64,000 nt of DNA, taken from Acidimicrobium ferrooxidans (lineage in GTDB: Bacteria; Actinomycetota; Geothermincolia; Fen-727; Anoxymicrobiaceae). The DNA lies in contig DYIU01000001.1 of NCBI GenBank assembly GCA_020723485.1, positions 372,001 to 436,000 of the forward strand. The letters are read 5' to 3'. A program made the translations under genes and the position numbers. How positions within the stretch are numbered: the stretch's first letter is position 1; every line of letters begins with the position of its first letter. Shown here piece by piece: positions 1 to 64,000 of the stretch. Under the pieces are notes generated by a model that ran no database searches, was not told the origin of the DNA, and saw only the letters and a list, made by a program, of their open reading frames with translations.

Positions 1-897
1 GCCGCCGCCATCGCAGAGAGGCTCGGCGAGGACGAGGCCGAACTTGCGGAGCGGCTCGAGTCGATGGCCCGCCAGGGAAGCATCTACCGGATCCGCATGA
101 ACGACGTGCCCTATTACATGGCAATGCAGTTCCTCGTCGGCATTTACGAGTTCCACCTGAAAGCCATGGACCGTGAGCTTGCCGAACTGCTTGACGAATA
201 CCTGCCGCACCTCACCAAGTTCTGGGGCACGCTAGAGAACACGCAGATGAGGGTCGTGCCAGTGGGCGACTCGATAGACACAATGACCTCCGTGGCCACC
301 TACGACGACGTCCGCGAGATGGTCAGGGCGCAGGACGCGATCGCCGTCGCCGACTGTATCTGCCGCAAGGAGAAGCAGCTGCTCGACCAGCCGTGCGACC
401 ACCCCATGGAGAGCTGTCTCACGTTCGGCCTTGCCGCCCGCTACTACATCGAGAACGAGCTGGGCCGCGCGATCTCGGTGGACGAGTGCCTGAAGATACT
501 CAACCAGGCCGAGGAGCACGCGATGGTGCTCGCCCCCAGCAACTCCCGGACGATATTGAACATCTGCACCTGCTGCGGGGACTCCTGCAACATGCTCAGG
601 GGTATGAAGACCTTCGAGCGCCCGGCCGACCACGCCCACTCCACGTACCAGGCCTCGATTGACGCCGATGCCTGCTCGGCCTGCGGCACCTGCCTCGAGC
701 GCTGTCAGATAGAGGCTGTCATCGAGCGCGACGATTTCATGGAGGTAGACCTGGCCAGGTGCATCGGCTGCGGCCTGTGCGTCCCGACCTGCCCGGAGGA
801 GGCCGTCACCCTCGTCGCGAAGCCCGGGGCCAAGGAGCCGCCCTCGAACTTCGTCGAGATGCAGATGAAGATAGCCGCCGAGCGCGGCCTGGTGTGA
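1..897 (+). CDS. Cys-rich 4Fe-4S ferredoxin-domain protein (5' truncated by window edge)
   Basis: The reading frame is open from base 1, so the N-terminus lies outside the window; 298 residues are visible. The C-terminus holds two ferredoxin-type [4Fe-4S] motifs, CSACGTC and CIGCGLC, each followed by a distal Cys-Pro or Cys-Gln. The middle has further cysteine groups (CICRKEK, NICTCCGDSC). It is a paralogue of the complete 350-aa protein at 41105-42157, with the same order of cysteine clusters and a similar N-terminal region (LAERLESMARQG against LAELLDSMAHRG). From that alignment roughly 50-60 residues are missing. The likely role is electron transfer or redox sensing in the cytoplasm; no partner enzyme is visible here. 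Family membership is firm, function is not. Confidence 0.85.
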   Translation, partial: AAAIAERLGEDEAELAERLESMARQGSIYRIRMNDVPYYMAMQFLVGIYEFHLKAMDRELAELLDEYLPHLTKFWGTLENTQMRVVPVGDSIDTMTSVATYDDVREMVRAQDAIAVADCICRKEKQLLDQPCDHPMESCLTFGLAARYYIENELGRAISVDECLKILNQAEEHAMVLAPSNSRTILNICTCCGDSCNMLRGMKTFERPADHAHSTYQASIDADACSACGTCLERCQIEAVIERDDFMEVDLARCIGCGLCVPTCPEEAVTLVAKPGAKEPPSNFVEMQMKIAAERGLV

Positions 898-917
898 GAT
901 GTCGGCGCCTCGGCTCC

Positions 918-3893
918 CTACTCGAAGCCGCCTATGGTGTTCGCACCGGCTCCGCGGTTGCTCCAGTACATCGCCCGCTCCACCATGACGTTCCCGGTGG
1001 CGCTCACCATTATCCCTCGCCGGCCCGAAAGGCCGACGGACGCCATGCTGTAGGATTCCCTGGAGTTTGCCGGGACGGAGTCGGTCACTGTGACAGGAGC
1101 CGAGCCGTCCGACGAAAGGTAGGTCAGCGTCACCGTGACCTGCGCTCCGCCGGGGTTCTGTACGACCGTCCAGGTCTCGACGCCCGAACCCGACTCGCCG
1201 TCGGGCAGGTAGAACCGGGAATGCGGGCTTGCCATGCCTATCGAATCGTGGCACGCTTCCCCGGTCCCGTTGTCCCAGTACATCGCCCGCTCGGCGATGA
1301 TACCGGTCGATCCCGTCACCCTGGTGGAGAAGTCCCTGTTCGGCAGGAAGTCGTTGACCCTGATAGTCTTCCGCGAGTTGGCCGGCATGGTGATGGGATT
1401 CCCCGGATGAGCCACCGGCCCCTCCGGAGTCATGTAGGTCACGTTTACCTGTGACGTGCTTCCGCTCGGATTCTGCACCAGCACGTAAGTGGTGAACCCC
1501 CAGGCAGTAGTGCCTTCCGCCAGGTAGTAGTCGGTCGCCGGGCTCGTAGTCCCGATGGAGTCGTGGCCCTCCCTCCTTCCGTTCCTGTACATCGACCGCT
1601 CCGGTATGACACCGCGGTTGCTCTCTACCTTTATGGAGGCGTCCTTCTCCCCGATATCGTTCTTCATGTTGAATGTAGCCCTGGAGTTGGGACCCACTGT
1701 ATGCGGCACCGTCACCGGTCCCTCGCCCTCGATCATGTAGGTGACATTGCACGTCGCGGCCGCAGCGTTGGGATTCTGGATGAGGAGCCAGCACTCGAAT
1801 CCCCACTTACTCGAGCCCTCCGGCAGGTACCACGTGGCGGCGGGGGCGTTCACCCCAATCGAGCTGTGCGTTCCCGGTGTGGATGAGCCCGCGCCGGTCC
1901 ACATCATGGTCCGGTCGGCGGAGATCGTCTTCCCCTCCCTGCAGCTCACCTTCGTCGAGAAGTCCTTCGCACCCAGGAGGTCCGCAGGGAAGACCGTGGC
2001 CCGGCTGCGTGCGGGCATCAACACGGTCTGCACCCGGTTCACTTCGCCCGAAGGCATGTAGGTCAGGTCCACGGTCACCTGGCTCGGGTTGGGGTTTACG
2101 ACCGAGATGTAGGTCGAGAAACCCCAGGCGGTGGTACCCTCCGCGAGGTACCAGGTCGGGTAGGTGACCTCGGGCGGGGCCGCGTTGACCGTGAAGCCGT
2201 CGTCCAGGGTCGCTCCCTGGCCGTCGGCGTTTTCGACATGTACGTCCCAGCTTCCAGTCGCCGCCCCGGCGGGTATGTTGAAGCTGCAGGCGATCTGTGT
2301 AGAGGAGAGCATGTTCACGCCGGTGGCGGCCAGGTCGGCCTGCCCTGCCTTCTGGAGCTCGACCGCCGCACCAGCCTGAAAACCGGTGCCCGCGAGGTCG
2401 GTGACGTTCACGGTAGTTCCCTGGGTGCCGGATTGCGGGGTGATAGAGGCCACGGTTGGCGCCGGGTTTGATATCCGCTGGGCCATCACGTCCCAGAGCG
2501 TGTAGTCCGCCCACGCGACGTAGGCTCCGGCGGCGGCATCGGTGACGATGTCCGGCCCCCCCTGGTTGTCTGCGCCGGTCGAAACCGGGATGCCGTCCTT
2601 TGCCCACCCGGCGGGAAAAGCGGCGTCCGGCCCTATCCTCGTCGCGTAGACGGCCATCCCGGACCTCGAGTCCTGCCACGCCACGAAGGCCCCGTCAGCG
2701 CCGTCTGTCGCCAGTCGCGGGAACTCCTGGTTGTTCGAAGCGTCGGTTATCACCACACCGCCTGACGCGCCCCACCCGGTCGGGAAGGTGGCATCCGCGT
2801 TTATCCTCTGGGCGCGGACATCGTAACTGCCGATGGAACCCCGGCGGAAGGCGAGCGTGATGCTCGCGCCCCCCGCGCCGGTACCTCCCAGGACCTCCGC
2901 GGCGTCGTCCATCTGGCCGCCCATGGTGTCCACTATCTCCAGCCCGTCCGCGGGCCAGTGCCCCTCGATGACGCCACTCTGGAGTATCCTGGTCGCCCAC
3001 AGGCTCCATGGTCCCATCTCACTCTGCCAGACGACCATCGCCCCCTGAGCGTTGTCCGATACGAGGTTGGGAAGCCCCTGGCTCGCGGACTGGTCCGTGC
3101 ATATCGCATTGCCGTCCTCAGCCCAGCCCACAGGCCTCGCGCCGCTCGAGTTCAACCTGGACGCGTAGATGTCGAGGTTGTCGTTGGAGCGGAAATCCTG
3201 CCACGTGATTATCGCCCCGCCCGCGCCGTCGGCTATTATCCTGCTCTCGTCCTGGGAGCTCGCGGCATCGCAGACCGCCACTCCGTCAGCGGTCCACGCG
3301 ACCGTGCCGTTGCTCTGGATCCTCTGCGCGTAGATGTCATAGTTGCTGCCGCTGCGGTAGTCTTCCCACGATACGATCGCCCCGCCCGCGCCGTCGGTCA
3401 CGACGCGCGGAAACCTCTGAATCGACGATGCCTTGCACAGCGGAACGCCGTTGTAATCGCCGGGCGGAACATCGGGATTCTGCCAGGCCCGGGTACCGTC
3501 CGGCCCAAGCCTCTGAGCGTAGATGTCCATGGCAGCCTCTTCCCAGGCCACAATGATGCCCCCGGTCGCCGCGTCGTAGCAGAGCTCCGGGTACTGCTGC
3601 GCGTTCGCCGCGTCGGTGACCACGTTGCCGTCGGCGTTCCACCCGCTGCACCTGTCCCCGTTCCTGTCGATCCTGGTCGCGTAGAGGTTGAGGAAGCCGG
3701 TACGGATGTCGTGCCACACCGCGTAGAAGCCTCCCGAGCCATCCGGGACGGTCTTCACCCAGTAGGAGTTCTGGCCGCAGAGGGTGATCGGTGCGGCCCA
3801 CCTCGTTCCGGACACCGCACCTGCGGTGCTCAGCGCGAGAAACACCAGTAGGATCAGGACTACTGCAGTAGCGGTTCTTGCCGTCGGTGCCAT
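918..3893 (-). CDS. Secreted beta-propeller / IPT / four-repeat stalk protein
   Basis: 991 aa. The start at 3893 is chosen because GGAGG lies just upstream and the first residues (MAPTARTATAVVLILLVF) form a signal peptide; a longer frame to 4058 has no signal. After the signal come about eight 55-60-residue repeats with the pattern AWxDxRxG...DIYAQRI...DG, which look like blades of a beta-propeller, the last short blade probably closing with the N-terminal strand. An IPT/TIG-like domain follows (PTVASITPQSG), then four roughly 100-residue repeats beginning WYLAEGTTAWGF and ending near ERxMYW. The protein ends TIGGFE. It is probably a cell-surface or released protein; the ligand is unknown. 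The last four repeats are shared with the proteins at 20243-25123 and 54243-56567. Confidence 0.85.
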   Translation of the reverse strand: MAPTARTATAVVLILLVFLALSTAGAVSGTRWAAPITLCGQNSYWVKTVPDGSGGFYAVWHDIRTGFLNLYATRIDRNGDRCSGWNADGNVVTDAANAQQYPELCYDAATGGIIVAWEEAAMDIYAQRLGPDGTRAWQNPDVPPGDYNGVPLCKASSIQRFPRVVTDGAGGAIVSWEDYRSGSNYDIYAQRIQSNGTVAWTADGVAVCDAASSQDESRIIADGAGGAIITWQDFRSNDNLDIYASRLNSSGARPVGWAEDGNAICTDQSASQGLPNLVSDNAQGAMVVWQSEMGPWSLWATRILQSGVIEGHWPADGLEIVDTMGGQMDDAAEVLGGTGAGGASITLAFRRGSIGSYDVRAQRINADATFPTGWGASGGVVITDASNNQEFPRLATDGADGAFVAWQDSRSGMAVYATRIGPDAAFPAGWAKDGIPVSTGADNQGGPDIVTDAAAGAYVAWADYTLWDVMAQRISNPAPTVASITPQSGTQGTTVNVTDLAGTGFQAGAAVELQKAGQADLAATGVNMLSSTQIACSFNIPAGAATGSWDVHVENADGQGATLDDGFTVNAAPPEVTYPTWYLAEGTTAWGFSTYISVVNPNPSQVTVDLTYMPSGEVNRVQTVLMPARSRATVFPADLLGAKDFSTKVSCREGKTISADRTMMWTGAGSSTPGTHSSIGVNAPAATWYLPEGSSKWGFECWLLIQNPNAAAATCNVTYMIEGEGPVTVPHTVGPNSRATFNMKNDIGEKDASIKVESNRGVIPERSMYRNGRREGHDSIGTTSPATDYYLAEGTTAWGFTTYVLVQNPSGSTSQVNVTYMTPEGPVAHPGNPITMPANSRKTIRVNDFLPNRDFSTRVTGSTGIIAERAMYWDNGTGEACHDSIGMASPHSRFYLPDGESGSGVETWTVVQNPGGAQVTVTLTYLSSDGSAPVTVTDSVPANSRESYSMASVGLSGRRGIMVSATGNVMVERAMYWSNRGAGANTIGGFE

Positions 3894-3912
3894 GGTCCAC
3901 CTCCAGCGCCGG

Positions 3913-3930
3913 CCGGCGGAGGTCCGCCGG
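3913..3930 (-). repeat. Leader hairpin upstream of the secreted protein gene
   Basis: CCGGCGGA and TCCGCCGG form a perfect 8-bp inverted repeat with a 2-base loop, about 20 bases before the start codon at 3893 on the minus strand. It could form a stable hairpin in the mRNA leader near the ribosome site. A regulatory role is inference. Confidence 0.4.
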
Positions 3931-4213
3931 AGGTACGCTTGCCTTGTCTGAAGGCCTCTGTACCTGTAAAATCGGAGCCTCCATGGGCAGGCTTCATACC
4001 CCAGGGCAAAATAGGGGATTACCCTACTTGCGTCCGGCTGTGCACTGCAATCAGGCATTCCTCCCGTGATGATGCGCGTGTCGCGATCCAGCGCGTCCGG
4101 CCGGTGTCCAGAGCGGGGGCCTGCCTGTGAGGTTCCACGGGATGCCTCTCCAGTACTATGATAATGACGAGGTCTGCCGGACGACTCACGCTTTCTCGGG
4201 AACGGAGGCGGTC
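3931..4213. other. Divergent intergenic region without a gene
   Basis: With the leader hairpin, the gap between the starts at 3893 and 4214 is 320 bases. I see no credible coding frame. A weak plus-strand promoter candidate (TTCCAC at 4133-4138, 18-base spacer, TATGAT at 4157-4162) lies upstream of the E1 alpha gene. Confidence 0.4.
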
Positions 4214-5239
4214 ATGAAACCCAATTTCGAGCAGCTCTACCTGCAGATGGCGAGGATGCGGTACTTCGAGGAGGCTCTTGCCGGCCTGTGGCACCGCGGC
4301 CTCGCGCCCGGCGAGATGCATCTCGGGGTCGGCGAGGAGGCGGTCGTCGCCGGGGTCCTGGCACACCTCCAGCACGGGGACGCCCTCTCACTGGACCACC
4401 GCTCAACCCCGCCCCTCGTGGCAAGGGGGGTCGACATGTCCTCCATGATCCTCGAGTGTATCGGTGATGAGGCGGGACTCTGTGGGGGGCAGGGCGGCCA
4501 CATGCACCTGTTCTCGCCGGAGCACCTGGCCGGCTCCTCGGGCATAGTCGGGTCGTCCGCGCCGCTGGCCGCGGGGTTCGGCCTGGCCGCCCAGCTGATG
4601 TCGCCAGGCAAGGTGGCTTTCGCCTTCTTCGGCGACGGGGCCGCCAACCAGGGGATGCTGCTCGAGAGCTTCAACCTGGCCGCTACGTGGAAACTTCCGG
4701 TCGTCTTCGTGTGTAAGGACAACCACTGGGCGATAACCACTCGTTCCCGCTCTGTGACAGGCGGCTGCCTGCGAAAGAGGGCCGCTTCGTTCGGCATGCC
4801 AGCGGCAGCCGTGGACGGAACGCGGGTCGAGGCGGTCTGGCGGGCCGCCGCCAGGGCGGTGGCCAGGGCCCGGGCCGGCAGAGGCCCGAGCTTCCTGCTC
4901 GCCCGATGCTGCCGGCCGGAGGGACACTTCCTGGGCGACCCGCTGTTACGGATGTTCAGGGAGCCGGTCAAACAGGTGGTGGAGATAACGCCGCCGATCG
5001 TCCGGGCCATGATGTCCCGGCCGCTGGGGGCGCTCGTTTCGAGGTGCGGGTACCTCGGACGCATCGGCATGGTCATCAGCAGGGTCGGCGGCCAGGTGTA
5101 CATAACGGACCCCGACCCGCTGGCCAGGGCGGCCAGGCTCGTGGGCGATGAGGCGAGCAGGCGCCTGGAGGACCAGGCCAGGGGTGAGGTCGAGCGGGCG
5201 CTCGAGGACGCGTTGGAGAGGAGGGAGCAGCATGCCTAG
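4214..5239 (+). CDS. Thiamine-diphosphate 2-oxoacid (pyruvate/acetoin-type) dehydrogenase E1 alpha subunit
   Basis: 341 aa, the usual length for the alpha subunit of the alpha2beta2 E1 family. The start at ATG 4214 has GGAGGCG upstream. Visible family features are the N-terminal MARMRYFEEAL region, the GGQGGHMHL motif, the ThDP-binding GDGAANQG with downstream NHWAITT, and an HFLGDP region where the phosphorylation-loop segment lies in homologues. With the beta subunit it would decarboxylate pyruvate, acetoin or a branched 2-oxoacid onto a lipoyl E2. The stop overlaps the E1 beta start by 8 bases, so the two are translationally coupled. No E2 or E3 gene lies in the window, and the substrate cannot be decided from sequence. 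Confidence 0.9.
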   Translation: MKPNFEQLYLQMARMRYFEEALAGLWHRGLAPGEMHLGVGEEAVVAGVLAHLQHGDALSLDHRSTPPLVARGVDMSSMILECIGDEAGLCGGQGGHMHLFSPEHLAGSSGIVGSSAPLAAGFGLAAQLMSPGKVAFAFFGDGAANQGMLLESFNLAATWKLPVVFVCKDNHWAITTRSRSVTGGCLRKRAASFGMPAAAVDGTRVEAVWRAAARAVARARAGRGPSFLLARCCRPEGHFLGDPLLRMFREPVKQVVEITPPIVRAMMSRPLGALVSRCGYLGRIGMVISRVGGQVYITDPDPLARAARLVGDEASRRLEDQARGEVERALEDALERREQHA

Positions 5240-6248
5240 GATGAGCTTCGCAGCCGCGGTTGAAGCGGCACTCGAGAAAGCGATGGCCGAGGACGAGCGG
5301 GTCATAACGTTCGGCGAGGACGTAACCATGCTGCGCCGCAACCTCTTTGTGCGCTTCGGGCCGGGCCGAGTGCGGCAGACCCCCATAAGCGAGGCGGCTT
5401 TCCTCTACGCCGGAGTAGGCGCGGCCATGGCCGGAATGCGCCCGGTCGTCGAGATAATGATGATAGATTTCATAGCGGTGGCTTTCGACGGCCTGCTGAA
5501 CGCTGCCAGCAAGCTCAAGGCGTTCTCGGGCGGGAAGTGGAACGCGCCCATGGTGATAAGGGCAGGCTGCGGGGGCTGGTACGGCGACGGCGGCCAGCAC
5601 GAGCAGTCCCTCTGGGGCATCCTCGCCGGGATGCCCGGCGTCTCCGTGGTGGTGCCCTCCAACCCGGCGGATGCCGCGGGGCTCATGCTCTCGGCGATTA
5701 ACAGCGACGACCCGGTCGTCTTCCTCGAGCACAAGTTCCTCGCCGACTACTGGCTCGATTACCTTGGAGGAGCGAGCCGAGACGGGGTGAGCTTCGACGT
5801 GCCGGCCGCCGGTGCCGAGGGCGAGGTTCCCCAGCCCCTGCGGGAGGTCCCGATGGGCGCAGCTTCGGTCGCTCGCCGGGGCGGCGACATCACCATCGTC
5901 AGCCTCGGAGTCGGGCTGCACCGCGCACTGGAGGCTTGCGAAACGCTCGCCGCGCGGGGTATCCAGGCTGAGGTCATAGACCTGCGGACGGTTGCGCCCA
6001 TGGACAGGCAGACCGTGACCGAATCCGCGCGGAAGACCGGGAAGGTGCTCGTGGTTGACGAGGACTACGTCGGCTTCGGGCTCTCCGGTGAGGTGGCGGC
6101 CGTCCTGGCCGAATCCGGGGTCAGCGCCGGGTTCGCGCGCGTATGCACCGAGGACGTCATCCCGTTCGCCCGACACCTGGAGGAGCGCGCGCTGCCAAAC
6201 GTTCGCCGCATCATCGATGCGGCAGAGGGCCTGGCGCGCATGGCTTGA
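5232..6248 (+). CDS. 2-oxoacid (pyruvate/acetoin-type) dehydrogenase E1 beta subunit
   Basis: 338 aa, full length for the family. The ATG at 5232 lies inside the end of the alpha gene (GGGAGCAGC upstream), giving an 8-base overlap. Typical E1 beta segments are visible: MAEDERVITFGEDV near the N-terminus, TPISEAAFLYAGVGAAMAG, GGWYGDGGQHEQS (the residue region facing the active site), VVVPSNPADA, and the C-terminal transketolase domain with VEVIDLRTVAPMD-like sequence. It forms the E1 heterotetramer with the product of 4214-5239. The final stretch of about 90 bases to the next gene shows no E2 gene. Confidence 0.9.
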   Translation: MPRMSFAAAVEAALEKAMAEDERVITFGEDVTMLRRNLFVRFGPGRVRQTPISEAAFLYAGVGAAMAGMRPVVEIMMIDFIAVAFDGLLNAASKLKAFSGGKWNAPMVIRAGCGGWYGDGGQHEQSLWGILAGMPGVSVVVPSNPADAAGLMLSAINSDDPVVFLEHKFLADYWLDYLGGASRDGVSFDVPAAGAEGEVPQPLREVPMGAASVARRGGDITIVSLGVGLHRALEACETLAARGIQAEVIDLRTVAPMDRQTVTESARKTGKVLVVDEDYVGFGLSGEVAAVLAESGVSAGFARVCTEDVIPFARHLEERALPNVRRIIDAAEGLARMA

Positions 6249-6339
6249 GCCACCCTTCGACACCGAAACCGGTTTTATGTCCGGGCGAACACCTGCCGAG
6301 ACAATAGAGTAACGAAGCCGATGACCCGGGGAGTGCGAG

Positions 6340-7410
6340 ATGCCTGCTGTCAGTTCATGTCCGGAATGCGGAGTCCCTGATTACGTAGGGCGCGAGCACC
6401 TGTGGCTGGACAACGGGGACATCGTTCACAGCCGCGACAGGAGCGATCGGGTCGCTTTCATCGAGAGCGACAACATAGATTCGCTCCTCGAAGGTATCAA
6501 GAACCTCGTCGGGGTATCCATCGAGCACATCGTCATCACTTGCGTAGCGAGGAACATCCGCGAGCCCCTGGCCCTTTTCGTCCCCAACGAGGAGCGGCAG
6601 CGGATATTGAGGAAAGAGACGGACTACAGGGGCATCCTGGACACGTTCGCCATGATCTCGGAGATCATGGGTAGGGGCCGGCTGGAGGTCGTAGACCTCC
6701 GGTACGAGCAGGACGAGGACGACTTCTGCACGTTCAGGATGACCGAGCCGTTCTCGGTCCCGCTGTGCTGCGGCGCCCGCATCGCCAACCTCGAGGCAAT
6801 CCTCCGCTACGACCACAATGTCACCTGTGAGGAGGTGGCGGAGGACGTCTACCTGATGACGGTGTTCCCATCGAAAGAGCCGGAAGGTCTCGAGGGCAGG
6901 ATGGCGCCCGTGGACTATGCCCACAGCGACGGCGGGAACGAGCTCGAGAAGTGCCCGGCGTGCGGGGCCCCGAAGCCCGTTTCCATGTACCGCTGGCACC
7001 CGGACCGGGGCGTCATCCTGAACGAATCGACCGGCCACCGGATGGTCCTCATGGCCCCGCGGGAGCTCGATGCGGTCTTCCAGGAGCTCGCCGACGAGCT
7101 CGGGGAAACCATCCCCAGGACCGTCGTTGAGGCGCAGAGGCGTTTTACGAAGACCGGCTTCTTCGACATCGGGGAGCTGAGCGAGGAGAACCTTCGGCTG
7201 CAGCTCACCTACAGGGGGCTTGGCAACCTCCGGGACTTCGAGTCATCGCGTAAGGGGCTGAGCCTGATGCTCGACAATGCCGTGCTGCCCCTGATGCTGG
7301 CCGGGACGCTGCAGGGCCTCTACGAGATGGAGCACGGGGTCGAGACCACCGTCGACTGGGAGCTGTCGGACGACGGCAGCCTGTCGGTGGGACTTTCGCC
7401 GGTGGATTGA
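6340..7410 (+). CDS. Unknown protein with two related zinc-knuckle halves
   Basis: 356 aa, ATG 6340 preceded by GGGGAG. I do not recognise the family. Each half starts with a CxxC element (SCPECG near residue 7, KCPACG near residue 207) followed by a Trp, a DxG, an Arg and a strand-helix pattern of the same order, so the protein looks like an internal duplication. There is no signal peptide and no membrane segment; the composition is acidic and soluble. The gene follows the E1 beta gene after 91 bases on the same strand, but no functional link is visible. The paired CxxC elements suggest metal binding, which is inference. Confidence 0.75.
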   Translation: MPAVSSCPECGVPDYVGREHLWLDNGDIVHSRDRSDRVAFIESDNIDSLLEGIKNLVGVSIEHIVITCVARNIREPLALFVPNEERQRILRKETDYRGILDTFAMISEIMGRGRLEVVDLRYEQDEDDFCTFRMTEPFSVPLCCGARIANLEAILRYDHNVTCEEVAEDVYLMTVFPSKEPEGLEGRMAPVDYAHSDGGNELEKCPACGAPKPVSMYRWHPDRGVILNESTGHRMVLMAPRELDAVFQELADELGETIPRTVVEAQRRFTKTGFFDIGELSEENLRLQLTYRGLGNLRDFESSRKGLSLMLDNAVLPLMLAGTLQGLYEMEHGVETTVDWELSDDGSLSVGLSPVD

Positions 7411-7428
7411 TCCCCGGCGTCGGACTGC

Positions 7429-7908
7429 TCAGAGGTTCTCGAGGCCATCCTTTTCCAGGTCTAGCAGCTTCTGCTTGAGGTCGAGCCTTCCGCCGTAGCC
7501 CACCAGGCTCCCGTCAGTGCCGATCACCCGGTGGCACGGGATGAACACGGCGATGGGATTCCTGTTGTTCGCCTGGCCTACCGCTCGGCAAGCCTTAGGG
7601 TTTCCAACGGCCCTGGCGATGTCCCCGTAGCTCGCCGTCCGGCCGTACGGTATCTCGAGCAGCCTTCCCCACACGGCTCTCTGGAACTCCGTGCCCCGGG
7701 GGTCGAGCGGTATTGTGAACTCGGTCAGCTCGCCGGCGAGGTAGGCCTCGAGCTGCCGGGCGGCCTCCCTGGTCGTCCCGGTCTCGCGGACCTGAGCGTC
7801 GCCCGGAGCGCGGTCGCGCCCGAAGCAGACGTTCGTGACCGCGCCGTTCTCCTCCGCTATGCCTACCGTCCCGATGTCGGTCTCGTAGAAATAGAGGTTC
7901 ATGGCCAA
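7429..7908 (-). CDS. ogt: Methylated-DNA-protein-cysteine S-methyltransferase (MGMT)
   Basis: 159 aa, full length for the bacterial suicide enzyme that removes methyl groups from O6-methylguanine in DNA. The active-site motif PCHRVIG is present with acceptor Cys125, together with the helix-turn-helix region (PYGRTASYGDIARAVG), the arginine-finger area (CRAVGQANNRNP) and the C-terminal GYGGRLDLKQKLL segment. The gene stands alone at the end of a minus-strand block and converges with the gene at 6340-7410. Whether to call it ogt or ada-C is not resolvable; there is no AraC-type domain. Confidence 0.95.
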   Translation of the reverse strand: MAMNLYFYETDIGTVGIAEENGAVTNVCFGRDRAPGDAQVRETGTTREAARQLEAYLAGELTEFTIPLDPRGTEFQRAVWGRLLEIPYGRTASYGDIARAVGNPKACRAVGQANNRNPIAVFIPCHRVIGTDGSLVGYGGRLDLKQKLLDLEKDGLENL

Positions 7909-7999
7909 CAGGTTGCCACGCCTTCAGCAGGTAGTCAATGATCAAAGCGAGTCGGAAATCCAGGCATTGCCGGCCTCCGCCAGTAGCGCGACGACCCGC

Positions 8000-9631
8000 T
8001 CACGATTGGATATCGTTCAGTGTGAACTCGAAGCAGGCGCCGCCCTCGTTGCGCACCGTTATCTCTCCCCCGTAGACGTCTAGGACCCTCTTGACTATGG
8101 GGAGCCCGATGCCCAGCCTACCGCTCCTGTCTGACTTGGCCAGGGGCAGGAAGAGCTTGTCCATCATCTCGGACGGAATTCCTGAGCCGTTATCCCGCAC
8201 CTGGTATGTGTGACTTCCCGGTCCGGCGCCCGTGAGGACGACCGAGACGGCGGGCTGCTGGCTGTCGTTATGGCTGATGGCGTTAGAGACCAGGTTGGCG
8301 AAGATCTGGTACACCTGCACCTCGCTGCCGCGAACCGTCCCGAGGTCGGGGGAGATCTCCATACTCACTCCACGTTCCGCGATCGTGTGCGCATGCTCCT
8401 GGACAATCTTCCGAACAACCTCGGAGACTTCGACGTCTTCCACCTTCGCCGGCTTCTGGCCGGAGACGGCGAGGCTCAGAAGGTCGTTCACCAGCTGGAA
8501 CGCCTTGCCGACGTTCCTCCCGGTGACGGCCGTCGCCTCGGCCACCTCCGCCCGCAGTGTCTCGAGGTCGTCATCCAGGACGTCGCGCAGCGCCTCGTTT
8601 GCGAGGACGATCGCCGACAGTGGGCTCCGCAGGTCGTGCGAGACCGTATGCGCGTAAGCGTCGAGCTCCCTGTTCGCCTTGAGGATTTCATCTTCGAACC
8701 GCTTGATATCGCTTATGTCACGGACTATTCCTACCACCCCGAGCCTGTTGCATTCATCATCGAAGAGCACGCTCGCGGACACCAGCACCGCGAGACGCTT
8801 ACCGTCCTTCCGCAGAACCTCGAGCTCGCCAGACCACGCCCCTTCTTCCCTGTAGGAACGGTCGATTTCGGGTAGAATGTCGTCCCGCACGTCCTGAGGC
8901 AAGACGAAATCCCTGATGCGCTTTCCCAGCGCCTCACCCCTGCCGTACCCGTAGAGCTTCTCGTAGGCCTCGTTCGCATATGTGATCCGAAGGTCGTTGT
9001 CTGAGATTGCTATTCCCTCACCGGAGCTGTCGGCAAGACGCTTGAACATCGCGAGGTCCCTTGTGCGCTCACGGACCGTGCTCTCCAGCTCTTCAGCGCG
9101 CTGCCTGTCAAGCCGCTTCTGCTCGCTCAGGTCGGTGACGACCAGGCAGAGCGCGCCTGCGCCCTCGAGGTCCAGCGGGCTAATCGCGACATAGGCAGGC
9201 AGCACCTCTCCCTCCGAGGTGACGAACATTACCTCGCCCCGGACACCGTCGTTGAGTTGCGGCCCCCCCATCAGGTCATCGAGCGCGACCTTCTGGTCAG
9301 GAACCAGGAAGCGGTCGAGCATGGAACCGATAATCAGTTCAAGCGGCTGACCGAGCATCCGGGCGAAGAGGCTGTTCGCGTACAGGATCGTTCCGTCTGG
9401 TGACAGAGTGACAGCGCCCTCGTTCATCGTCTCGATTATCGTCCGGTACGCCTTGTCTGCTCCCTCGAGAGTGTACACCCTGGTGCCCGATTCGCCGGTT
9501 ATGACGAATGCGTCCACCTCACCCCTGCTGATGGCGCGCAGGGTCTCCTCCGATTCGTTCAACCTCGACCGGAGTGACTCTATCTCTTCGAGCAGCCCCT
9601 CCGTGTCGGGATTACCATCGGACATCGGCAC
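8000..9631 (-). CDS. Soluble PAS-domain sensor histidine kinase linked to KaiB/KaiC
   Basis: 543 aa from GTG 9631; an ATG two codons later (9625) is equally possible. Order: short coiled coil (8-40) with the GEVDAFVI motif, PAS (about 62-170), second PAS with PAC (about 195-310), HisKA with phospho-acceptor His332 in HTVSHDLRSP, then a HATPase domain with an N box (NLVSNAISHN), G1 DNGSGIP and G2 GRLGIGL. There is no membrane segment, so it senses cytoplasmic signals. It starts directly at the stop of the second kaiB, so it is the last gene of the kaiC-kaiB-kaiB-kinase operon and probably a clock-type or KaiC-coupled output or input kinase. No response regulator is adjacent. Confidence 0.9.
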   Translation of the reverse strand: MPMSDGNPDTEGLLEEIESLRSRLNESEETLRAISRGEVDAFVITGESGTRVYTLEGADKAYRTIIETMNEGAVTLSPDGTILYANSLFARMLGQPLELIIGSMLDRFLVPDQKVALDDLMGGPQLNDGVRGEVMFVTSEGEVLPAYVAISPLDLEGAGALCLVVTDLSEQKRLDRQRAEELESTVRERTRDLAMFKRLADSSGEGIAISDNDLRITYANEAYEKLYGYGRGEALGKRIRDFVLPQDVRDDILPEIDRSYREEGAWSGELEVLRKDGKRLAVLVSASVLFDDECNRLGVVGIVRDISDIKRFEDEILKANRELDAYAHTVSHDLRSPLSAIVLANEALRDVLDDDLETLRAEVAEATAVTGRNVGKAFQLVNDLLSLAVSGQKPAKVEDVEVSEVVRKIVQEHAHTIAERGVSMEISPDLGTVRGSEVQVYQIFANLVSNAISHNDSQQPAVSVVLTGAGPGSHTYQVRDNGSGIPSEMMDKLFLPLAKSDRSGRLGIGLPIVKRVLDVYGGEITVRNEGGACFEFTLNDIQS

Positions 9632-9976
9632 CTACCTGGCTTTCAGGTCTAGGCCGACCAGCACGCGCTCCGTATCCGACAGGTCCCCTATGAACTTGCG
9701 GAGTGGGGGTGGAAGCTGCTTGACCAGCGTGGGCGCCGCAATTATCTGCTCGCCCCGGCTCAACACCGGCTCCTGGTAAATGTCGATGACCTCGAGCTCG
9801 TACCTTCCCGCCAGGTACTTCTCGCAGATCTCTTTGATGTTCTCGAGCGCGCGCCTGGAATTAGGGGTCAGCCCTGCCATGTAAAGCCTGAGGACATACA
9901 TGCCCTCGCCGGCTCCGACTTCAGACACAACAGCCTCAAACTCCTCCACCGACTCGATTCCGTCGTCGTCGCTCAT
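9632..9976 (-). CDS. kaiB: KaiB-family protein (second copy)
   Basis: 114 aa. The KaiB thioredoxin-like region is clear: VLRLYMAG near the N-terminus, [35 protein letters not shown] and the terminal [16 protein letters not shown]. KaiB binds KaiC and, in cyanobacteria, refolds to do so. The start overlaps the previous kaiB stop as ATGA (9973-9976). Compared with the first copy it has an extra acidic N-terminal segment ([16 protein letters not shown]). The two copies differ enough that they are old paralogues rather than a recent duplication. Confidence 0.92.
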
Positions 9977-10299
9977 TCGCTCAGCTCCTCCCCGGACTTC
10001 ACGTCCAGTCCGACCAGCACGCGGTCCTCATCCGAGAGATCCCCGATTATCTTTCTTATCGGAGGGGGGAGCTCCCTGACAAGGGTGGGCACGGCGATTA
10101 TCTGGTGACCCTGCGCCAGCTGGGGGTTCTTAGACAGGTCTATCACCTCTATCGTGTAACGACCGGAAAGGTGCTCTTCGCATATCTTCTTCAGGTTGGA
10201 GAGCGCCAGGAGGGACTTCTTGGTCTGGCCCGCCACGTAGAGACGAAGGATCCAGCTCTCGCCGGCCCCACCGGATATCTTCCCGGGCCCGGCACTCAT
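9973..10299 (-). CDS. kaiB: KaiB-family protein (first copy)
   Basis: 108 aa. The sequence follows the KaiB core closely ([65 protein letters not shown]). Its start overlaps the kaiC stop as ATGA at 10296-10299, and its stop overlaps the next kaiB in the same way, so the three are strongly coupled in translation. It presumably binds the KaiC hexamer. No KaiA gene is present in the window. Confidence 0.93.
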
Positions 10300-11744
10300 C
10301 TCGTCTCCTCCCCGGACGGCGCCCTTTCCGAAATCAAGATGCCCCGTTCGCTCATCAGGAAATCGTGAATGCGGTTGGAATGTTCCATTCCGCGGGACTT
10401 TACGATTGAGATTTTCCGTTTCCTCTCACCGTTGCTCTCTTCCACGGCGGTCAACACCCAGGTATCCATCAATGAGGATACTCCCGCCTCGGTCGTCTCC
10501 ACCGCAGCTGCGCCGGGCGTGAGATTGGTGAACAGCGCGGTGATTCCCTTGCTCTTGAAATAGTCGATGAGCCGGGAGACCATGGCCGTCACCTGAAAAA
10601 AATCCCCGAGCGAAGTGAAACTGGTCGCCGGGTCTATCGCGATTACCCTGGGCTGGAAATCATCGATCTCCCGGTGCATATCCACGAGGTGTGTCTCGAT
10701 CCCGTACGTTTGAGGCCTGTTGGCGATTACCCTCAACTGGCCGCTGTCCACCCACTGCTGGAGGTCGATGCCGATCGACAACATGTTCCTCAGCAACTGC
10801 GCCGGCGACTCTTCGAAAGCGAAGAACAGGGCACGTTCCGCCCGGGCGCAGGCGGCGTTCACGAACGCCGCCGCGAGGCTGGTCTTGCCGGTTCCCGCCG
10901 TACCCGACACGAGCACCGTGCTGCCCCTGAAGTAACCCTCCCCGCCGAGCATGGTGTCGAGTTGGCCGACACCCGTTGAAACGCGCTCCGTCAACGCTTC
11001 ATGCTCGAGCTTCATGGAAGTTATGGGAAGCACGGAGATGCCCCTCCCGCCGATGATGAAGGGGTATTCATTCGTACCATGGCCCGTGCCCCGGTATTTG
11101 ACTATGCGCATGCGCCTGGTGCTCACCTGCTCGGTGACCCTGTGGTCGAGCGCGATGACGCAGTCGGAGACGTACTCCTCGAGGCCGTAGCGCGTGATGG
11201 TCGTGGATCCGCGTTCCCCGGTGACGACGCAGGTGACACCCCTGTCCCTCAGCCACCTGAAGAGCCGCCTTATTTCGGAGCGGACGATGGCCTCGTTGGG
11301 AAGGCCGGCGAACAGCGTTTCTATCGTATCTATCGCGACCCGCCTCGCGCTGACCTTGTCTATCGCGTATCCGAGGCGGATAAAGAGCCCCTCGAGGTCG
11401 AACTCGCCGGTTTCCTCGAACTCGGAGCGGTCAATGGAAACGTGGTCGATGTGCATCCCACCTTCTTCGATGAGGTGGTCGAGGTCGAATCCCAGTGTGG
11501 CTACGTTCTCCCTGAGCTCCTGCTCCGTCTCCTCGAAGGCTATGAAGACCCCGGGCTCACCGTAGTCCGTTACTCCCCTGACCAGGAACTCCATCGCGAG
11601 CAACGTCTTGCCGCACCCGGGTCCGCCGACGAGGAGCGTTATTCGACCTGCCGGCAGCCCGCCGCCCGTCACCTGGTCAAGGCCTGTTATCCCGGTAGGA
11701 GATTTCGTGATTCCCTGGTCGCCTCCGGGCGTCTCAATGGCCAT
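10296..11744 (-). CDS. kaiC: KaiC-family double RecA ATPase/kinase
   Basis: 482 aa from ATG 11744 (GGGAAGGGAT upstream); a longer frame to 11849 runs into the neighbour and adds no domain. CI has Walker A GGPGCGKT (40-47) and catalytic Glu71-Glu72; CII has SGTAGTGKT (280-288) and Glu311-Glu312. At the place of the cyanobacterial phosphorylation pair Ser431-Thr432 it has Ser423-Ser424, with Thr418 at the place of Thr426. The C-terminal tail after the last strand is short, lacking the long segment that binds KaiA in cyanobacteria. It should form a hexamer with ATPase and possibly autokinase activity. It heads the operon with two kaiB genes and a kinase. Confidence 0.93.
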
Positions 11745-11841
11745 AGCCCATCCCTTCCCCAAGTTCTCGGCGCCCGAAGCTATGCCGCACGCCCTCAGCG
11801 CAAGTGTGAATTCCAATTCTACACCCGCCGGTGCTTCCCTG

Positions 11842-12780
11842 CTAATCAATGGCCGTTGAGGGAGCCGTCAGAGAGAGCGTCCTTCCAGCGATGATGGCAT
11901 CAGCCGCCCTCGCGGCGGTGTTGGAGGGTATCGCGAAGGCTATCCCCTGATTGCCCCCCGTCTCGGTCGCGATGACGGCGTTTATGCCGATGAGCCGTGC
12001 CTGCGAATCACAGAGGGCCCCTCCCGAGTTCCCAGGGTTTATCGGGGCGTCCGTCTGTATCAGCCCGTCCATCGTCAAGGTCACCCCGCTCGGGTCGGTG
12101 GCCTGGACGCTCCGGTCGAGCGCGCTCACTATCCCCGAAGTGACGGTCTGCTGGAAGCCGAGCGGGCTGCCGACGGCCACGACCAGCTGCCCGACCACCA
12201 GTGAGTCGGAGTCGCCGACCGTCACCGGCTTCAGCCCGGATGCGTCTATCTTGACCACGGCGATGTCGGCCGCGGGGTCGGTTCCCACGAGCGCCGCGTC
12301 GTACCTGCTCCCGTCCTCGAGCGTGACCGTTATGGTGTCCGCCCCGCCCACGAGGTGATTGTTAGTGATGATGAATCCGTCCTGGCGGTAGATGACGCCG
12401 GAGCCGCTCCCGACGGTAGGTGTCGCGGTGGTGACGTTCCCCGGGGGCGCGCTGCGGATGTCGATATTCACGATCGAACCCGTGACCTCTTCGGCCACGG
12501 TCGCCACGTCCGCCGAGCTCGGTGAAGGGCTCACTATCGTGGTGGTCCCGCCACCGGACGTTCCGGTCCTGACCCTGCCGCGGACTATGTCGAGCGGGTT
12601 CACCCCGAACAGTGCGGGGAACGCGAGGAGCACCACGAGCGCGCTTAGCAGCGCGGTCACGACGACCTGCCACCAGCTGACCCTCTTCACCACGGCCCGG
12701 CACCGCGCCCGCCAGTCACCCTGCGCGTCCGTCCCCTCCCGGTCCCACTGCCTATCATCCATATAACCGACCTTGTTCAT
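11842..12780 (-). CDS. Membrane-anchored trypsin-like serine protease (HtrA/DegP type, no PDZ)
   Basis: 312 aa; ATG 12780 or the in-frame ATG 12762 could be the start. A basic cytoplasmic segment is followed by one membrane helix (about 37-59) and a Ser/Gly/Thr-rich linker, then an S1C protease domain with His142 (NNHLVGG), Asp172 (ADIAVVKID) and Ser252 (NPGNSGG). The protein ends just after the protease fold, so the usual PDZ domain is absent. It would act outside the membrane in protein quality control or signalling. It lies 97 bases upstream of kaiC on the same strand and might be co-transcribed; a functional link is inference. Confidence 0.92.
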   Translation of the reverse strand: MNKVGYMDDRQWDREGTDAQGDWRARCRAVVKRVSWWQVVVTALLSALVVLLAFPALFGVNPLDIVRGRVRTGTSGGGTTTIVSPSPSSADVATVAEEVTGSIVNIDIRSAPPGNVTTATPTVGSGSGVIYRQDGFIITNNHLVGGADTITVTLEDGSRYDAALVGTDPAADIAVVKIDASGLKPVTVGDSDSLVVGQLVVAVGSPLGFQQTVTSGIVSALDRSVQATDPSGVTLTMDGLIQTDAPINPGNSGGALCDSQARLIGINAVIATETGGNQGIAFAIPSNTAARAADAIIAGRTLSLTAPSTAID

Positions 12781-12884
12781 TGGACTCGCACGGGGTCTAG
12801 TTCTAGGAAGGACTCCATTACCCTACCCGGGGCAACCGCCTGCGGAGGTGATATCCTTAGAACAGCCTTCACAAGGAGGTGAGC

Positions 12885-14342
12885 ATGGAGTATCAGCCTA
12901 CGAAGGAATCCGTCGACAGGCATCCCGTGCCGGAGTGGTACCACGACGCCAAATTCGGGATATTCATCCACTGGTCGCTTTCCTGCGTCCCGGCGTTCGC
13001 GCCGACCGACAAGGGCGACATAATGGAGATACTCAGGAGCGGTGGCAGCCGGGCCCTGTTCGCGAACCAGCCTTACTCCGAGTGGTACCTGAACTCGCTG
13101 CGCATAAAGGGAAGCCCTGTATGGGAGCACCACCGGAAGACCTATGGGCCGGACTTCGATTATTACGAGTTCGCGAAGGATTATAACGCGGCGCTCGAGT
13201 CCTGGGACCCGGCTGCATGGGCCGGCCTATTCAAGGAGGTGGGGGCGCGGTACGTGGTGCTGGTCACCAAGCACCACGACGGTTTCCTGCTCTGGCCGAG
13301 CGAGCACCCCAACCCGATGAAGCCGGACCTCCACGCATCGAGGAACGTCGTCGGGGAGCTGACAGGGGAGGTCAAGGCCCGTGGGATGCGAATGGGCTTC
13401 TATTACTCGAGCCCCTACGACTGGACGTTCACCGAGAAGCCCATAACCGACCTGGCGGTGAGCCTAGCCCGCGTCCCGGGCTCGGACCTGTACAGGGATT
13501 ATGCGAACGCTCACTGGCGCGAGCTCATCGACAGGTACGACCCGTCCGTCCTCTGGAGCGACATAGGGTACCCGGACGGCGTGAACATCAACGAGCTGTT
13601 CGCTTACTTCTACAACAGGACGCCTGACGGGGTGGTGAACGAGCGGTGGGGTCAGACCGCGAGGCTCACCAAGTACATGATACTCATGCCCGGGCTGAGG
13701 CAGTTCGTCAACTGGTACGCGAAGAAGCTCTGGCTGCAGGGAAAGACGAGCCCTCCCGGAGTGCACTATGACTTCACCACGCCCGAATACACGACCTTTT
13801 CGGCGGTGAGCGAGGAGAAGTGGGAGTGCGTTAGGGGCATCGGCAAGTCTTTCGGCTACAACAGGCTCGAGGAGCCGGACGATTACATGAGCGTGCCGGA
13901 CCTGGTGCGCATGCTCGTCGACATCGTGAGCAAGAACGGGAACCTGCTCTTGAACGTCGGCCCGAAGCCCGGCGGCGAGATACCGGAAGTGCAGGTCGAC
14001 AGGATAAAAGGTGTCGGCGCCTGGCTCTCGACAAACGGAGATGCCATCTACGGCACCCGACCGTGGACCAGGGCCGAGGGACGGACCAACGATGGCGCAG
14101 AGGTGCGTTTCACCAGTAAGCCCGACTCCCTCTTCGCGATACTGCTCGAATCCCCCCGGGGGAACGAAGTCACCATAGAGTCACTGAAAGCCCCGGACGG
14201 GATGCGGGTAGAGCTCCTCGGCGGCGGCGCCCCACTCGACTGGGAGCAGGCAGGAGGCGGCCTGACGGTCCGGCTTTCGGGTCGGGCGCCCGAGGGTCCC
14301 GCCGTGTGCCTCAAGATGACGCCTAAACCTACCGATTCGTGA
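12885..14342 (+). CDS. Alpha-L-fucosidase, GH29 family
   Basis: 485 aa. The ATG at 12885 follows AAGGAGGTGAGC; a GTG two codons earlier overlaps that SD and is less likely. GH29 signatures are the N-terminal WYHDAKFGIFIHW, the YVVLVTKHHDGF strand, GMRMGFYYS, and SVLWSDIGYPDG, where Asp226 is the expected nucleophile, followed by a C-terminal beta-sandwich region from about 400. There is no signal peptide, so it would hydrolyse fucosides imported into the cytoplasm. The gene stands alone, divergent from the protease; no sugar transporter is adjacent. Confidence 0.92.
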   Translation: MEYQPTKESVDRHPVPEWYHDAKFGIFIHWSLSCVPAFAPTDKGDIMEILRSGGSRALFANQPYSEWYLNSLRIKGSPVWEHHRKTYGPDFDYYEFAKDYNAALESWDPAAWAGLFKEVGARYVVLVTKHHDGFLLWPSEHPNPMKPDLHASRNVVGELTGEVKARGMRMGFYYSSPYDWTFTEKPITDLAVSLARVPGSDLYRDYANAHWRELIDRYDPSVLWSDIGYPDGVNINELFAYFYNRTPDGVVNERWGQTARLTKYMILMPGLRQFVNWYAKKLWLQGKTSPPGVHYDFTTPEYTTFSAVSEEKWECVRGIGKSFGYNRLEEPDDYMSVPDLVRMLVDIVSKNGNLLLNVGPKPGGEIPEVQVDRIKGVGAWLSTNGDAIYGTRPWTRAEGRTNDGAEVRFTSKPDSLFAILLESPRGNEVTIESLKAPDGMRVELLGGGAPLDWEQAGGGLTVRLSGRAPEGPAVCLKMTPKPTDS

Positions 14343-14383
14343 CTTGGGATTCTTCTTGAGTCATCCTGATGATACGAGGTAAC

Positions 14384-14971
14384 ATGCAGAACTCTTTTAC
14401 CGCCCTGGCCAAGGCCTCGGCCTCGCTGTTCGGAGTCGTCCTGGTGGCGCTGGTCTTCGCTCTAAGGAGCGCGCTCAGCACGCTCGAGGAGCCGGCGGAC
14501 TTCCGCGAGTACGCCGACTGGGTATCGGCCGCCGGCGTCGCGATATTCCTCTACTTCGGGTTCTGCTTCCTCGCCGCCTTCAGGCTGCTGGAGGACGAGA
14601 CCTCCAGGCCGGAGCTCGTGATCCTGGCAGCGGTCTTCACCGCTTTCATCTTCGCTGCTCACGGAGTGGAGCTCGCGATGTTAAGGCGCCTGTGCGCCCG
14701 CTTCGGCGAGTGCAGGAACCTGGGCCTCGTCCAGGCGGCTCTCATCCTCGCGCTCTTCGCTCTCTCCGAGGCGGCCATCTGGACCGCTTTGAGCAGGAGC
14801 ACCAACGCGACGGTGGACCACGGGGTCTACATCGCCGTGAGCTGGATACTTTTCGCGGCCTCGGTGCGGGCGGTGGCCCTGGTGGGCTCCGGGTTCTGGG
14901 CGCTTTCGATGATGCTTTCCTCCGGCAAGGTGAAACCCGCAGCCGCCTTCAGGACACAGGACGGTGATTGA
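14384..14971 (+). CDS. Small integral membrane protein, paralogue of the next gene
   Basis: 195 aa from ATG 14384 (GAGGTAAC upstream). About four to five hydrophobic helices are visible (FGVVLVALVFAL, GVAIFLYFGFCFLAA, VILAAVFTAFIFA, AALILALFALSEAAIW and a C-terminal one). I do not recognise the family. The N-terminus (SFTALAKASASLFGVVLVALVFALRS) strongly resembles that of the next protein, so the two are tandem duplicates. The stop codon TGA is directly followed by the ATG of the next gene. Function unknown. Confidence 0.75.
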   Translation: MQNSFTALAKASASLFGVVLVALVFALRSALSTLEEPADFREYADWVSAAGVAIFLYFGFCFLAAFRLLEDETSRPELVILAAVFTAFIFAAHGVELAMLRRLCARFGECRNLGLVQAALILALFALSEAAIWTALSRSTNATVDHGVYIAVSWILFAASVRAVALVGSGFWALSMMLSSGKVKPAAAFRTQDGD

Positions 14972-15529
14972 ATGGCAACCGGATTCTCGGCCCTCGCGAC
15001 ATCGTCGGCGACGCTCCTGGGCCTGGTGCTGGTCGCAGTTGTCTTCGCCTTCAGGAGCACGTTCACCCGCCTCGATAGGATATCGGACTTCAAGGAGCTC
15101 TCGAAGTGGATCTGGACCTCGGGCTTCAGCTGCTTCCTGTACTTCGGTGTGTGCCTGCTGCTCTCGTTCAGGATGATGGAGAACGAGATAGACAAGCCCG
15201 TCGTCGCGGCCATACTGGCAGTGTTCTCGGCGGCTCTGCTCGTCACCCACGTCCTGGAGACCCGGTTCCTTCACTCCATGAGAAAGATGAACCCGTCCGG
15301 GTTCCGGGGCGTCATCGCCGTCCAGGACCCGCTCATCGTCGCCGTCTTCGCGGCCTTCGAGCTGCTGGTGTGGCTCCCTTTCACCAAAAGTACGCTGGCG
15401 GCGTTCGAGCTCGACCTCTACACCGCCCTCACCTACACGCTGCTGCTGGCTTCGTTCAGGTCGGTGGCGCTGGTCATCCTGTCGTTCAGGGCCATCACCA
15501 TTCTAGAAGGGCCCTCGGGAGACACCTGA
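14972..15529 (+). CDS. Small integral membrane protein, tandem paralogue
   Basis: 185 aa, starting at the base after the previous stop, so the two are expected to be translated together. It has the same helix layout and the same opening pattern (FSALATSSATLLGLVLVAVVFAFRS), and shares the lone DxFRE/DFKEL-type loop and the LYFG motif of the second helix. A paired complex in the membrane is plausible. No enzymatic motif is visible. Confidence 0.75.
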   Translation: MATGFSALATSSATLLGLVLVAVVFAFRSTFTRLDRISDFKELSKWIWTSGFSCFLYFGVCLLLSFRMMENEIDKPVVAAILAVFSAALLVTHVLETRFLHSMRKMNPSGFRGVIAVQDPLIVAVFAAFELLVWLPFTKSTLAAFELDLYTALTYTLLLASFRSVALVILSFRAITILEGPSGDT

Positions 15530-15547
15530 CCAAGGGCACCGATGGTC

Positions 15548-16216
15548 TCAGCGGATGGGTTGTGTCACCATGGCGACGAGCGAACCCACGAACAGCACCG
15601 CGCCCATGATGAGCACTGCCAGCCTTACGTTGCGGGCGCCGAACTTGGTCGAGATGCCCGCGAAGAAGAGAACTGAGGCGAAGAGGACCGTGAAGAGGAC
15701 GTACCTGTCGGAGCGCTCCACGGCTTCGCGCGCTTCGAGCGTCTCCTCCTGAGCCTTCTCCTCCAGCTTGATGCTCGTGTCCATGTTCGCGTTCGAGTAG
15801 GCCATCGTCTCGAAAGGCGAGTCGGGGGCGGCGGGATTGTTCTGCGGGTCCGTGCCCTTCCAGGCGTCGAAAGCCTTCTTCAGCTCCTCTGAGAAGATTT
15901 TACTCTCATAGTAGGCCGCCAGCTCCGTCTGGCCCAACCCGTACGCGTTCACCCAGTCAGCCCATATCTCCCTGTCGAGCGACATCTCCTGGTCGGCGAG
16001 GTCCGCGGCCTTGGATGACTTTATCCTGTCAGCGGTTGCCGCCGCGAACTGCTTCGCCTCGTACCCGCCCCAGCGCGCCGACTGGTAAGCCCCCCAAGCG
16101 GAGGCCACAGTAGCGATCGCCAGCAGGACGGCGGCGGCGATCGCCAGCCAATCGTGTCCGCCTTCTTCCTCCTCGTGCGGGAGGTGTACGTGCGTGTGTC
16201 CGTGAGGCAAAGGCAT
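15548..16216 (-). CDS. DUF4337-like membrane protein
   Basis: 222 aa from ATG 16216, where GGAG and GGAGGG precede the codon; an ATG five codons earlier is possible and a still longer frame to 16486 is not supported. The N-terminus is rich in His and Glu (HGHTHVHLPHEEEEGGH), followed by a membrane helix (WLAIAAAVLLAIATVASAW) and the AYQSARWxGYEAKQFA pattern of DUF4337 proteins, a soluble helical middle, and two C-terminal helices. The function of the family is unknown. The His-rich N-terminus could bind metal. Confidence 0.8.
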   Translation of the reverse strand: MPLPHGHTHVHLPHEEEEGGHDWLAIAAAVLLAIATVASAWGAYQSARWGGYEAKQFAAATADRIKSSKAADLADQEMSLDREIWADWVNAYGLGQTELAAYYESKIFSEELKKAFDAWKGTDPQNNPAAPDSPFETMAYSNANMDTSIKLEEKAQEETLEAREAVERSDRYVLFTVLFASVLFFAGISTKFGARNVRLAVLIMGAVLFVGSLVAMVTQPIR

Positions 16217-16335
16217 CCCTCCGACTCCCATGATTTTAAGACGACCGAAATATACCATGAAACAGGTGCCCGGGCAGCGCAGGATGGAACCGGCACCTGC
16301 GTGTTCGAAGCATCGGTCCGGTGACGGGTCTCTTC

Positions 16336-17403
16336 CTAGAAGTCCCCGTATCCCGGGACGAAGTGATAGACGCGCCTCTGCATCTCGGGTGTCGAGTTGC
16401 TCATCCCACGCCACATGACGCCCCAGAGCAGCCTGCGCAGGGCGACCGGGGAGCGGTCGTGCAGGCGCTTCATACGGAAGCTCCACTTGTAGAACCTGGT
16501 CAGCCGCAGGAACTCCTCGTACGCCGCGCCCCGGTCAGTCACGGCAGTAGCCGCTATCTTTCCGCTGATCATGGCGCCGAGCATCCCGAAGTTCAGCATC
16601 GGCTCCATCACGCCGCCGAGGGTGCCCGCGACTATCATGTTGTTCTTGAAGAGCACCGGGTTGGATGAGGTCGCGTGAGGCGCCGCCCCGCCGTAGAGGT
16701 CACGCCATCCCTTGAGCTCGAGGCCGTCCTCGACGACGTACCGCATGAACTTCTCCTTGCCGCGCGTCAGCAGCGGAATCGTGCGCTGGAACAGGAGCGC
16801 GAACGCTGTCCCGTTGACCTGGGTCGTGAACGCGTAGTCCACGGTGAAGTCGTCGATGTACGCCCACGCGCGGGTCCGCTCGTCTTCCACCATTCCCTTG
16901 GCGAACCAGCCCCACAGCGGTACGTACGGGATTCCCATTGCCTCGAACCCGTAGACCTCGAGCCCGGTTGCGACGATCGACCCCTCCGGTAGCTCCGCAA
17001 CGTCAGCCGGGCTCTTTATCTTCGTGTCAAAGTAGAACCGCACCCCCGCGTCGAGGGCCGCCCTGTAGAGCAGCGTGTCAAGGCTGGTCTCCCGGCTGCT
17101 CCGCTCGACCAGGTACATCTGGGATTCCTCGCTGTGCCCGACATCCACCTTGTTCCCGAAGACGCGGTAAGCGATCTTGTCGAGGGTGCGGCACACCGGT
17201 GTGATGTCTATCCCCGTGTAGGCCTCGAGCGCCGCGAGGTCGAAGGGGCTCGCCGCCCCGTCCGGGCGGAACTCCGGGCGCCCCCCGTGACGCGTCTCCT
17301 TCTCCAGCACCGTCACCTCGAAACCTTCCCTCGCGAGGTTTATCGCAGCCGTCAGGCCGGCCAGCCCCGCCCCCACCACCGTCACCTCTCGCTTATCGGA
17401 CAT
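16336..17403 (-). CDS. FAD-dependent NAD(P)-type oxidoreductase (GGR/CrtI-like fold)
   Basis: 355 aa from ATG 17403 (GGGAGGTCCTGAG upstream). The N-terminal Rossmann motif VVGAGLAGLTAAINLAREGFEV and the ExE-RHGG continuation mark an FAD enzyme of the glutathione-reductase type; the later GTLGGVMEPMLNFGMLGAM segment is the second FAD-contact motif seen in geranylgeranyl-reductase and related flavoproteins. The substrate is unknown. Its start is one base from the stop of the alpha/beta hydrolase gene upstream, so the pair forms an operon. Confidence 0.85.
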   Translation of the reverse strand: MSDKREVTVVGAGLAGLTAAINLAREGFEVTVLEKETRHGGRPEFRPDGAASPFDLAALEAYTGIDITPVCRTLDKIAYRVFGNKVDVGHSEESQMYLVERSSRETSLDTLLYRAALDAGVRFYFDTKIKSPADVAELPEGSIVATGLEVYGFEAMGIPYVPLWGWFAKGMVEDERTRAWAYIDDFTVDYAFTTQVNGTAFALLFQRTIPLLTRGKEKFMRYVVEDGLELKGWRDLYGGAAPHATSSNPVLFKNNMIVAGTLGGVMEPMLNFGMLGAMISGKIAATAVTDRGAAYEEFLRLTRFYKWSFRMKRLHDRSPVALRRLLWGVMWRGMSNSTPEMQRRVYHFVPGYGDF

Positions 17404-17404
17404 C

Positions 17405-18046
17405 TCAGGACCTCCCGGCATGATCGACAGACTGCCCCGGGCCTCGTGGGCCCAGCTCTCCGAGGAGTATCGCCGCCAGTTCTTTCGGGTGACTCGACAT
17501 CACAGAGTGGTCGGACTCTATTTCGAAGTAATCCCAGTTGTCCCTTGCCGCGTTTCTTTTAACAGCCTCGTATGTCGGGCGGCCGAGCGCGACAAACTCG
17601 CTCCGCGTGCAGTGTATGTAGGTCTTGGGTATCCGCCGCATCTTCTCCTCGTCGAAGTGAAGGGTCTCGAGGAACGGCGGGTCCTGCGGCAGGTAGTAAT
17701 CCTTCGAGCTGAACCCCATGTCCTCGAAGATACCGTACAGCGAGTCGCCGTCGCGCGGCACAGAGGAGTCTACGTAGACCAGGTGCCTCAACCTTTCGGG
17801 CATCCTGTCCGCCACGCCGGTTATCACGAACGACGCATAGCTGTGGCCGACCAGCATGACGCCGCTCAGCTCGTGCTCCTCGAAGAGGGAGCAGACCTGA
17901 GAGATGTGTCCGTCGAGCGTCGACCGGTCTGGCCTGGACAGGGAAGGGGCGAAGGTCTTGTGTCCCTCAGCCTGGAGCAGAGGCACGACACCGTCCCAGA
18001 TGCTCCCGTCCCTTTGTCCGCCGTGCACCAGAACGAAGTCAGCCAT
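17405..18046 (-). CDS. Alpha/beta hydrolase, esterase (EstC/HNL-like)
   Basis: 213 aa from ATG 18046; a longer frame to 18127 is possible but the core starts at ADFVLVHGG. The HGG oxyanion segment, the nucleophile Ser69 in GHSYAS, the DSSVPRDGDS strand and the late His in DHSVMSSHP fit the small esterase/hydroxynitrile-lyase-like group. It is cytoplasmic. It overlaps in transcription with the FAD gene downstream (one-base gap), which suggests that both act on one small hydrophobic substrate, but this is inference. Confidence 0.85.
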   Translation of the reverse strand: MADFVLVHGGQRDGSIWDGVVPLLQAEGHKTFAPSLSRPDRSTLDGHISQVCSLFEEHELSGVMLVGHSYASFVITGVADRMPERLRHLVYVDSSVPRDGDSLYGIFEDMGFSSKDYYLPQDPPFLETLHFDEEKMRRIPKTYIHCTRSEFVALGRPTYEAVKRNAARDNWDYFEIESDHSVMSSHPKELAAILLGELGPRGPGQSVDHAGRS

Positions 18047-18173
18047 CTGAACCCCCGATGCCGTTTCAATGATTCTAGCACTGACAGGTATGCCGGGACC
18101 TGTTAAAAAAAGGTAACCTCCTTTCAAGTAGAATGGAACACCTGAAAGTCATTCACGGTGCCTTACCCCGATT

Positions 18174-19223
18174 GTGACTGTACGGAAGGGGGTGTCGAAC
18201 GCGAGCGGTATTCCAGGGAACCTCCTCACCACGGCCATGGCGGTGATGCCACATACGGACGTCGACCGGGCCCTCGAGATGGCCCTCTCGCTGGACGTGC
18301 CCTTCTGGCCGCAGCTCCCGAACTTCAGCTACTACGAGGACATGTACGTCCAGGCGGCAGAGCACTTTCCGGGCATCATCCTCGACCTCGAGGAGCGGAT
18401 GCTCCGGTTCTCGATAGAGAAGTTCGCCGAGGAGCTGGAGGATGCACTTCTCAAGATGGAGGACCCGGCGTTCCTCGATGTCAGCGAGACCTACTCGGTC
18501 GTGTACCACCGGTTCCTCGAACTGGATCTCTCCGACCGTCCGGCCATCCGTGGGCAGCTCGAGGGCCCCATTAGCTTCGGATATAACATCCTCGACCAGG
18601 ACGGCAGGCCCATCCTGTTCGACGACACCGTGCGGGATTTCATGCTGGATTTCATGGCGAGGCGGGTAAACGCCCAGTCGGCCCGGCTGAAGGAGCTCAA
18701 TCCCAACGCTTTCATGTTCGTGGATGAGCCGGGCCTGCAGTACCTCTTCTCGGCCATGTCCGGCTATAGCGACCTGCAGGCCAGAGGTGACATGGAGCGG
18801 TTCTTCGCCGCCGTGGAGCGCCCAAGGGGCGTCCACCTCTGCGGGAACCCGGACTGGGATTTCCTGCTCGACCTCGACCTGGACGTCCTGTCCCTCGACG
18901 TTTACACGAACGGGGAAATACTCGCATCGTATGCCCCCTCCGTAAAGAGGTACCTGGAACGTGGCGGTCGCATTGTGTGGGGCATCGTTCCCACGAGCTT
19001 CGAGGCGTTCTCACAGGAGGAACTGCCTTCCCTCATCGCACGACTGGAGGAAGTCTGGGAGACGCTCTGGTCAAAAGGCATCGACAGGGAGCTCATGATA
19101 TCCCGCAGCATGATATCGCCGGCCACCTGCTGCCTGATAAACCCCGACAAGGAGCGCACTGTCGAGCGCGCGTTCGGCTCGGTCAAGCAGATGGCCGACA
19201 TCCTGAAAACGCGCTACCTCTAG
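18174..19223 (+). CDS. MetE/UROD-like zinc methyltransferase-type protein
   Basis: 349 aa from GTG 18174, without a clear SD; the conserved N-terminal part (GIPGNLLTTAMAVMPHTDVD) requires a start close to here. The barrel resembles the C-terminal half of cobalamin-independent methionine synthase: DEPGLQ, then His221-x-Cys223 in VHLCGNPD, and Cys319-Cys320 in SPATCCL, which would form the zinc site. The N-terminal folate-binding half of MetE is absent, so it may use a corrinoid protein or another methyl donor. It is divergent from the hydrolase gene. Confidence 0.8.
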   Translation: MTVRKGVSNASGIPGNLLTTAMAVMPHTDVDRALEMALSLDVPFWPQLPNFSYYEDMYVQAAEHFPGIILDLEERMLRFSIEKFAEELEDALLKMEDPAFLDVSETYSVVYHRFLELDLSDRPAIRGQLEGPISFGYNILDQDGRPILFDDTVRDFMLDFMARRVNAQSARLKELNPNAFMFVDEPGLQYLFSAMSGYSDLQARGDMERFFAAVERPRGVHLCGNPDWDFLLDLDLDVLSLDVYTNGEILASYAPSVKRYLERGGRIVWGIVPTSFEAFSQEELPSLIARLEEVWETLWSKGIDRELMISRSMISPATCCLINPDKERTVERAFGSVKQMADILKTRYL

Positions 19224-19340
19224 GTTCAAGACACCCTCCGCTCAAATGACAGCCCCGTTGTGCCGATGTACTGGTTGGACGTCGCGGGTCATCCACCGAA
19301 CCGCCGGTCCGGCTATTGCCATCACGGGAGAAGGAGCGTC

Positions 19341-20180
19341 ATGAGCAGCACGGATTTCCATGGATTCAACAGGGCCCGGCCGTGGCTGGTCGAGCGCAGG
19401 GAGTTCCTAGCGGACCTGGCGAAGGTCGCCGGCGGGATAATCTGCCTGGGAGGCATCGCGGGGCTGGTCGGTTGCGGGGTGACTGAGCTCACCGAGCCGG
19501 CGGTGAAGAACCCGGCCGGGGAGCCGGCCTCTTACGACAGGAAAACGCTGGTCGAAGAGTTCGAAAAGATGCTGCCGTTCTACCGTCAGACGGTAGAGAA
19601 GTCCATGGGAGCCGACAAGGCGAAGGGTGTCGTACGCGATGCCACCGAGGACTACAGGAAGACCATGTACGCGGTTCCCTACATCGGTGATGTAAAGTAC
19701 CCGCTGCCGGAAACCCTGGTCCAGAGCGCCGCCGCCCTTTCCTTCTACAGGGCCCTCCGGTCCGCGGGCGCCTCTGAAGACGAGGCCGAAAAGGTCATCT
19801 ACGACGCGGGCGCCGCCTCCATACGGTCTGCTCCAGCGGCCGAGATGCAGGCGGTCGGCGCCTACCAGTTCACACAGCAGTGGTACGACATGCAAAAGAT
19901 GCTCTCCGCAAAATCCCAGGAAAAGCACTACCCGGGTGACTGGGTTTACAGCTTCGTGGAAGGCGTGCCCGGAGAGTTCGACTGGGGTTGGGACTTCACC
20001 GAGTGCGGCATCGTCAAGCTCTACAAGCCGAACGGCTTGCTCTCCCTCGTCCCGCAGCTCTGCAAACTCGACTTCGTGGCGAGCGAGGTCCAGGGGACCG
20101 GCCTCCGGCGCACCACCACCCTGGCGACGGGCGGCAGCAGGTGCGACTTCAGGTACAAACAGGGACGCGAGGCTGCCTGA
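19341..20180 (+). CDS. L-2-amino-thiazoline-4-carboxylate (ATC) hydrolase-like lipoprotein
   Basis: 279 aa from ATG 19341 (GGAGAAGGAGCGTC upstream). The C-terminal two-thirds match the ATC-hydrolase family: DWGWDFTECGIVKLYK, LVPQLCKLDFV and the final TLATGGSRCDFRYK. Before it is an export signal: twin Arg (RREFL, residues 19-23), a hydrophobic stretch and LVGC with Cys45 as a lipobox, so the protein may be Tat-exported and lipid-anchored. Family members are usually cytoplasmic, so the signal is unusual. The reaction in this organism is unproven. Confidence 0.8.
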   Translation: MSSTDFHGFNRARPWLVERREFLADLAKVAGGIICLGGIAGLVGCGVTELTEPAVKNPAGEPASYDRKTLVEEFEKMLPFYRQTVEKSMGADKAKGVVRDATEDYRKTMYAVPYIGDVKYPLPETLVQSAAALSFYRALRSAGASEDEAEKVIYDAGAASIRSAPAAEMQAVGAYQFTQQWYDMQKMLSAKSQEKHYPGDWVYSFVEGVPGEFDWGWDFTECGIVKLYKPNGLLSLVPQLCKLDFVASEVQGTGLRRTTTLATGGSRCDFRYKQGREAA

Positions 20181-20242
20181 GCTACCGCTGGAGGACCATG
20201 ACGGAGGGACAGCAGCCCTTTTCGGCTGAGTTCATGCTCTTT

Positions 20243-23200
20243 TCAGTCCGCGAACCCTCCGATTGAATCAGTTCCGGCTCCGCGGTTATCCCAGTACATC
20301 GCTCTTTCCACAATCACCTTGCCGCCGGTTGTGAGTGACCTGACCATTACCGAAGCCCGTCCATCGATGCCGGAGTGCTCAGCCATATTGAACGTCCTTC
20401 GGGAATTCGCCGGTATCTTCTCCGTCCTTGTGACGTTCCTCGCACCGTCCGATGTCATGTAGGTAACCACTACCGCCACTTCGGAGGAGCCCGGATTCTG
20501 CACCGTGGTCCACGTCTCTCTCCCTCCGGAGGTCTGCCCGTCGGGCAGGAAGAACCTCCCGTGAGGAGTTTCGAGCCCGATCGAGTCGTGGCACGCCTCG
20601 CCGGTGCCGGACACCCAGTACATGGAGCGCTCGGCGATGATGGGAAGTGAGCCGGTCACGCGCGTAGAGAAATCGGTCCCGGGAAGGTAGTCGTTCACCC
20701 TTATCGTCTTCCTGGAGTCCGGCGGCATCGAGACCGGGTTCTCCGGGTGCGCCTTCGGCCCATCCGGCGTCATGTAGGTTATGTTGACGTCCACCGCGCT
20801 CGAGTTGGGATTCTGGACGAGCACGTACGTGGTGAACCCCCAGGCGGTTGTGCCCTCGGCAAGGTAGAAACCGGGCGCGGCCCCCGTCGCCCCGATGGAG
20901 TCGTGCCCCTCGCGGCGGTCGTTCCTGTACATCGAGCGCTCCGGGATGACCGGCAGGTCGCTTGTCAGCTCGATGGACGCGTTCCGGGCCCCGATATCGG
21001 CCGCCATGCTGAAAGAGGCGCGGGAGCCCGCTCGCACGACCTTCTTGACCGTGACGGGCGCCGCCCCCTCGATCATGTAGGTGATGTCGCAGGTGGCATC
21101 GCTTCCGTTCGGGTTCTGTACGCACAGCCAGGTCTCGAAACCGTAATCACTGCAACCCTCGGGGAAATACCAGGCCTTCTGGGGGCTGTTCACTCCGATC
21201 GAGTTGTGCCCCTCGATGCCCCCGTTCCACGACATGGTACGATCGACGGCGATGTCGAGTCCCTCCACGCAGTACACGAAGGTGGAAAAATCTGTGGAGG
21301 GCACGACCTCGGCAGGATTCAGGCGGAGTTGGCTCTCGGACTTGAGCGGGAACGTACCGCCATTGACCGGGCCCCCCTCCGTCATGTAGGTCACCCGGAC
21401 ATCGATGCCCTGGTCGTTGGGGTTCTCGACGCTTATATACGTGTCGAAGCCCCAGGCCGTGGAGCCCTCCGCGAGGTACCACGCCGGCTGCGCGACACGA
21501 AAAGCTACCGGGTTGGACACGCCCCACGCCGTCGAATGGACCGTCACCTGGCAGTCGCCCCCAACACCCGGAGGCACCGCTACCTGGATCTGCCCGCCTG
21601 CCCACTGAGCGTACCCCGTCACCCGCGCGTCGCCGAATGACACGTATGAGGCGCCCCGCGGCGAGCCGAAGTTGCTGCCGGTTATGGTCACCATGTCGCC
21701 GGGCTTTCCCACGCTCTTCGAGAGAGAGTCGATGTGCGCGGTGGACCACCTGACCTGAAACCCGCCGGCGAGCGTCGCGCTCTTCGCATCGTCGTTGGTA
21801 ACGACCACGTCCCAGGCGCCCGGCTGGGCGCCGGCCAGGTCGAATGTGCATGTAACCTGGGTCTCGGATGCAACGTTCACATCTGTCGCGGTTATGTCCG
21901 CCTGGCCCGCCTTCTTGAGGGCGACCGTCGCCCCGGCCCTGAAGCCGGTGCCTGCGAGGTCGGTGACATCGACGATGTCGCCGGTGAACCCGGAAGGCGG
22001 CGTGACGCCCGCAACGGTCGGCGCGGGGTACTCGACCGTGAAGCCCTCGGCAAGGGTGTCCCCTTCACCGTCATCGTTCTGCACGAACACGTCCCACTTG
22101 CCTGCCTCCAGGCCGGTCAGGTCGAAGTCGCACCTTGCGTGTGTGCCGGAGTCCACCACGACGTTAGTGGCCTCGACCTCGGCGGCGTCCCGGACGAGCC
22201 ACGCCCGCATCCCGGCGCGGAACTCGGTCCCCGCCAGGTCGGTGATATGAACCGGCCCGGTGTTTATCCCACTGCCTGGTGTGATCAAGGCCACGTCGGG
22301 GGGTGGGTAGTCGACCTTGAAGCCGCCCTCGAGCGTGTCTCCGTACCCGTCCTCATTCTGTATGACCACGCTGTAGTAACCGACCGCCGCGCCCGTGATA
22401 TCAAAATCGCAGGAGATGCTCTGCGGGGAGACGACCTCGACGTTGGTGGCATCGATATCAACCGTTCCGTTGGTGAGCTTCACGTCCGGGAACGTCCCGC
22501 TGGAGTAGAAGCCGGTGCCCTCCAGGTTATCAATGTGCACCGGCCCGGTGTTGTACCCGTAACCCGGGTAGAGCACGTCGATGAGCGGCTTGACGTGGAA
22601 GTCGGTGCTCACACTGCCGGCGTCGGTGAAGACGGTGAGGATCCCGGTGCAAGCGCCGTGGGGCACCGTGCAGGTGATCTGCGTGTCGCCCCATGAGACC
22701 ACGTCGGCGGCGATGCCATTGAACAGCACCCTGTCCTCCGCGGTGCGCGGGGCGCCGAAGTTCGCGCCGTCAATGACCACCTGTTCACCCACGCAGGCCA
22801 CACCAGGCGTCACAGAGCCTATCGTCGGCGTCGCGCCGACGAGCGCTATGCTCGAGCTGTAGACGTCAGACATGTTGCCCGGCATCGCCCTGTCACGGAA
22901 CTTCACGTAGACCGTCCGCAGGCCCGCCTGGTGCTCGAGCTCCCAGGATGTGTTCGGTTCCCAGCGCTGCCAGGAGCAACCCGTAAACGCCGGGTCGTCG
23001 TTGCTTATCATCATGTCGAGCATCCCTGAGAGTGTGTCCGTTGCGTCGTTTGTCAGGGTCACGCGCGTATCGACCGTCGAAGGCGCCCCTCCGTTTATCT
23101 GGAATGCTGTGCAGGCCGGAGGGACCAGGTCGGCCGCAGCACTCTTCGAGACCGTGACCGTCTTGTTGGTCGGCGTCGTTTCAGAGGAAGCATGGTCCAC

Positions 23201-25123
23201 CCTGGTGGTCACCTCGTAGGTGCGGTGGTCGGGCCCGGCGTTGTCGAAGACGTCACCGAACGCACCGTTTGCGACCTCGTAGTAGTAGCCGCCGGTCAGG
23301 TATGGCATCGGGAACTCCATGCAGGTGTTCTTGAGATCACCGCTCCAGTCGCCGCCGGGGGTTATCTCACGCCCGGTGAAGTGGTTGGTCACGGTGCAAT
23401 CCACGGTCTCGGCGCTGCCGGGGACCGGGTTCCAGGCCGTCTGCACCGATGGGGTCGTGAGGTTGTTGAGGTTGGTCGGGCCCCCGACGTTGGTCCCCGC
23501 GTACGACGGCCACGAGTACTGAAGGGGGTTCCCACCCTGGTCGTTTGCGAGCTTGTAGTAGAAGTTTACGACGTTGCCGTTGTCCACTTCCACGAACCTG
23601 TACCCGGGATACCTCCAGAGGGCGGAGATGTCGCCTCCGTCGCTCTCCGGGAACTGGGTGCAGGTTGTGTTCACGAACTTGACCTCGCCGCCGCCCAGCT
23701 CCCAGCCTATCGACCCGTAGGAGTCGGAGTGGTCGTGGCCCGAGAGGACCAGCGCCACGTTGTTCTCGCGGAGCAGCTTGATGAGGGCAAGCCGTCCCGC
23801 CCCCTTCCCGCCCATCTTCAGAAGCCCGAAGAGGGACGCGTCGTCGAACATGGTGCCGTACCCGTTCAGTTTCCACGGGTCGTGGTGCATGAGCACGGTT
23901 CGCATCTTCGCGGAGGTATGCGCCTCCAGGTCGTTCTTGAGCCAGAGCAGCTGGCCCGTGAAGTTGTTCTCATTCACCGCGTCCTCGCGCGCTTGGGACC
24001 ACCCGGACTGCCACGGGTCGCCGCCCGATGAGACCTGCCCCTGCCACTTGCCCGGCAGCAGAATCTCGTTGGGGATGCCCCAGTGGAGGTTCCTGTCCGC
24101 GACGCTCCAGTCCATGGTGTTCGCCGACGTGAAATGGTAATCCGACCCGTAATCGAAGGAGAAATACTGCGGGCCGAAAAGATCCCTCCAGGAGGCCATG
24201 TAGTCCTCCTCGAGTTTCGTGTTCCACAGGTTATACCGCGCGTAGCCATCGTGGTTGCCGACCGACATGAACACCGGGACGTCCAGCTTCAGGGTCTCTT
24301 CGTAGAACCAGTCCATCTCGAACCACGGCTCGTAGTACTTTCCGTTCCACGGGGAGTTCCTGTAGGCGCTGAAGTCGGCGTAGTTCTCCTGGTAGAGCCA
24401 CTTCTGCGAGAGGTCGTAGTCCCCCGTGTAGACAAGGAAGTCCGGCCTGGCGCGGTTCATCTCGCCTATCGTCTTGTGGTAGAAGGTCGCGCCGTAGCCG
24501 TCGGTCTCGCTGAACGTCTCTGTCCGGTACTTCCTCTCCAGGACGGTCGACGTCGGGAACTCGGCCTCGGGCCCCCACACGTGGATGTCCGTCATCTGGC
24601 CCACGGTGAAGTTGTCCTTGTACTGCTCGACCGTCTGAAGCGCGTGAGGCTGCGAGTCGGCCAGCAATGTGCCGTCTTCGAGGTGCGCCGCAACCGTAAG
24701 GTCGAAGAGGTGCAGGGGCACGCTCTCCGGGATGTCGACGGTCACCAGGTAGATGAGCGCACGCGGGTTGTTGACCCGCGAGTACTCGGGCCAATGGGTG
24801 CTGAAACCGATAGTGAAACTGTCCACCGGCAACGTCCTGGTGACCGGATATGCGGCGTTTGTAGTGGTCACCGTCACCTCGAATCCGGTAATGTGCGGCA
24901 GCCCCTTGCTCCAGTCCTGGTTTCTAGGATCGAACTCCAGCGTAAGAGCTTCACCACACTTCTCGATCGCGGGATAGCCGAGTGTCGGGTAGATGACCTG
25001 CTTGATCCGGTCACGGTTTATCGGGACGGCTGCACGCGCGGCGGCAGGAGCCAGCACCATGACGCCGGACAGCATCCCGAAAGCGATTGCGAATACAAGG
25101 GCAGCGGACAACAGCTTCCTCAT
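20243..25123 (-). CDS. Secreted calcineurin-like metallophosphoesterase with IPT/TIG domains and four-repeat stalk
   Basis: 1626 aa; ATG 25123 follows GGAGGACATC and opens a signal peptide (MRKLLSAALVFAIAFG). A metallophosphatase domain follows with D179xH181, GD235, N290-H291 (GNHDGY), H413 and H463xH465 (SGHDHS). After a linker come five IPT/TIG-like domains (signatures such as VTPGVACVGEQVVIDGANFG and LAGTGFRAG) and then four approximately 100-residue repeats (WYLAEGSTAWGF to ERAMYW). It would be a surface or released phosphoesterase; the substrate is unknown. It is the longest of the three stalk proteins and has no close neighbour of the same strand. Confidence 0.9.
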   Translation of the reverse strand: MRKLLSAALVFAIAFGMLSGVMVLAPAAARAAVPINRDRIKQVIYPTLGYPAIEKCGEALTLEFDPRNQDWSKGLPHITGFEVTVTTTNAAYPVTRTLPVDSFTIGFSTHWPEYSRVNNPRALIYLVTVDIPESVPLHLFDLTVAAHLEDGTLLADSQPHALQTVEQYKDNFTVGQMTDIHVWGPEAEFPTSTVLERKYRTETFSETDGYGATFYHKTIGEMNRARPDFLVYTGDYDLSQKWLYQENYADFSAYRNSPWNGKYYEPWFEMDWFYEETLKLDVPVFMSVGNHDGYARYNLWNTKLEEDYMASWRDLFGPQYFSFDYGSDYHFTSANTMDWSVADRNLHWGIPNEILLPGKWQGQVSSGGDPWQSGWSQAREDAVNENNFTGQLLWLKNDLEAHTSAKMRTVLMHHDPWKLNGYGTMFDDASLFGLLKMGGKGAGRLALIKLLRENNVALVLSGHDHSDSYGSIGWELGGGEVKFVNTTCTQFPESDGGDISALWRYPGYRFVEVDNGNVVNFYYKLANDQGGNPLQYSWPSYAGTNVGGPTNLNNLTTPSVQTAWNPVPGSAETVDCTVTNHFTGREITPGGDWSGDLKNTCMEFPMPYLTGGYYYEVANGAFGDVFDNAGPDHRTYEVTTRVDHASSETTPTNKTVTVSKSAAADLVPPACTAFQINGGAPSTVDTRVTLTNDATDTLSGMLDMMISNDDPAFTGCSWQRWEPNTSWELEHQAGLRTVYVKFRDRAMPGNMSDVYSSSIALVGATPTIGSVTPGVACVGEQVVIDGANFGAPRTAEDRVLFNGIAADVVSWGDTQITCTVPHGACTGILTVFTDAGSVSTDFHVKPLIDVLYPGYGYNTGPVHIDNLEGTGFYSSGTFPDVKLTNGTVDIDATNVEVVSPQSISCDFDITGAAVGYYSVVIQNEDGYGDTLEGGFKVDYPPPDVALITPGSGINTGPVHITDLAGTEFRAGMRAWLVRDAAEVEATNVVVDSGTHARCDFDLTGLEAGKWDVFVQNDDGEGDTLAEGFTVEYPAPTVAGVTPPSGFTGDIVDVTDLAGTGFRAGATVALKKAGQADITATDVNVASETQVTCTFDLAGAQPGAWDVVVTNDDAKSATLAGGFQVRWSTAHIDSLSKSVGKPGDMVTITGSNFGSPRGASYVSFGDARVTGYAQWAGGQIQVAVPPGVGGDCQVTVHSTAWGVSNPVAFRVAQPAWYLAEGSTAWGFDTYISVENPNDQGIDVRVTYMTEGGPVNGGTFPLKSESQLRLNPAEVVPSTDFSTFVYCVEGLDIAVDRTMSWNGGIEGHNSIGVNSPQKAWYFPEGCSDYGFETWLCVQNPNGSDATCDITYMIEGAAPVTVKKVVRAGSRASFSMAADIGARNASIELTSDLPVIPERSMYRNDRREGHDSIGATGAAPGFYLAEGTTAWGFTTYVLVQNPNSSAVDVNITYMTPDGPKAHPENPVSMPPDSRKTIRVNDYLPGTDFSTRVTGSLPIIAERSMYWVSGTGEACHDSIGLETPHGRFFLPDGQTSGGRETWTTVQNPGSSEVAVVVTYMTSDGARNVTRTEKIPANSRRTFNMAEHSGIDGRASVMVRSLTTGGKVIVERAMYWDNRGAGTDSIGGFAD

Positions 25124-25284
25124 GATGTCCTCCAACTGAGAGCGGGCACGCCTTCCGCGGTTTCAAAGAGCATTTGAACTGGTCTTCAGTCAACTTGAGT
25201 TCGTTCAATAGGGAATCGGCAGGGCAATCGTAGAAATTAAGCAGGAGAGGTCAATGAAAGCACGCGGACTCCAGGCCGGTCGGA

Positions 25285-25896
25285 TCAACCGGTGGAGAAC
25301 ACGCCGTCGGCGAGCATGTCGACCATCTCTTCGCCGGTCCTGACGAGGTCGAACGCCCCGTCCGCCAGGCACCAGTCGTAGACGATCCCCCTGTAGCAGT
25401 GGATGGTCAGCCTGGCGAGGTCCCCGGCGCTGATGTCCGCGCGGATCTCGCCCTTCTCCTGGCCTTCGCGGTACAGCGCCTCGACTACTGAGTAGAGGGC
25501 CCTCTTCTCGTTTCCCAGGTATGACGCTCTCTTGTCCGGGCCGATCTGCGTGTGGTACGTGACCTTGGTCCTCTTGATGCCCATGTCGGCCATGAACCTC
25601 ATGGTCGCCGCCGTGAAGGCGCGCAGCTTATCGCGGTAGTCTCCCCTGATCGCCAGGTCTTCGAGCAGCCGCTGGTAGAAGTCGTCCGCCTTGAGGAACT
25701 CCTCCATGAGTATCTGGTCCTTGGCCTTGAAGTGGTGGTAGAAGGCACCGGTCGAGACCCCGGCTTTCTCGCAGATCTCGATTATCGAGACGTTCTCGTA
25801 GCCCTTGCTGTCGAAGAGTTCAATGGCGGTATCGAAGATCTCCTGGCGGGTCTTCGCCGCCTGCTCCTTCCTGGTCGTCACGGTGTCTTTTGCCAT
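25285..25896 (-). CDS. TetR-family transcriptional regulator
   Basis: 203 aa from ATG 25896 (GGGGGAAGAGC upstream); the longer frame to 26055 crosses the promoter. The N-terminal HTH is typical (IFDTAIELFDSKGYENVSI, then KAGVSTGAFYHHFKAKDQIL). The rest is a ligand-binding helical domain. It is divergent from the CoA-ligase operon starting at 26058, and a near-perfect dyad at 25986-26014 covers that promoter. It probably represses the operon and itself in response to an acyl-CoA or aromatic-CoA ligand. Confidence 0.92.
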   Translation of the reverse strand: MAKDTVTTRKEQAAKTRQEIFDTAIELFDSKGYENVSIIEICEKAGVSTGAFYHHFKAKDQILMEEFLKADDFYQRLLEDLAIRGDYRDKLRAFTAATMRFMADMGIKRTKVTYHTQIGPDKRASYLGNEKRALYSVVEALYREGQEKGEIRADISAGDLARLTIHCYRGIVYDWCLADGAFDLVRTGEEMVDMLADGVFSTG

Positions 25897-25954
25897 GCTC
25901 TTCCCCCAGACGATCGGCCTTCTGCCGGTTCCCGCACATTGCGGATATTCACTC

Positions 25955-25984
25955 TTGACTACCCGGATTTCAGGGATATATATT
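25955..25984 (+). promoter_or_regulatory. Promoter of the acyl-CoA catabolic operon
   Basis: TTGACT (25955-25960), an 18-base spacer and TATATT (25979-25984) upstream of the CoA-ligase start at 26058 resemble a sigma-70 type promoter. Confidence 0.5.
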
Positions 25985-25985
25985 A

Positions 25986-26014
25986 ACATAACCAATTCGC
26001 CGAATGCATTATGT
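25986..26014. promoter_or_regulatory. Dyad operator, probable TetR site
   Basis: ACATAA (25986-25991) and TTATGT (26009-26014) flank an inner inverted repeat ATTCG (25995-25999), C, CGAAT (26001-26005), all centred at 26000. The dyad lies just downstream of the -10 box and between the TetR gene and its likely target operon. Confidence 0.6.
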
Positions 26015-26057
26015 ATTCTGTCGATCGCGGCGGTACGCTCGAAAGGGGGAATCATCC

Positions 26058-27410
26058 ATGGACGAGGAACGTCCCTACTGGAACATGGAGATCGAGCCCA
26101 TCCTCAACACCCCGGAGATGCGGGAGATACAGCTCAACGGACTGAAGGTCTTTCTGCGGCGTCTCTACGACAACGCGCCTTTCTACACGAGGAAGTTCGA
26201 CGAGCTGGGGGTGGTGCCGGAGAAGATAAAGAGCCTGGAAGAGTTCTCGAGCTCCGTGCCCCTGTTCGACAAGGAAGGCTTGAGGGCCATGGTGATGGAG
26301 TTCGGCGGGGACATCCTCAAGGTCCTGGACCAGATAATGCCGGTCGGAGTGGACGACCTCAACATCATGGCGACCACGACCGGCACCACCGGCATCCCCA
26401 CCCCTTACCCCATGAGCTGGCACGACATGGAGGACGTGTGGGGCGAGTCCATCGTGCGCGGCATGTGGAGGGCGGGAGTGAGGAAGCACGACCGCATCCT
26501 CTTCTGCTTCGCCCTGTCCATGGTCATCGCCGGGATACCGACCATGATGGGAGGCCGCCGCCTCGGGGCCATGGCCATCCCGGTAGGCGCGGAAGCGGGC
26601 ACTGACCGCATAATGCTCATGCAGACACTCTTCCGCGGGACCGTCTACTGCGGCACCCCGTCCCTTGCCGACTACCTGGTGGAGAAATGCAAGGAACAGG
26701 GGAGGGACCCCAAAGACCTGGGCCTGCGCACGCTTTTCTGCGGCGGGGAGCCGGGCGCCGGGATACCCGAGGTGCGCGAAAGGCTCGAGTCCGCCTTCGG
26801 GGCGCGCATCTTCGATGCCGGCGCGGGGTTCGGCGTATCCTGCGACCACGAGGAGTACCAGGGCATGCACTGGACCGGCGAGGACCTGGCCTTCCTGGAG
26901 CTCGTCGACCCCGACACGAAGGAGCCCGTACCGTTCGAGGACGGCGCCGAGGGCGAGGCCGTCATCTCGGTTTTCGCGGGAGACGGCATGTCCTGGCTGC
27001 GCACGAGCATGGGCGATATCCAGCAGGTCTTCACGGAGCCCTGCCCGTGCGGACAGACCGGCTTCCGGTACAAGGTCGTAGGCCGCACCGACGACATGCT
27101 CAAGGTCAAGGGGGTCATAATCTACCCCAACATGGTAGAGGGGGTCGTGGGCGGCTTCGTCCCGAAGGTCACCGGCCAGTTCCGCATAGTGCTGACCGAG
27201 AAGCCCCCGCGCGTAGTCCCTCCCCTGAAGATAAAGATCGAGCGCGCGGACGATTTCCCGCCCGACGGGCTGCCTGAACTCGAGGGCGAGATGAAGGCCG
27301 CCTTCAAGGCCAAGGCCAAGCTCACCCCCGAGATAATCTGGCTCGAAGCGGGAGAGCTGGAGCGCTCCACGTACAAGGGGCAGACTTTCGAGAAGCTCTA
27401 CGAGGAGTAG
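26058..27410 (+). CDS. Phenylacetate-CoA ligase-like AMP-forming CoA ligase (PaaK family)
   Basis: 450 aa from ATG 26058 (AAAGGGGGAATCATCC upstream). The ANL-superfamily P-loop is TTTGTTGIPTPYP; FCGGEPGAG and the later VVGRTDDMLKVKGVIIYP belong to the PaaK family. The length fits, and the lysine-containing C-terminal region is present. It would activate an aryl- or alkyl-acid to its CoA ester, feeding the thiolase and dehydrogenase genes downstream. It is the first gene of the operon and follows a TetR-controlled promoter. The substrate is not known. Confidence 0.9.
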   Translation: MDEERPYWNMEIEPILNTPEMREIQLNGLKVFLRRLYDNAPFYTRKFDELGVVPEKIKSLEEFSSSVPLFDKEGLRAMVMEFGGDILKVLDQIMPVGVDDLNIMATTTGTTGIPTPYPMSWHDMEDVWGESIVRGMWRAGVRKHDRILFCFALSMVIAGIPTMMGGRRLGAMAIPVGAEAGTDRIMLMQTLFRGTVYCGTPSLADYLVEKCKEQGRDPKDLGLRTLFCGGEPGAGIPEVRERLESAFGARIFDAGAGFGVSCDHEEYQGMHWTGEDLAFLELVDPDTKEPVPFEDGAEGEAVISVFAGDGMSWLRTSMGDIQQVFTEPCPCGQTGFRYKVVGRTDDMLKVKGVIIYPNMVEGVVGGFVPKVTGQFRIVLTEKPPRVVPPLKIKIERADDFPPDGLPELEGEMKAAFKAKAKLTPEIIWLEAGELERSTYKGQTFEKLYEE

Positions 27411-27420
27411 AAGGGCGCGC

Positions 27421-28269
27421 ATGAACAAGCTGGACGGGAAGAACGTGGTCATCACCGGGGCGGCCTCCGGCCTGGGGAGGGCGCTCGCGCTCGCGATGGC
27501 CCGGAAGGGGTGCCGCGTCGGAGTCGTGGACGTCAACATGGAGGGCGCCGGGGAGACACTGCGGATGGTCGAACAGGCGGGCGGAACCGGGGAGGTCTAC
27601 CGGCTCGACGTCAGCCGGCTGGAAGACTGGGGGACAATGGCCGACCACTTCTTCTCCAGCTGGGGCGGCGTTGACGTACTGGTCAACAACGCCGGTGTAA
27701 CCGTGGTTGGCAGCGTGGGGGATGCCCCAGTCGAGGATTGGGAGTGGCTTTACGGCATCAACCTGTGGGGCGTGATATTCGGCTGCCACACGTTCGTGCC
27801 CCGGTTCAAGGAGCGTGGGGGCGGGTACATCGTAAACATGGCTTCGGCGCTCGGGCTGATGGGCCTGTGGGACATGGCCACGTACAACACCGCCAAGGCT
27901 GCGGTCATATCCCTGAGCGAGACCCTGCGCATGGAACTGTCCTCGTCCAGTATCGGGGTGACCGTAGTCTGCCCCACGTTCACCAAGACCAACTTCCTGG
28001 AAGACCTGCGGTGCAGTGACGAGTACTGGTCGGAAGCCACGTACACCGCCTTCGAGAACGCCCGGATGTCGGCGGACGGGGTGGCGGAGGCGGCCCTCAG
28101 GGGCGTGGAGAGGCGGAAGCTCTACGTCATCCCCCAGCCCTCCGGCAGGATGCTCTGGAGGATAAAGCGGCTCAACCCGGGTCTCTATCACAGGACGCTC
28201 GCGTTCCTGACCAGCACCGGCATCTGGCGCAGCGTTTTCACGTGGCTGGTCCGCAGGGGCCTCCTGTAG
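27421..28269 (+). CDS. Short-chain dehydrogenase/reductase (SDR)
   Basis: 282 aa. The Rossmann motif TGAASGLG (12-19), NNAG (VNNAGVTVVG), and the catalytic Y155xxxK159 (YNTAK) mark a classical SDR. The C-terminus has a hydrophobic/basic tail (LNPGLYHRTLAFLTSTGIWRSVFTWLV) that may tether it to the membrane or a partner. It is 10 bases after the CoA ligase and would oxidise or reduce a 3-hydroxyacyl or alcohol intermediate of the pathway. Confidence 0.9.
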   Translation: MNKLDGKNVVITGAASGLGRALALAMARKGCRVGVVDVNMEGAGETLRMVEQAGGTGEVYRLDVSRLEDWGTMADHFFSSWGGVDVLVNNAGVTVVGSVGDAPVEDWEWLYGINLWGVIFGCHTFVPRFKERGGGYIVNMASALGLMGLWDMATYNTAKAAVISLSETLRMELSSSSIGVTVVCPTFTKTNFLEDLRCSDEYWSEATYTAFENARMSADGVAEAALRGVERRKLYVIPQPSGRMLWRIKRLNPGLYHRTLAFLTSTGIWRSVFTWLVRRGLL

Positions 28270-28301
28270 TAAGGCCTACGACTGTCCGTTTGGGAGGATG
28301 C

Positions 28302-29549
28302 ATGAGTGAAGAAGTGTTCGTCCTGGGGGTCGGCATGATCCGCTTCGGGAAGTACCCGGAGAAGTCAGTGAAGGAGCTGACTGCCGAAGCCCTGGACTCG
28401 GTTTTCAGTGACGCTCCCCGGGTCGGAAGAAAAGACATCGAGGCGGCCTGGTACAGCAACTCCCTGTGGGGACAGGCCGAGGGACAGAACTCGATCAAGG
28501 GCCAGGTCGCAATGGCCCCCCTGGGCATGCCCGGGATCCCCATAATGAACGTGGAGAACGGCTGCGCCGGCGCCACCAGCGCCCTGCACGGCGCCTGGAT
28601 GGGCATAAAGGCCGGGGTCTACGACCTGGCCCTGGCCATAGGCGTGGAGAAGGTGTGGTTCCCGGAGGACAAAGCCAGGATGTACAGCTGGTTCATGTCC
28701 GGCATGGACGTGGAGTTCGGCCGCTCCGTCGTCGCCGCGTTCCGCGCGCAGGCGGAGGCGGACGCCGAAAAGAGCTCGAGTAAGGGAGGCGGCGGAAAGG
28801 GGGGCTCACACTCCCCGTTCATGGACGTGTACGGGATGGGGGCCCGCCTTCACATGGAGCGCTACGGAAGCACCCAGAGGCAGCTCGCGGTGATCTCGTC
28901 CAAGAACCACTACCACGGCTCGCTCAACCCCCTTGCCCAGTACCAGAAGAACATGAGCGTCGAGGAGGTCCTCGAGGACAGCCCGGTGTCTTATCCGCTG
29001 ACCAGGTCGATGTGCGCGCCCGTCGGGGACGGCGCGGCCGCGGCGATACTGTGCTCGGCGAAGATGCTCGAGAGGTTTCCGGATGCCAGGCCCGTGCGCA
29101 TACTCGCTTCCGTGCTGGCCTCCGGGGCCCTGCCGGACAGCGGCCTCGAGAACATAGCGAAGAGGTTGAGCGACAGGGCATACGAGCAGGCCGGGTTGGG
29201 CCCGGAGGACATCGATGTCGCCGAGGTGCATGATGCGACCGCATTCGGCGAGCTGCTGCAGTGCGAGGAGCTCGGTTTCTGTTCAGAGGGCGAAGGCGGT
29301 CTCCTGGCCGAATCAGGAGCCACGACGCTCGGCGGCAGGCTGCCCATAAACACCAGCGGGGGGCTGGAATGCCGGGGCCATCCCATCGGCGCTTCCGGCC
29401 TTGCCCAGATACACGAGCTGGTGACGCAGCTCAGGGGCGAGGCCGGCGCCCGCCAGGTGGAGGGAGCCCGGATCGCGCTCTCGGAAAACGGCGGGGGTTT
29501 CATAGGCCTGGAGGAAGCGGCGATGTGTATCCATATTCTGGAAGGATGA
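28302..29549 (+). CDS. Thiolase-superfamily acetyl-CoA acetyltransferase (SCP-x type)
   Basis: 415 aa from ATG 28302 (GGGAGGATGC upstream). Active-site Cys88 lies in NGCAGATSA and the C-terminal catalytic HPIGASG in CRGHPIGASG; the GGLECRGHP context matches lipid-transfer/SCP-x thiolases. There is a glycine-serine-lysine insertion (KSSSKGGGGKGG) about residue 160. It would cleave 3-ketoacyl-CoA. SCP-x-like thiolases in bacteria often have a DUF35 zinc-ribbon/OB partner next door; none is seen here. Confidence 0.9.
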   Translation: MSEEVFVLGVGMIRFGKYPEKSVKELTAEALDSVFSDAPRVGRKDIEAAWYSNSLWGQAEGQNSIKGQVAMAPLGMPGIPIMNVENGCAGATSALHGAWMGIKAGVYDLALAIGVEKVWFPEDKARMYSWFMSGMDVEFGRSVVAAFRAQAEADAEKSSSKGGGGKGGSHSPFMDVYGMGARLHMERYGSTQRQLAVISSKNHYHGSLNPLAQYQKNMSVEEVLEDSPVSYPLTRSMCAPVGDGAAAAILCSAKMLERFPDARPVRILASVLASGALPDSGLENIAKRLSDRAYEQAGLGPEDIDVAEVHDATAFGELLQCEELGFCSEGEGGLLAESGATTLGGRLPINTSGGLECRGHPIGASGLAQIHELVTQLRGEAGARQVEGARIALSENGGGFIGLEEAAMCIHILEG

Positions 29550-29568
29550 GCAGGGGGGTGCATCGGTT

Positions 29569-31077
29569 ATGAGCGCGACGGCCGTCAAGACAGCGAAAGA
29601 CTTTCTCAAACAGGACCCGAAGCCCGGGGTGACCCTGTGCAGCCTGATCGCGGGCAAGAAACTGCCGAACGCCGTGATCAGGGAGACCAAGCAGGCCATA
29701 GCCGCGGCCAGGAAATTCAACGAGGAGGTGGTCGAACCCCGGGCCCTGGAACTGGACCTCAAGAAGATGGAGGATCCCGATTACCTCCCCTGGGACCTCG
29801 TTGAGGAAGCCAACCGGCGGGGCTTCTTCACCTACTTCGAGCCGAAGATATTCGGGGGCAAAGGGGTAAACCTCCCGGCGATGTCGTACTTCTGCGAAGA
29901 GCTCGCTTCCAAATGCGTCGGTATCGCCAACGTGGTGGCGGTGCACTACCTCGGGGTCGCTACCCTGGTAGCGACCTGGAACGTTCGACTAATGAACGAG
30001 CTCATGAGGGACGCGGCTGAGGGTGAGCGCCTCGGTGAGCCGAGGATCATGTCCATGGCAATCACCGAGCCGGCCGTCGGCACGGACGTATGCGAGATGA
30101 AACTGCTGAACAAGTCCGATGCGGCGTTCCGCATAGACAGGGTCGACGGCGGCTACCTTGTGAACGGCATGAAGCATTTCATATCGAACGGCCACTTCTC
30201 GAAGTGGCAGATCGTCTTCGGGTACGAGGACCTCGAAAGACCCGCCGAGAGTGTGGTCATCCTGGCCATAAAGTCCGGGACAAAAGGCTTCTCGCTCGGC
30301 AGGCAGGAGCGGAAGATGGGGCAGAAGGCGTGCCCCGCGAGCGAATTGCTCTTCGACGACTGCTTCGTCCCCGACGACTATGTCTGCTACAGTCCCGACC
30401 AGGCCTCCAGACTGCGACGTCCCATCATAGAGAGCAACCAGCAGCTTGTCGATTACCTGAGCACGGCGTCACGCCCAGGGGTCGCCTCGTTCGCGACAGG
30501 TGTCGCGCGCGGCGCGTATGAGGTGGCGCTCGAGTTCGCCAGGGACACCGAAGTGGCCGGAAAGCCGCTCATCGACCACGAATGGGCGCAGATGCTGCTG
30601 GCGGACATGTACACGAACGTGGTCATGGCCCGGCTCACCTACCAGGAGGGCAACTACGCGAACGGCCTCTACGGGATGTTCAAGTTGCTCCAGGCAAAGC
30701 CCATCTTCTACGCGACGAAATACACCCCCAAGCCGGTGCTCGATCTCTTCATGTCACCGATACTGAACATGCCGCTCTCGACCTGGATGTTCCGGACGCT
30801 CAACTTCGACCTCTGGAAGAAGGAGCACCAGTGCATCGTGGACGGCTACACCTCCATCGCCAAGATAGGGGCTACGGACCTGGGCCTGAAGAACTGCCAG
30901 CTGGCCCTGCAGTTGATGGGCCAGGCGGGACTCCGCCACGACGGCAAGGCCGAGAAGCACCTGAGAGACTCCAAGCTCCTCCAGATATATGAGGGCCCCA
31001 ACGAGATAAACAAGCTCATCGTCTTCAAGAGCATGATCTCCAACCTGGTGCCTAATACGTGCATGTTCGACGAATAG
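29569..31077 (+). CDS. Acyl-CoA dehydrogenase (long form, catalytic Glu present)
   Basis: 502 aa, longer than the usual 380 because of an N-terminal extension. Family segments visible are ITEPAVGTDV, FISNGHFSKWQI, the LGRQERKMGQKACPASELLFDDC region and the C-terminal IYEGPNEINKLIV, whose YEG glutamate is the expected base. It would desaturate acyl-CoA with FAD and pass electrons to an ETF. It is followed after 17 bases by a second dehydrogenase lacking this motif, and a heteromer is possible. Confidence 0.9.
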   Translation: MSATAVKTAKDFLKQDPKPGVTLCSLIAGKKLPNAVIRETKQAIAAARKFNEEVVEPRALELDLKKMEDPDYLPWDLVEEANRRGFFTYFEPKIFGGKGVNLPAMSYFCEELASKCVGIANVVAVHYLGVATLVATWNVRLMNELMRDAAEGERLGEPRIMSMAITEPAVGTDVCEMKLLNKSDAAFRIDRVDGGYLVNGMKHFISNGHFSKWQIVFGYEDLERPAESVVILAIKSGTKGFSLGRQERKMGQKACPASELLFDDCFVPDDYVCYSPDQASRLRRPIIESNQQLVDYLSTASRPGVASFATGVARGAYEVALEFARDTEVAGKPLIDHEWAQMLLADMYTNVVMARLTYQEGNYANGLYGMFKLLQAKPIFYATKYTPKPVLDLFMSPILNMPLSTWMFRTLNFDLWKKEHQCIVDGYTSIAKIGATDLGLKNCQLALQLMGQAGLRHDGKAEKHLRDSKLLQIYEGPNEINKLIVFKSMISNLVPNTCMFDE

Positions 31078-31094
31078 CCGGGAGGTGAGGACAT

Positions 31095-32228
31095 ATGTGC
31101 GCTTCAGTGAATCAGGAACTGCAGATGCTGGACTCCATGGCGAAGGAATTCGCAGAGAGCGAGCTCGTTCCCGGGCGTGAGGAGTTCGACGATTTTCCTT
31201 TCAGTCCCCTCTTCGACGGGGCTCTCAAGAAGGCAAACGAGGTGGGCTTCTTCAGCCTGATGCTCCCGGAGGACATGGGCGGGGCGAACCGCAGCATGAA
31301 AGCCCTCTGCACAGTCCTTTACGAGACGTGCAGGGCGGACGCCAGCCTCGGCGGAGTCATCTTCACCAACGCGCTGGCGCAGGAAGTGATGATAAACGCC
31401 GGCGCTTCGGACATGATACCGAGCCCCGAAGAGGCTGGAGGAAATCCGCGAAAAGCCCTTCTCGCCTTCGCGCCGTTCGACAATCCCGTGGAGACGGAAA
31501 ACAGGGCGCGTGCGAAGGCCGTGGACGGTGAGCACTTCCTTGACGGGGATGTGGAGTACGTGATGCTCGGCGGGCTGGCCGAGCGGGCACTGGTCGCCGC
31601 CACCATGGAAGGACAGGAAGGCATCTCTTTCTTCCTGACAGATGTCGGCCTGCCTGAAGTCCGCGTTAGCGAGCCGGTCATAAGCCTCGGGCTCCACGCC
31701 TGCCCCGCCGTCGACATCCGGTTCCGTGGGGCTCGGGCGACACTCATCGGAGAAGCGGGTGAGGGAGGGCTGTATCTCAGCCAGGCGGCGGACCGCCTGA
31801 GCGTAGCCTGCGCGGCCATGTCATCGGGGATAATGCTCGGCTCGTTCCTCACCGCCCTCGATTATGCCCGAGGGCGCACCCAGGGCGGCCGACTCATACT
31901 GGAATGGTCCAAGATGCGCATGTCGCTCGCCGACATCGCCATCAAGATGAAGTGCGCGGACCTCATAGTGGATACCGCCGGCACGTCGGTCGATGAAGCC
32001 GAAAGCGGGTGGCAACAGGCCTCGAGAGCGGCCGCGCTCCACGTCTGCCCCATCGCCTGCGATGTGGCGAATGAGGGGATACAGCTGCTGGGCGGAAACG
32101 GGTACATGCACGAGTACGGCCAGGAGAAGCGTTTCCGTGACGCCCAGACAGTGCAGTCCCTGCTCGGCATGCTCCCGTTGCGTAAGCTCGCTTACCTCAA
32201 CATGGTCCTGGAGGCCGGGAAGTATTAG
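31095..32228 (+). CDS. Acyl-CoA dehydrogenase-like protein without the catalytic YEG motif
   Basis: 377 aa; ATG 31095 with GGAGGTGAGG upstream. N-terminal and middle domains are of the ACAD type (EFAESELVPGREEF, LPEDMGGANRSM, GGNGYMHEYGQEKRFRDAQ). At the C-terminal place where YEGTSEIQR is found in active members it has QTVQSLLGMLPLRKLAYL, so the catalytic Glu is missing at its usual place. It may be a structural partner of the preceding dehydrogenase, or use a Glu elsewhere. Confidence 0.85.
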   Translation: MCASVNQELQMLDSMAKEFAESELVPGREEFDDFPFSPLFDGALKKANEVGFFSLMLPEDMGGANRSMKALCTVLYETCRADASLGGVIFTNALAQEVMINAGASDMIPSPEEAGGNPRKALLAFAPFDNPVETENRARAKAVDGEHFLDGDVEYVMLGGLAERALVAATMEGQEGISFFLTDVGLPEVRVSEPVISLGLHACPAVDIRFRGARATLIGEAGEGGLYLSQAADRLSVACAAMSSGIMLGSFLTALDYARGRTQGGRLILEWSKMRMSLADIAIKMKCADLIVDTAGTSVDEAESGWQQASRAAALHVCPIACDVANEGIQLLGGNGYMHEYGQEKRFRDAQTVQSLLGMLPLRKLAYLNMVLEAGKY

Positions 32229-32275
32229 CGCTTCGGGGAGCGCCTGGAGCGAAAGAATGTGAGGTGTTGAGCGCG

Positions 32276-33001
32276 ATGGAAAAGAAAGAACTCGAACAGG
32301 GTACCGAACCCTCCGTAGACGATGACTGGAACCCGGTGGAAAGGGTGATTCTCGAGCGGAGGAGCGTGCGCTATTACCGGGACAGGCAGGTCCCCGAGAA
32401 CCTCGTGCGCAGGATACTGGAGGCGGGCCGGTTCGCTCCATCCGCCGGCAACTACCAGGCGTGGCGCTGCATCGTCATCAGGGACCGGGGCATGATCGAT
32501 GCGATGGAGAAGGACGTCCGCATGATGTGCAGGATGCTCAAGCCCGTACTGGCATGGGAGACGAGCCCGCTGGGCCCCGTCGCGAAGCCCGTGGCGAAGA
32601 CGCTCACCTGGCTGCTGCCCAACAAGCTGCATCACGAGCCCTATGGAGCAATCCCCGCGATGGCGGACGGCAAAGTCGGGGTCTTTCACGGCGCGCCTAC
32701 CTTGATCCTGCTGCTCAAGGACAAACGCGGCCCGGGCAAGCCTGAGGTGGACATAGGATGCTGCGGTGAGAACATAGTACTCGCGGCCCACAGCCACGGG
32801 CTCGGCACCTGCTGGGTGGGTTTCGTGGAGCTGCTCCGGCAGAACCCCATCTGGAAGAAGCGCCTGGGAATAGAGTATCCGTACGAGATCTGCGAGGGCA
32901 TCGCGCTCGGCTACCCCGTGGGAAAACCGGACGGGATGGTGCCCAGGGAGATACACCACGTCAAATGGTTCGAGAACGGCACCATGAAGGTCCTGACCTG
33001 A
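32276..33001 (+). CDS. Nitroreductase-family FMN oxidoreductase
   Basis: 241 aa from ATG 32276 (GAGGTGTTGAGCGCG upstream); a GTG four codons earlier is possible. RRSVRYYRDRQVP and FAPSAGNYQAW are the FMN-binding elements of the family; ENIVLAAHSHGLGTCWVGF is the second. It is followed by a ferredoxin gene after 13 bases, which probably supplies electrons. Substrate unknown; in this operon it may reduce an enoyl- or ring-CoA intermediate. Confidence 0.9.
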   Translation: MEKKELEQGTEPSVDDDWNPVERVILERRSVRYYRDRQVPENLVRRILEAGRFAPSAGNYQAWRCIVIRDRGMIDAMEKDVRMMCRMLKPVLAWETSPLGPVAKPVAKTLTWLLPNKLHHEPYGAIPAMADGKVGVFHGAPTLILLLKDKRGPGKPEVDIGCCGENIVLAAHSHGLGTCWVGFVELLRQNPIWKKRLGIEYPYEICEGIALGYPVGKPDGMVPREIHHVKWFENGTMKVLT

Positions 33002-33014
33002 CGAGGAGGGTGAG

Positions 33015-33383
33015 ATGGCTCTCATGAGCTTCGGGGAAAAAATGCGCATTCCATCCTACGACAATTCCGAACACTGCAAGATGGCCAGGGTGAGCATCGA
33101 CCATGAGAAATGCAACTGCTGCGGCCTGTGCGTGAAAGCATGCTTGCCGAGTATTCTCTACTTCGAGGGCAAAGGAAAAGACAGGAAGCTCCAGGTGAAC
33201 CGCAACCGTCCCACTGGAGGTTGCGAGACCGGAGACGTGAACTGCTACTGCGTAGCGTGTAACGACTGCATGGCGATCTGCGAGCAGGGCGCCATCAAAG
33301 CCGTCTCCTCGGCTGACTACAAGTACCGTTACAAGCAGGTGATGCGAGGAGAGCTCGCGATGCCCCGGACTTTCAACTCCTGA
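33015..33383 (+). CDS. 2x[4Fe-4S] ferredoxin-like protein
   Basis: 122 aa, start ATG 33015 after GAGGAGGGTGAG. Two cysteine motifs are visible: CNCCGLCVKAC and CVACNDCMAIC, with an extra pair (GGCETGDVNCY) between. The N-terminus is basic and the C-terminus is short. It sits between the nitroreductase and the CoA-ligase subunit of the same operon and is likely the electron carrier for the reductase. Confidence 0.88.
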   Translation: MALMSFGEKMRIPSYDNSEHCKMARVSIDHEKCNCCGLCVKACLPSILYFEGKGKDRKLQVNRNRPTGGCETGDVNCYCVACNDCMAICEQGAIKAVSSADYKYRYKQVMRGELAMPRTFNS

Positions 33384-33394
33384 AGGCAGGAGCG

Positions 33395-34804
33395 ATGGAG
33401 CCGGCGGCCCTCGAGCGGATACGGAGAAGCGAGCTCGAAAAGATACTCCACCCATCGTCCATCGCGGTCGTCGGGGTGTCGGAGAACGGGAAGAGCCCCG
33501 GGTCGCTGATATATCGTGCCATCAAGGGGATGGGCTTCGAGGGTCCGGTCTACCCGGTGAACAGGAGGGGCCCCACCCTGAACGGCGTGCAGTGCCTCCG
33601 TTCTATCAGCGAGATCCCTGAGACGGTCGACCTGGCGTTTCTCGCGGTGCCCGCGCGCGTCGTTCCCTCCCTCGTCAGGGAATGCGTCGTCCTGGGAGTC
33701 AAAGGATGCGTGATAAACAGCGCCGGGTTCTCCGAGACCGGGGAGTCAGAGGGCTCGAGCCTGGAGGAGGAGATACTGAGGTCGTTCCAGGGCTCCTCAA
33801 CGAGGATAATCGGGCCCAACTGCCTTGGGTTCTACTCTTCACAGGGGAGAGTCGCGTTCTTCGACAACATGAGGCCCGGCGGCGGTGGGGTAAGCATGAT
33901 ATCGCAGAGCGGCTCGGTCTCAGTCTTCTCGTATTACCTGGGAGAGGAAAGGAGCATCGATTTCTCGACAATAGTGAGCAGCGGCAACGAGCTGGACCTG
34001 AACTGCTCCGACTGGCTCGAGTTCTTCGTCGAGGACCCGAACACCTCCGTTGTCCTCGCTTACCTGGAGGAGCTGCGGGAGCCGCAGAGGTTCCTGAGCC
34101 TGGCCGCCGGGGCCAGGGGCCTTAAGCCCATCGTAGCCTGCAAGTCAGGCCTGACGGAATCCGGCGGGAGGGCCGCGATGAGCCATACCGGGTCCCTGGG
34201 AGGCTCCGCGAACATATGGAAGGGCGCCGCGTCGCAGTCCAACCTCGTGATCGCTGAAGACCTGGACGAGCTCATCGACCTCGCCGCTCTCTTCACCCAC
34301 CTCCCCGCGCCGGCGGGGAGGAACACCGCTGTTCTCAGCTCGCCGGGCGGACTGGCGGTGATCGCCGCGGACCAGGCGGAGAAACACGGCCTCGATATCC
34401 CCCTTCTTTCTGACACTACCTCGGAGCGGCTCGACGAGATCCTGCCCACCCACGGCATCAGCACCGCAAACCCGGTGGACCTGGGATTCGGGGCGCTCAT
34501 GCCAGGCGTCTACAGGAAGGCCTTGAGGATCCTGGACGAGGACCCCTCCATCGACATGATTGTCGCGCTCGGGGGAGCCCCTTCATCGCAGGAAGACGAC
34601 ACACTGATGTTCGGGTACTTCACCAGGGAGATACTCGAGGCGAAGGAAAGCCTGCGCAAACCGTTGATCGTGATACTCCTTCCTGGCCTCAGCATGGGCC
34701 CGTACTCCGTGGACCTCCACCGCGGGGGCGTTCCCGCGTTCCTCGCGATCGGCTCGGCGTTCAAGGCCCTGTCCAGGTTCGCGGACTGGCACCTTTCGAA
34801 CTGA
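33395..34804 (+). CDS. NDP-forming acyl-CoA synthetase, CoA-ligase (alpha-type) subunit
   Basis: 469 aa. An N-terminal CoA-binding Rossmann domain (IAVVGVSENGKSPGSL, NSAGFSETG) is followed by the succinyl-CoA-synthetase-like ligase domain with the phospho-His in SHTGSLGG, then a flavodoxin-like third domain (SSPGGLAVIAADQAEKHG, THGISTANPVDLG). The ATP-grasp domains that would phosphorylate the His are absent, so this is the alpha-type subunit only. It is the last gene of the catabolic operon and would interconvert acyl-CoA and acid with ADP or GDP if it had a partner. Confidence 0.85.
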   Translation: MEPAALERIRRSELEKILHPSSIAVVGVSENGKSPGSLIYRAIKGMGFEGPVYPVNRRGPTLNGVQCLRSISEIPETVDLAFLAVPARVVPSLVRECVVLGVKGCVINSAGFSETGESEGSSLEEEILRSFQGSSTRIIGPNCLGFYSSQGRVAFFDNMRPGGGGVSMISQSGSVSVFSYYLGEERSIDFSTIVSSGNELDLNCSDWLEFFVEDPNTSVVLAYLEELREPQRFLSLAAGARGLKPIVACKSGLTESGGRAAMSHTGSLGGSANIWKGAASQSNLVIAEDLDELIDLAALFTHLPAPAGRNTAVLSSPGGLAVIAADQAEKHGLDIPLLSDTTSERLDEILPTHGISTANPVDLGFGALMPGVYRKALRILDEDPSIDMIVALGGAPSSQEDDTLMFGYFTREILEAKESLRKPLIVILLPGLSMGPYSVDLHRGGVPAFLAIGSAFKALSRFADWHLSN

Positions 34805-34805
34805 C

Positions 34806-34853
34806 CACCTGGCTGCGCCCTGATGATTGAACGTCAATCCATTGCGCCAGGTG
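34806..34853. terminator. Nested inverted repeat after the operon
   Basis: CACCTGGC (34806-34813) pairs with GCCAGGTG (34846-34853), and inside is GATTGA-ACG-TCAATC (34825-34839). It follows the stop of the CoA-ligase gene by one base. No T-run follows, so a Rho-independent terminator is only possible. Confidence 0.4.
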
Positions 34854-34860
34854 ATATCCT

Positions 34861-34872
34861 GTTGTCGACAAC
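34861..34872. promoter_or_regulatory. 12-bp perfect palindrome before the small membrane gene
   Basis: GTTGTCGACAAC is a perfect palindrome lying 18 bases before the start at 34891. It might be an operator; no regulator can be assigned. Confidence 0.35.
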
Positions 34873-34890
34873 CGATACATGGAGGAGGAC

Positions 34891-35271
34891 ATGGACTACA
34901 AGAAGCTCGGGTTCGGGCTCCTGGCGGTGACGGGGGCATGCTGGATCGTCACTATCATAGGGATGATAATGGAGGGGTCTCACCGCTGGACCGAGTCATT
35001 CCAGCAGCTGGGATGGATTTTCTTCGTCGCAGGTTTCCTGGTGCTCTACCTGCTGACCGGCCGCGAGGTGATAAGGCCTCAGCTCGCGACAGCGGCCTGG
35101 GTCGCCGGAGCAGCAGCCATCGCGTTCTTTTCCGTGGCCTTGATACTCAATGCCGCCTCCGTGGCCTTCAGGTGGTGGTACGAGGCGTTCGAGGCCGCGG
35201 GTTCGATCGCCATGCTGGTGACCGTCATGACCGCCATCTGGTCGGTCGGGGGTGAGAAGAGCACGTCCTGA
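34891..35271 (+). CDS. Small four-helix membrane protein
   Basis: 126 aa from ATG 34891, preceded by GGAGGAGGAC; an ATG four codons earlier would swallow that SD. Four hydrophobic segments are visible (LLAVTGACWIVTIIG, WIFFVAGFLVLYLL, AAAIAFFSVALILNAA, GSIAMLVTVMTAIWSV). I do not recognise a family. Single gene between two clusters. Confidence 0.7.
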   Translation: MDYKKLGFGLLAVTGACWIVTIIGMIMEGSHRWTESFQQLGWIFFVAGFLVLYLLTGREVIRPQLATAAWVAGAAAIAFFSVALILNAASVAFRWWYEAFEAAGSIAMLVTVMTAIWSVGGEKSTS

Positions 35272-35302
35272 CAACAGTGCGCCGGCTCTTACTGCCCAAT
35301 GA

Positions 35303-35791
35303 TCACAGTGCTCTGAGCTTTGCCCCGAGTTCGCGCCCGAACTCCACAGCGCGCTCGACCTCGCTCTCGGCAAGGGTGCCCCTCTGCTCCTCCGTCCGCC
35401 CGGGCGGGCGGTATCCCTCTATGGATATTCTGAGGGCCGGCGCCAGGGGGACGAATCCCCCTTTCTCGAGGATGTCAAAGATGACGTCGGCGGACTGAGT
35501 GTTCGGCTTGTCGGTGTAAAGGGTGCCGCCCGTGCTGAACGCCGCGAACGGCTTGCCCGGCGGGCCCGCCTTGAGCGTGTCCTTCGCGTAATGCTTTATC
35601 TTCGGCCACGCCCCGGGCCAGCGCGTCGCCGCGCCGATGATCACGAAGTCGAGTGAAGGGTCGGGCTTTCCGGCATCGTCGATAGAGACGACGTCCACCT
35701 GGTGCCCTGACTCACCGAGACCCCTGCCTATCGCTTCGGCTATCCTCCTGCAGCTCCCCCACCAGCTCCTGTACACGATTATCCCTCTCAT
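35303..35791 (-). CDS. Flavodoxin-domain protein
   Basis: 162 aa. The FMN-binding start IIVYRSWWGSCRRIAEAIGRGL resembles the T/SxTGxT loop but with bulky WWGS in place, and TRWPGAWP and STGGTLYTDKP lie in the second and third FMN loops. Flavodoxin-like fold is likely; FMN binding is less sure because the phosphate loop is atypical. The gene is isolated and convergent with the small membrane protein. Confidence 0.8.
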   Translation of the reverse strand: MRGIIVYRSWWGSCRRIAEAIGRGLGESGHQVDVVSIDDAGKPDPSLDFVIIGAATRWPGAWPKIKHYAKDTLKAGPPGKPFAAFSTGGTLYTDKPNTQSADVIFDILEKGGFVPLAPALRISIEGYRPPGRTEEQRGTLAESEVERAVEFGRELGAKLRAL

Positions 35792-35913
35792 GGCGACCTC
35801 CCGGCACGAGTGCTGTCATCGGGTCCTGCCCTGATTCTAGCCCTAATGGCATGCTACGTGGATATAATTGTGCAGGCGGTATTCCAGGGACTGCCAGGGA
35901 GCGGGTCACCAGA

Positions 35914-36738
35914 ATGCATGAGCCGAAGGTCGCCTCCAAGGAGACGCTGGAGCAGCTGTTCGACGGGGCCGCGAAGTCATACGACCATACCGGGCCCAGC
36001 ATCTTCACGATGTTCGGCGAGCGCCTGGTCGAGCTGGTTCCGCTCGAGCCCGGCTTCCGCGTGCTCGATGTCGCCACAGGCGCCGGCGCCGCACTCCTCC
36101 CCGCCGCCCGGAGGGTAAGGCCGGGCGGGCACGTCACGGGCACCGACCTTTCGGGGGAGATCGTCAGGGAGGCCGCGAGAACCGCCGCTGAAGCCGGCCT
36201 GGCCAATGTCGACCTGCTCAAGATGGACGCCGAGGACCTGGAGTTCGCCGATGAGACCTTCGACGCTGTCCTCTGCGCCCTGTCGCTCTTCCTCTTTCCG
36301 GACATGGAGGCCGCGCTGCGTGAGATGCACCGCGTGTGCAGGCCCGGGGGCTGCATCGGAATATCAGTATTCGACAAGACGCCGCTTCCCTTCGAGCCCG
36401 GCCTGCCGCTCCTCTTCCAGCAGTTTGTCGAGTACGGGGCGTTGGTCATGATGCCTAACCCGGTGGTCTATGCGCCGGACGAGTTGGAGGACCTGCTGGG
36501 CCGGTGCGGCTTCAGCTCAGTAGAGTCCGTGAGCGAGACGAGCAAGATCGTCTACCCGACCGAGGAAGAATGGTGGGCGTTCCAGCTGACCACCGGGCCC
36601 GGCGCGACGATCCTCGAAATGGACGACGAGACACGTTCGCGCTTCAAAGAAGAATACTTCAAGAGGCTGCGCCCCCTGTTCCACGATGACGGGTTGCACG
36701 CAACCGTGGGTATCGTGTACTCGGTGGCGCGGCGCTAG
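35914..36738 (+). CDS. Class I SAM-dependent methyltransferase (UbiE/MenG-like)
   Basis: 274 aa from ATG 35914; SD is weak and an upstream start in the same frame cannot be excluded. SAM motif I is VLDVATGAGAALLPAA, followed by GTDLSGEIVREA, then LVNVDLLKMDAEDLEF and LCALSLFLFPDMEAAL. Methyl acceptor is unknown. It lies 18 bases before the zinc-ribbon receiver gene and may be co-transcribed with it. Confidence 0.88.
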   Translation: MHEPKVASKETLEQLFDGAAKSYDHTGPSIFTMFGERLVELVPLEPGFRVLDVATGAGAALLPAARRVRPGGHVTGTDLSGEIVREAARTAAEAGLANVDLLKMDAEDLEFADETFDAVLCALSLFLFPDMEAALREMHRVCRPGGCIGISVFDKTPLPFEPGLPLLFQQFVEYGALVMMPNPVVYAPDELEDLLGRCGFSSVESVSETSKIVYPTEEEWWAFQLTTGPGATILEMDDETRSRFKEEYFKRLRPLFHDDGLHATVGIVYSVARR

Positions 36739-36756
36739 GGGGAGGGTGGGAGCGCC

Positions 36757-37254
36757 ATGAGGTGTCCCGAATGCGGCGGCGAGTACGCCGACAGCTTCGC
36801 CTTCTGTCCATACTGCGGCAGGAGGGCCGGGCCGACGAGCCCCTCAGGAAAGGCAGGCGCCTCGCAGGCCTCCAGGACGGCCGGCGCGGAGCGGACCGTG
36901 CTGATAGTCGACGACGACGAGAGCATCGTAAGGCTCCTCTCCACTGACCTGAGGTTCAGGGGTTACAAGGCCATAGCGGCCCTGGACGGGGAGCAGGCCT
37001 TGATGATCACGCACCGGATGAAGCCTGACGTCATACTGATGGATATCGCGATGCCCGGGCTCAACGGCATCGCGGTAATAGAGAAGATAAGACAGTCCAA
37101 GCTGGTCAGCCACATCCCGATCATCATCGTCACGGCTTTTGACAGGGCGGAGTTCAGGCAGCAGGCAAGGGAAGCAGGGATAACGGAGTTCATTCTCAAG
37201 CCGTTCAGCCCCGAGCAGATCGCGGCGGCGATAGAAGGGGCCCTGAAACGTTAA
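36757..37254 (+). CDS. Zinc-ribbon / response-regulator receiver protein
   Basis: 165 aa. An N-terminal zinc ribbon (Cys3, Cys6, Cys17, Cys20) is joined by a Gly/Ser/Ala linker to a CheY-like receiver with Asp52-54 acid pocket, phospho-acceptor Asp96 (LMDIAMPG), Thr126 and Lys148 (LKPF). There is no output domain after it. It could receive phosphate from a histidine kinase, perhaps the KaiC-linked one at 8000-9631, though they are 27 kb apart, so that is speculation. It lies between a methyltransferase and an epimerase gene on the same strand. Confidence 0.88.
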   Translation: MRCPECGGEYADSFAFCPYCGRRAGPTSPSGKAGASQASRTAGAERTVLIVDDDESIVRLLSTDLRFRGYKAIAALDGEQALMITHRMKPDVILMDIAMPGLNGIAVIEKIRQSKLVSHIPIIIVTAFDRAEFRQQAREAGITEFILKPFSPEQIAAAIEGALKR

Positions 37255-37264
37255 AGGCGGCAGG

Positions 37265-38257
37265 ATGAAGACCCTCGTGACAGGCGCAACGGGTTTCATA
37301 GGCTCGACGGTGGTCAGAGAGCTGTTGAAGGAAGGTGTCGACGTCCGTGTAACGGTCAGGAGGGACAGCGATACCAGGAACATCGACGGCCTTGACGTCG
37401 AGAGAGTCCCCGGCGATACGCGGGACAGGGAGTCATTGAAGGACGCGCTCAGGGGCTGCGACACCCTCTACCACGTCGCCGCCTACTTCGCCCACTGGTC
37501 GCTCGACAGGGACCTGTTCTACGAGGTCAATGTCCGGGGCACCGGCAACCTCATGGAGGAAGCCCTCGCGCAGGGACTCGAGAAGGTCGTCTACACGAGC
37601 ACCGCCAATACCGTGGGCGCCCACGGGGCCGGCAACCTGACCGACGAGCACGGGGAGTTCAACCAGTGGAAGACGGGCGACCACTACGCCATCTCGAAGT
37701 ACTTCGCGGAGATAGCGGTCAAGAGGTTCTGCGGGCGCGGCCTCCCGGTCGTGATAGTCAACCCCACCCTGGTGATAGGCGTGAGAGACATAAAGCCGAC
37801 TCCCTCCGGCAAGCTGATAGTCGACATCGTGAACAGGGACATGCCGGGCTACATCGACGGAGCGACCAACATCATAGACGTCAAGGACGTGGCGCGCGGG
37901 CACGTCCTCGCCGCCCGGAAGGGAAAGGTCGGGGAGACATACATCCTCGGCAACGAGAATGTGACCGTGGGCGATTTCTTCCGGCTGGTCGCGGAAACCG
38001 GCGGCGTAAAGCCGCCCAGGCTCAAGCTTCCCTACCCTGTCGCCCTGCTGCTGGCGTACGGCTTCCATGCCCAGGCCCGCCTGACGAAGAAGCCCCCTGT
38101 CGTCTCGCTGTCCCAGGTGCGTATAGGGAAGATGGGCGAGCACTTCGACAACTCGAAGGCTGTGACCGAGTTGGGCCTCCCGCTCACCCCTCTCGAGACG
38201 ACAGTCGAGAAGACGATCGACTGGTTCGCCGGGAACGGATACCTGGAGAAGGCATGA
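37265..38257 (+). CDS. NAD-dependent epimerase/dehydratase (extended SDR, DFR-like)
   Basis: 330 aa; ATG 37265 follows the receiver gene by 10 bases with GGCGGCAGG upstream. TGATGFIGS at the start binds NAD(P), and HYAISKYFAEI contains the catalytic YxxxK. The overall sequence fits the dihydroflavonol-reductase-like branch of extended SDRs (3-beta-HSD/hopanoid-associated sugar epimerase type). The substrate is not clear. Confidence 0.88.
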   Translation: MKTLVTGATGFIGSTVVRELLKEGVDVRVTVRRDSDTRNIDGLDVERVPGDTRDRESLKDALRGCDTLYHVAAYFAHWSLDRDLFYEVNVRGTGNLMEEALAQGLEKVVYTSTANTVGAHGAGNLTDEHGEFNQWKTGDHYAISKYFAEIAVKRFCGRGLPVVIVNPTLVIGVRDIKPTPSGKLIVDIVNRDMPGYIDGATNIIDVKDVARGHVLAARKGKVGETYILGNENVTVGDFFRLVAETGGVKPPRLKLPYPVALLLAYGFHAQARLTKKPPVVSLSQVRIGKMGEHFDNSKAVTELGLPLTPLETTVEKTIDWFAGNGYLEKA

Positions 38258-38290
38258 TAATAGGGTAAGGCAGGCTCCGGGGAACTGCGT

Positions 38291-38941
38291 CTAATCGCCG
38301 TGGCCCCGCCCGAGAAGAGCGCTGAGAAGGCTAGGCGCCTGCGCGGCGTTCGACGCGAAGCCGTCCGCTCCAAGCTCCGAAGCGAGCTCCGCGGACACCG
38401 GCGCTCCTCCCACCAGCACGACGGGTCTGGGTTCCATATCGAGGGCGAGCTCCACGGTCCTGTGCATGTTCGGGAGCGTCGTGGTCATCATCGTGGACAG
38501 AGCCAGGACACGTGCGCTCGTGTCCCTGACCCGGTCCAGGAAAGCAGCCGGAGCCACGTTGAACCCGAGGTCGACGACCCGGTACCCATCGGCCTCGAGC
38601 ATGACCTTGACGAGGTTCTTGCCGATCTCGTGCACGTCCCCTTCGACCACCCCGATGACCACGGTATCCTTTTCACTCGCTTCCCCCCCGCCGGTGATCG
38701 ACGGGGCGAGAGCGGATATGCCGGCCTCCATTGCTGAAGCAGCGACAAGGAGCTCGGGGACATAGCAGTCGCCCGACTCAAAGAGCCTGCCGACCTCGTT
38801 AATGCCCCTGGAGAGGCCGTCCTGCACTATGATGCCGGGCGCGATGCCGGCATCGAGCGCCTTCAGGCACAGGGAGGCCGCTTCCTCTGAGCCTTCCTTC
38901 ACCGCTTCCGCGATGGCGTCCAGCAAGCCTCTGTAATCCAT
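38291..38941 (-). CDS. Corrinoid-binding methyltransferase subunit (MtaC/MtbC type)
   Basis: 216 aa from ATG 38941 (GGGGAGCGGAGA upstream); the frame to 39073 overlaps the neighbouring gene. An N-terminal helical cap (residues 1-85) precedes a cobalamin-binding Rossmann domain with D102xH104xxG107 (GDVHEIGKNL) where His104 is the lower Co ligand, followed by the SxL and GG regions (LALSTMMTTT, VLVGGAPVS). It accepts or donates a methyl group. It is 10 bases downstream of the UROD-type methyltransferase gene, its likely partner. Confidence 0.92.
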   Translation of the reverse strand: MDYRGLLDAIAEAVKEGSEEAASLCLKALDAGIAPGIIVQDGLSRGINEVGRLFESGDCYVPELLVAASAMEAGISALAPSITGGGEASEKDTVVIGVVEGDVHEIGKNLVKVMLEADGYRVVDLGFNVAPAAFLDRVRDTSARVLALSTMMTTTLPNMHRTVELALDMEPRPVVLVGGAPVSAELASELGADGFASNAAQAPSLLSALLGRGHGD

Positions 38942-38951
38942 CTCCGCTCCC

Positions 38952-40100
38952 CTACTTGATGGGATACTTGCCGTAGGTCTCAGCCGCCCTGATGAGGGCC
39001 AGGGCTCCGGCGATCTCGTTGTTGGGCGGATATTCGCACCCGGGTGCAAGCATGTATCCGCCACCCGGCGCAAGGCACCTTATCTGCTCTCGCGCGATCT
39101 CCATTATCTTCGCGGGCGGCTCCCTGTAGATCGCCTCGGTAGGAACGAATCCGACCAGTGCGGTCCTTCTGCCATACTTCTCCTTGAGCTCGCTCATAGA
39201 GGAACAGTCGTCCGGCAGGTAGGCGAAAGAGATGCCATCGGGTTCCATATACTCGATCTGGAGGTCGAAGTAAGGTCCGACCCCGCAGTTGTGCAGCATG
39301 ACGAGGGCGCCCCAGCGCCTTACCTCGTCGGCAATCCGCTTCGAGTACGGCCCCTCCATCTCGTCCCAGAGTTCCCTCGATAGCGCCGATTGAGAAGCGA
39401 AAAGCGTGTCGAGCATCACCCCGTCCACGCCGACGTCGCACTGGAGGCGTACGTAATCGACGAGCACGTCGGTTATTACCTCGAGCGCGACCTTCACCTT
39501 CTCGGGGCACCTCAGGCAATCGACGAAGAGCTTCTGTGCGCCCCTCATCATCGCGAGCACCCCGAGCGGGCCGAAGCAGAACCCCAGCACCGGGTACCGG
39601 ATACCGGCTTTCTTCGAAAGGATGCGCCCGAGCTCTATGCATGCGCTCATGCGAGGCGTCTTGAGCGGGTCCACCTTCTCGAGTCGGCTGTAGTCATCAG
39701 GCGTCTTTACCCTGGGGTTCAGGTAGTTCGGATGAGCCGTGCTGTGTTCCGGGTACACCATCTCCTGCCCAAAGTCCGCCGCCTCGACCGAGAGGTCGAT
39801 CACGTTGTAGAGCGCGTCTCCCCCTATTAGCTCAGTCGCCGCGATGTAGGCCTCCGCGGTGACCTCAGGCTTGCGCGAGAGGTCCTCGTAGCTTGCGCCG
39901 GTCAGGCGCCTCGCCCCTCCCAGGAGGAAATGCACGACCGGGACGCGGTCCGGCTCTTTGTGGAACACGGTGGCGAGGACCCTTTCCAGCGGAAGCAGGT
40001 GCATGGCCTTGCCCCGGACCGCGAAAAGGCCCGCCGCCGCCTTGAGCATGCCTGGGGTCGGCCGCACCAGGTGCCCCCTTACCCTTGGATAGATAGACAT
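38952..40100 (-). CDS. UROD-family (MtaA/MtbA-like) methyltransferase
   Basis: 382 aa from ATG 40100 (GAGGAGGCGAC upstream). The uroporphyrinogen-decarboxylase fold is visible with the zinc motif His270-x-Cys272 (LHNCGVG) and Cys355 (APGCEYPP), as in MtaA/MtbA methylcobamide:thiol methyltransferases rather than HemE. It would move a methyl group between the corrinoid protein encoded next to it and a thiol such as coenzyme M, homocysteine or another acceptor. The pair suggests use of methylated compounds, but no substrate-specific MtaB/MtbB gene is present. Confidence 0.88.
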   Translation of the reverse strand: MSIYPRVRGHLVRPTPGMLKAAAGLFAVRGKAMHLLPLERVLATVFHKEPDRVPVVHFLLGGARRLTGASYEDLSRKPEVTAEAYIAATELIGGDALYNVIDLSVEAADFGQEMVYPEHSTAHPNYLNPRVKTPDDYSRLEKVDPLKTPRMSACIELGRILSKKAGIRYPVLGFCFGPLGVLAMMRGAQKLFVDCLRCPEKVKVALEVITDVLVDYVRLQCDVGVDGVMLDTLFASQSALSRELWDEMEGPYSKRIADEVRRWGALVMLHNCGVGPYFDLQIEYMEPDGISFAYLPDDCSSMSELKEKYGRRTALVGFVPTEAIYREPPAKIMEIAREQIRCLAPGGGYMLAPGCEYPPNNEIAGALALIRAAETYGKYPIK

Positions 40101-40205
40101 GTCGCCTCCTCGCCTCCTAGCCCGCACATGCAATATTTCACCAATAGGCTCTAAAAGCAATACTAGCCGGGGTCTCAACTCGTGCACGCAGGTTCTCGTG
40201 GTAAT

Positions 40206-40988
40206 ATGCCCGTTGAGATGGAAGAACTCAAATCCTGCGGCATCGGATTCACGGCGGCGCGGTGGCCTCTGGACGAAGGCCTGCCCACGGTAGTGTTCAT
40301 CCACGGCTCCGGCGGGACGGGCGTGCTCTGGAAGGCCCAGGTGGAAGCGCTGGCGGAAAGAATGAATACCGTCGCGCTTGACCTTCCCGGGCGCGGCAGG
40401 AGCGGCGGTGAGGGGCTCGGCAGCATCGAGGAGTACGCCGCCAGAGTCGCGGACTTCATCGAGTCGATAGAAGCGCCCAGGCCGATACCGTGCGGCCTGA
40501 GCATTGGGGGCGGTATCGCGCTGCAGCTGCTGCTCGAGAACCGTGGCAAGTACGAGGCCGGCATCCTGGTGAACTCGGGGGCGAGACTCAGGGTCCTTCC
40601 GCTCATCTTCGAGGTCATCGAGAAGGACTACGAGGGGTTCGTCAACGCCACGTATACCGGTGGGATCTCGGAGAAGACCGACCCGTCAAGCATCGAGCCG
40701 CTTATCGAATGCATGGCCGGGTGCCGCCCGCAGGTGGCTCTTGGCGACTTCAGGGCCTGCGATTCCTTCGACGTAATGGAGCGGCTCCCGGAGATCGACG
40801 TCCCGGTGCTGGTGCTGACTGCCTCGGACGACAGGATGACGCCCGTGAAGTACGGCAGGTACCTGGCCGACCACATCAGGGAAGCCACGATAGTCAACAT
40901 CGAGGATGCGGGACACCTCTCGCCCATGGAGAAGCCGGAAGAGGTCAGCCGGGCTGTTCTGGAGTTCATCGAATCCCTGGGGCCGTAA
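40206..40988 (+). CDS. Alpha/beta hydrolase
   Basis: 260 aa from ATG 40206 (a start at 40218 or at GTG 40182 is possible; SD weak). HGSGGTG forms the oxyanion loop, Ser99 in GLSIGGG is the nucleophile, the acid is Asp in TASDDRMTPV and His is in AGHLSPMEKP. It is close to the aminoacrylate/haloperoxidase-like hydrolases. The gene is single, with the ferredoxin operon starting 117 bases downstream. Confidence 0.88.
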   Translation: MPVEMEELKSCGIGFTAARWPLDEGLPTVVFIHGSGGTGVLWKAQVEALAERMNTVALDLPGRGRSGGEGLGSIEEYAARVADFIESIEAPRPIPCGLSIGGGIALQLLLENRGKYEAGILVNSGARLRVLPLIFEVIEKDYEGFVNATYTGGISEKTDPSSIEPLIECMAGCRPQVALGDFRACDSFDVMERLPEIDVPVLVLTASDDRMTPVKYGRYLADHIREATIVNIEDAGHLSPMEKPEEVSRAVLEFIESLGP

Positions 40989-41039
40989 CCCCAGGCCTGA
41001 CCTTGTGCCCGGGCCTGACCCCGTTCTTAAGTGCCGGGC

Positions 41040-41067
41040 TTGACACAAGCTATATTACAACCATAAT
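41040..41067 (+). promoter_or_regulatory. Promoter of the iron-sulfur/TetR operon
   Basis: TTGACA (41040-41045), a 16-base spacer and CATAAT (41062-41067), ending 37 bases before the start at 41105. It overlaps the 12-bp palindrome at 41062-41073. Confidence 0.5.
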
Positions 41068-41073
41068 ATTATG
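41062..41073. promoter_or_regulatory. 12-bp palindrome on the -10 region, probable operator
   Basis: CATAATATTATG is a perfect palindrome over the -10 box. The downstream TetR gene (42173-42754) is the likely binder. Confidence 0.5.
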
Positions 41074-41104
41074 AACATCATATGTGCCTAGACTGGAGGT
41101 TGAG

Positions 41105-42157
41105 ATGGCTGAGGATGTATACCTGGAACTGGCGAAACACCTGGACGAGGCCTACGCGGGCGCGCCAATGTCGGATACCCTTCTCGAGATACTGGACATC
41201 CTCTACCCCGGCGAAGAAGCCGAAGTGGCGTGCAAGCTCGGCTTCTACGAGAACGTGACGCTGGCCCAGTGCGAGGAGAGGATGCCCGAGAAGGCGGGAA
41301 GGCTCGCAGAGCTGCTCGACTCGATGGCGCACCGCGGAACGGTGTTCACGGCGCAGAAGCCGGGCCAGGAGCGCATCTACCGCCTGCTCCCGAGCGTGGT
41401 GGGGTACGTGGAAGCGCCGTTCCTGTCCGGGGACAGGGAAGACGCGAAGATGCTCGCCCCGCTCTGGAAGAGATACATCGTCGAAGGTTTCGGAGAAGAG
41501 ATGGCCAGGGGCATGCCTCTCATCAGGGTCATCCCCGTCAGCGAATCCCTCGAGGACGAGAGCCAGGTCCTGCCGTTCGACGCCATAAAGGACAAGCTCG
41601 CCGAGGCCTCCTTCATGGCGGTCGGCCACTGCCCTTGCCGCCAGATCGGCACCATGACCGGGGAAGGCTGCGACAGGCCCACCGAGAGGTGCATGCATTT
41701 CGGCGGCCTGGGCCGTTACTTCGTCGAGATGGGCATGGCGAGGCAGATAGACATGGACGAGGCGCTCCAGATACTGGGCAAAGCGACCGATGAGGGCCTG
41801 GTCCACGTCTGCGACAACGTCGAAGGCAGCATCAGGACCATCTGCAACTGCTGCCCGTGCTGCTGCGGCTTCTTCAGGGCCAACAAGGCACTTGGCGTGA
41901 AGACATACATCAGGTCCAACTACGTCGCGACCGTCGATGCCGACAGCTGCACGGCATGCGCCGTCTGCGAGGAGCGCTGCCCCGTCGGCGCCATCACCGT
42001 GGACGAGGTCGCCGTGGTGGACGCCGAGAAGTGTATAGGGTGCGGTGTCTGCACGCCGACCTGCGGAGGCGACGATGCCATCCGCCTGGTCGTGCGCGAG
42101 GAGGTGCAGCCTCCGCCCGACTTCCAGACGTTCGCCGCGGCCCGAATGGCCAAGTAG
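41105..42157 (+). CDS. Cys-rich 4Fe-4S ferredoxin-domain protein
   Basis: 350 aa from ATG 41105 (CTGGAGGTTGAG upstream). Order: N-terminal helical region; a CPCRQ...CDRP...CMHF cysteine group near residues 180-200; ICNCCPCCCGFFR near 250; then two ferredoxin motifs CTACAVC and CIGCGVC with distal Cys. The protein ends LVVREEVQPPPDFQTF. The 897-base partial gene at 1-897 is a paralogue. It may be a redox sensor or a ferredoxin fused to a hydrogenase-like sensor domain; I do not recognise a named family. The TAG stop at 42155-42157 is in frame with the TetR gene that follows. Confidence 0.85.
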   Translation: MAEDVYLELAKHLDEAYAGAPMSDTLLEILDILYPGEEAEVACKLGFYENVTLAQCEERMPEKAGRLAELLDSMAHRGTVFTAQKPGQERIYRLLPSVVGYVEAPFLSGDREDAKMLAPLWKRYIVEGFGEEMARGMPLIRVIPVSESLEDESQVLPFDAIKDKLAEASFMAVGHCPCRQIGTMTGEGCDRPTERCMHFGGLGRYFVEMGMARQIDMDEALQILGKATDEGLVHVCDNVEGSIRTICNCCPCCCGFFRANKALGVKTYIRSNYVATVDADSCTACAVCEERCPVGAITVDEVAVVDAEKCIGCGVCTPTCGGDDAIRLVVREEVQPPPDFQTFAAARMAK

Positions 42158-42172
42158 CGAAAGGGGAGAGCA

Positions 42173-42754
42173 ACGAGCGGCAAGGCACAGAAGAAGGAAC
42201 AGAGCAGGGAGAAGATCCTCCAGTCCGCCGGCGCGCTCATAAAGGAGAAGGGCATCACCGCCACCACGGTCTCGGACGTGATGGACGGGGCGGGGATGAC
42301 CGTGGGCGGTTTCTACGCCCACTTCCCGTCAAAGGACGAGCTGGTGACCGAGAGCATGTCCAGCGCCCTCTGCCAGTCGACGGACACGCTGAAGGCGGCC
42401 GCTGGAGACAGGTCCGGGACCGAATGGCTCAGGGCCGTTTCAAGGAGCTACCTGTCCAGGGCCCACAGGGACAATCCTTCCGCCGGTTGCCCCCTGCCCG
42501 CGGCCGCGGGTGAGCTCGCCAACGCTTCGGAGCAGGTACGGCGCGCCTTCGCCTCCGATGTCGACACCCTGGTGAACGATATCTCCGTCCACGCCGAAGA
42601 GGCGGGATTCCAGCATCCACGCGGGGAGGCTCTCGCGGCCCTGGCGCTCATGATGGGTGGCATGACCCTGGCGCGCGCCCTCAAGGGGACACCGCTTTCC
42701 GACGAGGTACTGAAAGCCTGCCGTGACCACATCGAGAGGTGTCTGGAACAATAG
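42173..42754 (+). CDS. TetR-family regulator with apparent ACG start
   Basis: About 193 aa. The HTH is complete only if reading starts near 42173 (KILQSAGALIKEKGITATTV, then GMTVGGFYAHFPSKDELV). Between the preceding TAG (42155-42157) and the HTH there is no ATG, GTG, TTG or CTG in frame. ACG at 42173 has AGGGGAGAGC just upstream, so it is the best start candidate; the first normal starts (GTG 42278, ATG 42281) would delete part of the HTH. The frame is the same as that of the iron-sulfur gene. It probably controls that operon via the palindrome at 41062-41073. Confidence 0.65.
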   Translation, partial: TSGKAQKKEQSREKILQSAGALIKEKGITATTVSDVMDGAGMTVGGFYAHFPSKDELVTESMSSALCQSTDTLKAAAGDRSGTEWLRAVSRSYLSRAHRDNPSAGCPLPAAAGELANASEQVRRAFASDVDTLVNDISVHAEEAGFQHPRGEALAALALMMGGMTLARALKGTPLSDEVLKACRDHIERCLEQ

Positions 42755-42848
42755 CCCCGCGTGGGCCAGGTACCCCGAAAGGCTCCGGGCTACCTCCAGA
42801 TGCCCGGATGGCGGGCCTGTGCATGCTCCGGCGCCCGGCTGATCGGCC

Positions 42849-43448
42849 CTACTCCCCCCTTCCGAGCACCACATCGAGGTAAGTCCGGACCATGTTCATG
42901 CCCGTGCTCGGGTGGGCTTTCTCCGGGACCATGAACCAGTGCGCCCAAAGACCATCGGTCAGCGCACTGATGGAAACCGCTATCGTCTCCGCTTCTTCAG
43001 GAGTCAGCCTGCCGCTCCGGTCTGCTTCCATGAGAACGTTACTCAAGGCGGCGTAGTAGCGCTCATTTGCCTTTCGCATCGCTTCATGCACATCTTCGTT
43101 GATGCCGGACCAGTAAACCATCGCTATGTAGGCCCTGGTGTAGTCTTCCGAGGGAAGCTCGTCGCTGAAATATATGGCAAGGAGTCTCTCGAGGCGCTCG
43201 TCCGGGTCCTCTATCGCTTCTATCGGCTTGAAGAAGAACTCCTCGTGCATCTCGAGGATCCAGTGGATCAGTTCAAGCGACAACTGCTCCTTGTTCGCGA
43301 AGTAGTGGCTGATGAGGCTGGTCGTCATGTTCGCTTCCCTGGCGATGCTCGCCAGCGTGCAGCCCTCTATGCCTTTCTCGGTCAGGCACCGGTAGAACGC
43401 CTCCAGTATCTGCGGACGCCTCTCTTCGGCCAAGCTCTTCCTGCCCAT
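42849..43448 (-). CDS. TetR-family regulator (BetI-like)
   Basis: 199 aa from ATG 43448 (GGAGGGACTTGA upstream). The HTH is typical (ILEAFYRCLTEKGIEGCTL, then REANMTTSLISHYFANKEQLSL), followed by a helical ligand domain with YFSDELPSEDY and DGLWAHWFMVPEK as in BetI-type members. It converges with the ACG-start TetR gene and lies 88 bases from the TPP-enzyme gene on the same strand. It may bind the inverted repeat at 45356-45375. Confidence 0.9.
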   Translation of the reverse strand: MGRKSLAEERRPQILEAFYRCLTEKGIEGCTLASIAREANMTTSLISHYFANKEQLSLELIHWILEMHEEFFFKPIEAIEDPDERLERLLAIYFSDELPSEDYTRAYIAMVYWSGINEDVHEAMRKANERYYAALSNVLMEADRSGRLTPEEAETIAVSISALTDGLWAHWFMVPEKAHPSTGMNMVRTYLDVVLGRGE

Positions 43449-43536
43449 TCAAGTCCCTCCAGACCCTCGGATCCCAGGGGCGGATCCCCGCCGGCGGCCT
43501 CCCAATTATAAGACTCTTGAGGGCACATCGAATCTC

Positions 43537-45264
43537 CTATTCCGTCAGCGTCAGCTCGAAGTCACCTTCATAGACCTCCATGAACCTCTCGACCATGGGA
43601 GGGATGAGGTTGGCGAAATGATCCGTCTTCACGCAAACCACGGCGGGCAACTCGTGGTCCCTGGCCTTCTCGAATTCCTCTTGCAGGTCCCCCGGCTTGT
43701 CAACGAACGCGCCGTAACACCCCATTGCCTCCGCCATCCTGTCCCAGCGGACCGGGTTCTGCCGGCAGGCAATGACCTTCGAGGCATCACCTTCGAAGTA
43801 CGCCATCTGGGCTATCTCCTCCATGCACCAGTATTCCTCGGAATGAACGATTACCGTGATCTTCACGTTCTCACGCGCCGCGGTTTCCATCTCCATGAAG
43901 TTGAAGCCCGCAGCCCCGTCTCCCGTGATTACGTAGACATCCTTCTCCGGGTTGGCCAGCTTCGCTCCCAGTGCGTACGGAATGCCTGTTCCAAGATGTC
44001 CGAACTCGAAGATGCCCAGCGCCGTCCTGGGGTTCGTGAATTCCATGTACACACCGTTGAACAGGCTGGTGTTGCCGCCGTCGCCAACGTTGATGGCGTC
44101 AGGACCGAATACCGCCGCCGCTGCCTGTACCGAGACCGCCGGATGTATCTGGTCGCCCGCGTAATCCCTGGGGGCTTGCTCGAGGGCTGCAAACTCGGGA
44201 TTCTCGAGGTCCTTGTATTTCTGCACCATCTCCCCGCCTGCGGGCTTGACGTCCATCTGCTTCAACCTGTCCACAAGCGCGCTGGTAGTAGCTCTGGCGT
44301 CAGCCACTATGGCAACATCGACCGGCCGGTTGACCCCAACGTTCCTGGGGTCAACGTCCACCTGGATGAGCTTCTGCGAACCCGGCTCGCCGAAATACCG
44401 CGAGTAAGGCAGGTCCATGCTTCCCAGGCGGGTGCCGACTGCCAGGATCACGTCCGCCTCCCGCCTCGCGGTGAGCGCCCCCTGCGCCAGGCCGAAGAGG
44501 TAGTTGGAGTGCCGGTTGTCGAACGCGGACCTGGCGGCCATGGTGGTTGTTACGGGACAGTTCAGCATCTCCACGAGCTCATGGAGCTCCTCCCAGCCTC
44601 CGGCGTTGAGCACTCCCGTTCCCGCTATCACCAGCGGGTTCCCGGCTTCAGCCAACAGCCCGGCTACCTGCTCGATCTGCGCCGCGGGCGGCTCGAGTAC
44701 CGTGACACGGTACTGGTGGGGCTCCAGGTACTGCAGGTCCGCGTCGTCGCCCTCCTCGTACAGGATGTCATAAGGGATATCTATGTGTACCGGGCCCGGT
44801 CGTCCGGCCGTGGCTTCCCTGAACGCCGCCTGGACGATCTCCGGAATGCGCTTCCATTGATGGACGACCTCGTTCCACTTGCACACAGGTCTCATGATCT
44901 CGTACTGGTTGATCGCCTGGTATACCCCGGACCTGAACGGGTAGCCGAGTGTGGTCGGCACCTGTGAACTGATGGCTACGACCGGCACTCCCTCCTCGTG
45001 TGCGCAGATGAGGCCCGGGACGATGTTCGCGGTGCCGGGCCCGTATCCCGCCATCGCAACGGGAATCCCGCCGGCACTCTTGTACGCGCCCTCCGCCATG
45101 TGCGCGGCCGCCGACTCGTGCCGCGGGCTCACCCACCTTATCCCGTTTGCCACCGCTGAGGCCATCACCGGATGATAGCCGGCGTCAGTGATGCCGAAAA
45201 TCCTTTCTATTCGTTCCTTCATGAGGCATTTCACCAGTACTTCCGCACCCGTTACGTTCGCCAT
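43537..45264 (-). CDS. Thiamine-diphosphate-dependent enzyme (acetolactate-synthase-like)
   Basis: 575 aa from ATG 45264 (GGGAGGTGCGG upstream). The N-terminal Pyr domain has the catalytic Glu in RHESAAAHMAEG; a central Rossmann-like domain (GNPLVIAGTGVLNAGGW) follows; the PP domain has GDGAAGFNFMEMETAARENVKI, the ThDP-Mg motif. Substrate is not clear: acetolactate synthase, sulfopyruvate or related decarboxylases fit. There is no ilvN-type small subunit gene nearby. It is divergent from the CrtI-like gene at 45524. Confidence 0.88.
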   Translation of the reverse strand: MANVTGAEVLVKCLMKERIERIFGITDAGYHPVMASAVANGIRWVSPRHESAAAHMAEGAYKSAGGIPVAMAGYGPGTANIVPGLICAHEEGVPVVAISSQVPTTLGYPFRSGVYQAINQYEIMRPVCKWNEVVHQWKRIPEIVQAAFREATAGRPGPVHIDIPYDILYEEGDDADLQYLEPHQYRVTVLEPPAAQIEQVAGLLAEAGNPLVIAGTGVLNAGGWEELHELVEMLNCPVTTTMAARSAFDNRHSNYLFGLAQGALTARREADVILAVGTRLGSMDLPYSRYFGEPGSQKLIQVDVDPRNVGVNRPVDVAIVADARATTSALVDRLKQMDVKPAGGEMVQKYKDLENPEFAALEQAPRDYAGDQIHPAVSVQAAAAVFGPDAINVGDGGNTSLFNGVYMEFTNPRTALGIFEFGHLGTGIPYALGAKLANPEKDVYVITGDGAAGFNFMEMETAARENVKITVIVHSEEYWCMEEIAQMAYFEGDASKVIACRQNPVRWDRMAEAMGCYGAFVDKPGDLQEEFEKARDHELPAVVCVKTDHFANLIPPMVERFMEVYEGDFELTLTE

Positions 45265-45355
45265 GACCGCACCTCCCGGTTGCTCTTTCCTCCAACATAT
45301 CGAGTGACGCCCGCTGTATCCCACAACCTGAAATCCCCGCCTGGAGAGGGATTTA

Positions 45356-45375
45356 TTGTTTGTACGCTCAAACAA
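45356..45375. promoter_or_regulatory. Inverted repeat between the divergent TPP and FAD genes
   Basis: TTGTTTG (45356-45362), 6-base spacer, CAAACAA (45369-45375). A TATAAT follows at 45378-45383 on the plus strand. The repeat is a candidate operator for the nearby BetI-like TetR. Confidence 0.45.
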
Positions 45376-45523
45376 AATATAATCAAACCCCCTGGTCTGT
45401 CAACAGGTGGGTGACGACCGGGAGACCCGAGCACTATCCCCCGTGTCCATTCGCATGAAAACGGTAGTGCGGCACCGGCACCGTGCTAGTATTAATCGCT
45501 GCGCGGATTTTTCAGGAGGCGCT

Positions 45524-47014
45524 ATGAAGAAGTCCATGATCATAATCGGCGCGGGGATGGGCGGCCTCGCCGCCGGCATCTATGGCCTGCGCAACGGGTA
45601 CGAGACCACCATATTCGAGCAGCACGCGCTCCCGGGCGGCCAGTGCGCTTCCTGGAAACGAAAAGGCTACACTTTCGACGGCTGCATCCACCACCTGTTC
45701 GGCACCCGGCCCGGCTCGCACCTTCACGACCTCTGGGAAGAGCTCGGGGCGATGCCCCGGCCGCTGGCCCCGACCAGAGAGGCCGTCGCAGCCTGTTCCC
45801 CGGACGGCAGGATGTATTACGACTACTGGGACCCGGCGCGGCTTGAGGAGAACCTGAAGGAACTCTCGCCCCCGGACGGCGCCCTCGCCGGGGAGTACGC
45901 GGGGGCGATCAGGGATTTCGCCCGGGCGGACTTCCTGGGCGCCCTGGTAACCAGGGACTACTCCAGCCTCTTGAGGATGTCGCCACGCCTGTTCGCGTTG
46001 CGGCGATGGTTGAGACCCACGATGCAGGATTTCGCGCTCCGCTTCAAGGACGGTTTCCTCAGGAAGGCTTTCCCGCTTCTCTCTTACTCAATACCGGACG
46101 TCCCCATCATGATACACATGGCCAAGCACGGCCTCGGAATGACGGGTGACATCGCCTGGCCGGTCGGGGCATCGATCGAGTTCGCGCGCTCCATCGAGAA
46201 GACGTACAGGGACCTCGGAGGTGAGGCGCACTACCGCCAGCGGGTCACTGAGATACTGACCTCTGGAGGCCGCGCCGTCGGTATTAAGCTCGAGGACGGC
46301 AGCGAGCACCGGTCTGACATCGTCATCTCGGACGCTGACGGCCGCAAGACCATCATGGAGATGCTCGGGGGGCGTTTCACGGACGAGAAGATACGGCGGA
46401 TGTGCAGGCCTCCCGAGGACGAGATGAACTGGGCCGTGCACGTCTTCCTGGGCGTCGACCGCGACCTCTCAGGCGAGCCCTCCGCGCTGGTGCAGCTGCT
46501 CCCCGAGCCGGTTGAGATCGCCGGGCACAGGGCGAGCAGCATCGAGATGCAGATGTTCCCGCATGACCCCACGATGGCACCTGAGGGAAAGGGCGTCATC
46601 AAGGTGGAGCTCTTCTCTCGTTACTCCTACTGGAAAGAGCTCTACTCTGACAGGCCGCGGTACGACGAGGAGAAGCAGAGAGTCGCCGACACCGTGATAA
46701 ACCTGCTGGAGAACACGCACTTCCCGGGCATCCGCTCACAGGTCGAGGTCGTCGACGTGCCCACTCTCATGACCTGGGAGAGGTTCACCGGCATCACGTG
46801 GGGCCTGGGGATGATGCCCGCCGGAAAGCTCGGCCTCACCGACACGCTCCTCGGCAGAGGTTTCATGACCCTTCCGGGCCTGGACTCCTTCTACATGGTG
46901 GGGACCTTCGCCGCCGCGGCGGGGTCGCTCTTCCAGAACGCCCAGTCCGGGAAGCAGGCTATAAGGGCCGTCTGCAAGAGGGACGGACGGCGCTTCCAGG
47001 CCCGCCCCGCGTAG
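45524..47014 (+). CDS. FAD-dependent oxidoreductase, phytoene-desaturase/CrtI-like
   Basis: 496 aa from ATG 45524 (CAGGAGGCGCT upstream). IIIGAGMGGLAAGIYGLRNGYE with GGQCASWKRKGYTFDGCIHHLFG is the FAD-binding start of the CrtI/carotenoid-isomerase group; WPVGASIEFARSIEKTY and the late TWERFTGITWGLG and FYMVGTFAAAAGSLFQNAQSG segments are typical of the family. Substrate is unknown; no other carotenoid genes are present. Converges with the MMPL transporter. Confidence 0.88.
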   Translation: MKKSMIIIGAGMGGLAAGIYGLRNGYETTIFEQHALPGGQCASWKRKGYTFDGCIHHLFGTRPGSHLHDLWEELGAMPRPLAPTREAVAACSPDGRMYYDYWDPARLEENLKELSPPDGALAGEYAGAIRDFARADFLGALVTRDYSSLLRMSPRLFALRRWLRPTMQDFALRFKDGFLRKAFPLLSYSIPDVPIMIHMAKHGLGMTGDIAWPVGASIEFARSIEKTYRDLGGEAHYRQRVTEILTSGGRAVGIKLEDGSEHRSDIVISDADGRKTIMEMLGGRFTDEKIRRMCRPPEDEMNWAVHVFLGVDRDLSGEPSALVQLLPEPVEIAGHRASSIEMQMFPHDPTMAPEGKGVIKVELFSRYSYWKELYSDRPRYDEEKQRVADTVINLLENTHFPGIRSQVEVVDVPTLMTWERFTGITWGLGMMPAGKLGLTDTLLGRGFMTLPGLDSFYMVGTFAAAAGSLFQNAQSGKQAIRAVCKRDGRRFQARPA

Positions 47015-47023
47015 TGGTCGGGG

Positions 47024-49372
47024 TCATTCCACCTTGACCTTGGGAAGGACCTTCTCCAGCCATCCCGGCAGCCACCAGTTGGCCTTTCCACCCGCCAGCT
47101 TCATTATCGCCGGGACGAGCAGCAGCCGGACCACGGTCGCGTCCAGTATGACCGCGATCGCCAGCGCAAACCCGAACTCCTTGAGCTCGAGCACGTCGGC
47201 GACGATGAAGCAGCCGAACACCGCGGCCATGATTGCGGCGGCCGCTGTGATGGTCCGCGCGGTGTGAGCTACGCCGGTCACGACGGCCTCGTCGTTGTCC
47301 CCGGTCTTGAGCCATTCCTCCTGCATGCGGCCGACAAGGAACACCTCGTAGTCCATGGACAGGCCGAACAGGGCCGCGAAGACCATGACCGGCAGGAAGG
47401 TCTGGACGAAGCCGACGCTCGTGAAGCCGAAAAGGCCCTCGAGGTGGCCGTTGACGAAAACCCAGGTCGTCAACCCGAACGCGGCGAGCGTGGCCAGCAG
47501 GTTCATGAGTACGGCTTTGACCGGAATGAGTATGCTCCGGAAGATGAGCAACAGGTACAGGAACGACACGGTCAGCACTATGGCCATGACGAGCGGCAGC
47601 TTGTTTATCGTCTCGACGCCCAGGTCCTCGAACTGGGCGGTCGCCCCGCCGACGAGTATCTGCGGGCTGCCGGAAGGAGCGTATTTGGGGACCATGTCAT
47701 CACGGATATCGCGCACCAGGTTCGTCGCGTCCATGGAATCGATGGGCGCCTTGGTCACGACCGTCATTATCGTCCTGTTGGACCCGTTATCGACGTTTAC
47801 CATCTGGGCGAGCACCGACTCGACCTCGGGTATCTGTTCCAGGGTGTTCAGCGCGTCCGGCGAGACCGTGCCGGTGAGTTCCTCCAGCACGGTTGAGATG
47901 GAGACGGCGGCCGCCACGCGGTCGTCGGCAGCAAGAGCGTTCGTCAGGTTCTGGATCGCGGTGAGGTCTTCAGCGCTCAGCTCCCCGGAGCCCTCGTGGG
48001 AAACGAGGACCTGCACCGGCGAAAGCAGCCCGGGGGTGAACTTCTCGGTAAGGATTATCTCAGCTTTGCCCGTCGGGGTGTCGGAAATGGCCGCGAGGCC
48101 CAGGTCGATACCCAGTTTCATGCCGAACGTGGGCAGGGCGAACAGGATAAGGAGCACCAGGCCGGGGAGCGCGATCCAGGGATGCCTGATGACGGTGCGG
48201 GCCCACCTGGCCCAGCCGCTCACCTTGGCAGCCTCGACGTCGTAGCTCGGCTGCAGCCGCTCGGGGAGCACCCGCACCTTGTTCACGCGGGGCCCCAGGG
48301 CGGCCAGGAAGGCGGGCAGCATAGTCCACGCGGTGAACAGCGTGGACACGACCACGATCACGGCCCCGATGGCCATCCCGATGAAGAGCGGAGACCTCAC
48401 GACGAAGAGGGAGAAGAACGAGATCATGACGATAGTGCCCGAGAAGACGATGGTCTTCCCGCTGGTCTTCATTGCGATGCCGACGGCATGGGGCACCGGG
48501 TCGGGCCTTCTCTCCTCCTGGGCCCGGGCGAGCTCCTCGCGGAACCGGGTCAGGATGAACAGGGAGTAGTCTATCGAAATGCCGACGCCAAGCATCGTGA
48601 CGATGGAGAGCAGGAACGAGTCGATGGGCCGCGCAAAGACCAGTAGGGAGAGCAGTCCGAACACGAAGGTCAGGTTGACCAGCGCGGTGACCAGCGGGAT
48701 GATTCCCGCGATGACCGCCCCGAGTGCCAGGATGAGGACGATGAGGGCGACGGGGATGCCTATCGACTCGGCGCGCTCGACGTCGGCGTTCTCTACCTCG
48801 GTCAGGTCGTTCGCCGACTGCGAGTACCCGGTCAGGTAGGCCTCTACCGGCGCAGAACCGACTGCGTCCTCGACCTTCTCCTCCATGTCCGCGGACCGGG
48901 TCGCCCGCTGCCTGTCCGTACCGTTCAGACCCAGGGTCGCGAATGCGGCGTGCTGGTCCTCTGATATCTGGCCCTGAGCGAGCGGGTCATAGGGACTCAC
49001 CAGGGCCACGACTCCTGGTTGGTCCTTTACCGCGTTCAGCACGTTGTTGACGGCTTCCTGGTATTGAGGGTCGGTGACCAGCAGCTTGTCGGAGTCGAAC
49101 ACTATAACGTCCTGCTCCGCGCCCGCAGCAGTGAAATCGCTGCCGATTATCTTCACTACTTCCTGGGAATCAGAGCCGGTCACGCTGTAGTCGGGGGCCG
49201 ACAGGTTGTTCATGAGGTGAGGGTAGGAGATGACGGCCGCTACCAGGAGTAAGAGCCAGGCGCCCAGCACCCACCAGCGGTGCAGGGCTATCCACGTGCC
49301 CCACCTCACTGAGAACGGCGGTCTGGAATCGGAAGTGGTGTCTTTTTCAGCGCGGTTCTTCTCCATGGCCAT
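47024..49372 (-). CDS. MMPL/RND-family transporter
   Basis: 782 aa from ATG 49372 (GGGGAGGGGG upstream; ATG 49366 also possible). Twelve-helix RND layout in two halves, each with an extracellular loop. The MMPL motifs are GISIDYSLFILTRFREE and FGLSMDYEVFLVGRMQEEW. It probably exports lipids or small hydrophobic compounds using the proton gradient. No adaptor or periplasmic-partner gene is adjacent. It ends 9 bases from the stop of the CrtI-like gene. Confidence 0.93.
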   Translation of the reverse strand: MAMEKNRAEKDTTSDSRPPFSVRWGTWIALHRWWVLGAWLLLLVAAVISYPHLMNNLSAPDYSVTGSDSQEVVKIIGSDFTAAGAEQDVIVFDSDKLLVTDPQYQEAVNNVLNAVKDQPGVVALVSPYDPLAQGQISEDQHAAFATLGLNGTDRQRATRSADMEEKVEDAVGSAPVEAYLTGYSQSANDLTEVENADVERAESIGIPVALIVLILALGAVIAGIIPLVTALVNLTFVFGLLSLLVFARPIDSFLLSIVTMLGVGISIDYSLFILTRFREELARAQEERRPDPVPHAVGIAMKTSGKTIVFSGTIVMISFFSLFVVRSPLFIGMAIGAVIVVVSTLFTAWTMLPAFLAALGPRVNKVRVLPERLQPSYDVEAAKVSGWARWARTVIRHPWIALPGLVLLILFALPTFGMKLGIDLGLAAISDTPTGKAEIILTEKFTPGLLSPVQVLVSHEGSGELSAEDLTAIQNLTNALAADDRVAAAVSISTVLEELTGTVSPDALNTLEQIPEVESVLAQMVNVDNGSNRTIMTVVTKAPIDSMDATNLVRDIRDDMVPKYAPSGSPQILVGGATAQFEDLGVETINKLPLVMAIVLTVSFLYLLLIFRSILIPVKAVLMNLLATLAAFGLTTWVFVNGHLEGLFGFTSVGFVQTFLPVMVFAALFGLSMDYEVFLVGRMQEEWLKTGDNDEAVVTGVAHTARTITAAAAIMAAVFGCFIVADVLELKEFGFALAIAVILDATVVRLLLVPAIMKLAGGKANWWLPGWLEKVLPKVKVE

Positions 49373-49507
49373 CCCCCTCCCCGTTGAGGTTGACTTCCTA
49401 ATGGATTCTATCATCCCGTGCGGCTCGCCAGTGGCGCTGTGCAGCCGTGTTAGAGTATTGGCATCGGATTGCGTGTAGCTTCAGCCGGAGAGAACAAGGA
49501 GAGGCGC

Positions 49508-50053
49508 ATGACGAAGAAGACAGAGGAATCCTTTGGAGAGAGGATCCGGAGGCTGCGAGAAGCGAACGGGATCAGCATGGAGGCGTTCTCACACGAGACC
49601 GGCTACCCGGAGGACTTCCTGGAAGACGTTGAGAACGGCCAGATAGCACCACCCGTTGCGGTGGTCCTCCAACTAAGCCGCTTCTTCAACGTCGACGTGG
49701 AACAGCTGGAGGGTACGGGCGGCAAGCAGGCTGCCCGGAAAAGGACAACGAGCCACAAGAAGAGGGTCGCCTCGTATGCCTACAAGCCGCTGACAAAGCC
49801 TGGAGAGAAGAAGCACCTGAGGGCTTACCGGGTGACCGTGGACCCTGAAAGCGAACACAAGGGTGTCGAGTATCACCACGAGGGTGAGGAGTTCATCTAC
49901 GTCCTGGAAGGAGGCCTGAAGATACAGGTCGGCAAGAACGTCTCCAACATCAAGACGGGCGGGTATATCAGCTTCGACTCATCGATATCTCACAAGCTGA
50001 GCAACCCTACAGGGGAAAAGGCAGAGCTCCTGGTTGTAATCTACGTCCCGTAA
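49508..50053 (+). CDS. XRE-family regulator with C-terminal cupin
   Basis: 181 aa from ATG 49508 (AAGGAGAGGCGC upstream). An N-terminal HTH (SFGERIRRLREANGISMEAF, then PEDFLEDVENGQIAPPVAVV) is followed by a linker and a cupin-2 domain with EYHHEGEEFIYVLEG. The gene is 9 bases upstream of an acyl-CoA dehydrogenase gene, so it may regulate that operon by sensing a small ligand, as other XRE-cupin proteins do. Confidence 0.9.
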   Translation: MTKKTEESFGERIRRLREANGISMEAFSHETGYPEDFLEDVENGQIAPPVAVVLQLSRFFNVDVEQLEGTGGKQAARKRTTSHKKRVASYAYKPLTKPGEKKHLRAYRVTVDPESEHKGVEYHHEGEEFIYVLEGGLKIQVGKNVSNIKTGGYISFDSSISHKLSNPTGEKAELLVVIYVP

Positions 50054-50062
50054 GGAGGGCGC

Positions 50063-51208
50063 ATGTCTTTTCAACTGACCGAGGAACAGAAGATGGTAAG
50101 GCTGATGGCCAGAGATTTCGCCGCGAAGGAACTGGAACCGGTGGCCGCCGAGAGGGACCAGCAGGAGATATTCCCCATGGACGTGGTGAAGAAGATGGGT
50201 GAGCTCGGCCTGCTTGGGATGATGGTGCCGGACGAGTTCGGCGGAGCGGGCGCCGGGGCCGTCAGCTACTGCCTGGCACTCCAGGAGATCGCCTACGCGT
50301 GCGCGTCCACCGCCGTGACCATGTCCGTAGCCAATCTCTCCACCGAGCCCCTGCTCAAGTTCGGGGATGAATCACAGAGGACCAGGTACCTCGCCAGGCT
50401 GGCCCAGGGAGAACTGCTGGGCTGTTTCGCTCTCACGGAACCGGGGGCCGGGTCAGACCCGGGGAGCCTCTCCATGAGCGCCGAGGACAAAGGGGACCAT
50501 TACCTGCTGAACGGCACCAAGGTGTTCATCACGCACGGGCAGTATGCCGACGTCGTGAACCTCATCGCGAGGACGGGCCCGGAGAAGGGCAGCAGGGGAC
50601 TTTCGGCCTTCATCGTGGAGAAGGACACCCCGGGATTCTCCGTAGGCACGAGGGAGGACAAGCTCGGCTTGAGGGCTTCAAACACGGTGGAACTGCTCTT
50701 CAATGACTGCCGGGTCCCGAAGGAGAACCTCGTTGGAAAGCCCGGCGCCGGCTTCAAGATAGCCATGATAGCCCTGGACAGCGGGCGCATCGGCATAGCG
50801 TCGCAGGCCCTCGGGATAACCCGCGCCTGCCTCGACGAAAGCATCAAGTACGCCAGGGGCCGTAAGCAGTTCGGAAAGAGCATCAGCTCTTTCGAGGCCA
50901 TACAGTGGATGCTGGCCGACATGGCCACCGGCATCGAGGCGGCAAACTGGCTGGTCCTATCGGCTGCCTGGCTGAAAGACCAGGGCCTTCCCTTCACCAA
51001 GGAAGCTTCCATGGCCAAACTCTTTGCCTCGGAGCTCGCCAACAAGAGCGCCTACCTCGCCCTGCAGATCCACGGCGGGTACGGCTACCTCAAGGACTTC
51101 AAGGTAGAGAGGCTCTACCGTGATGCCCGGGCCACGACGATCTACGAGGGCACGTCTGAGATACAGAGACTGGTCATCGCGAGGAACCTCCTGAAGGAAC
51201 ACGGCTAG
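50063..51208 (+). CDS. Acyl-CoA dehydrogenase (canonical)
   Basis: 381 aa; ATG 50063 with AAGGAGGGCGC upstream. The family motifs are complete: FALTEPGAGSD, the VHGTKVFI-like GTKVFITHGQ, GLRASNTVELLFNDCRVP, and the catalytic Glu in IYEGTSEIQRLVIAR. It is a soluble FAD enzyme that oxidises acyl-CoA to enoyl-CoA, probably with short- or branched-chain substrates. Co-transcribed with the XRE-cupin regulator upstream. Confidence 0.94.
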   Translation: MSFQLTEEQKMVRLMARDFAAKELEPVAAERDQQEIFPMDVVKKMGELGLLGMMVPDEFGGAGAGAVSYCLALQEIAYACASTAVTMSVANLSTEPLLKFGDESQRTRYLARLAQGELLGCFALTEPGAGSDPGSLSMSAEDKGDHYLLNGTKVFITHGQYADVVNLIARTGPEKGSRGLSAFIVEKDTPGFSVGTREDKLGLRASNTVELLFNDCRVPKENLVGKPGAGFKIAMIALDSGRIGIASQALGITRACLDESIKYARGRKQFGKSISSFEAIQWMLADMATGIEAANWLVLSAAWLKDQGLPFTKEASMAKLFASELANKSAYLALQIHGGYGYLKDFKVERLYRDARATTIYEGTSEIQRLVIARNLLKEHG

Positions 51209-51238
51209 AACGTGCTCGCGGCTTCAGAATGCATCAGG

Positions 51239-51261
51239 GGGGCGGCCGTTGAGACCGCCCC
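51239..51261. terminator. GC hairpin between convergent genes
   Basis: GGGGCGG (51239-51245) pairs with CCGCCCC (51255-51261), loop CCGTTGAGA. It is midway between two convergent stops (51208 and 51281). No clear T-run follows on either strand. Confidence 0.45.
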
Positions 51262-51280
51262 TCATCCGTAATCCGACCTG

Positions 51281-51754
51281 TCATGACGCCTGTGCGGCGA
51301 TCCTCCTGCCGAACTCCTCGCATGTCTGCACGTCCGCCTGGGAGGCGTCGGGCCCCTTCCAGAGGCTCAGCGGAGCGCCCGCCTTCACTACCGGGCCGCC
51401 GCTCACGACCCTGCCGCCCCTTTCGGCGAGCATCTCTTCCATCCCACTGAGGACCGACGCGCCGCCCATCGCCGCGTGCACGGTGAAAGCCGCGCACACC
51501 TTGCCTTCGAGGCCTTTCGGTGACAGCGTGTCCATGAAGCGTTCCACGGGGCGCGCCGGCTTGTGATACCCCCTGTTCCCGTAGGTAGGGCTTCCCACCA
51601 GCACGATGTCGAACAGCCCGACCGGCTCGGACGCCGCCTGAGCCGCGTCCCTGACGACGCACTCGACGCCCGTGGACTCGAGGCCCTTCGCGATATCCTC
51701 CGCCGCCTGCCTGGTGTGCCCCGTCTTGCTGTGATAAACGATAAGAGCTTTCAT
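51281..51754 (-). CDS. Flavodoxin-family protein
   Basis: 157 aa from ATG 51754 (GGAAGGC upstream; an ATG three codons earlier is possible). The FMN phosphate loop is KTGHTRQ near residue 10; GSPTYGNRGYH and FTVHAAMGGA are the other FMN contacts. It is a complete flavodoxin and may carry electrons for the adjacent acyl-CoA dehydrogenase or another reductase. Converges with the dehydrogenase gene. Confidence 0.9.
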   Translation of the reverse strand: MKALIVYHSKTGHTRQAAEDIAKGLESTGVECVVRDAAQAASEPVGLFDIVLVGSPTYGNRGYHKPARPVERFMDTLSPKGLEGKVCAAFTVHAAMGGASVLSGMEEMLAERGGRVVSGGPVVKAGAPLSLWKGPDASQADVQTCEEFGRRIAAQAS

Positions 51755-51807
51755 GCCTTCCAACCCCTTTCAGAACAACCATCCAACCCTGACATATCGT
51801 ACCGACT

Positions 51808-52914
51808 TCAGGAGCATCCGCATGCCCCGGCAGTGGAGCCCCCTCCTGCCTCTTCGTCATCCGGCTCCATCGGGCAGCAGCCTCCCGCTGGTGCGGAGGC
51901 GCCCAGCAGGTGGGTCCCGAGGAGCTCATCGGCCAACGCCCTCATGTGGGACGCGGGCTGGTCTTTCACGAACTGCCCCGTCCTCGCCGCCGCCCTCAGC
52001 TTCTTCTCGTCGATGCCTTCGGCGCGCGCCTTCTCCACTAGGTTCTCCAGGCACGGGACGCAGCCGGACGCGACGGCCGACCCTATCGATATCAGCAGCT
52101 GCGTCTCAACGTCCAGCACGTTCGAGATCTGCTTCATCCTCCGACCCCCTTCTCTCTTGAGCGCGGAGACCCGGATGCTCGACACCTTCATCGGGTCGGC
52201 GGCGGTCCCGCTCTTGTGGTCGACGCGGTCCACGACCGAGACGTCCTCGAATCCCGCGCCCGTTATCATTCCCAGGTAATCCTCCTCGCTTGTCGCCCCC
52301 GCTATGCAGCCCGCCCACACTGTCATATCCTCCCTCATCCTGTCGGGGAGGTTCTCCACGACCAGGTCGGAGATGAGGAGGCGCCCCCCCGGCTTCAGCA
52401 CCCGGTACGCTTCGCTGAACACCCTGTCCTTTTCGGGGGAGAGGTTGATGACGCAGTTCGAGATGATCCAGTCCACACTCGAGCTCTTGACCGGCATCTC
52501 CTCAATCTCCCCCAGCACGAACTCCACGTTGCCGTAGCCGCCCTGATCGGCGGCCTTCTCAGCCCTGTCGATCATCTCCTGCGTCATGTCGAGCCCTATC
52601 ACCCTGCCCGATTCACCGACCCTGTTCGCCGCCAGGAAGCAGTCTATCCCCGCCCCCGAGCCGAGGTCGAGAACGGTCTGGCCCTCTTTCACCTCTGAGA
52701 AGGCAAGAGGGTTGCCGCACCCGAAGGACGCCCCGGCGGCGTCCCCGGGAATGCTCTCGAGCTCCTCGTCGCTGTAGCCGACCAGCGTCGCGATGCCCGC
52801 ATCCGCTGCTTTGCCGGGAGTGCAGCAGGAGCGACCGGCCGCCGGGGCCCTGCCGATCCTCTGCTTGTAGAACTCCCTGACTCCCTCGCGTATCTCTTCC
52901 TTGCCCTTGCTCAC
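51808..52914 (-). CDS. arsM: Arsenite S-adenosylmethyltransferase (ArsM) with AhpD-like C-terminal domain
   Basis: 368 aa from GTG 52914 (CAGGAGGCGGTAGAG upstream). Methyltransferase part: SAM motif VLDLGSGAGIDCF, D109-M110 region, with the arsenic-binding cysteines at 66 (SFGCGNP), 154 (ISNCVINL) and 203 (WAGCIAGA), plus Cys30-31. A C-terminal section from about 260 is of the AhpD/carboxymuconolactone type with C285xxC288, and the tail is Cys-rich (346, 347, 365, 367). It would methylate As(III) to volatile or excretable forms. It follows arsR with 63 bases between and a perfect operator-like dyad in that gap. Confidence 0.93.
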   Translation of the reverse strand: MSKGKEEIREGVREFYKQRIGRAPAAGRSCCTPGKAADAGIATLVGYSDEELESIPGDAAGASFGCGNPLAFSEVKEGQTVLDLGSGAGIDCFLAANRVGESGRVIGLDMTQEMIDRAEKAADQGGYGNVEFVLGEIEEMPVKSSSVDWIISNCVINLSPEKDRVFSEAYRVLKPGGRLLISDLVVENLPDRMREDMTVWAGCIAGATSEEDYLGMITGAGFEDVSVVDRVDHKSGTAADPMKVSSIRVSALKREGGRRMKQISNVLDVETQLLISIGSAVASGCVPCLENLVEKARAEGIDEKKLRAAARTGQFVKDQPASHMRALADELLGTHLLGASAPAGGCCPMEPDDEEAGGGSTAGACGCS

Positions 52915-52939
52915 CTCTACCGCCTCCTGTTCGTGTTCT

Positions 52940-52963
52940 ACATTTCGAAAAGATTCGAAATGT
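52940..52963. promoter_or_regulatory. Perfect inverted repeat upstream of arsM
   Basis: ACATTTCGAA (52940-52949), AAGA, TTCGAAATGT (52954-52963). It shares the TTCGAA core with the dyad in front of arsR and is 26 bases before the arsM start on the minus strand, so it is a probable ArsR site. Confidence 0.7.
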
Positions 52964-52977
52964 CAGGTGAAAAAAAA

Positions 52978-53298
52978 TTACGCATTCTTAGCGCTCTGGA
53001 CCACGTCGCTGGCAAACGACCCGACCGCTTCCAGCGCCTTGGGGTTGGGGACGAGGCGGATGAACTGCCCATCCCTCTCCACCTTCACCAGGCCCGCCCG
53101 CACGAGCTCCCTCGTGTGGTGCGATATGGTCGAGGGGGCCAGGTCGAACTTCTTGACGATGTCGCCCATGCAGCTGCATTTCTCGCAGCACTTGCCCTCG
53201 ATCATCCCCGACATCCCCGAAGAGTAGATGAACTTCAGTATCTCGAGCCTGCTCGGGTTCGAAAGCGCTTTGAAGATTTCCACCGGGTCGTACTCCAC
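52978..53298 (-). CDS. arsR: ArsR/SmtB-family metalloregulator
   Basis: 106 aa from GTG 53298 (AAGGAG upstream). The winged-helix DNA-reading region is DIVKKFDLAPSTISHHTRELVRAGLV. Cys37, Cys38, Cys41 and Cys43 (KCCEKCSC) are placed where As(III)-binding sites of ArsR are seen. It should repress its own promoter and arsM until arsenite or another thiophilic metalloid binds. The consensus promoter and two TTCGAA-type dyads are visible. Confidence 0.93.
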   Translation of the reverse strand: MEYDPVEIFKALSNPSRLEILKFIYSSGMSGMIEGKCCEKCSCMGDIVKKFDLAPSTISHHTRELVRAGLVKVERDGQFIRLVPNPKALEAVGSFASDVVQSAKNA

Positions 53299-53307
53299 TC
53301 CAACTCC

Positions 53308-53331
53308 TTCGATACTTCGAAGATTATCGAA
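53308..53331. promoter_or_regulatory. ArsR operator at the arsR promoter
   Basis: TTCGAT (53308-53313), central CTTCGAAG (53315-53322), ATCGAA (53326-53331). It overlaps the -10 box and the start of transcription of arsR. Confidence 0.65.
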
Positions 53332-53359
53332 TTATATATGGCGCCCCGAATTCTGTCAA
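53331..53359 (-). promoter_or_regulatory. Consensus sigma-70 promoter of arsR
   Basis: On the minus strand TTGACA (53359-53354) is followed by a 17-base spacer and TATAAT (53336-53331). Both boxes are perfect matches to the consensus. Confidence 0.8.
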
Positions 53360-53443
53360 GAGGGAATACGGCAGTGGGAGCCAGGTCCGGTTGGCGCAGT
53401 CGCCAGCTGTCGATGACAGGAGGGCCTTGCAGCCCTCCCTCCA

Positions 53444-53965
53444 TCACTTTACCCGGTGGTAGTGCGTCTCTACCAACTGGTGCCACTGCCCGTCCTCGCT
53501 CTGCATGCGGGAGGTGAGGATCCTGTGGTCGTCGCTCACGACCTCGATGGCATCCTTGAACTTCGCCTTTGCGTCCGGACCTTTCCCACCTGGACCCTCG
53601 GTATCGAGCGTGAGCTTCTTCCCCGCGGAGTCCAGCTCACCGTGGTAGATCCACATGTGGGTCATTATGGATACGACGAAGATCCCGATGAAGCGCTTCG
53701 CGTCCGTGTCGTAGCCCAGCACAGTGAGCGATGTGCCCGATGCCCCCTCACCCGGTGAGATATCACGGCCCTCGGCGAGTATCCAGAGATCGCCTAGCGG
53801 CTTGACGGTCTCCTTCCCCGTGTACTTCTGGCTCGGATGGCCCGGGGCCATCATCATCTCTCCCTCGAACTCCCACTCGCCGATGAGCTTCTGGAGCCAC
53901 ATATGCTCTTCCTGCGGCTCCGGCATGGGCACCTCGAATTCCTGTTCGGACTCTGTCTTCGCCAT
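53444..53965 (-). CDS. DUF1579-family protein
   Basis: 173 aa from ATG 53965 (CAGGAAA upstream; a frame to 54007 is not needed). LQKLIGEWEFEGEM near the N-terminus, then a beta-rich body with GKETVKPLGDLWILAEGR, MTHMWIYHGEL and the final WHQLVETHYHRVK fit DUF1579. The function of the family is unknown. The gene is isolated between the ars locus and the stalk protein. Confidence 0.85.
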   Translation of the reverse strand: MAKTESEQEFEVPMPEPQEEHMWLQKLIGEWEFEGEMMMAPGHPSQKYTGKETVKPLGDLWILAEGRDISPGEGASGTSLTVLGYDTDAKRFIGIFVVSIMTHMWIYHGELDSAGKKLTLDTEGPGGKGPDAKAKFKDAIEVVSDDHRILTSRMQSEDGQWHQLVETHYHRVK

Positions 53966-54112
53966 TTTCCTGTCCCCTTTCCCTGGCCGTGAGAAAGTGA
54001 CGCTCACTCGCTCGCATCCGTTGCCACCGGTCGGTTTCGAGAGCGCTGCGTCGATTCCTTCGGATCAGCCATAAGTGCGAGTGACAGAATCCAGGTAAAG
54101 GGCCGCGAGGGG

Positions 54113-54235
54113 ATGCCGTACTACTGCTGCATCTGCACCTCGTTCGTGCGGGAGGCCGGGGTGGACTGGCTGCGCGTGCACCCTCCGGAGGGGCGCCGCG
54201 AGCCCTGCGTATGGCGCGCCGCTAAATCAGTATGA
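54113..54235 (+). CDS. Possible small Cys-rich protein
   Basis: 40 aa from ATG 54113 (MPYYCCICTSFVREAGVDW..., ending WRAAKSV). It has three cysteines near the N-terminus and one near the end. The SD is poor (GAGGGG directly before the ATG). It could be a chance frame in the intergenic region, or a small metal-binding protein. Confidence 0.2.
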   Translation: MPYYCCICTSFVREAGVDWLRVHPPEGRREPCVWRAAKSV

Positions 54236-54242
54236 AGCAGAC

Positions 54243-56567
54243 CTAGTCCGAGAACGCTCCTATGGTGTCAGTACCGGATACGCGCCCCTCGGAGTACATG
54301 GAGCGCTCCACGATGATGGGGCGTGCCCCGTCCTGCGAGACCACCATAACGGAGGCCAGCCCCAGCCCCTCGAGGCGGTCTGACATTGTATAGGTCTTGC
54401 GGGAGTTGGCGCCTATCTCGTCGGTGAAGGACACGTTCCCTGTGCCGTCCGGGGTCATGTAGGTGACCCGGACGGTCACCGCCCCCGGGTTGGGATTCTG
54501 GACGCAGGTGTAGGTCTCGGCGCCGCTGACGCCAATCTGGCCTCCAGAGGGAAGCAGCCAGGCGATATGGGGGGAGTCCACCCCGATGGAGTCGGTCATC
54601 CCCTTGCCCGGCATGCCCGAGACACCCCAGTACATGGCCCGCTCGGCCACGACCGGCTTATCTGAGTGGACCATGGTGGAGATGTCGGCCTGGTATGGCA
54701 TCTCGTCGTTGGCCCTGATGGTCTTCCGGCTCCCGGCCGGGAGCTTGAAGGCCGGCTGTGTAATGGGGCCGTCGGGGGTCATGTAGGTGAGGCTCACCGC
54801 GGCCTCGGAAGAGTTGGGGTTCTGCACAAGCACGTAGGTCTCGAAGCCCCAGGCGGTGGTCCCCTCAGCCAGGAAGAAGTCGGTTGAGGGAGCGGTTGCC
54901 CCAACCGAGCAGTGGCCCTCCCTGGAGAGTCCGCCCTCCCCACTCGCGTACATCGTGCGCTCGGCCACCACCGGCACGCTTGAGCTCACCTCGATGGAGG
55001 CATCCTGCGTCCCTATGTCGTCCGCCATGCTGAAGGTGCCCCGCGAGTTCGCCGGCACCGTCTTGTCGAAGGAGGCCGGCCCGGCCTCGGTCATGTAGGT
55101 GAGCTTCACGCTCGCGTCCCTGCCTCCCGGGTTCTCAACACAGGTCCAGGTGGAGAACCCCCAGGCGCCCGAGCCTTCCGGCAGGTACCAGATAGTGGAA
55201 GCCGAGGTCGCCCCTATGGAGTTGTGGGCCCCGAAACGCGCCCCGTCTGCGGTTGAGCAGGGGAAGGTCATGGTGCGGTCCACTGCGATGGGCTTTCCTT
55301 CCAGGGACTCCACCTTTGTGGAGAAGTCGGTGGCATGCCCAAGGTCGTCTAAAGCGTTCACCACTGTCTGGCTCGAGGCGGGCAGGGTGAGGTTGAGGGT
55401 CTTTATGGCGCCCTTTCCGGTGTTGCCCGCCGCGGTGTCCATATAAGTGAGGCGGGCGGTAACATCGCTCGCGTTCGGGTTCTCGATGGCTATGTAGGTG
55501 GAGAAGCCCCAGGCGGTCGAGCCCTCCGCGAGGTAGTAGGTGGCGAGCCCGGAAATGCTGAAGACCTGCAGCAGGCCCTGCTGGCAGGCCAGGTAGGCGT
55601 AACCGCCCTGGGTAAAGACCGTCCAGGGACCTGTTCCCGTTTCGGCAGAGCCGATCGAGACCGGCGAAGCAGGGTCGGAGACGTCAAACACCTCCAGCGC
55701 ATTGCCGGCAAAGTCGACCACGTATGCGTAGACGCCATGAACGGAGACCGACCGGGGTTCGTCTCCTGTACCGACTGAGCCGACCGGGACAGGATTTCCG
55801 TGGGCGGAGACGTCAAACACCCCCAGCGTATCGACTGTAGCGTTGGCCACGTATGCGTAATCGCCCTGGACGAATACAGATGCGGAGATGCCTCCCGTGG
55901 GGGCGCTGCCGACCGAGATGATCGTGGTCGGGTCGGACACATCGTAGACACGCAACGCAGTGCCCCCCACGTAAGCGTAATCGCCCTGGACGAAGACAGT
56001 GAGTGGTACTGGGCCAGTAATAAGTCCGCCGACCTGGTATGGCAAAGCGGGATTGGAGACATCGTAGATCTCCAGTGACGCGGTGCCGCCGTTGGTGACA
56101 TAAGCGTAATCGCCCTGTACAAACACCGAATTGGGGCCGGAATCCGTTGTGACAGCGCCGACGAGGGTCATCGAGGCGGGGTTGGAGACGTTGAAGACCT
56201 GCAGCACGTCGGCTCCGTCGTTGGCCACGTAGGCGTAGTCGCCCTGTACGCACACCGCTCGGGGCGAGCCGATTGTCGGAGCGGCGGGACCGACCGGGAC
56301 CGGCGCGGCGGGATTGGAGATGTCGAATGCCTGCAGCGCATTGGGGTTATAGGTGGCAACGTAAGCGTAATCTCCCTGGACGTATACTGAATGTGGTTCT
56401 CCCGCCGTCACTGTCGCGGCGCCTACCAGGGTGGGATTCGGCCAGGCGGCCCACGCGACGCTCGACAGCACCAGGAGAAGCAGGAGAGGCAGGACTGCCA
56501 GGACGAGGTGCCTTGCCATCCTTCGCCCTGCATGACGTCCTCGAGACCCAGGTGGAACATTCCTCAT
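54243..56567 (-). CDS. Secreted LVIVD-repeat propeller with four-repeat stalk
   Basis: 774 aa from ATG 56567; ATG 56519 is an alternative that gives a cleaner signal peptide (MARHLVLAVLPLLLLLVLSS). After the signal come seven repeats of about 41 residues (SVxVQGDYAYVA...LxVFDVSNP), a seven-bladed LVIVD-type propeller. The last repeat runs straight into the first stalk repeat (LATYYLAEGSTAWGF). Four stalk repeats follow, ending ERSMYSEGRVSGTDTIGAFSD. It is probably a cell-surface protein; ligand unknown. Same stalk as the proteins at 918-3893 and 20243-25123. Confidence 0.88.
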   Translation of the reverse strand: MRNVPPGSRGRHAGRRMARHLVLAVLPLLLLLVLSSVAWAAWPNPTLVGAATVTAGEPHSVYVQGDYAYVATYNPNALQAFDISNPAAPVPVGPAAPTIGSPRAVCVQGDYAYVANDGADVLQVFNVSNPASMTLVGAVTTDSGPNSVFVQGDYAYVTNGGTASLEIYDVSNPALPYQVGGLITGPVPLTVFVQGDYAYVGGTALRVYDVSDPTTIISVGSAPTGGISASVFVQGDYAYVANATVDTLGVFDVSAHGNPVPVGSVGTGDEPRSVSVHGVYAYVVDFAGNALEVFDVSDPASPVSIGSAETGTGPWTVFTQGGYAYLACQQGLLQVFSISGLATYYLAEGSTAWGFSTYIAIENPNASDVTARLTYMDTAAGNTGKGAIKTLNLTLPASSQTVVNALDDLGHATDFSTKVESLEGKPIAVDRTMTFPCSTADGARFGAHNSIGATSASTIWYLPEGSGAWGFSTWTCVENPGGRDASVKLTYMTEAGPASFDKTVPANSRGTFSMADDIGTQDASIEVSSSVPVVAERTMYASGEGGLSREGHCSVGATAPSTDFFLAEGTTAWGFETYVLVQNPNSSEAAVSLTYMTPDGPITQPAFKLPAGSRKTIRANDEMPYQADISTMVHSDKPVVAERAMYWGVSGMPGKGMTDSIGVDSPHIAWLLPSGGQIGVSGAETYTCVQNPNPGAVTVRVTYMTPDGTGNVSFTDEIGANSRKTYTMSDRLEGLGLASVMVVSQDGARPIIVERSMYSEGRVSGTDTIGAFSD

Positions 56568-56737
56568 TTTCTTTAGTCCCTTCATGTAGCGCCGGCCTAC
56601 GAAACCGCAGGTGCCGTCTTGCCCGAGGGCCGCCCTCACCGGCGGCCCGCCCAAGATTATATCGGCAAGAACAGGCCTCCCGGCCAGTCTGAAGATGAAA
56701 TCCATGGTTGCGGAGGGAGAGGGATTCTTATTTCGGT

Positions 56738-58852
56738 TCAGGTCTTATACACTCTGCAGAGAAGTGCCCTCAGCTGGTATGTGCCCATGGCGGGATCGTA
56801 AGGCGGTCCGTTGTCCGTGAGCAGATTGGCGTTCGACGTCCATACACCGTGCTCAGGGCTTTCCTCCTCCGGGAACCACCAGCCGTGCTCCACGTGCACC
56901 ACTCGGGGATCTATACCCTCGGTCAGACTCGCCTTCTGTCGTATCTTGCCCCTGCGTGTCTCGATCCAGATCCAGTCCCCCTCGGTTATACCCAGTCGCC
57001 CCGCAGTCTCCGGATGTACCTGCACAATGGGGTCCGGGTGCCTCCTGCGAAGCTTCGGGACCTGGCGGTGCTCCGAATGGAAGAAATAAGGAACCCTCCC
57101 GCCGGTTATCAGGATGAGCGGGTAGTCTTCCAGCAGTTCCGGGGTGCTCAACGGGCTTTCAGGCGGCTCCTCGTAATAAGGAAGGGGGTCGTAACCTAGA
57201 CCTTCCAGAACACTTGAATAGAGCTCAACCTTACCGGATGGCGTAAGGAACATCTTCATCTGCTCGTACTTACGGTACGCGAGTGGCACCGAGACGGAGC
57301 CCCTGTCTTTCAACTGCTCGAATGAGAGCCCCAGCCCCTTCAGCCTCCTGTCCAGTATCTCTTCGAGTGGCTCCGTACCCGCCTCGAGCCCCAACCTCCG
57401 AGCGAGCTCGATCATTACCTCCTCGTCCTGCCTGGATTCCCACAGCCTTACGACTCTCTGCTGTGCGAATACATGAACATCAACCGCTATCGGATAACCT
57501 TGAACGCCATCGGCCTCGAGCCAGGTTGCGGCGGGCAATACGATGTCAGCCATTTCAGCGGTGGGAGTCATGAAGATGTCCATGACGACAAGCAGATCGA
57601 GCGCTGCCAGTGATTCCAAGACCTCCCGAGGGTTTGCATAGGTGACGAGCGGATTGCTCCCGAATATGAGAAAAGCCTTTACCGGGTATGGTTCGCCTGT
57701 TCGCATGGCCTTGAGCATTGCCGGTATGTGAGCTGCCGGCATCGGCAGCGACACGCCATTCGCGCCCAGCACCTTGAACTCGTCGGCACCAAGCCTTTTA
57801 GCCCGGGCATCTTCAGATAAGCGTTCGGCTAGATAAGGGAAGATGCCCATCGGGAGCATGCCTGTTATCAGACCGCCCGGCACATCGATATTTCCGGTCA
57901 GGACCGGGAGCATGGCAATGGCGCGGGCCGTCTGAAAGCAGTTAGGGGTGTGCTCGAAGGCGACACCCCAGTCAAGCGTGGCGGGTTTCGCCTGGGCGAA
58001 GGTGCGCGCGGCCAGCCGTATCTGGTCGGCCGGGACCCAGGTTATCTCCTCCGCCCACTCCGGGGTATACCTCTCCACTCGTTCGGATAGTTGGTCGAAC
58101 CCGCTGGTCCATTCCTCCACGAACTCACGGTCGTAAAGTTCCTCCGTGATCATGACGTTCAGCATGCTCAGGGCAAGCGCGTCGTCCGTGCCAGGCCGCA
58201 ATTGTAGCCAGATTTCAGCCTTCTGCGCCGTCTCCGAAAGGCGTGGGTCTACAACAATGAGCTTGGAACCTCTCTCTATGCTGTCCCTGAGGGTGAACTG
58301 GATCTCCCCGTCGGGCCCCGTCACCAGGGGGTTGTGGCCCCACGCCAGGACATACTGTGGGTGAACCTCTCCGAAGTAGTCGGGCACGAAGGGCATCCCG
58401 AGGGTGAGCATGTTGGCGTTCAAGCGCGGGATAAAGCACTGCGCGCAGCCAGGCTCGCACCAGTTGGGAGTGCCAAGGGCGTTGGCGAACCTCACGACGT
58501 AGTCGAAGTGCCGCCGGCCTGTCCCCTGTCCAATGCCTATCGACTCAGCACCAAGGTCCTCGATTATCTCCTTGAGCTTGACGACAATGGAATCGAGGGC
58601 TTCGTCCCAGGAAATGCGCTCCCACCTGCCCTCGCCTCGCGCGCCAAGGCGCCTCATCGGGTACTTGAGCCGGTCGGGGTGATGTAGAAGCTCGATGCTC
58701 GCGGCGCCCTTGGGGCAGAGGCGTCCCTTGTTCATAGGCGAATCCGGGTCGCCCGTCACCTTCACCACGTCTCCATCCTTGACGTGGACAAGCGCGCCAC
58801 AGCCGCCGTGACACATCCGACAAGAGCTCTTGACCACCTTCAGCTCATCCAT
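56738..58852 (-). CDS. Molybdopterin oxidoreductase (DMSO-reductase superfamily)
   Basis: 704 aa from ATG 58852 (CGAGGCATT upstream). The N-terminal [4Fe-4S] motif is Cys11, Cys14, Cys18, Cys46 followed by PKG; the MGD domains follow. A Cys cluster at about 132-139 (NWCEPGCAQC) lies where the Mo ligand is expected. There is no Tat signal, so it is cytoplasmic. The C-terminal MPT-binding region (ITGGRVPYFFHSEHRQV, VHVEHGWWFPEE) is intact. Substrate unknown; no iron-sulfur or membrane-anchor subunit gene is adjacent. Confidence 0.9.
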   Translation of the reverse strand: MDELKVVKSSCRMCHGGCGALVHVKDGDVVKVTGDPDSPMNKGRLCPKGAASIELLHHPDRLKYPMRRLGARGEGRWERISWDEALDSIVVKLKEIIEDLGAESIGIGQGTGRRHFDYVVRFANALGTPNWCEPGCAQCFIPRLNANMLTLGMPFVPDYFGEVHPQYVLAWGHNPLVTGPDGEIQFTLRDSIERGSKLIVVDPRLSETAQKAEIWLQLRPGTDDALALSMLNVMITEELYDREFVEEWTSGFDQLSERVERYTPEWAEEITWVPADQIRLAARTFAQAKPATLDWGVAFEHTPNCFQTARAIAMLPVLTGNIDVPGGLITGMLPMGIFPYLAERLSEDARAKRLGADEFKVLGANGVSLPMPAAHIPAMLKAMRTGEPYPVKAFLIFGSNPLVTYANPREVLESLAALDLLVVMDIFMTPTAEMADIVLPAATWLEADGVQGYPIAVDVHVFAQQRVVRLWESRQDEEVMIELARRLGLEAGTEPLEEILDRRLKGLGLSFEQLKDRGSVSVPLAYRKYEQMKMFLTPSGKVELYSSVLEGLGYDPLPYYEEPPESPLSTPELLEDYPLILITGGRVPYFFHSEHRQVPKLRRRHPDPIVQVHPETAGRLGITEGDWIWIETRRGKIRQKASLTEGIDPRVVHVEHGWWFPEEESPEHGVWTSNANLLTDNGPPYDPAMGTYQLRALLCRVYKT

Positions 58853-59071
58853 AATGCCTCGAGTTGATGGACTTATTGACCTGGATGGTTTCAACCGCTT
58901 GCCAGGCCACCGGCAAACCGAACCTTGTTTCGCTTGTTAAGGGTAGCCACAAGCCATGAAAAAAGATACCACCCCTCAGGCAGGCTTAGAAGGGGTACGG
59001 CTGCTGCTGTGCTGTGCCGGGGAGTTTTATCCACAACTCGTCTAAAATCATTACCAAGAGACAACACAAGA

Positions 59072-59390
59072 CTACGTCTCATCTTTCCGCCGAGTCAGAT
59101 AATAGCTCGAGCCACGCCCCCTGGCCGGGTTTCGCGCAAGCACACCTTTTTTTGGCAGGTCGGCAATGTCGCGCTTGGCAGTCTCTCGGGTTGTCTTGGT
59201 CATCCCTATGTACTTACTCGTCGTAAGCCCGCCTTCGAACTCATCATCTGCTTCAAACAGTTTGTTGATCACTTTTTTCTGTCGTTCATTGAGGTTGTGA
59301 TCGGAGATCTCCTGCCACATCCGAGCCTTTTCCATCGCCTTATGAACTTTGCCTTCTGATCGTCCGATGGCCTCCTGCAGTCTGCGCCCT
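59072..59390 (-). pseudogene. Remnant of a Fic-family protein (C-terminal winged helix only)
   Basis: The frame from about 59390 to the TAG at 59072 reads RLQEAIGRSEGKVHKAMEKARMW...LNERQKKVINKLF...GLTTSKYIGMTKTTRETAKRDI, which matches the C-terminal winged-helix part of Fic proteins. The Fic catalytic domain (HxFx...) is missing. Upstream the frame runs into the end of the radical-SAM gene (stop at 59400), so the gene was cut there. It is probably a decayed gene. Confidence 0.65.
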
Positions 59391-59399
59391 CGCGGGCCC

Positions 59400-60689
59400 T
59401 CATCTTCCGTGGCACACCTTGAACTTCTTTCCTGAGCCGCACGGGCACGGGTCGTTGCGGCCCACACGAATAGAAGCGTCGCCGGAACCTCTGCCTCCTG
59501 GATCCAGGAGCTCCATTATCCCGGCTGGGGAGTGGCCAGACTCGTAGAGGTGGGCCATCAGCTTCATCGGCTCGCCGACCCGGCTGAAGAACTTTCGATA
59601 ACCTTCGCACAGGTAGCTCAGCCCCGGCTCCGCGTCTGGAGCAGTCTTGAACCGGTTCTTGGGGCATTCACCCCTGCACGCGAACAGGAAATCACACTCC
59701 TTACAGAAAGCCGGCAAGGAATCGCGCTTCGCCTCGCCGAACGACCTCTGCTTGCCCGAGCTCACGAGACTGCCCATCGGCTCGCTCACGATATTGCCGA
59801 GGAGGTAGTCGGGCTCGACGAAATGGTCGCATGAGTAGAGATCGCCGTTGTGCTCGAGGGCAAGGGCATTGCCGCATGTCTCCTGGAAGATGCACATCAA
59901 GGCCGGCTCGCCGACCCATGAGGCGAACGCCGACTCGAAGAAGTTGACGTGCACCTTTCCCACATCTCGCTCGATCCACTCTGAGAAGACGCCGAGAAGG
60001 AAGTCGCCCCATTGTTCCGGCTCTACAGACCTGTCTGTCACCGAATCACCCTGCTGCAGGAGGGTCGTGCCGTCTTCGTTGATGCGCTCGACTATGGGTA
60101 TGAACTGTATCCAGTCAGCTTGAAGCTCATTCGTGAAAAAACGATAGACATCGCGCGGGTGGCCGGCGTTAGCCGGGTGCACCGAGCAGAGGATGTTGAA
60201 ATCGACCCCCTTGTCCTGCAGCATCCGCGCGGCCCTTTCTACCTTGCCGTACGTGGGCCTACCCTGGCGGTCGACCCGGTATGCGTCGTGCATCTCGCGC
60301 GGACCATCCAGAGACAGCCCTAGGAGAAAGCGGTGCTTCCTGAAGAAAGAGCACCAATCGTCGTCGATAAGCGTCCCATTGGTCTGGATCGTATAGGAGA
60401 CCTGCCTGCCACCCGCGCATGACTCCGCTATCTCGACAGAGCGGGCGAAGAAGTCGAGGCCCATCAGGCAAGGCTCTCCTCCCTGCCAGCTTATGACCAC
60501 CTCATCTGAAATCTGCGATCCTATGTACTGGCGTATGAAAGCCTCCAGCACCCGGTCGTCCATGCGAGCCCGGGAACCCGCGTACAGTCGTTCCTTTTGA
60601 AGGTAGAAGCAGTACCTGCACGAGAGGTTGCAGGCGGAACCCGCTGGCTTTGCCATGACGTGGTAGGCGCACGATCTCTGGTCGGACAT
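59400..60689 (-). CDS. Anaerobic sulfatase-maturating radical SAM enzyme with SEC-C tail
   Basis: 429 aa from ATG 60689; frames to 60842 are not needed. Radical SAM CxxxCxxC is C20, C24, C27 (CNLSCRYC). The SPASM-type C-terminal cysteines ([38 protein letters not shown]) match anSME. A SEC-C zinc motif ([18 protein letters not shown]) ends the protein. anSME converts a Cys or Ser of sulfatases into formylglycine. The only sulfatase sequence in the window is the remnant at 61187-61312, so its substrate must be elsewhere. Confidence 0.92.
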
Positions 60690-60805
60690 CTGTCTATACC
60701 CATCCTGTTGACGCAAGCCTCGGCTTCTACTCGCAAAGGCCGGCAGTCGTTTGAAAGGCTCCTGACCATTCTTATAGAACGGGGCCCGAATGGAAAGGAG
60801 CCGGA

Positions 60806-61088
60806 GTGGATTCGTTGATGAGCAATCGCATACCGCATGCAATCGGTGTGGCGATCAGCCCTGTCCCGATCATCGCGGTCATACTGATGCTGTCTTCGAA
60901 AGACGCTCTGCTCAACGCCGTTCTGTTCGACGTCGGATGGCTTTTCGCCATCATCGCTACGAGCGTCGTCGCGCTGCTCTGTTCTGCAGCAAGTCCATCT
61001 CGGGGCAGAAGGGGCCGGGACGGTCACAACCGTCATCCACCTGCTGGGAGTCCAGGTGATCGTGAAAGGCATCGAGGGGCTGGTCTGA
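60806..61088 (+). pseudogene. Decayed GAP-family membrane protein
   Basis: A GTG at 60806 with AAAGGAGCCGGA upstream starts a GAP-like N-terminus ([21 protein letters not shown]..., DVGWLFAIIATSVVALL). After about 50 residues the frame loses similarity; in a shifted frame the end reads VTTVIHLLGVQVIVKGIEGLV and stops at 61086-61088, as the C-terminal helix would. The middle of the gene is missing. Confidence 0.6.
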
Positions 61089-61186
61089 TGCTGCCTCCAC
61101 TGCCCGCAGGGAAGCCTTCGTTCTTCAATAAATATCATCTAAAAAGTAACGAGCCGAAGACTGGACATCGCTACAGGGAGGTCCGC

Positions 61187-61312
61187 TTGGCGTTAAAAAA
61201 GAACAAGACAAACGTGTTGATCATAATAGTCGACAGACAGGGGGCGGGAGCGCTGGGTTGCTATGGCAACACCGAGCACATCGCCCGTCTCCCTTCGTAT
61301 CACCGCACATAG
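61187..61312 (+). pseudogene. Remnant of a sulfatase gene (5' end only)
   Basis: A TTG at 61187 follows GGGAGGTCCGC and begins KKNKTNVLIIIVDRQGAGALGCYGN, the start of a type I sulfatase (NVLxIVVDDQxxxxLGCYGN). The Asp pair is changed (VDRQ for VDDQ) and the frame stops at 61310-61312 after about 41 residues. It is the only sulfatase sequence next to the sulfatase-maturase. Confidence 0.6.
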
Positions 61313-61404
61313 ACATTAACGGCTTCCAAGCTGATTGATTCTACTATGTCCGAGCCCGATATAACGCTTTGGGACCTGCACCTTCATGGCACCGACTGCA
61401 CCAA

Positions 61405-63168
61405 TCATGATCTGCCGCTACCTTCACCGTGCTTACGCCATGCTTCAAACGCTTTTACCCCGTCATCCACAGTCGGGAACAGTGACAGTCCTTCTATTCT
61501 ATTCGCGATATCACTGCGGGCGAAAGTAGCCCGCACAGGCCCCTTTAGGCGTGCGAAAGCTAACTGCAAACCCTTCGTTTCCAGGTCGTCGAGAAGGGCA
61601 CCGAAAGCTGCAGAACCGGTGGAGTCGACATAGAATATCTGTTCAGCATCTATAATGACCCAATCCACAGGATCACTCGAAGTCGTTATGAGTTCCTTGA
61701 CTCTTTCGCGGAAGTGGTTGGCGTTGGCGAAATACAGCGGGGCGTCGAACCTATAGATGACTAGCCCCGGAACCTTCTTCGCCTCCGGCCAAAGTGCCAT
61801 ATCGCGATATCCGGACTCGTCGGCCAATCGGCCCAGGACCGCATCGTGCGGGTAGGCACTTCTGTATAGAAGGTCAAGGATGGCAAGGACGATAGCAAGC
61901 CCAAGCCCGTACAGTACTCCAGCGGCTGCAACACCCACGGTCGTGATGATCACGAGGACCGCCTCGAACCTCCATGCGCTCCAGATTGAGACAAGCTCTT
62001 TGAAGTCGAACAGCTTTACGGCAGCCAGGACCAGTATCACCCCCAGCGCTGCAATGGGCAGGTATTTGAGAATCGGCGTGAGGAACAACAGAATGAGGGC
62101 TATCGTAGCCGCGCCGACAAACTGCGACACCTGCGTTTTGGCACGTAGGGAGTAGTTAAGGGCCGTACGCGAGCCGCTCACAGAGACAGGCATGCCGCCT
62201 AGAACTCCGGACGCCAGGTTACCAGCGCCCAGCGAGAAAAACGCGCGGTTCGCTGATATGGTCTCCCCATTCTTAGCGGCGTAGGCTCGTTCCGGTGCAA
62301 TAGTGTCTGCAAAAGCTATCACGGACATGGCGAGTGCCGTAGGGAGCAGCGCGGTGATATCCTTCCACCCCACGTGAGGAAGGGTCGGGGACGGAAGGCC
62401 TTTGGGCATGCTGCCGACTACCGCAAAGCCATGGGAGCTCAGGTCCAGGAAGTATGACAGTAGCACAGCTAGCACCAGCAGCACGAGCGTGCCGGGCACC
62501 TTCTCGAAGTACATGTCGATGACAAGCCCCAGCGCGAGCAAACCTATACTGAACACCATCACCCAGACGTGTGTCTGCCCCAGGCTTGTAAGGAAGCGCC
62601 ACGCGCTTATGAAGAAATCGCCGCGTGGAATACTGAACCCTAACATCTTGGGTAGCTGGGCCACGATGATTACAAGAGACACGCCCATGAGATAGCCCAG
62701 AAGGATGGGCCTTGACAGGAACTCCGCTATGAAGCCGAGGCGAATGAGCCCTCCAAGAATGCAAAAGACGCCCAGCATAAGTGACAGCGCTATCGCGAGT
62801 TGCAGAGCCCGCTGCGGATCGCCACCCGACAGGTTGGCAACCGTTGCTCCCGTGATGGTCGCAACGGCCACCTCTGGCCCGAGTATCACCTGCCGGGAAT
62901 CGCTGAAAAACGCGAAAGCCACCATTGCACCCATGGCAGCATATAATCCTATGACGGGTGACAATCCGGCCACCTGTGCGTACGCCATGGCGCTGGGAAC
63001 AGTCACTGCTCCGACAGTAATGCCAGCCACGAGGTCCGTCCGAAGAAGAGACCACCCCTCGCTTCCAAGCTGGCGGGCAAAAGGGAGGGCCTGCGTGACC
63101 TGAACCGAGAGTCGCCCGAAGATACGTTTCTTCTTTCGGCTTCCGGTAACTGCGCTCATCCTCCTCAC
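61405..63168 (-). CDS. SulP-family anion transporter with STAS domain
   Basis: 587 aa from GTG 63168 (an ATG at 63159 is equally possible). The N-terminal membrane part has the SulP motif DLVAGITVGAVTVPSAMAYAQVAGLSPVIGLYAAM and about 11 more hydrophobic segments (for example GPEVAVATITGATVANL). The C-terminal STAS domain (GLVIYRFDAPLYFANANHFRERV, then DWVIIDAEQIFYVDSTGSAAFG) is complete. Likely imports sulfate, or another anion such as bicarbonate. Codon use is less GC-rich than in the left part of the window. Confidence 0.94.
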   Translation of the reverse strand: MRRMSAVTGSRKKKRIFGRLSVQVTQALPFARQLGSEGWSLLRTDLVAGITVGAVTVPSAMAYAQVAGLSPVIGLYAAMGAMVAFAFFSDSRQVILGPEVAVATITGATVANLSGGDPQRALQLAIALSLMLGVFCILGGLIRLGFIAEFLSRPILLGYLMGVSLVIIVAQLPKMLGFSIPRGDFFISAWRFLTSLGQTHVWVMVFSIGLLALGLVIDMYFEKVPGTLVLLVLAVLLSYFLDLSSHGFAVVGSMPKGLPSPTLPHVGWKDITALLPTALAMSVIAFADTIAPERAYAAKNGETISANRAFFSLGAGNLASGVLGGMPVSVSGSRTALNYSLRAKTQVSQFVGAATIALILLFLTPILKYLPIAALGVILVLAAVKLFDFKELVSIWSAWRFEAVLVIITTVGVAAAGVLYGLGLAIVLAILDLLYRSAYPHDAVLGRLADESGYRDMALWPEAKKVPGLVIYRFDAPLYFANANHFRERVKELITTSSDPVDWVIIDAEQIFYVDSTGSAAFGALLDDLETKGLQLAFARLKGPVRATFARSDIANRIEGLSLFPTVDDGVKAFEAWRKHGEGSGRS

Positions 63169-63240
63169 AGCTGCATTTGGTTACCTGCGGTAACGGACTA
63201 CAGCCGACAAATTGCTTCACCAGAGAAAGGGTCAAAAACC

Positions 63241-63933
63241 CTACCTAGCCTGAGTAGTATCCATTAGCTCGCGTCCCTCGCTTCGGCTCTTTAAAAGCAC
63301 ATTCACGCTGACCAGCAACGCCCAGAAGGGCATGAGCAGGTTGACATAAGGCAAGATGTCAGATGAAACAAGTAAGACCAGTGCTATCGAAAGACCCAAA
63401 AAAGCCAGCCAGCGGTTGATGAACGAGGTGCGCAGCACTATAGCGGAGGTTGATATCATGAAGACCGCTGCCATTCTTATGGCGAATGTGTTCAGCAAGG
63501 CGAAGGTCATGTGATAGCCGAGACTCCACACATCACTCTGGGTGGTCTTGGTTGGCGCTGCTTTGAACATGGCGATCAGGCCTATTGCGACCGCCGCAGC
63601 AGCGAACAGCATCGCTACGAATAGCAACCCGCTACCCAGGAATACAGTGGCGAAGAACTTGTCTTCGCGCTCGCCCATGCGGTCACGTATTACGCCTATG
63701 AACCAGATAAAGGCGATTCCCGCGAAGGGGATGAGGTTGATAGCGATAACAGCCAAAGTCCTGCGACCACCCTGGGCGAGCCAGACTCCTGCATCGGCGG
63801 GGTTCCTGGCTATCGAGAATCTGATGAGTAAGATGCTTATCGCAAGGAGTATTGCGAAAAGTATACCTGCGATAGCAGCACTGCGGGGCGTCCTCAGTCT
63901 CTTAACTATTCTGACTTCATCTGTCATCATCAT
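63241..63933 (-). CDS. Unknown multi-pass membrane protein
   Basis: 230 aa. About six hydrophobic segments are visible (IAGILFAILLAISILLI, VIAINLIPFAGIAFIWFIGVI, VFLGSGLLFVAMLFAAAAVAIGLIAMF, AVFMISTSAIVL, WLAFLGLSIALVLLVSS, LLMPFWALLVSVNVLL). I do not recognise the family. It lies upstream of the SulP gene on the same strand with a 72-base gap and may be co-transcribed. The codon pattern is similar to that of the SulP gene. Confidence 0.7.
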   Translation of the reverse strand: MMMTDEVRIVKRLRTPRSAAIAGILFAILLAISILLIRFSIARNPADAGVWLAQGGRRTLAVIAINLIPFAGIAFIWFIGVIRDRMGEREDKFFATVFLGSGLLFVAMLFAAAAVAIGLIAMFKAAPTKTTQSDVWSLGYHMTFALLNTFAIRMAAVFMISTSAIVLRTSFINRWLAFLGLSIALVLLVSSDILPYVNLLMPFWALLVSVNVLLKSRSEGRELMDTTQAR

Positions 63934-64000
63934 CTCTTGGTTTCAACCGTGCTTGAGATGCCTTCTCGGCACGAACGTGTTGACCGCCCTGCCCTCCGAC

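Follow-up and report, generated by a model that had tools for sequence, protein, structure and literature searches.

How can a TetR-family regulator be translated when its reading frame holds no canonical start codon ahead of the HTH, and is the ACG found in its place a true start codon or an error? The question is posed by a two-gene locus in the window, by which we mean the whole stretch of 64,000 nucleotides analysed here, located at contig C3:372001-436000 of a draft 3.36-Mb genome in 11 contigs (G000). The elements of the locus, in window coordinates, are as follows.

41105-42157, plus strand: iron-sulfur protein gene, 350 aa, ATG at 41105, stop codon TAG at 42155-42157, Pfam Fer4.
42158-42754, plus strand: TetR-family open frame after the TAG, 198 aa, closing at TAG 42752-42754.
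42173-42754, plus strand: TetR-family regulator gene, 193 codons plus stop, TetR_N and TetR_C_13 type (Pfam).
42173-42175, plus strand: putative TetR start codon ACG; the same column holds ACG in G005:C88, ATT in G005:C119, ATG in G001 and G022, and TTG in G011.

The upstream product carries two 4Fe-4S motifs at its C-terminus (Pfam Fer4). The downstream product belongs to the TetR family, since its TetR_N HTH (PF00440, residues 20-64 of the 198-aa frame) scores 49.6 bits against a cut-off of 24, and its residues 11-190 align with residues 3-177 of the solved chain 2fd5_A (E 8.4e-31). Direct reading past the TAG at 42155-42157 gives, in the same frame, CGA AAG GGG AGA GCA and then ACG at 42173-42175; the earliest ATG, GTG or TTG in the TetR frame is GTG 42278, which lies within TetR_N, and CTG is absent between the TAG and the HTH. 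The observation of a missing canonical start is correct, and we can confirm the preliminary description both in placing the TetR frame in frame behind the iron-sulfur TAG, with five codons and then ACG 42173, and in finding no ATG, GTG, TTG or CTG before the HTH. A second TetR-family gene, with a BetI-like C-terminal domain, is found at window 42849-43448 on the minus strand, convergent with the ACG-start gene.

Among 31 genomes of the class that were searched, close relatives of this TetR gene occur in 11 genomes at 12 loci, the window included, and a wider sample of 396 genomes from the phylum returned the identical 11 genomes at E 1e-35. At every one of the 12 loci the TetR gene is preceded by an iron-sulfur orthologue, and among ten neighbouring proteins at four loci no conserved neighbourhood was seen beyond this pair. 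Nine of the 12 TetR genes have a canonical start, which is ATG in G001, G017, G018, G022, G023 and G028, TTG in G011 and G020, and GTG in G021; these starts fall precisely on the ACG column in G001, G022 and G011 and at most two codons from it at the remaining canonical loci. Homologues starting further downstream with an intact HTH, which the preliminary description had named as evidence that would overturn its view, are not what the relatives present. The three non-canonical starts come from two genomes only, the window's own and G005, and comprise the ACG of the window, an ACG at G005:C88 and an ATT at the second G005 copy, G005:C119, where two tandem iron-sulfur genes are found. A near-cognate codon occupies the homologous start column of the window's gene, with no canonical start before the conserved domain.

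Could the ACG simply be an ATG changed at 42174 by a sequencing error or a recent mutation, as had been suggested at the outset? ACG is a single base away from ATG and the window stems from a draft genome, but the same ACG, behind the same TAG and the same five-codon gap, is present at G005:C88 in another genus, where the TetR protein is 71% identical to that of the window and 62 of 88 fourfold sites differ, that is, synonymous sites are saturated. Across this divergence the segment TAG CGA AAG GGG A(G/T)A GC(A/G) ACG AGC is identical at 22 of 24 nucleotides, so that gap, ribosome binding site and start codon agree between independent genomes. The comparison thus speaks strongly against an error or recent mutation as the source of the ACG, and we find this explanation hardly credible. 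A near-cognate start is here conserved between species, with ACG in two genera and ATT at a third locus, the nine others being canonical. The two ACG genes possibly go back to a common origin, in which case the evidence from ACG comes from a single lineage, and the clade formed by the three non-canonical genes in the gene tree has weak support (59/22). It should also be mentioned that the iron-sulfur gene at G005:C88 switches reading frame near residue 122, which reflects either an indel or assembly error in the MAG or an upstream gene that is broken, with coupling lost there.

The stretch between the ACG and the first canonical start appears to evolve as coding sequence, since its 35 codons differ from those at G005:C88 at 6, 1 and 21 sites in codon positions 1, 2 and 3, respectively. 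A hexamer coding model, for which 464 kb of the window's genome served as training set, furthermore gives the TetR gene the top coding score before the first canonical start among 430 called genes, and this, together with the recurrence of ACG in another genus, suggests that the missing canonical start is more than chance. A shorter TetR protein from GTG 42278 was considered and rejected, since it would cut the HTH, since all 12 loci code upstream of the GTG position and since nine genes start on the ACG column or at most two codons from it. A start hidden by mRNA structure was likewise discarded, the fold of 81 nucleotides (-12.5 kcal/mol, z 0.66) being unremarkable.

What could bring ribosomes to an ACG is a Shine-Dalgarno (SD) sequence, which the preliminary description had given as AGGGGAG and which is indeed present and longer than stated.

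42160-42167 (approximate bounds), plus strand: extended SD GAAAGGGG, duplex of about -12.0 kcal/mol with CCUCCUUUCU.

The 16S tail CCTCCTTTCT was read in three genomes of the family (G001, G006 and G007) and used here, as neither the window's own assembly nor G005 gave a 16S rRNA match. With the tail sequence CCUCCUUUC the SD can form 8 pairs at about -12.0 kcal/mol, and about 6 nt separate its last paired G from the ACG, a strong SD at proper spacing of the kind seen in infC and sigR. Among the 12 loci, the top three anti-SD duplexes belong to the non-canonical starts (-12.0, -12.0 and -12.9 kcal/mol), the nine canonical ones ranging from -6.2 to -11.8 kcal/mol. This resembles the genome-wide trend, reported in PMC5622118, for stronger SD motifs to accompany non-AUG starts.

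The distance from the iron-sulfur stop to the TetR start is 15 nt in the window and at G005:C88, 24 nt in G018, 33 nt at G005:C119, and 39, 48, 53, 59, 157, 191, 191 and 487 nt at the other eight loci. The three non-canonical genes are accordingly among the four shortest distances, a hint of a link between weak starts and close coupling, though one noticed post hoc and with two of the three loci possibly sharing descent. The preliminary description also raised TAG read-through giving a fusion; a few ribosomes would then insert an amino acid at TAG 42155, and the iron-sulfur/TetR fusion would be the working regulator. At all three non-canonical loci the TetR gene shares the frame of the iron-sulfur gene, with no intervening stop, and six of the 12 loci are in frame by distance, five of these without a stop between. 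The other six are nevertheless out of frame, a fused gene is found at none of the 12, nine relatives have their own canonical TetR start, and at the non-canonical loci the stop is TAG twice and TAA once, with spacers of 5, 5 and 11 codons, so neither frame nor stop context is kept; the G005 ATT copy differs in both stop and spacer. Read-through would, moreover, have no need for an SD conserved at start-codon distance, and we consider it very improbable.

Initiation at the ACG with low yield, also put forward in the preliminary description, is by comparison supported by the ACG and ATT that G005 holds at the same column, and what a low yield might serve is suggested by the sequence upstream of the operon.

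41040-41069, plus strand: sigma-70-like operon promoter, TTGACA, 16 nt, CATAAT (41040-41067), or with 18 nt, TAATAT.
41050-41085, no strand assigned: candidate operator for the TetR protein, with ATAATATTAT-type palindromes that are spaced by about 14 nt and overlap the -10.

In the consensus scan the 16-nt version of the promoter has 11 of 12 matches and the 18-nt version 10 of 12, and the region contains 4 promoter-like sites against a shuffle mean of 0.3. Operator-like ATAATATTAT palindromes occur upstream of the iron-sulfur/TetR pair at all 12 loci, where they overlap the operon promoter, the window's copy being degenerate. A relaxed pattern gave 2 matches against a shuffle mean of 0.00, the pattern having been written after the window site was seen, and the strict pattern, even when up to 2 mismatches were allowed, has no match in the window's genome. 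Away from the pair the motif is rare: that strict scan gave matches in 14 of 29 genomes, of which ten have them near the gene pair (G001, G005, G011, G017, G018, G020, G021, G022, G023 and G028), and the other four (G012, G013, G015 and G016) lack these TetR relatives. As palindromes lie upstream of the pair in the relatives and over the promoter -10, the TetR protein probably represses its own operon. A literature search gave nothing relevant on a published ATAATATTAT operator linked to TetR. A second ATAATATTAT motif pair lies at G018:C8:292-328, away from the iron-sulfur/TetR locus, and possibly marks a further regulon member.

The explanation that we regard as likely is that the TetR protein is translated separately from ACG 42173 at low yield and shuts off its own operon. 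The 8-bp SD match about 6 nt upstream would position the ribosome, and ribosomes that terminate at the iron-sulfur stop codon, 15 nt before the ACG, would probably also reach it by termination-reinitiation. An ACG matches the initiator tRNA at two of its three bases and would in most cases be rejected by IF3, so that little repressor would be made per transcript; its binding to the ATAATATTAT palindromes over the operon promoter would turn off the iron-sulfur gene and the TetR gene alike, and the weak start would thereby serve as a set-point, holding the repressor low in amount compared with the iron-sulfur protein. We infer these steps, from initiation, yield, coupling and IF3 sensitivity to autorepression and selection for low output, from comparison of sequences. 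Given that a related genus keeps the same ACG, the codon probably represents a start kept deliberately at low output, and not a sequencing error.

The ACG may, on the other hand, be a start that is merely tolerated, a nearly neutral product of drift with a strong SD and coupling yielding enough repressor. A few other apparent near-cognate starts in the genome (the ATC of a TMEM175-like gene and the CTG of an ATPase) and the canonical starts of nine relatives would fit this notion, but the ACG has been retained over saturated divergence even though a single transition would restore ATG, and the second G005 copy has a different weak codon, ATT. We consider drift possible, though on balance unlikely, and lean modestly towards a weak start that is selected rather than tolerated. 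Quite unlikely, in our estimate, is the more elaborate notion that the ACG works as a translational rheostat, in which the IF3 level would set the amount of the autorepressor, the ratio of repressor to iron-sulfur protein would track IF3 and ribosome status, and tight coupling from stop to start would have been balanced by two separate weakenings of the start codon, ACG and ATT. In an E. coli reporter library (PMC6925171), ACG gave 0.1-1.5% and ATT 7-22% of the ATG yield, with large context effects; a yield as low as that of ACG might not suffice for a functional repressor.

Autoregulated TetR-family operons are known, and the regulators usually bind an operator near their own operon. The locus resembles them in its TetR_N domain, in a palindromic operator-like motif over its own promoter and in 2fd5_A as closest solved chain; it differs in the start codon and in that the regulator is the second gene, behind an iron-sulfur protein. 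As regards the start codon, the closest tested case is Streptomyces sigR (PMC5472188), which starts at GTC behind AGGAGGTG, is conserved with a GTT variant and repressed by IF3, and the circuit of which is unbalanced when GTC is swapped for a canonical codon. Both are regulator genes in actinobacterial two-gene operons with a very strong ribosome binding site, an expected misannotation and a non-canonical start conserved with one variant (GTC/GTT there, ACG/ATT here). However, sigR is the first gene, encodes a sigma factor and was shown experimentally, whereas the present gene is a downstream TetR repressor with an ACG known from comparison. The same paper describes infC, encoding IF3, with its AUU/AUC start and translational autocontrol; it is likewise a conserved near-cognate start behind a strong SD, but IF3 exerts its control at the start codon of its own gene, and TetR at transcription.

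Gene finders assume ATG, GTG or TTG starts, and such a rule would remove the first 35 residues of the TetR protein, including part of the HTH, or lose the gene. A limited literature search found no description of a natural, conserved bacterial ACG start, and PMC5622118, which reconstructs 61,358 ancestral AUG starts, reports switches to GUG, UUG, CUG and AUU only and none to ACG. If confirmed, the present case would add a codon with a mid-position mismatch to the few genes with a weak start kept by selection, and would suggest start-codon weakness as a means to restrain co-transcribed repressors.

Near-cognate starts seem to occur in the window's genome at a low rate. Genes flagged for coding before the first canonical start number 17 of 430, as against 14 of 356 in G020 of the same class, and a genome-wide relaxed start choice was rejected since the flagged rate is no higher. 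Inspection by eye of 15 of the 17 gave three SD-led near-cognate starts (the TetR ACG, the TMEM175-like ATC and the ATPase CTG) and one ambiguous case, the rest having a usable canonical start or being doubtful. The P-type ATPase gene (C3:260372-262774, minus strand) lacks a canonical start ahead of the conserved N-terminal part and appears to use a CTG behind TAAGGGGGCGC, the same CTG being present in G005 (G005:C101). The ambiguous case (C3:300063-300956, plus strand), presumably a polysaccharide-deacetylase-like lipoprotein, is a frame with a signal peptide and no clear canonical start before it. IF3 is present in the window's genome, and its gene infC (C5:234359-234613, minus strand) offers no canonical codon ahead of its conserved N-terminus, apart from one ATG within that N-terminus, and appears to start at ATA behind the strong SD GGAGG; elsewhere infC appears to start at ATC or ATA in G001 and at ATA in several members of the class. 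In the gene at C3:258061-258801 (plus strand), which we take to encode a TMEM175-like channel, an ATC follows AGGGAGG where most relatives have ATG, and its counterpart in G002 may start at a CTG behind GGAGGT.
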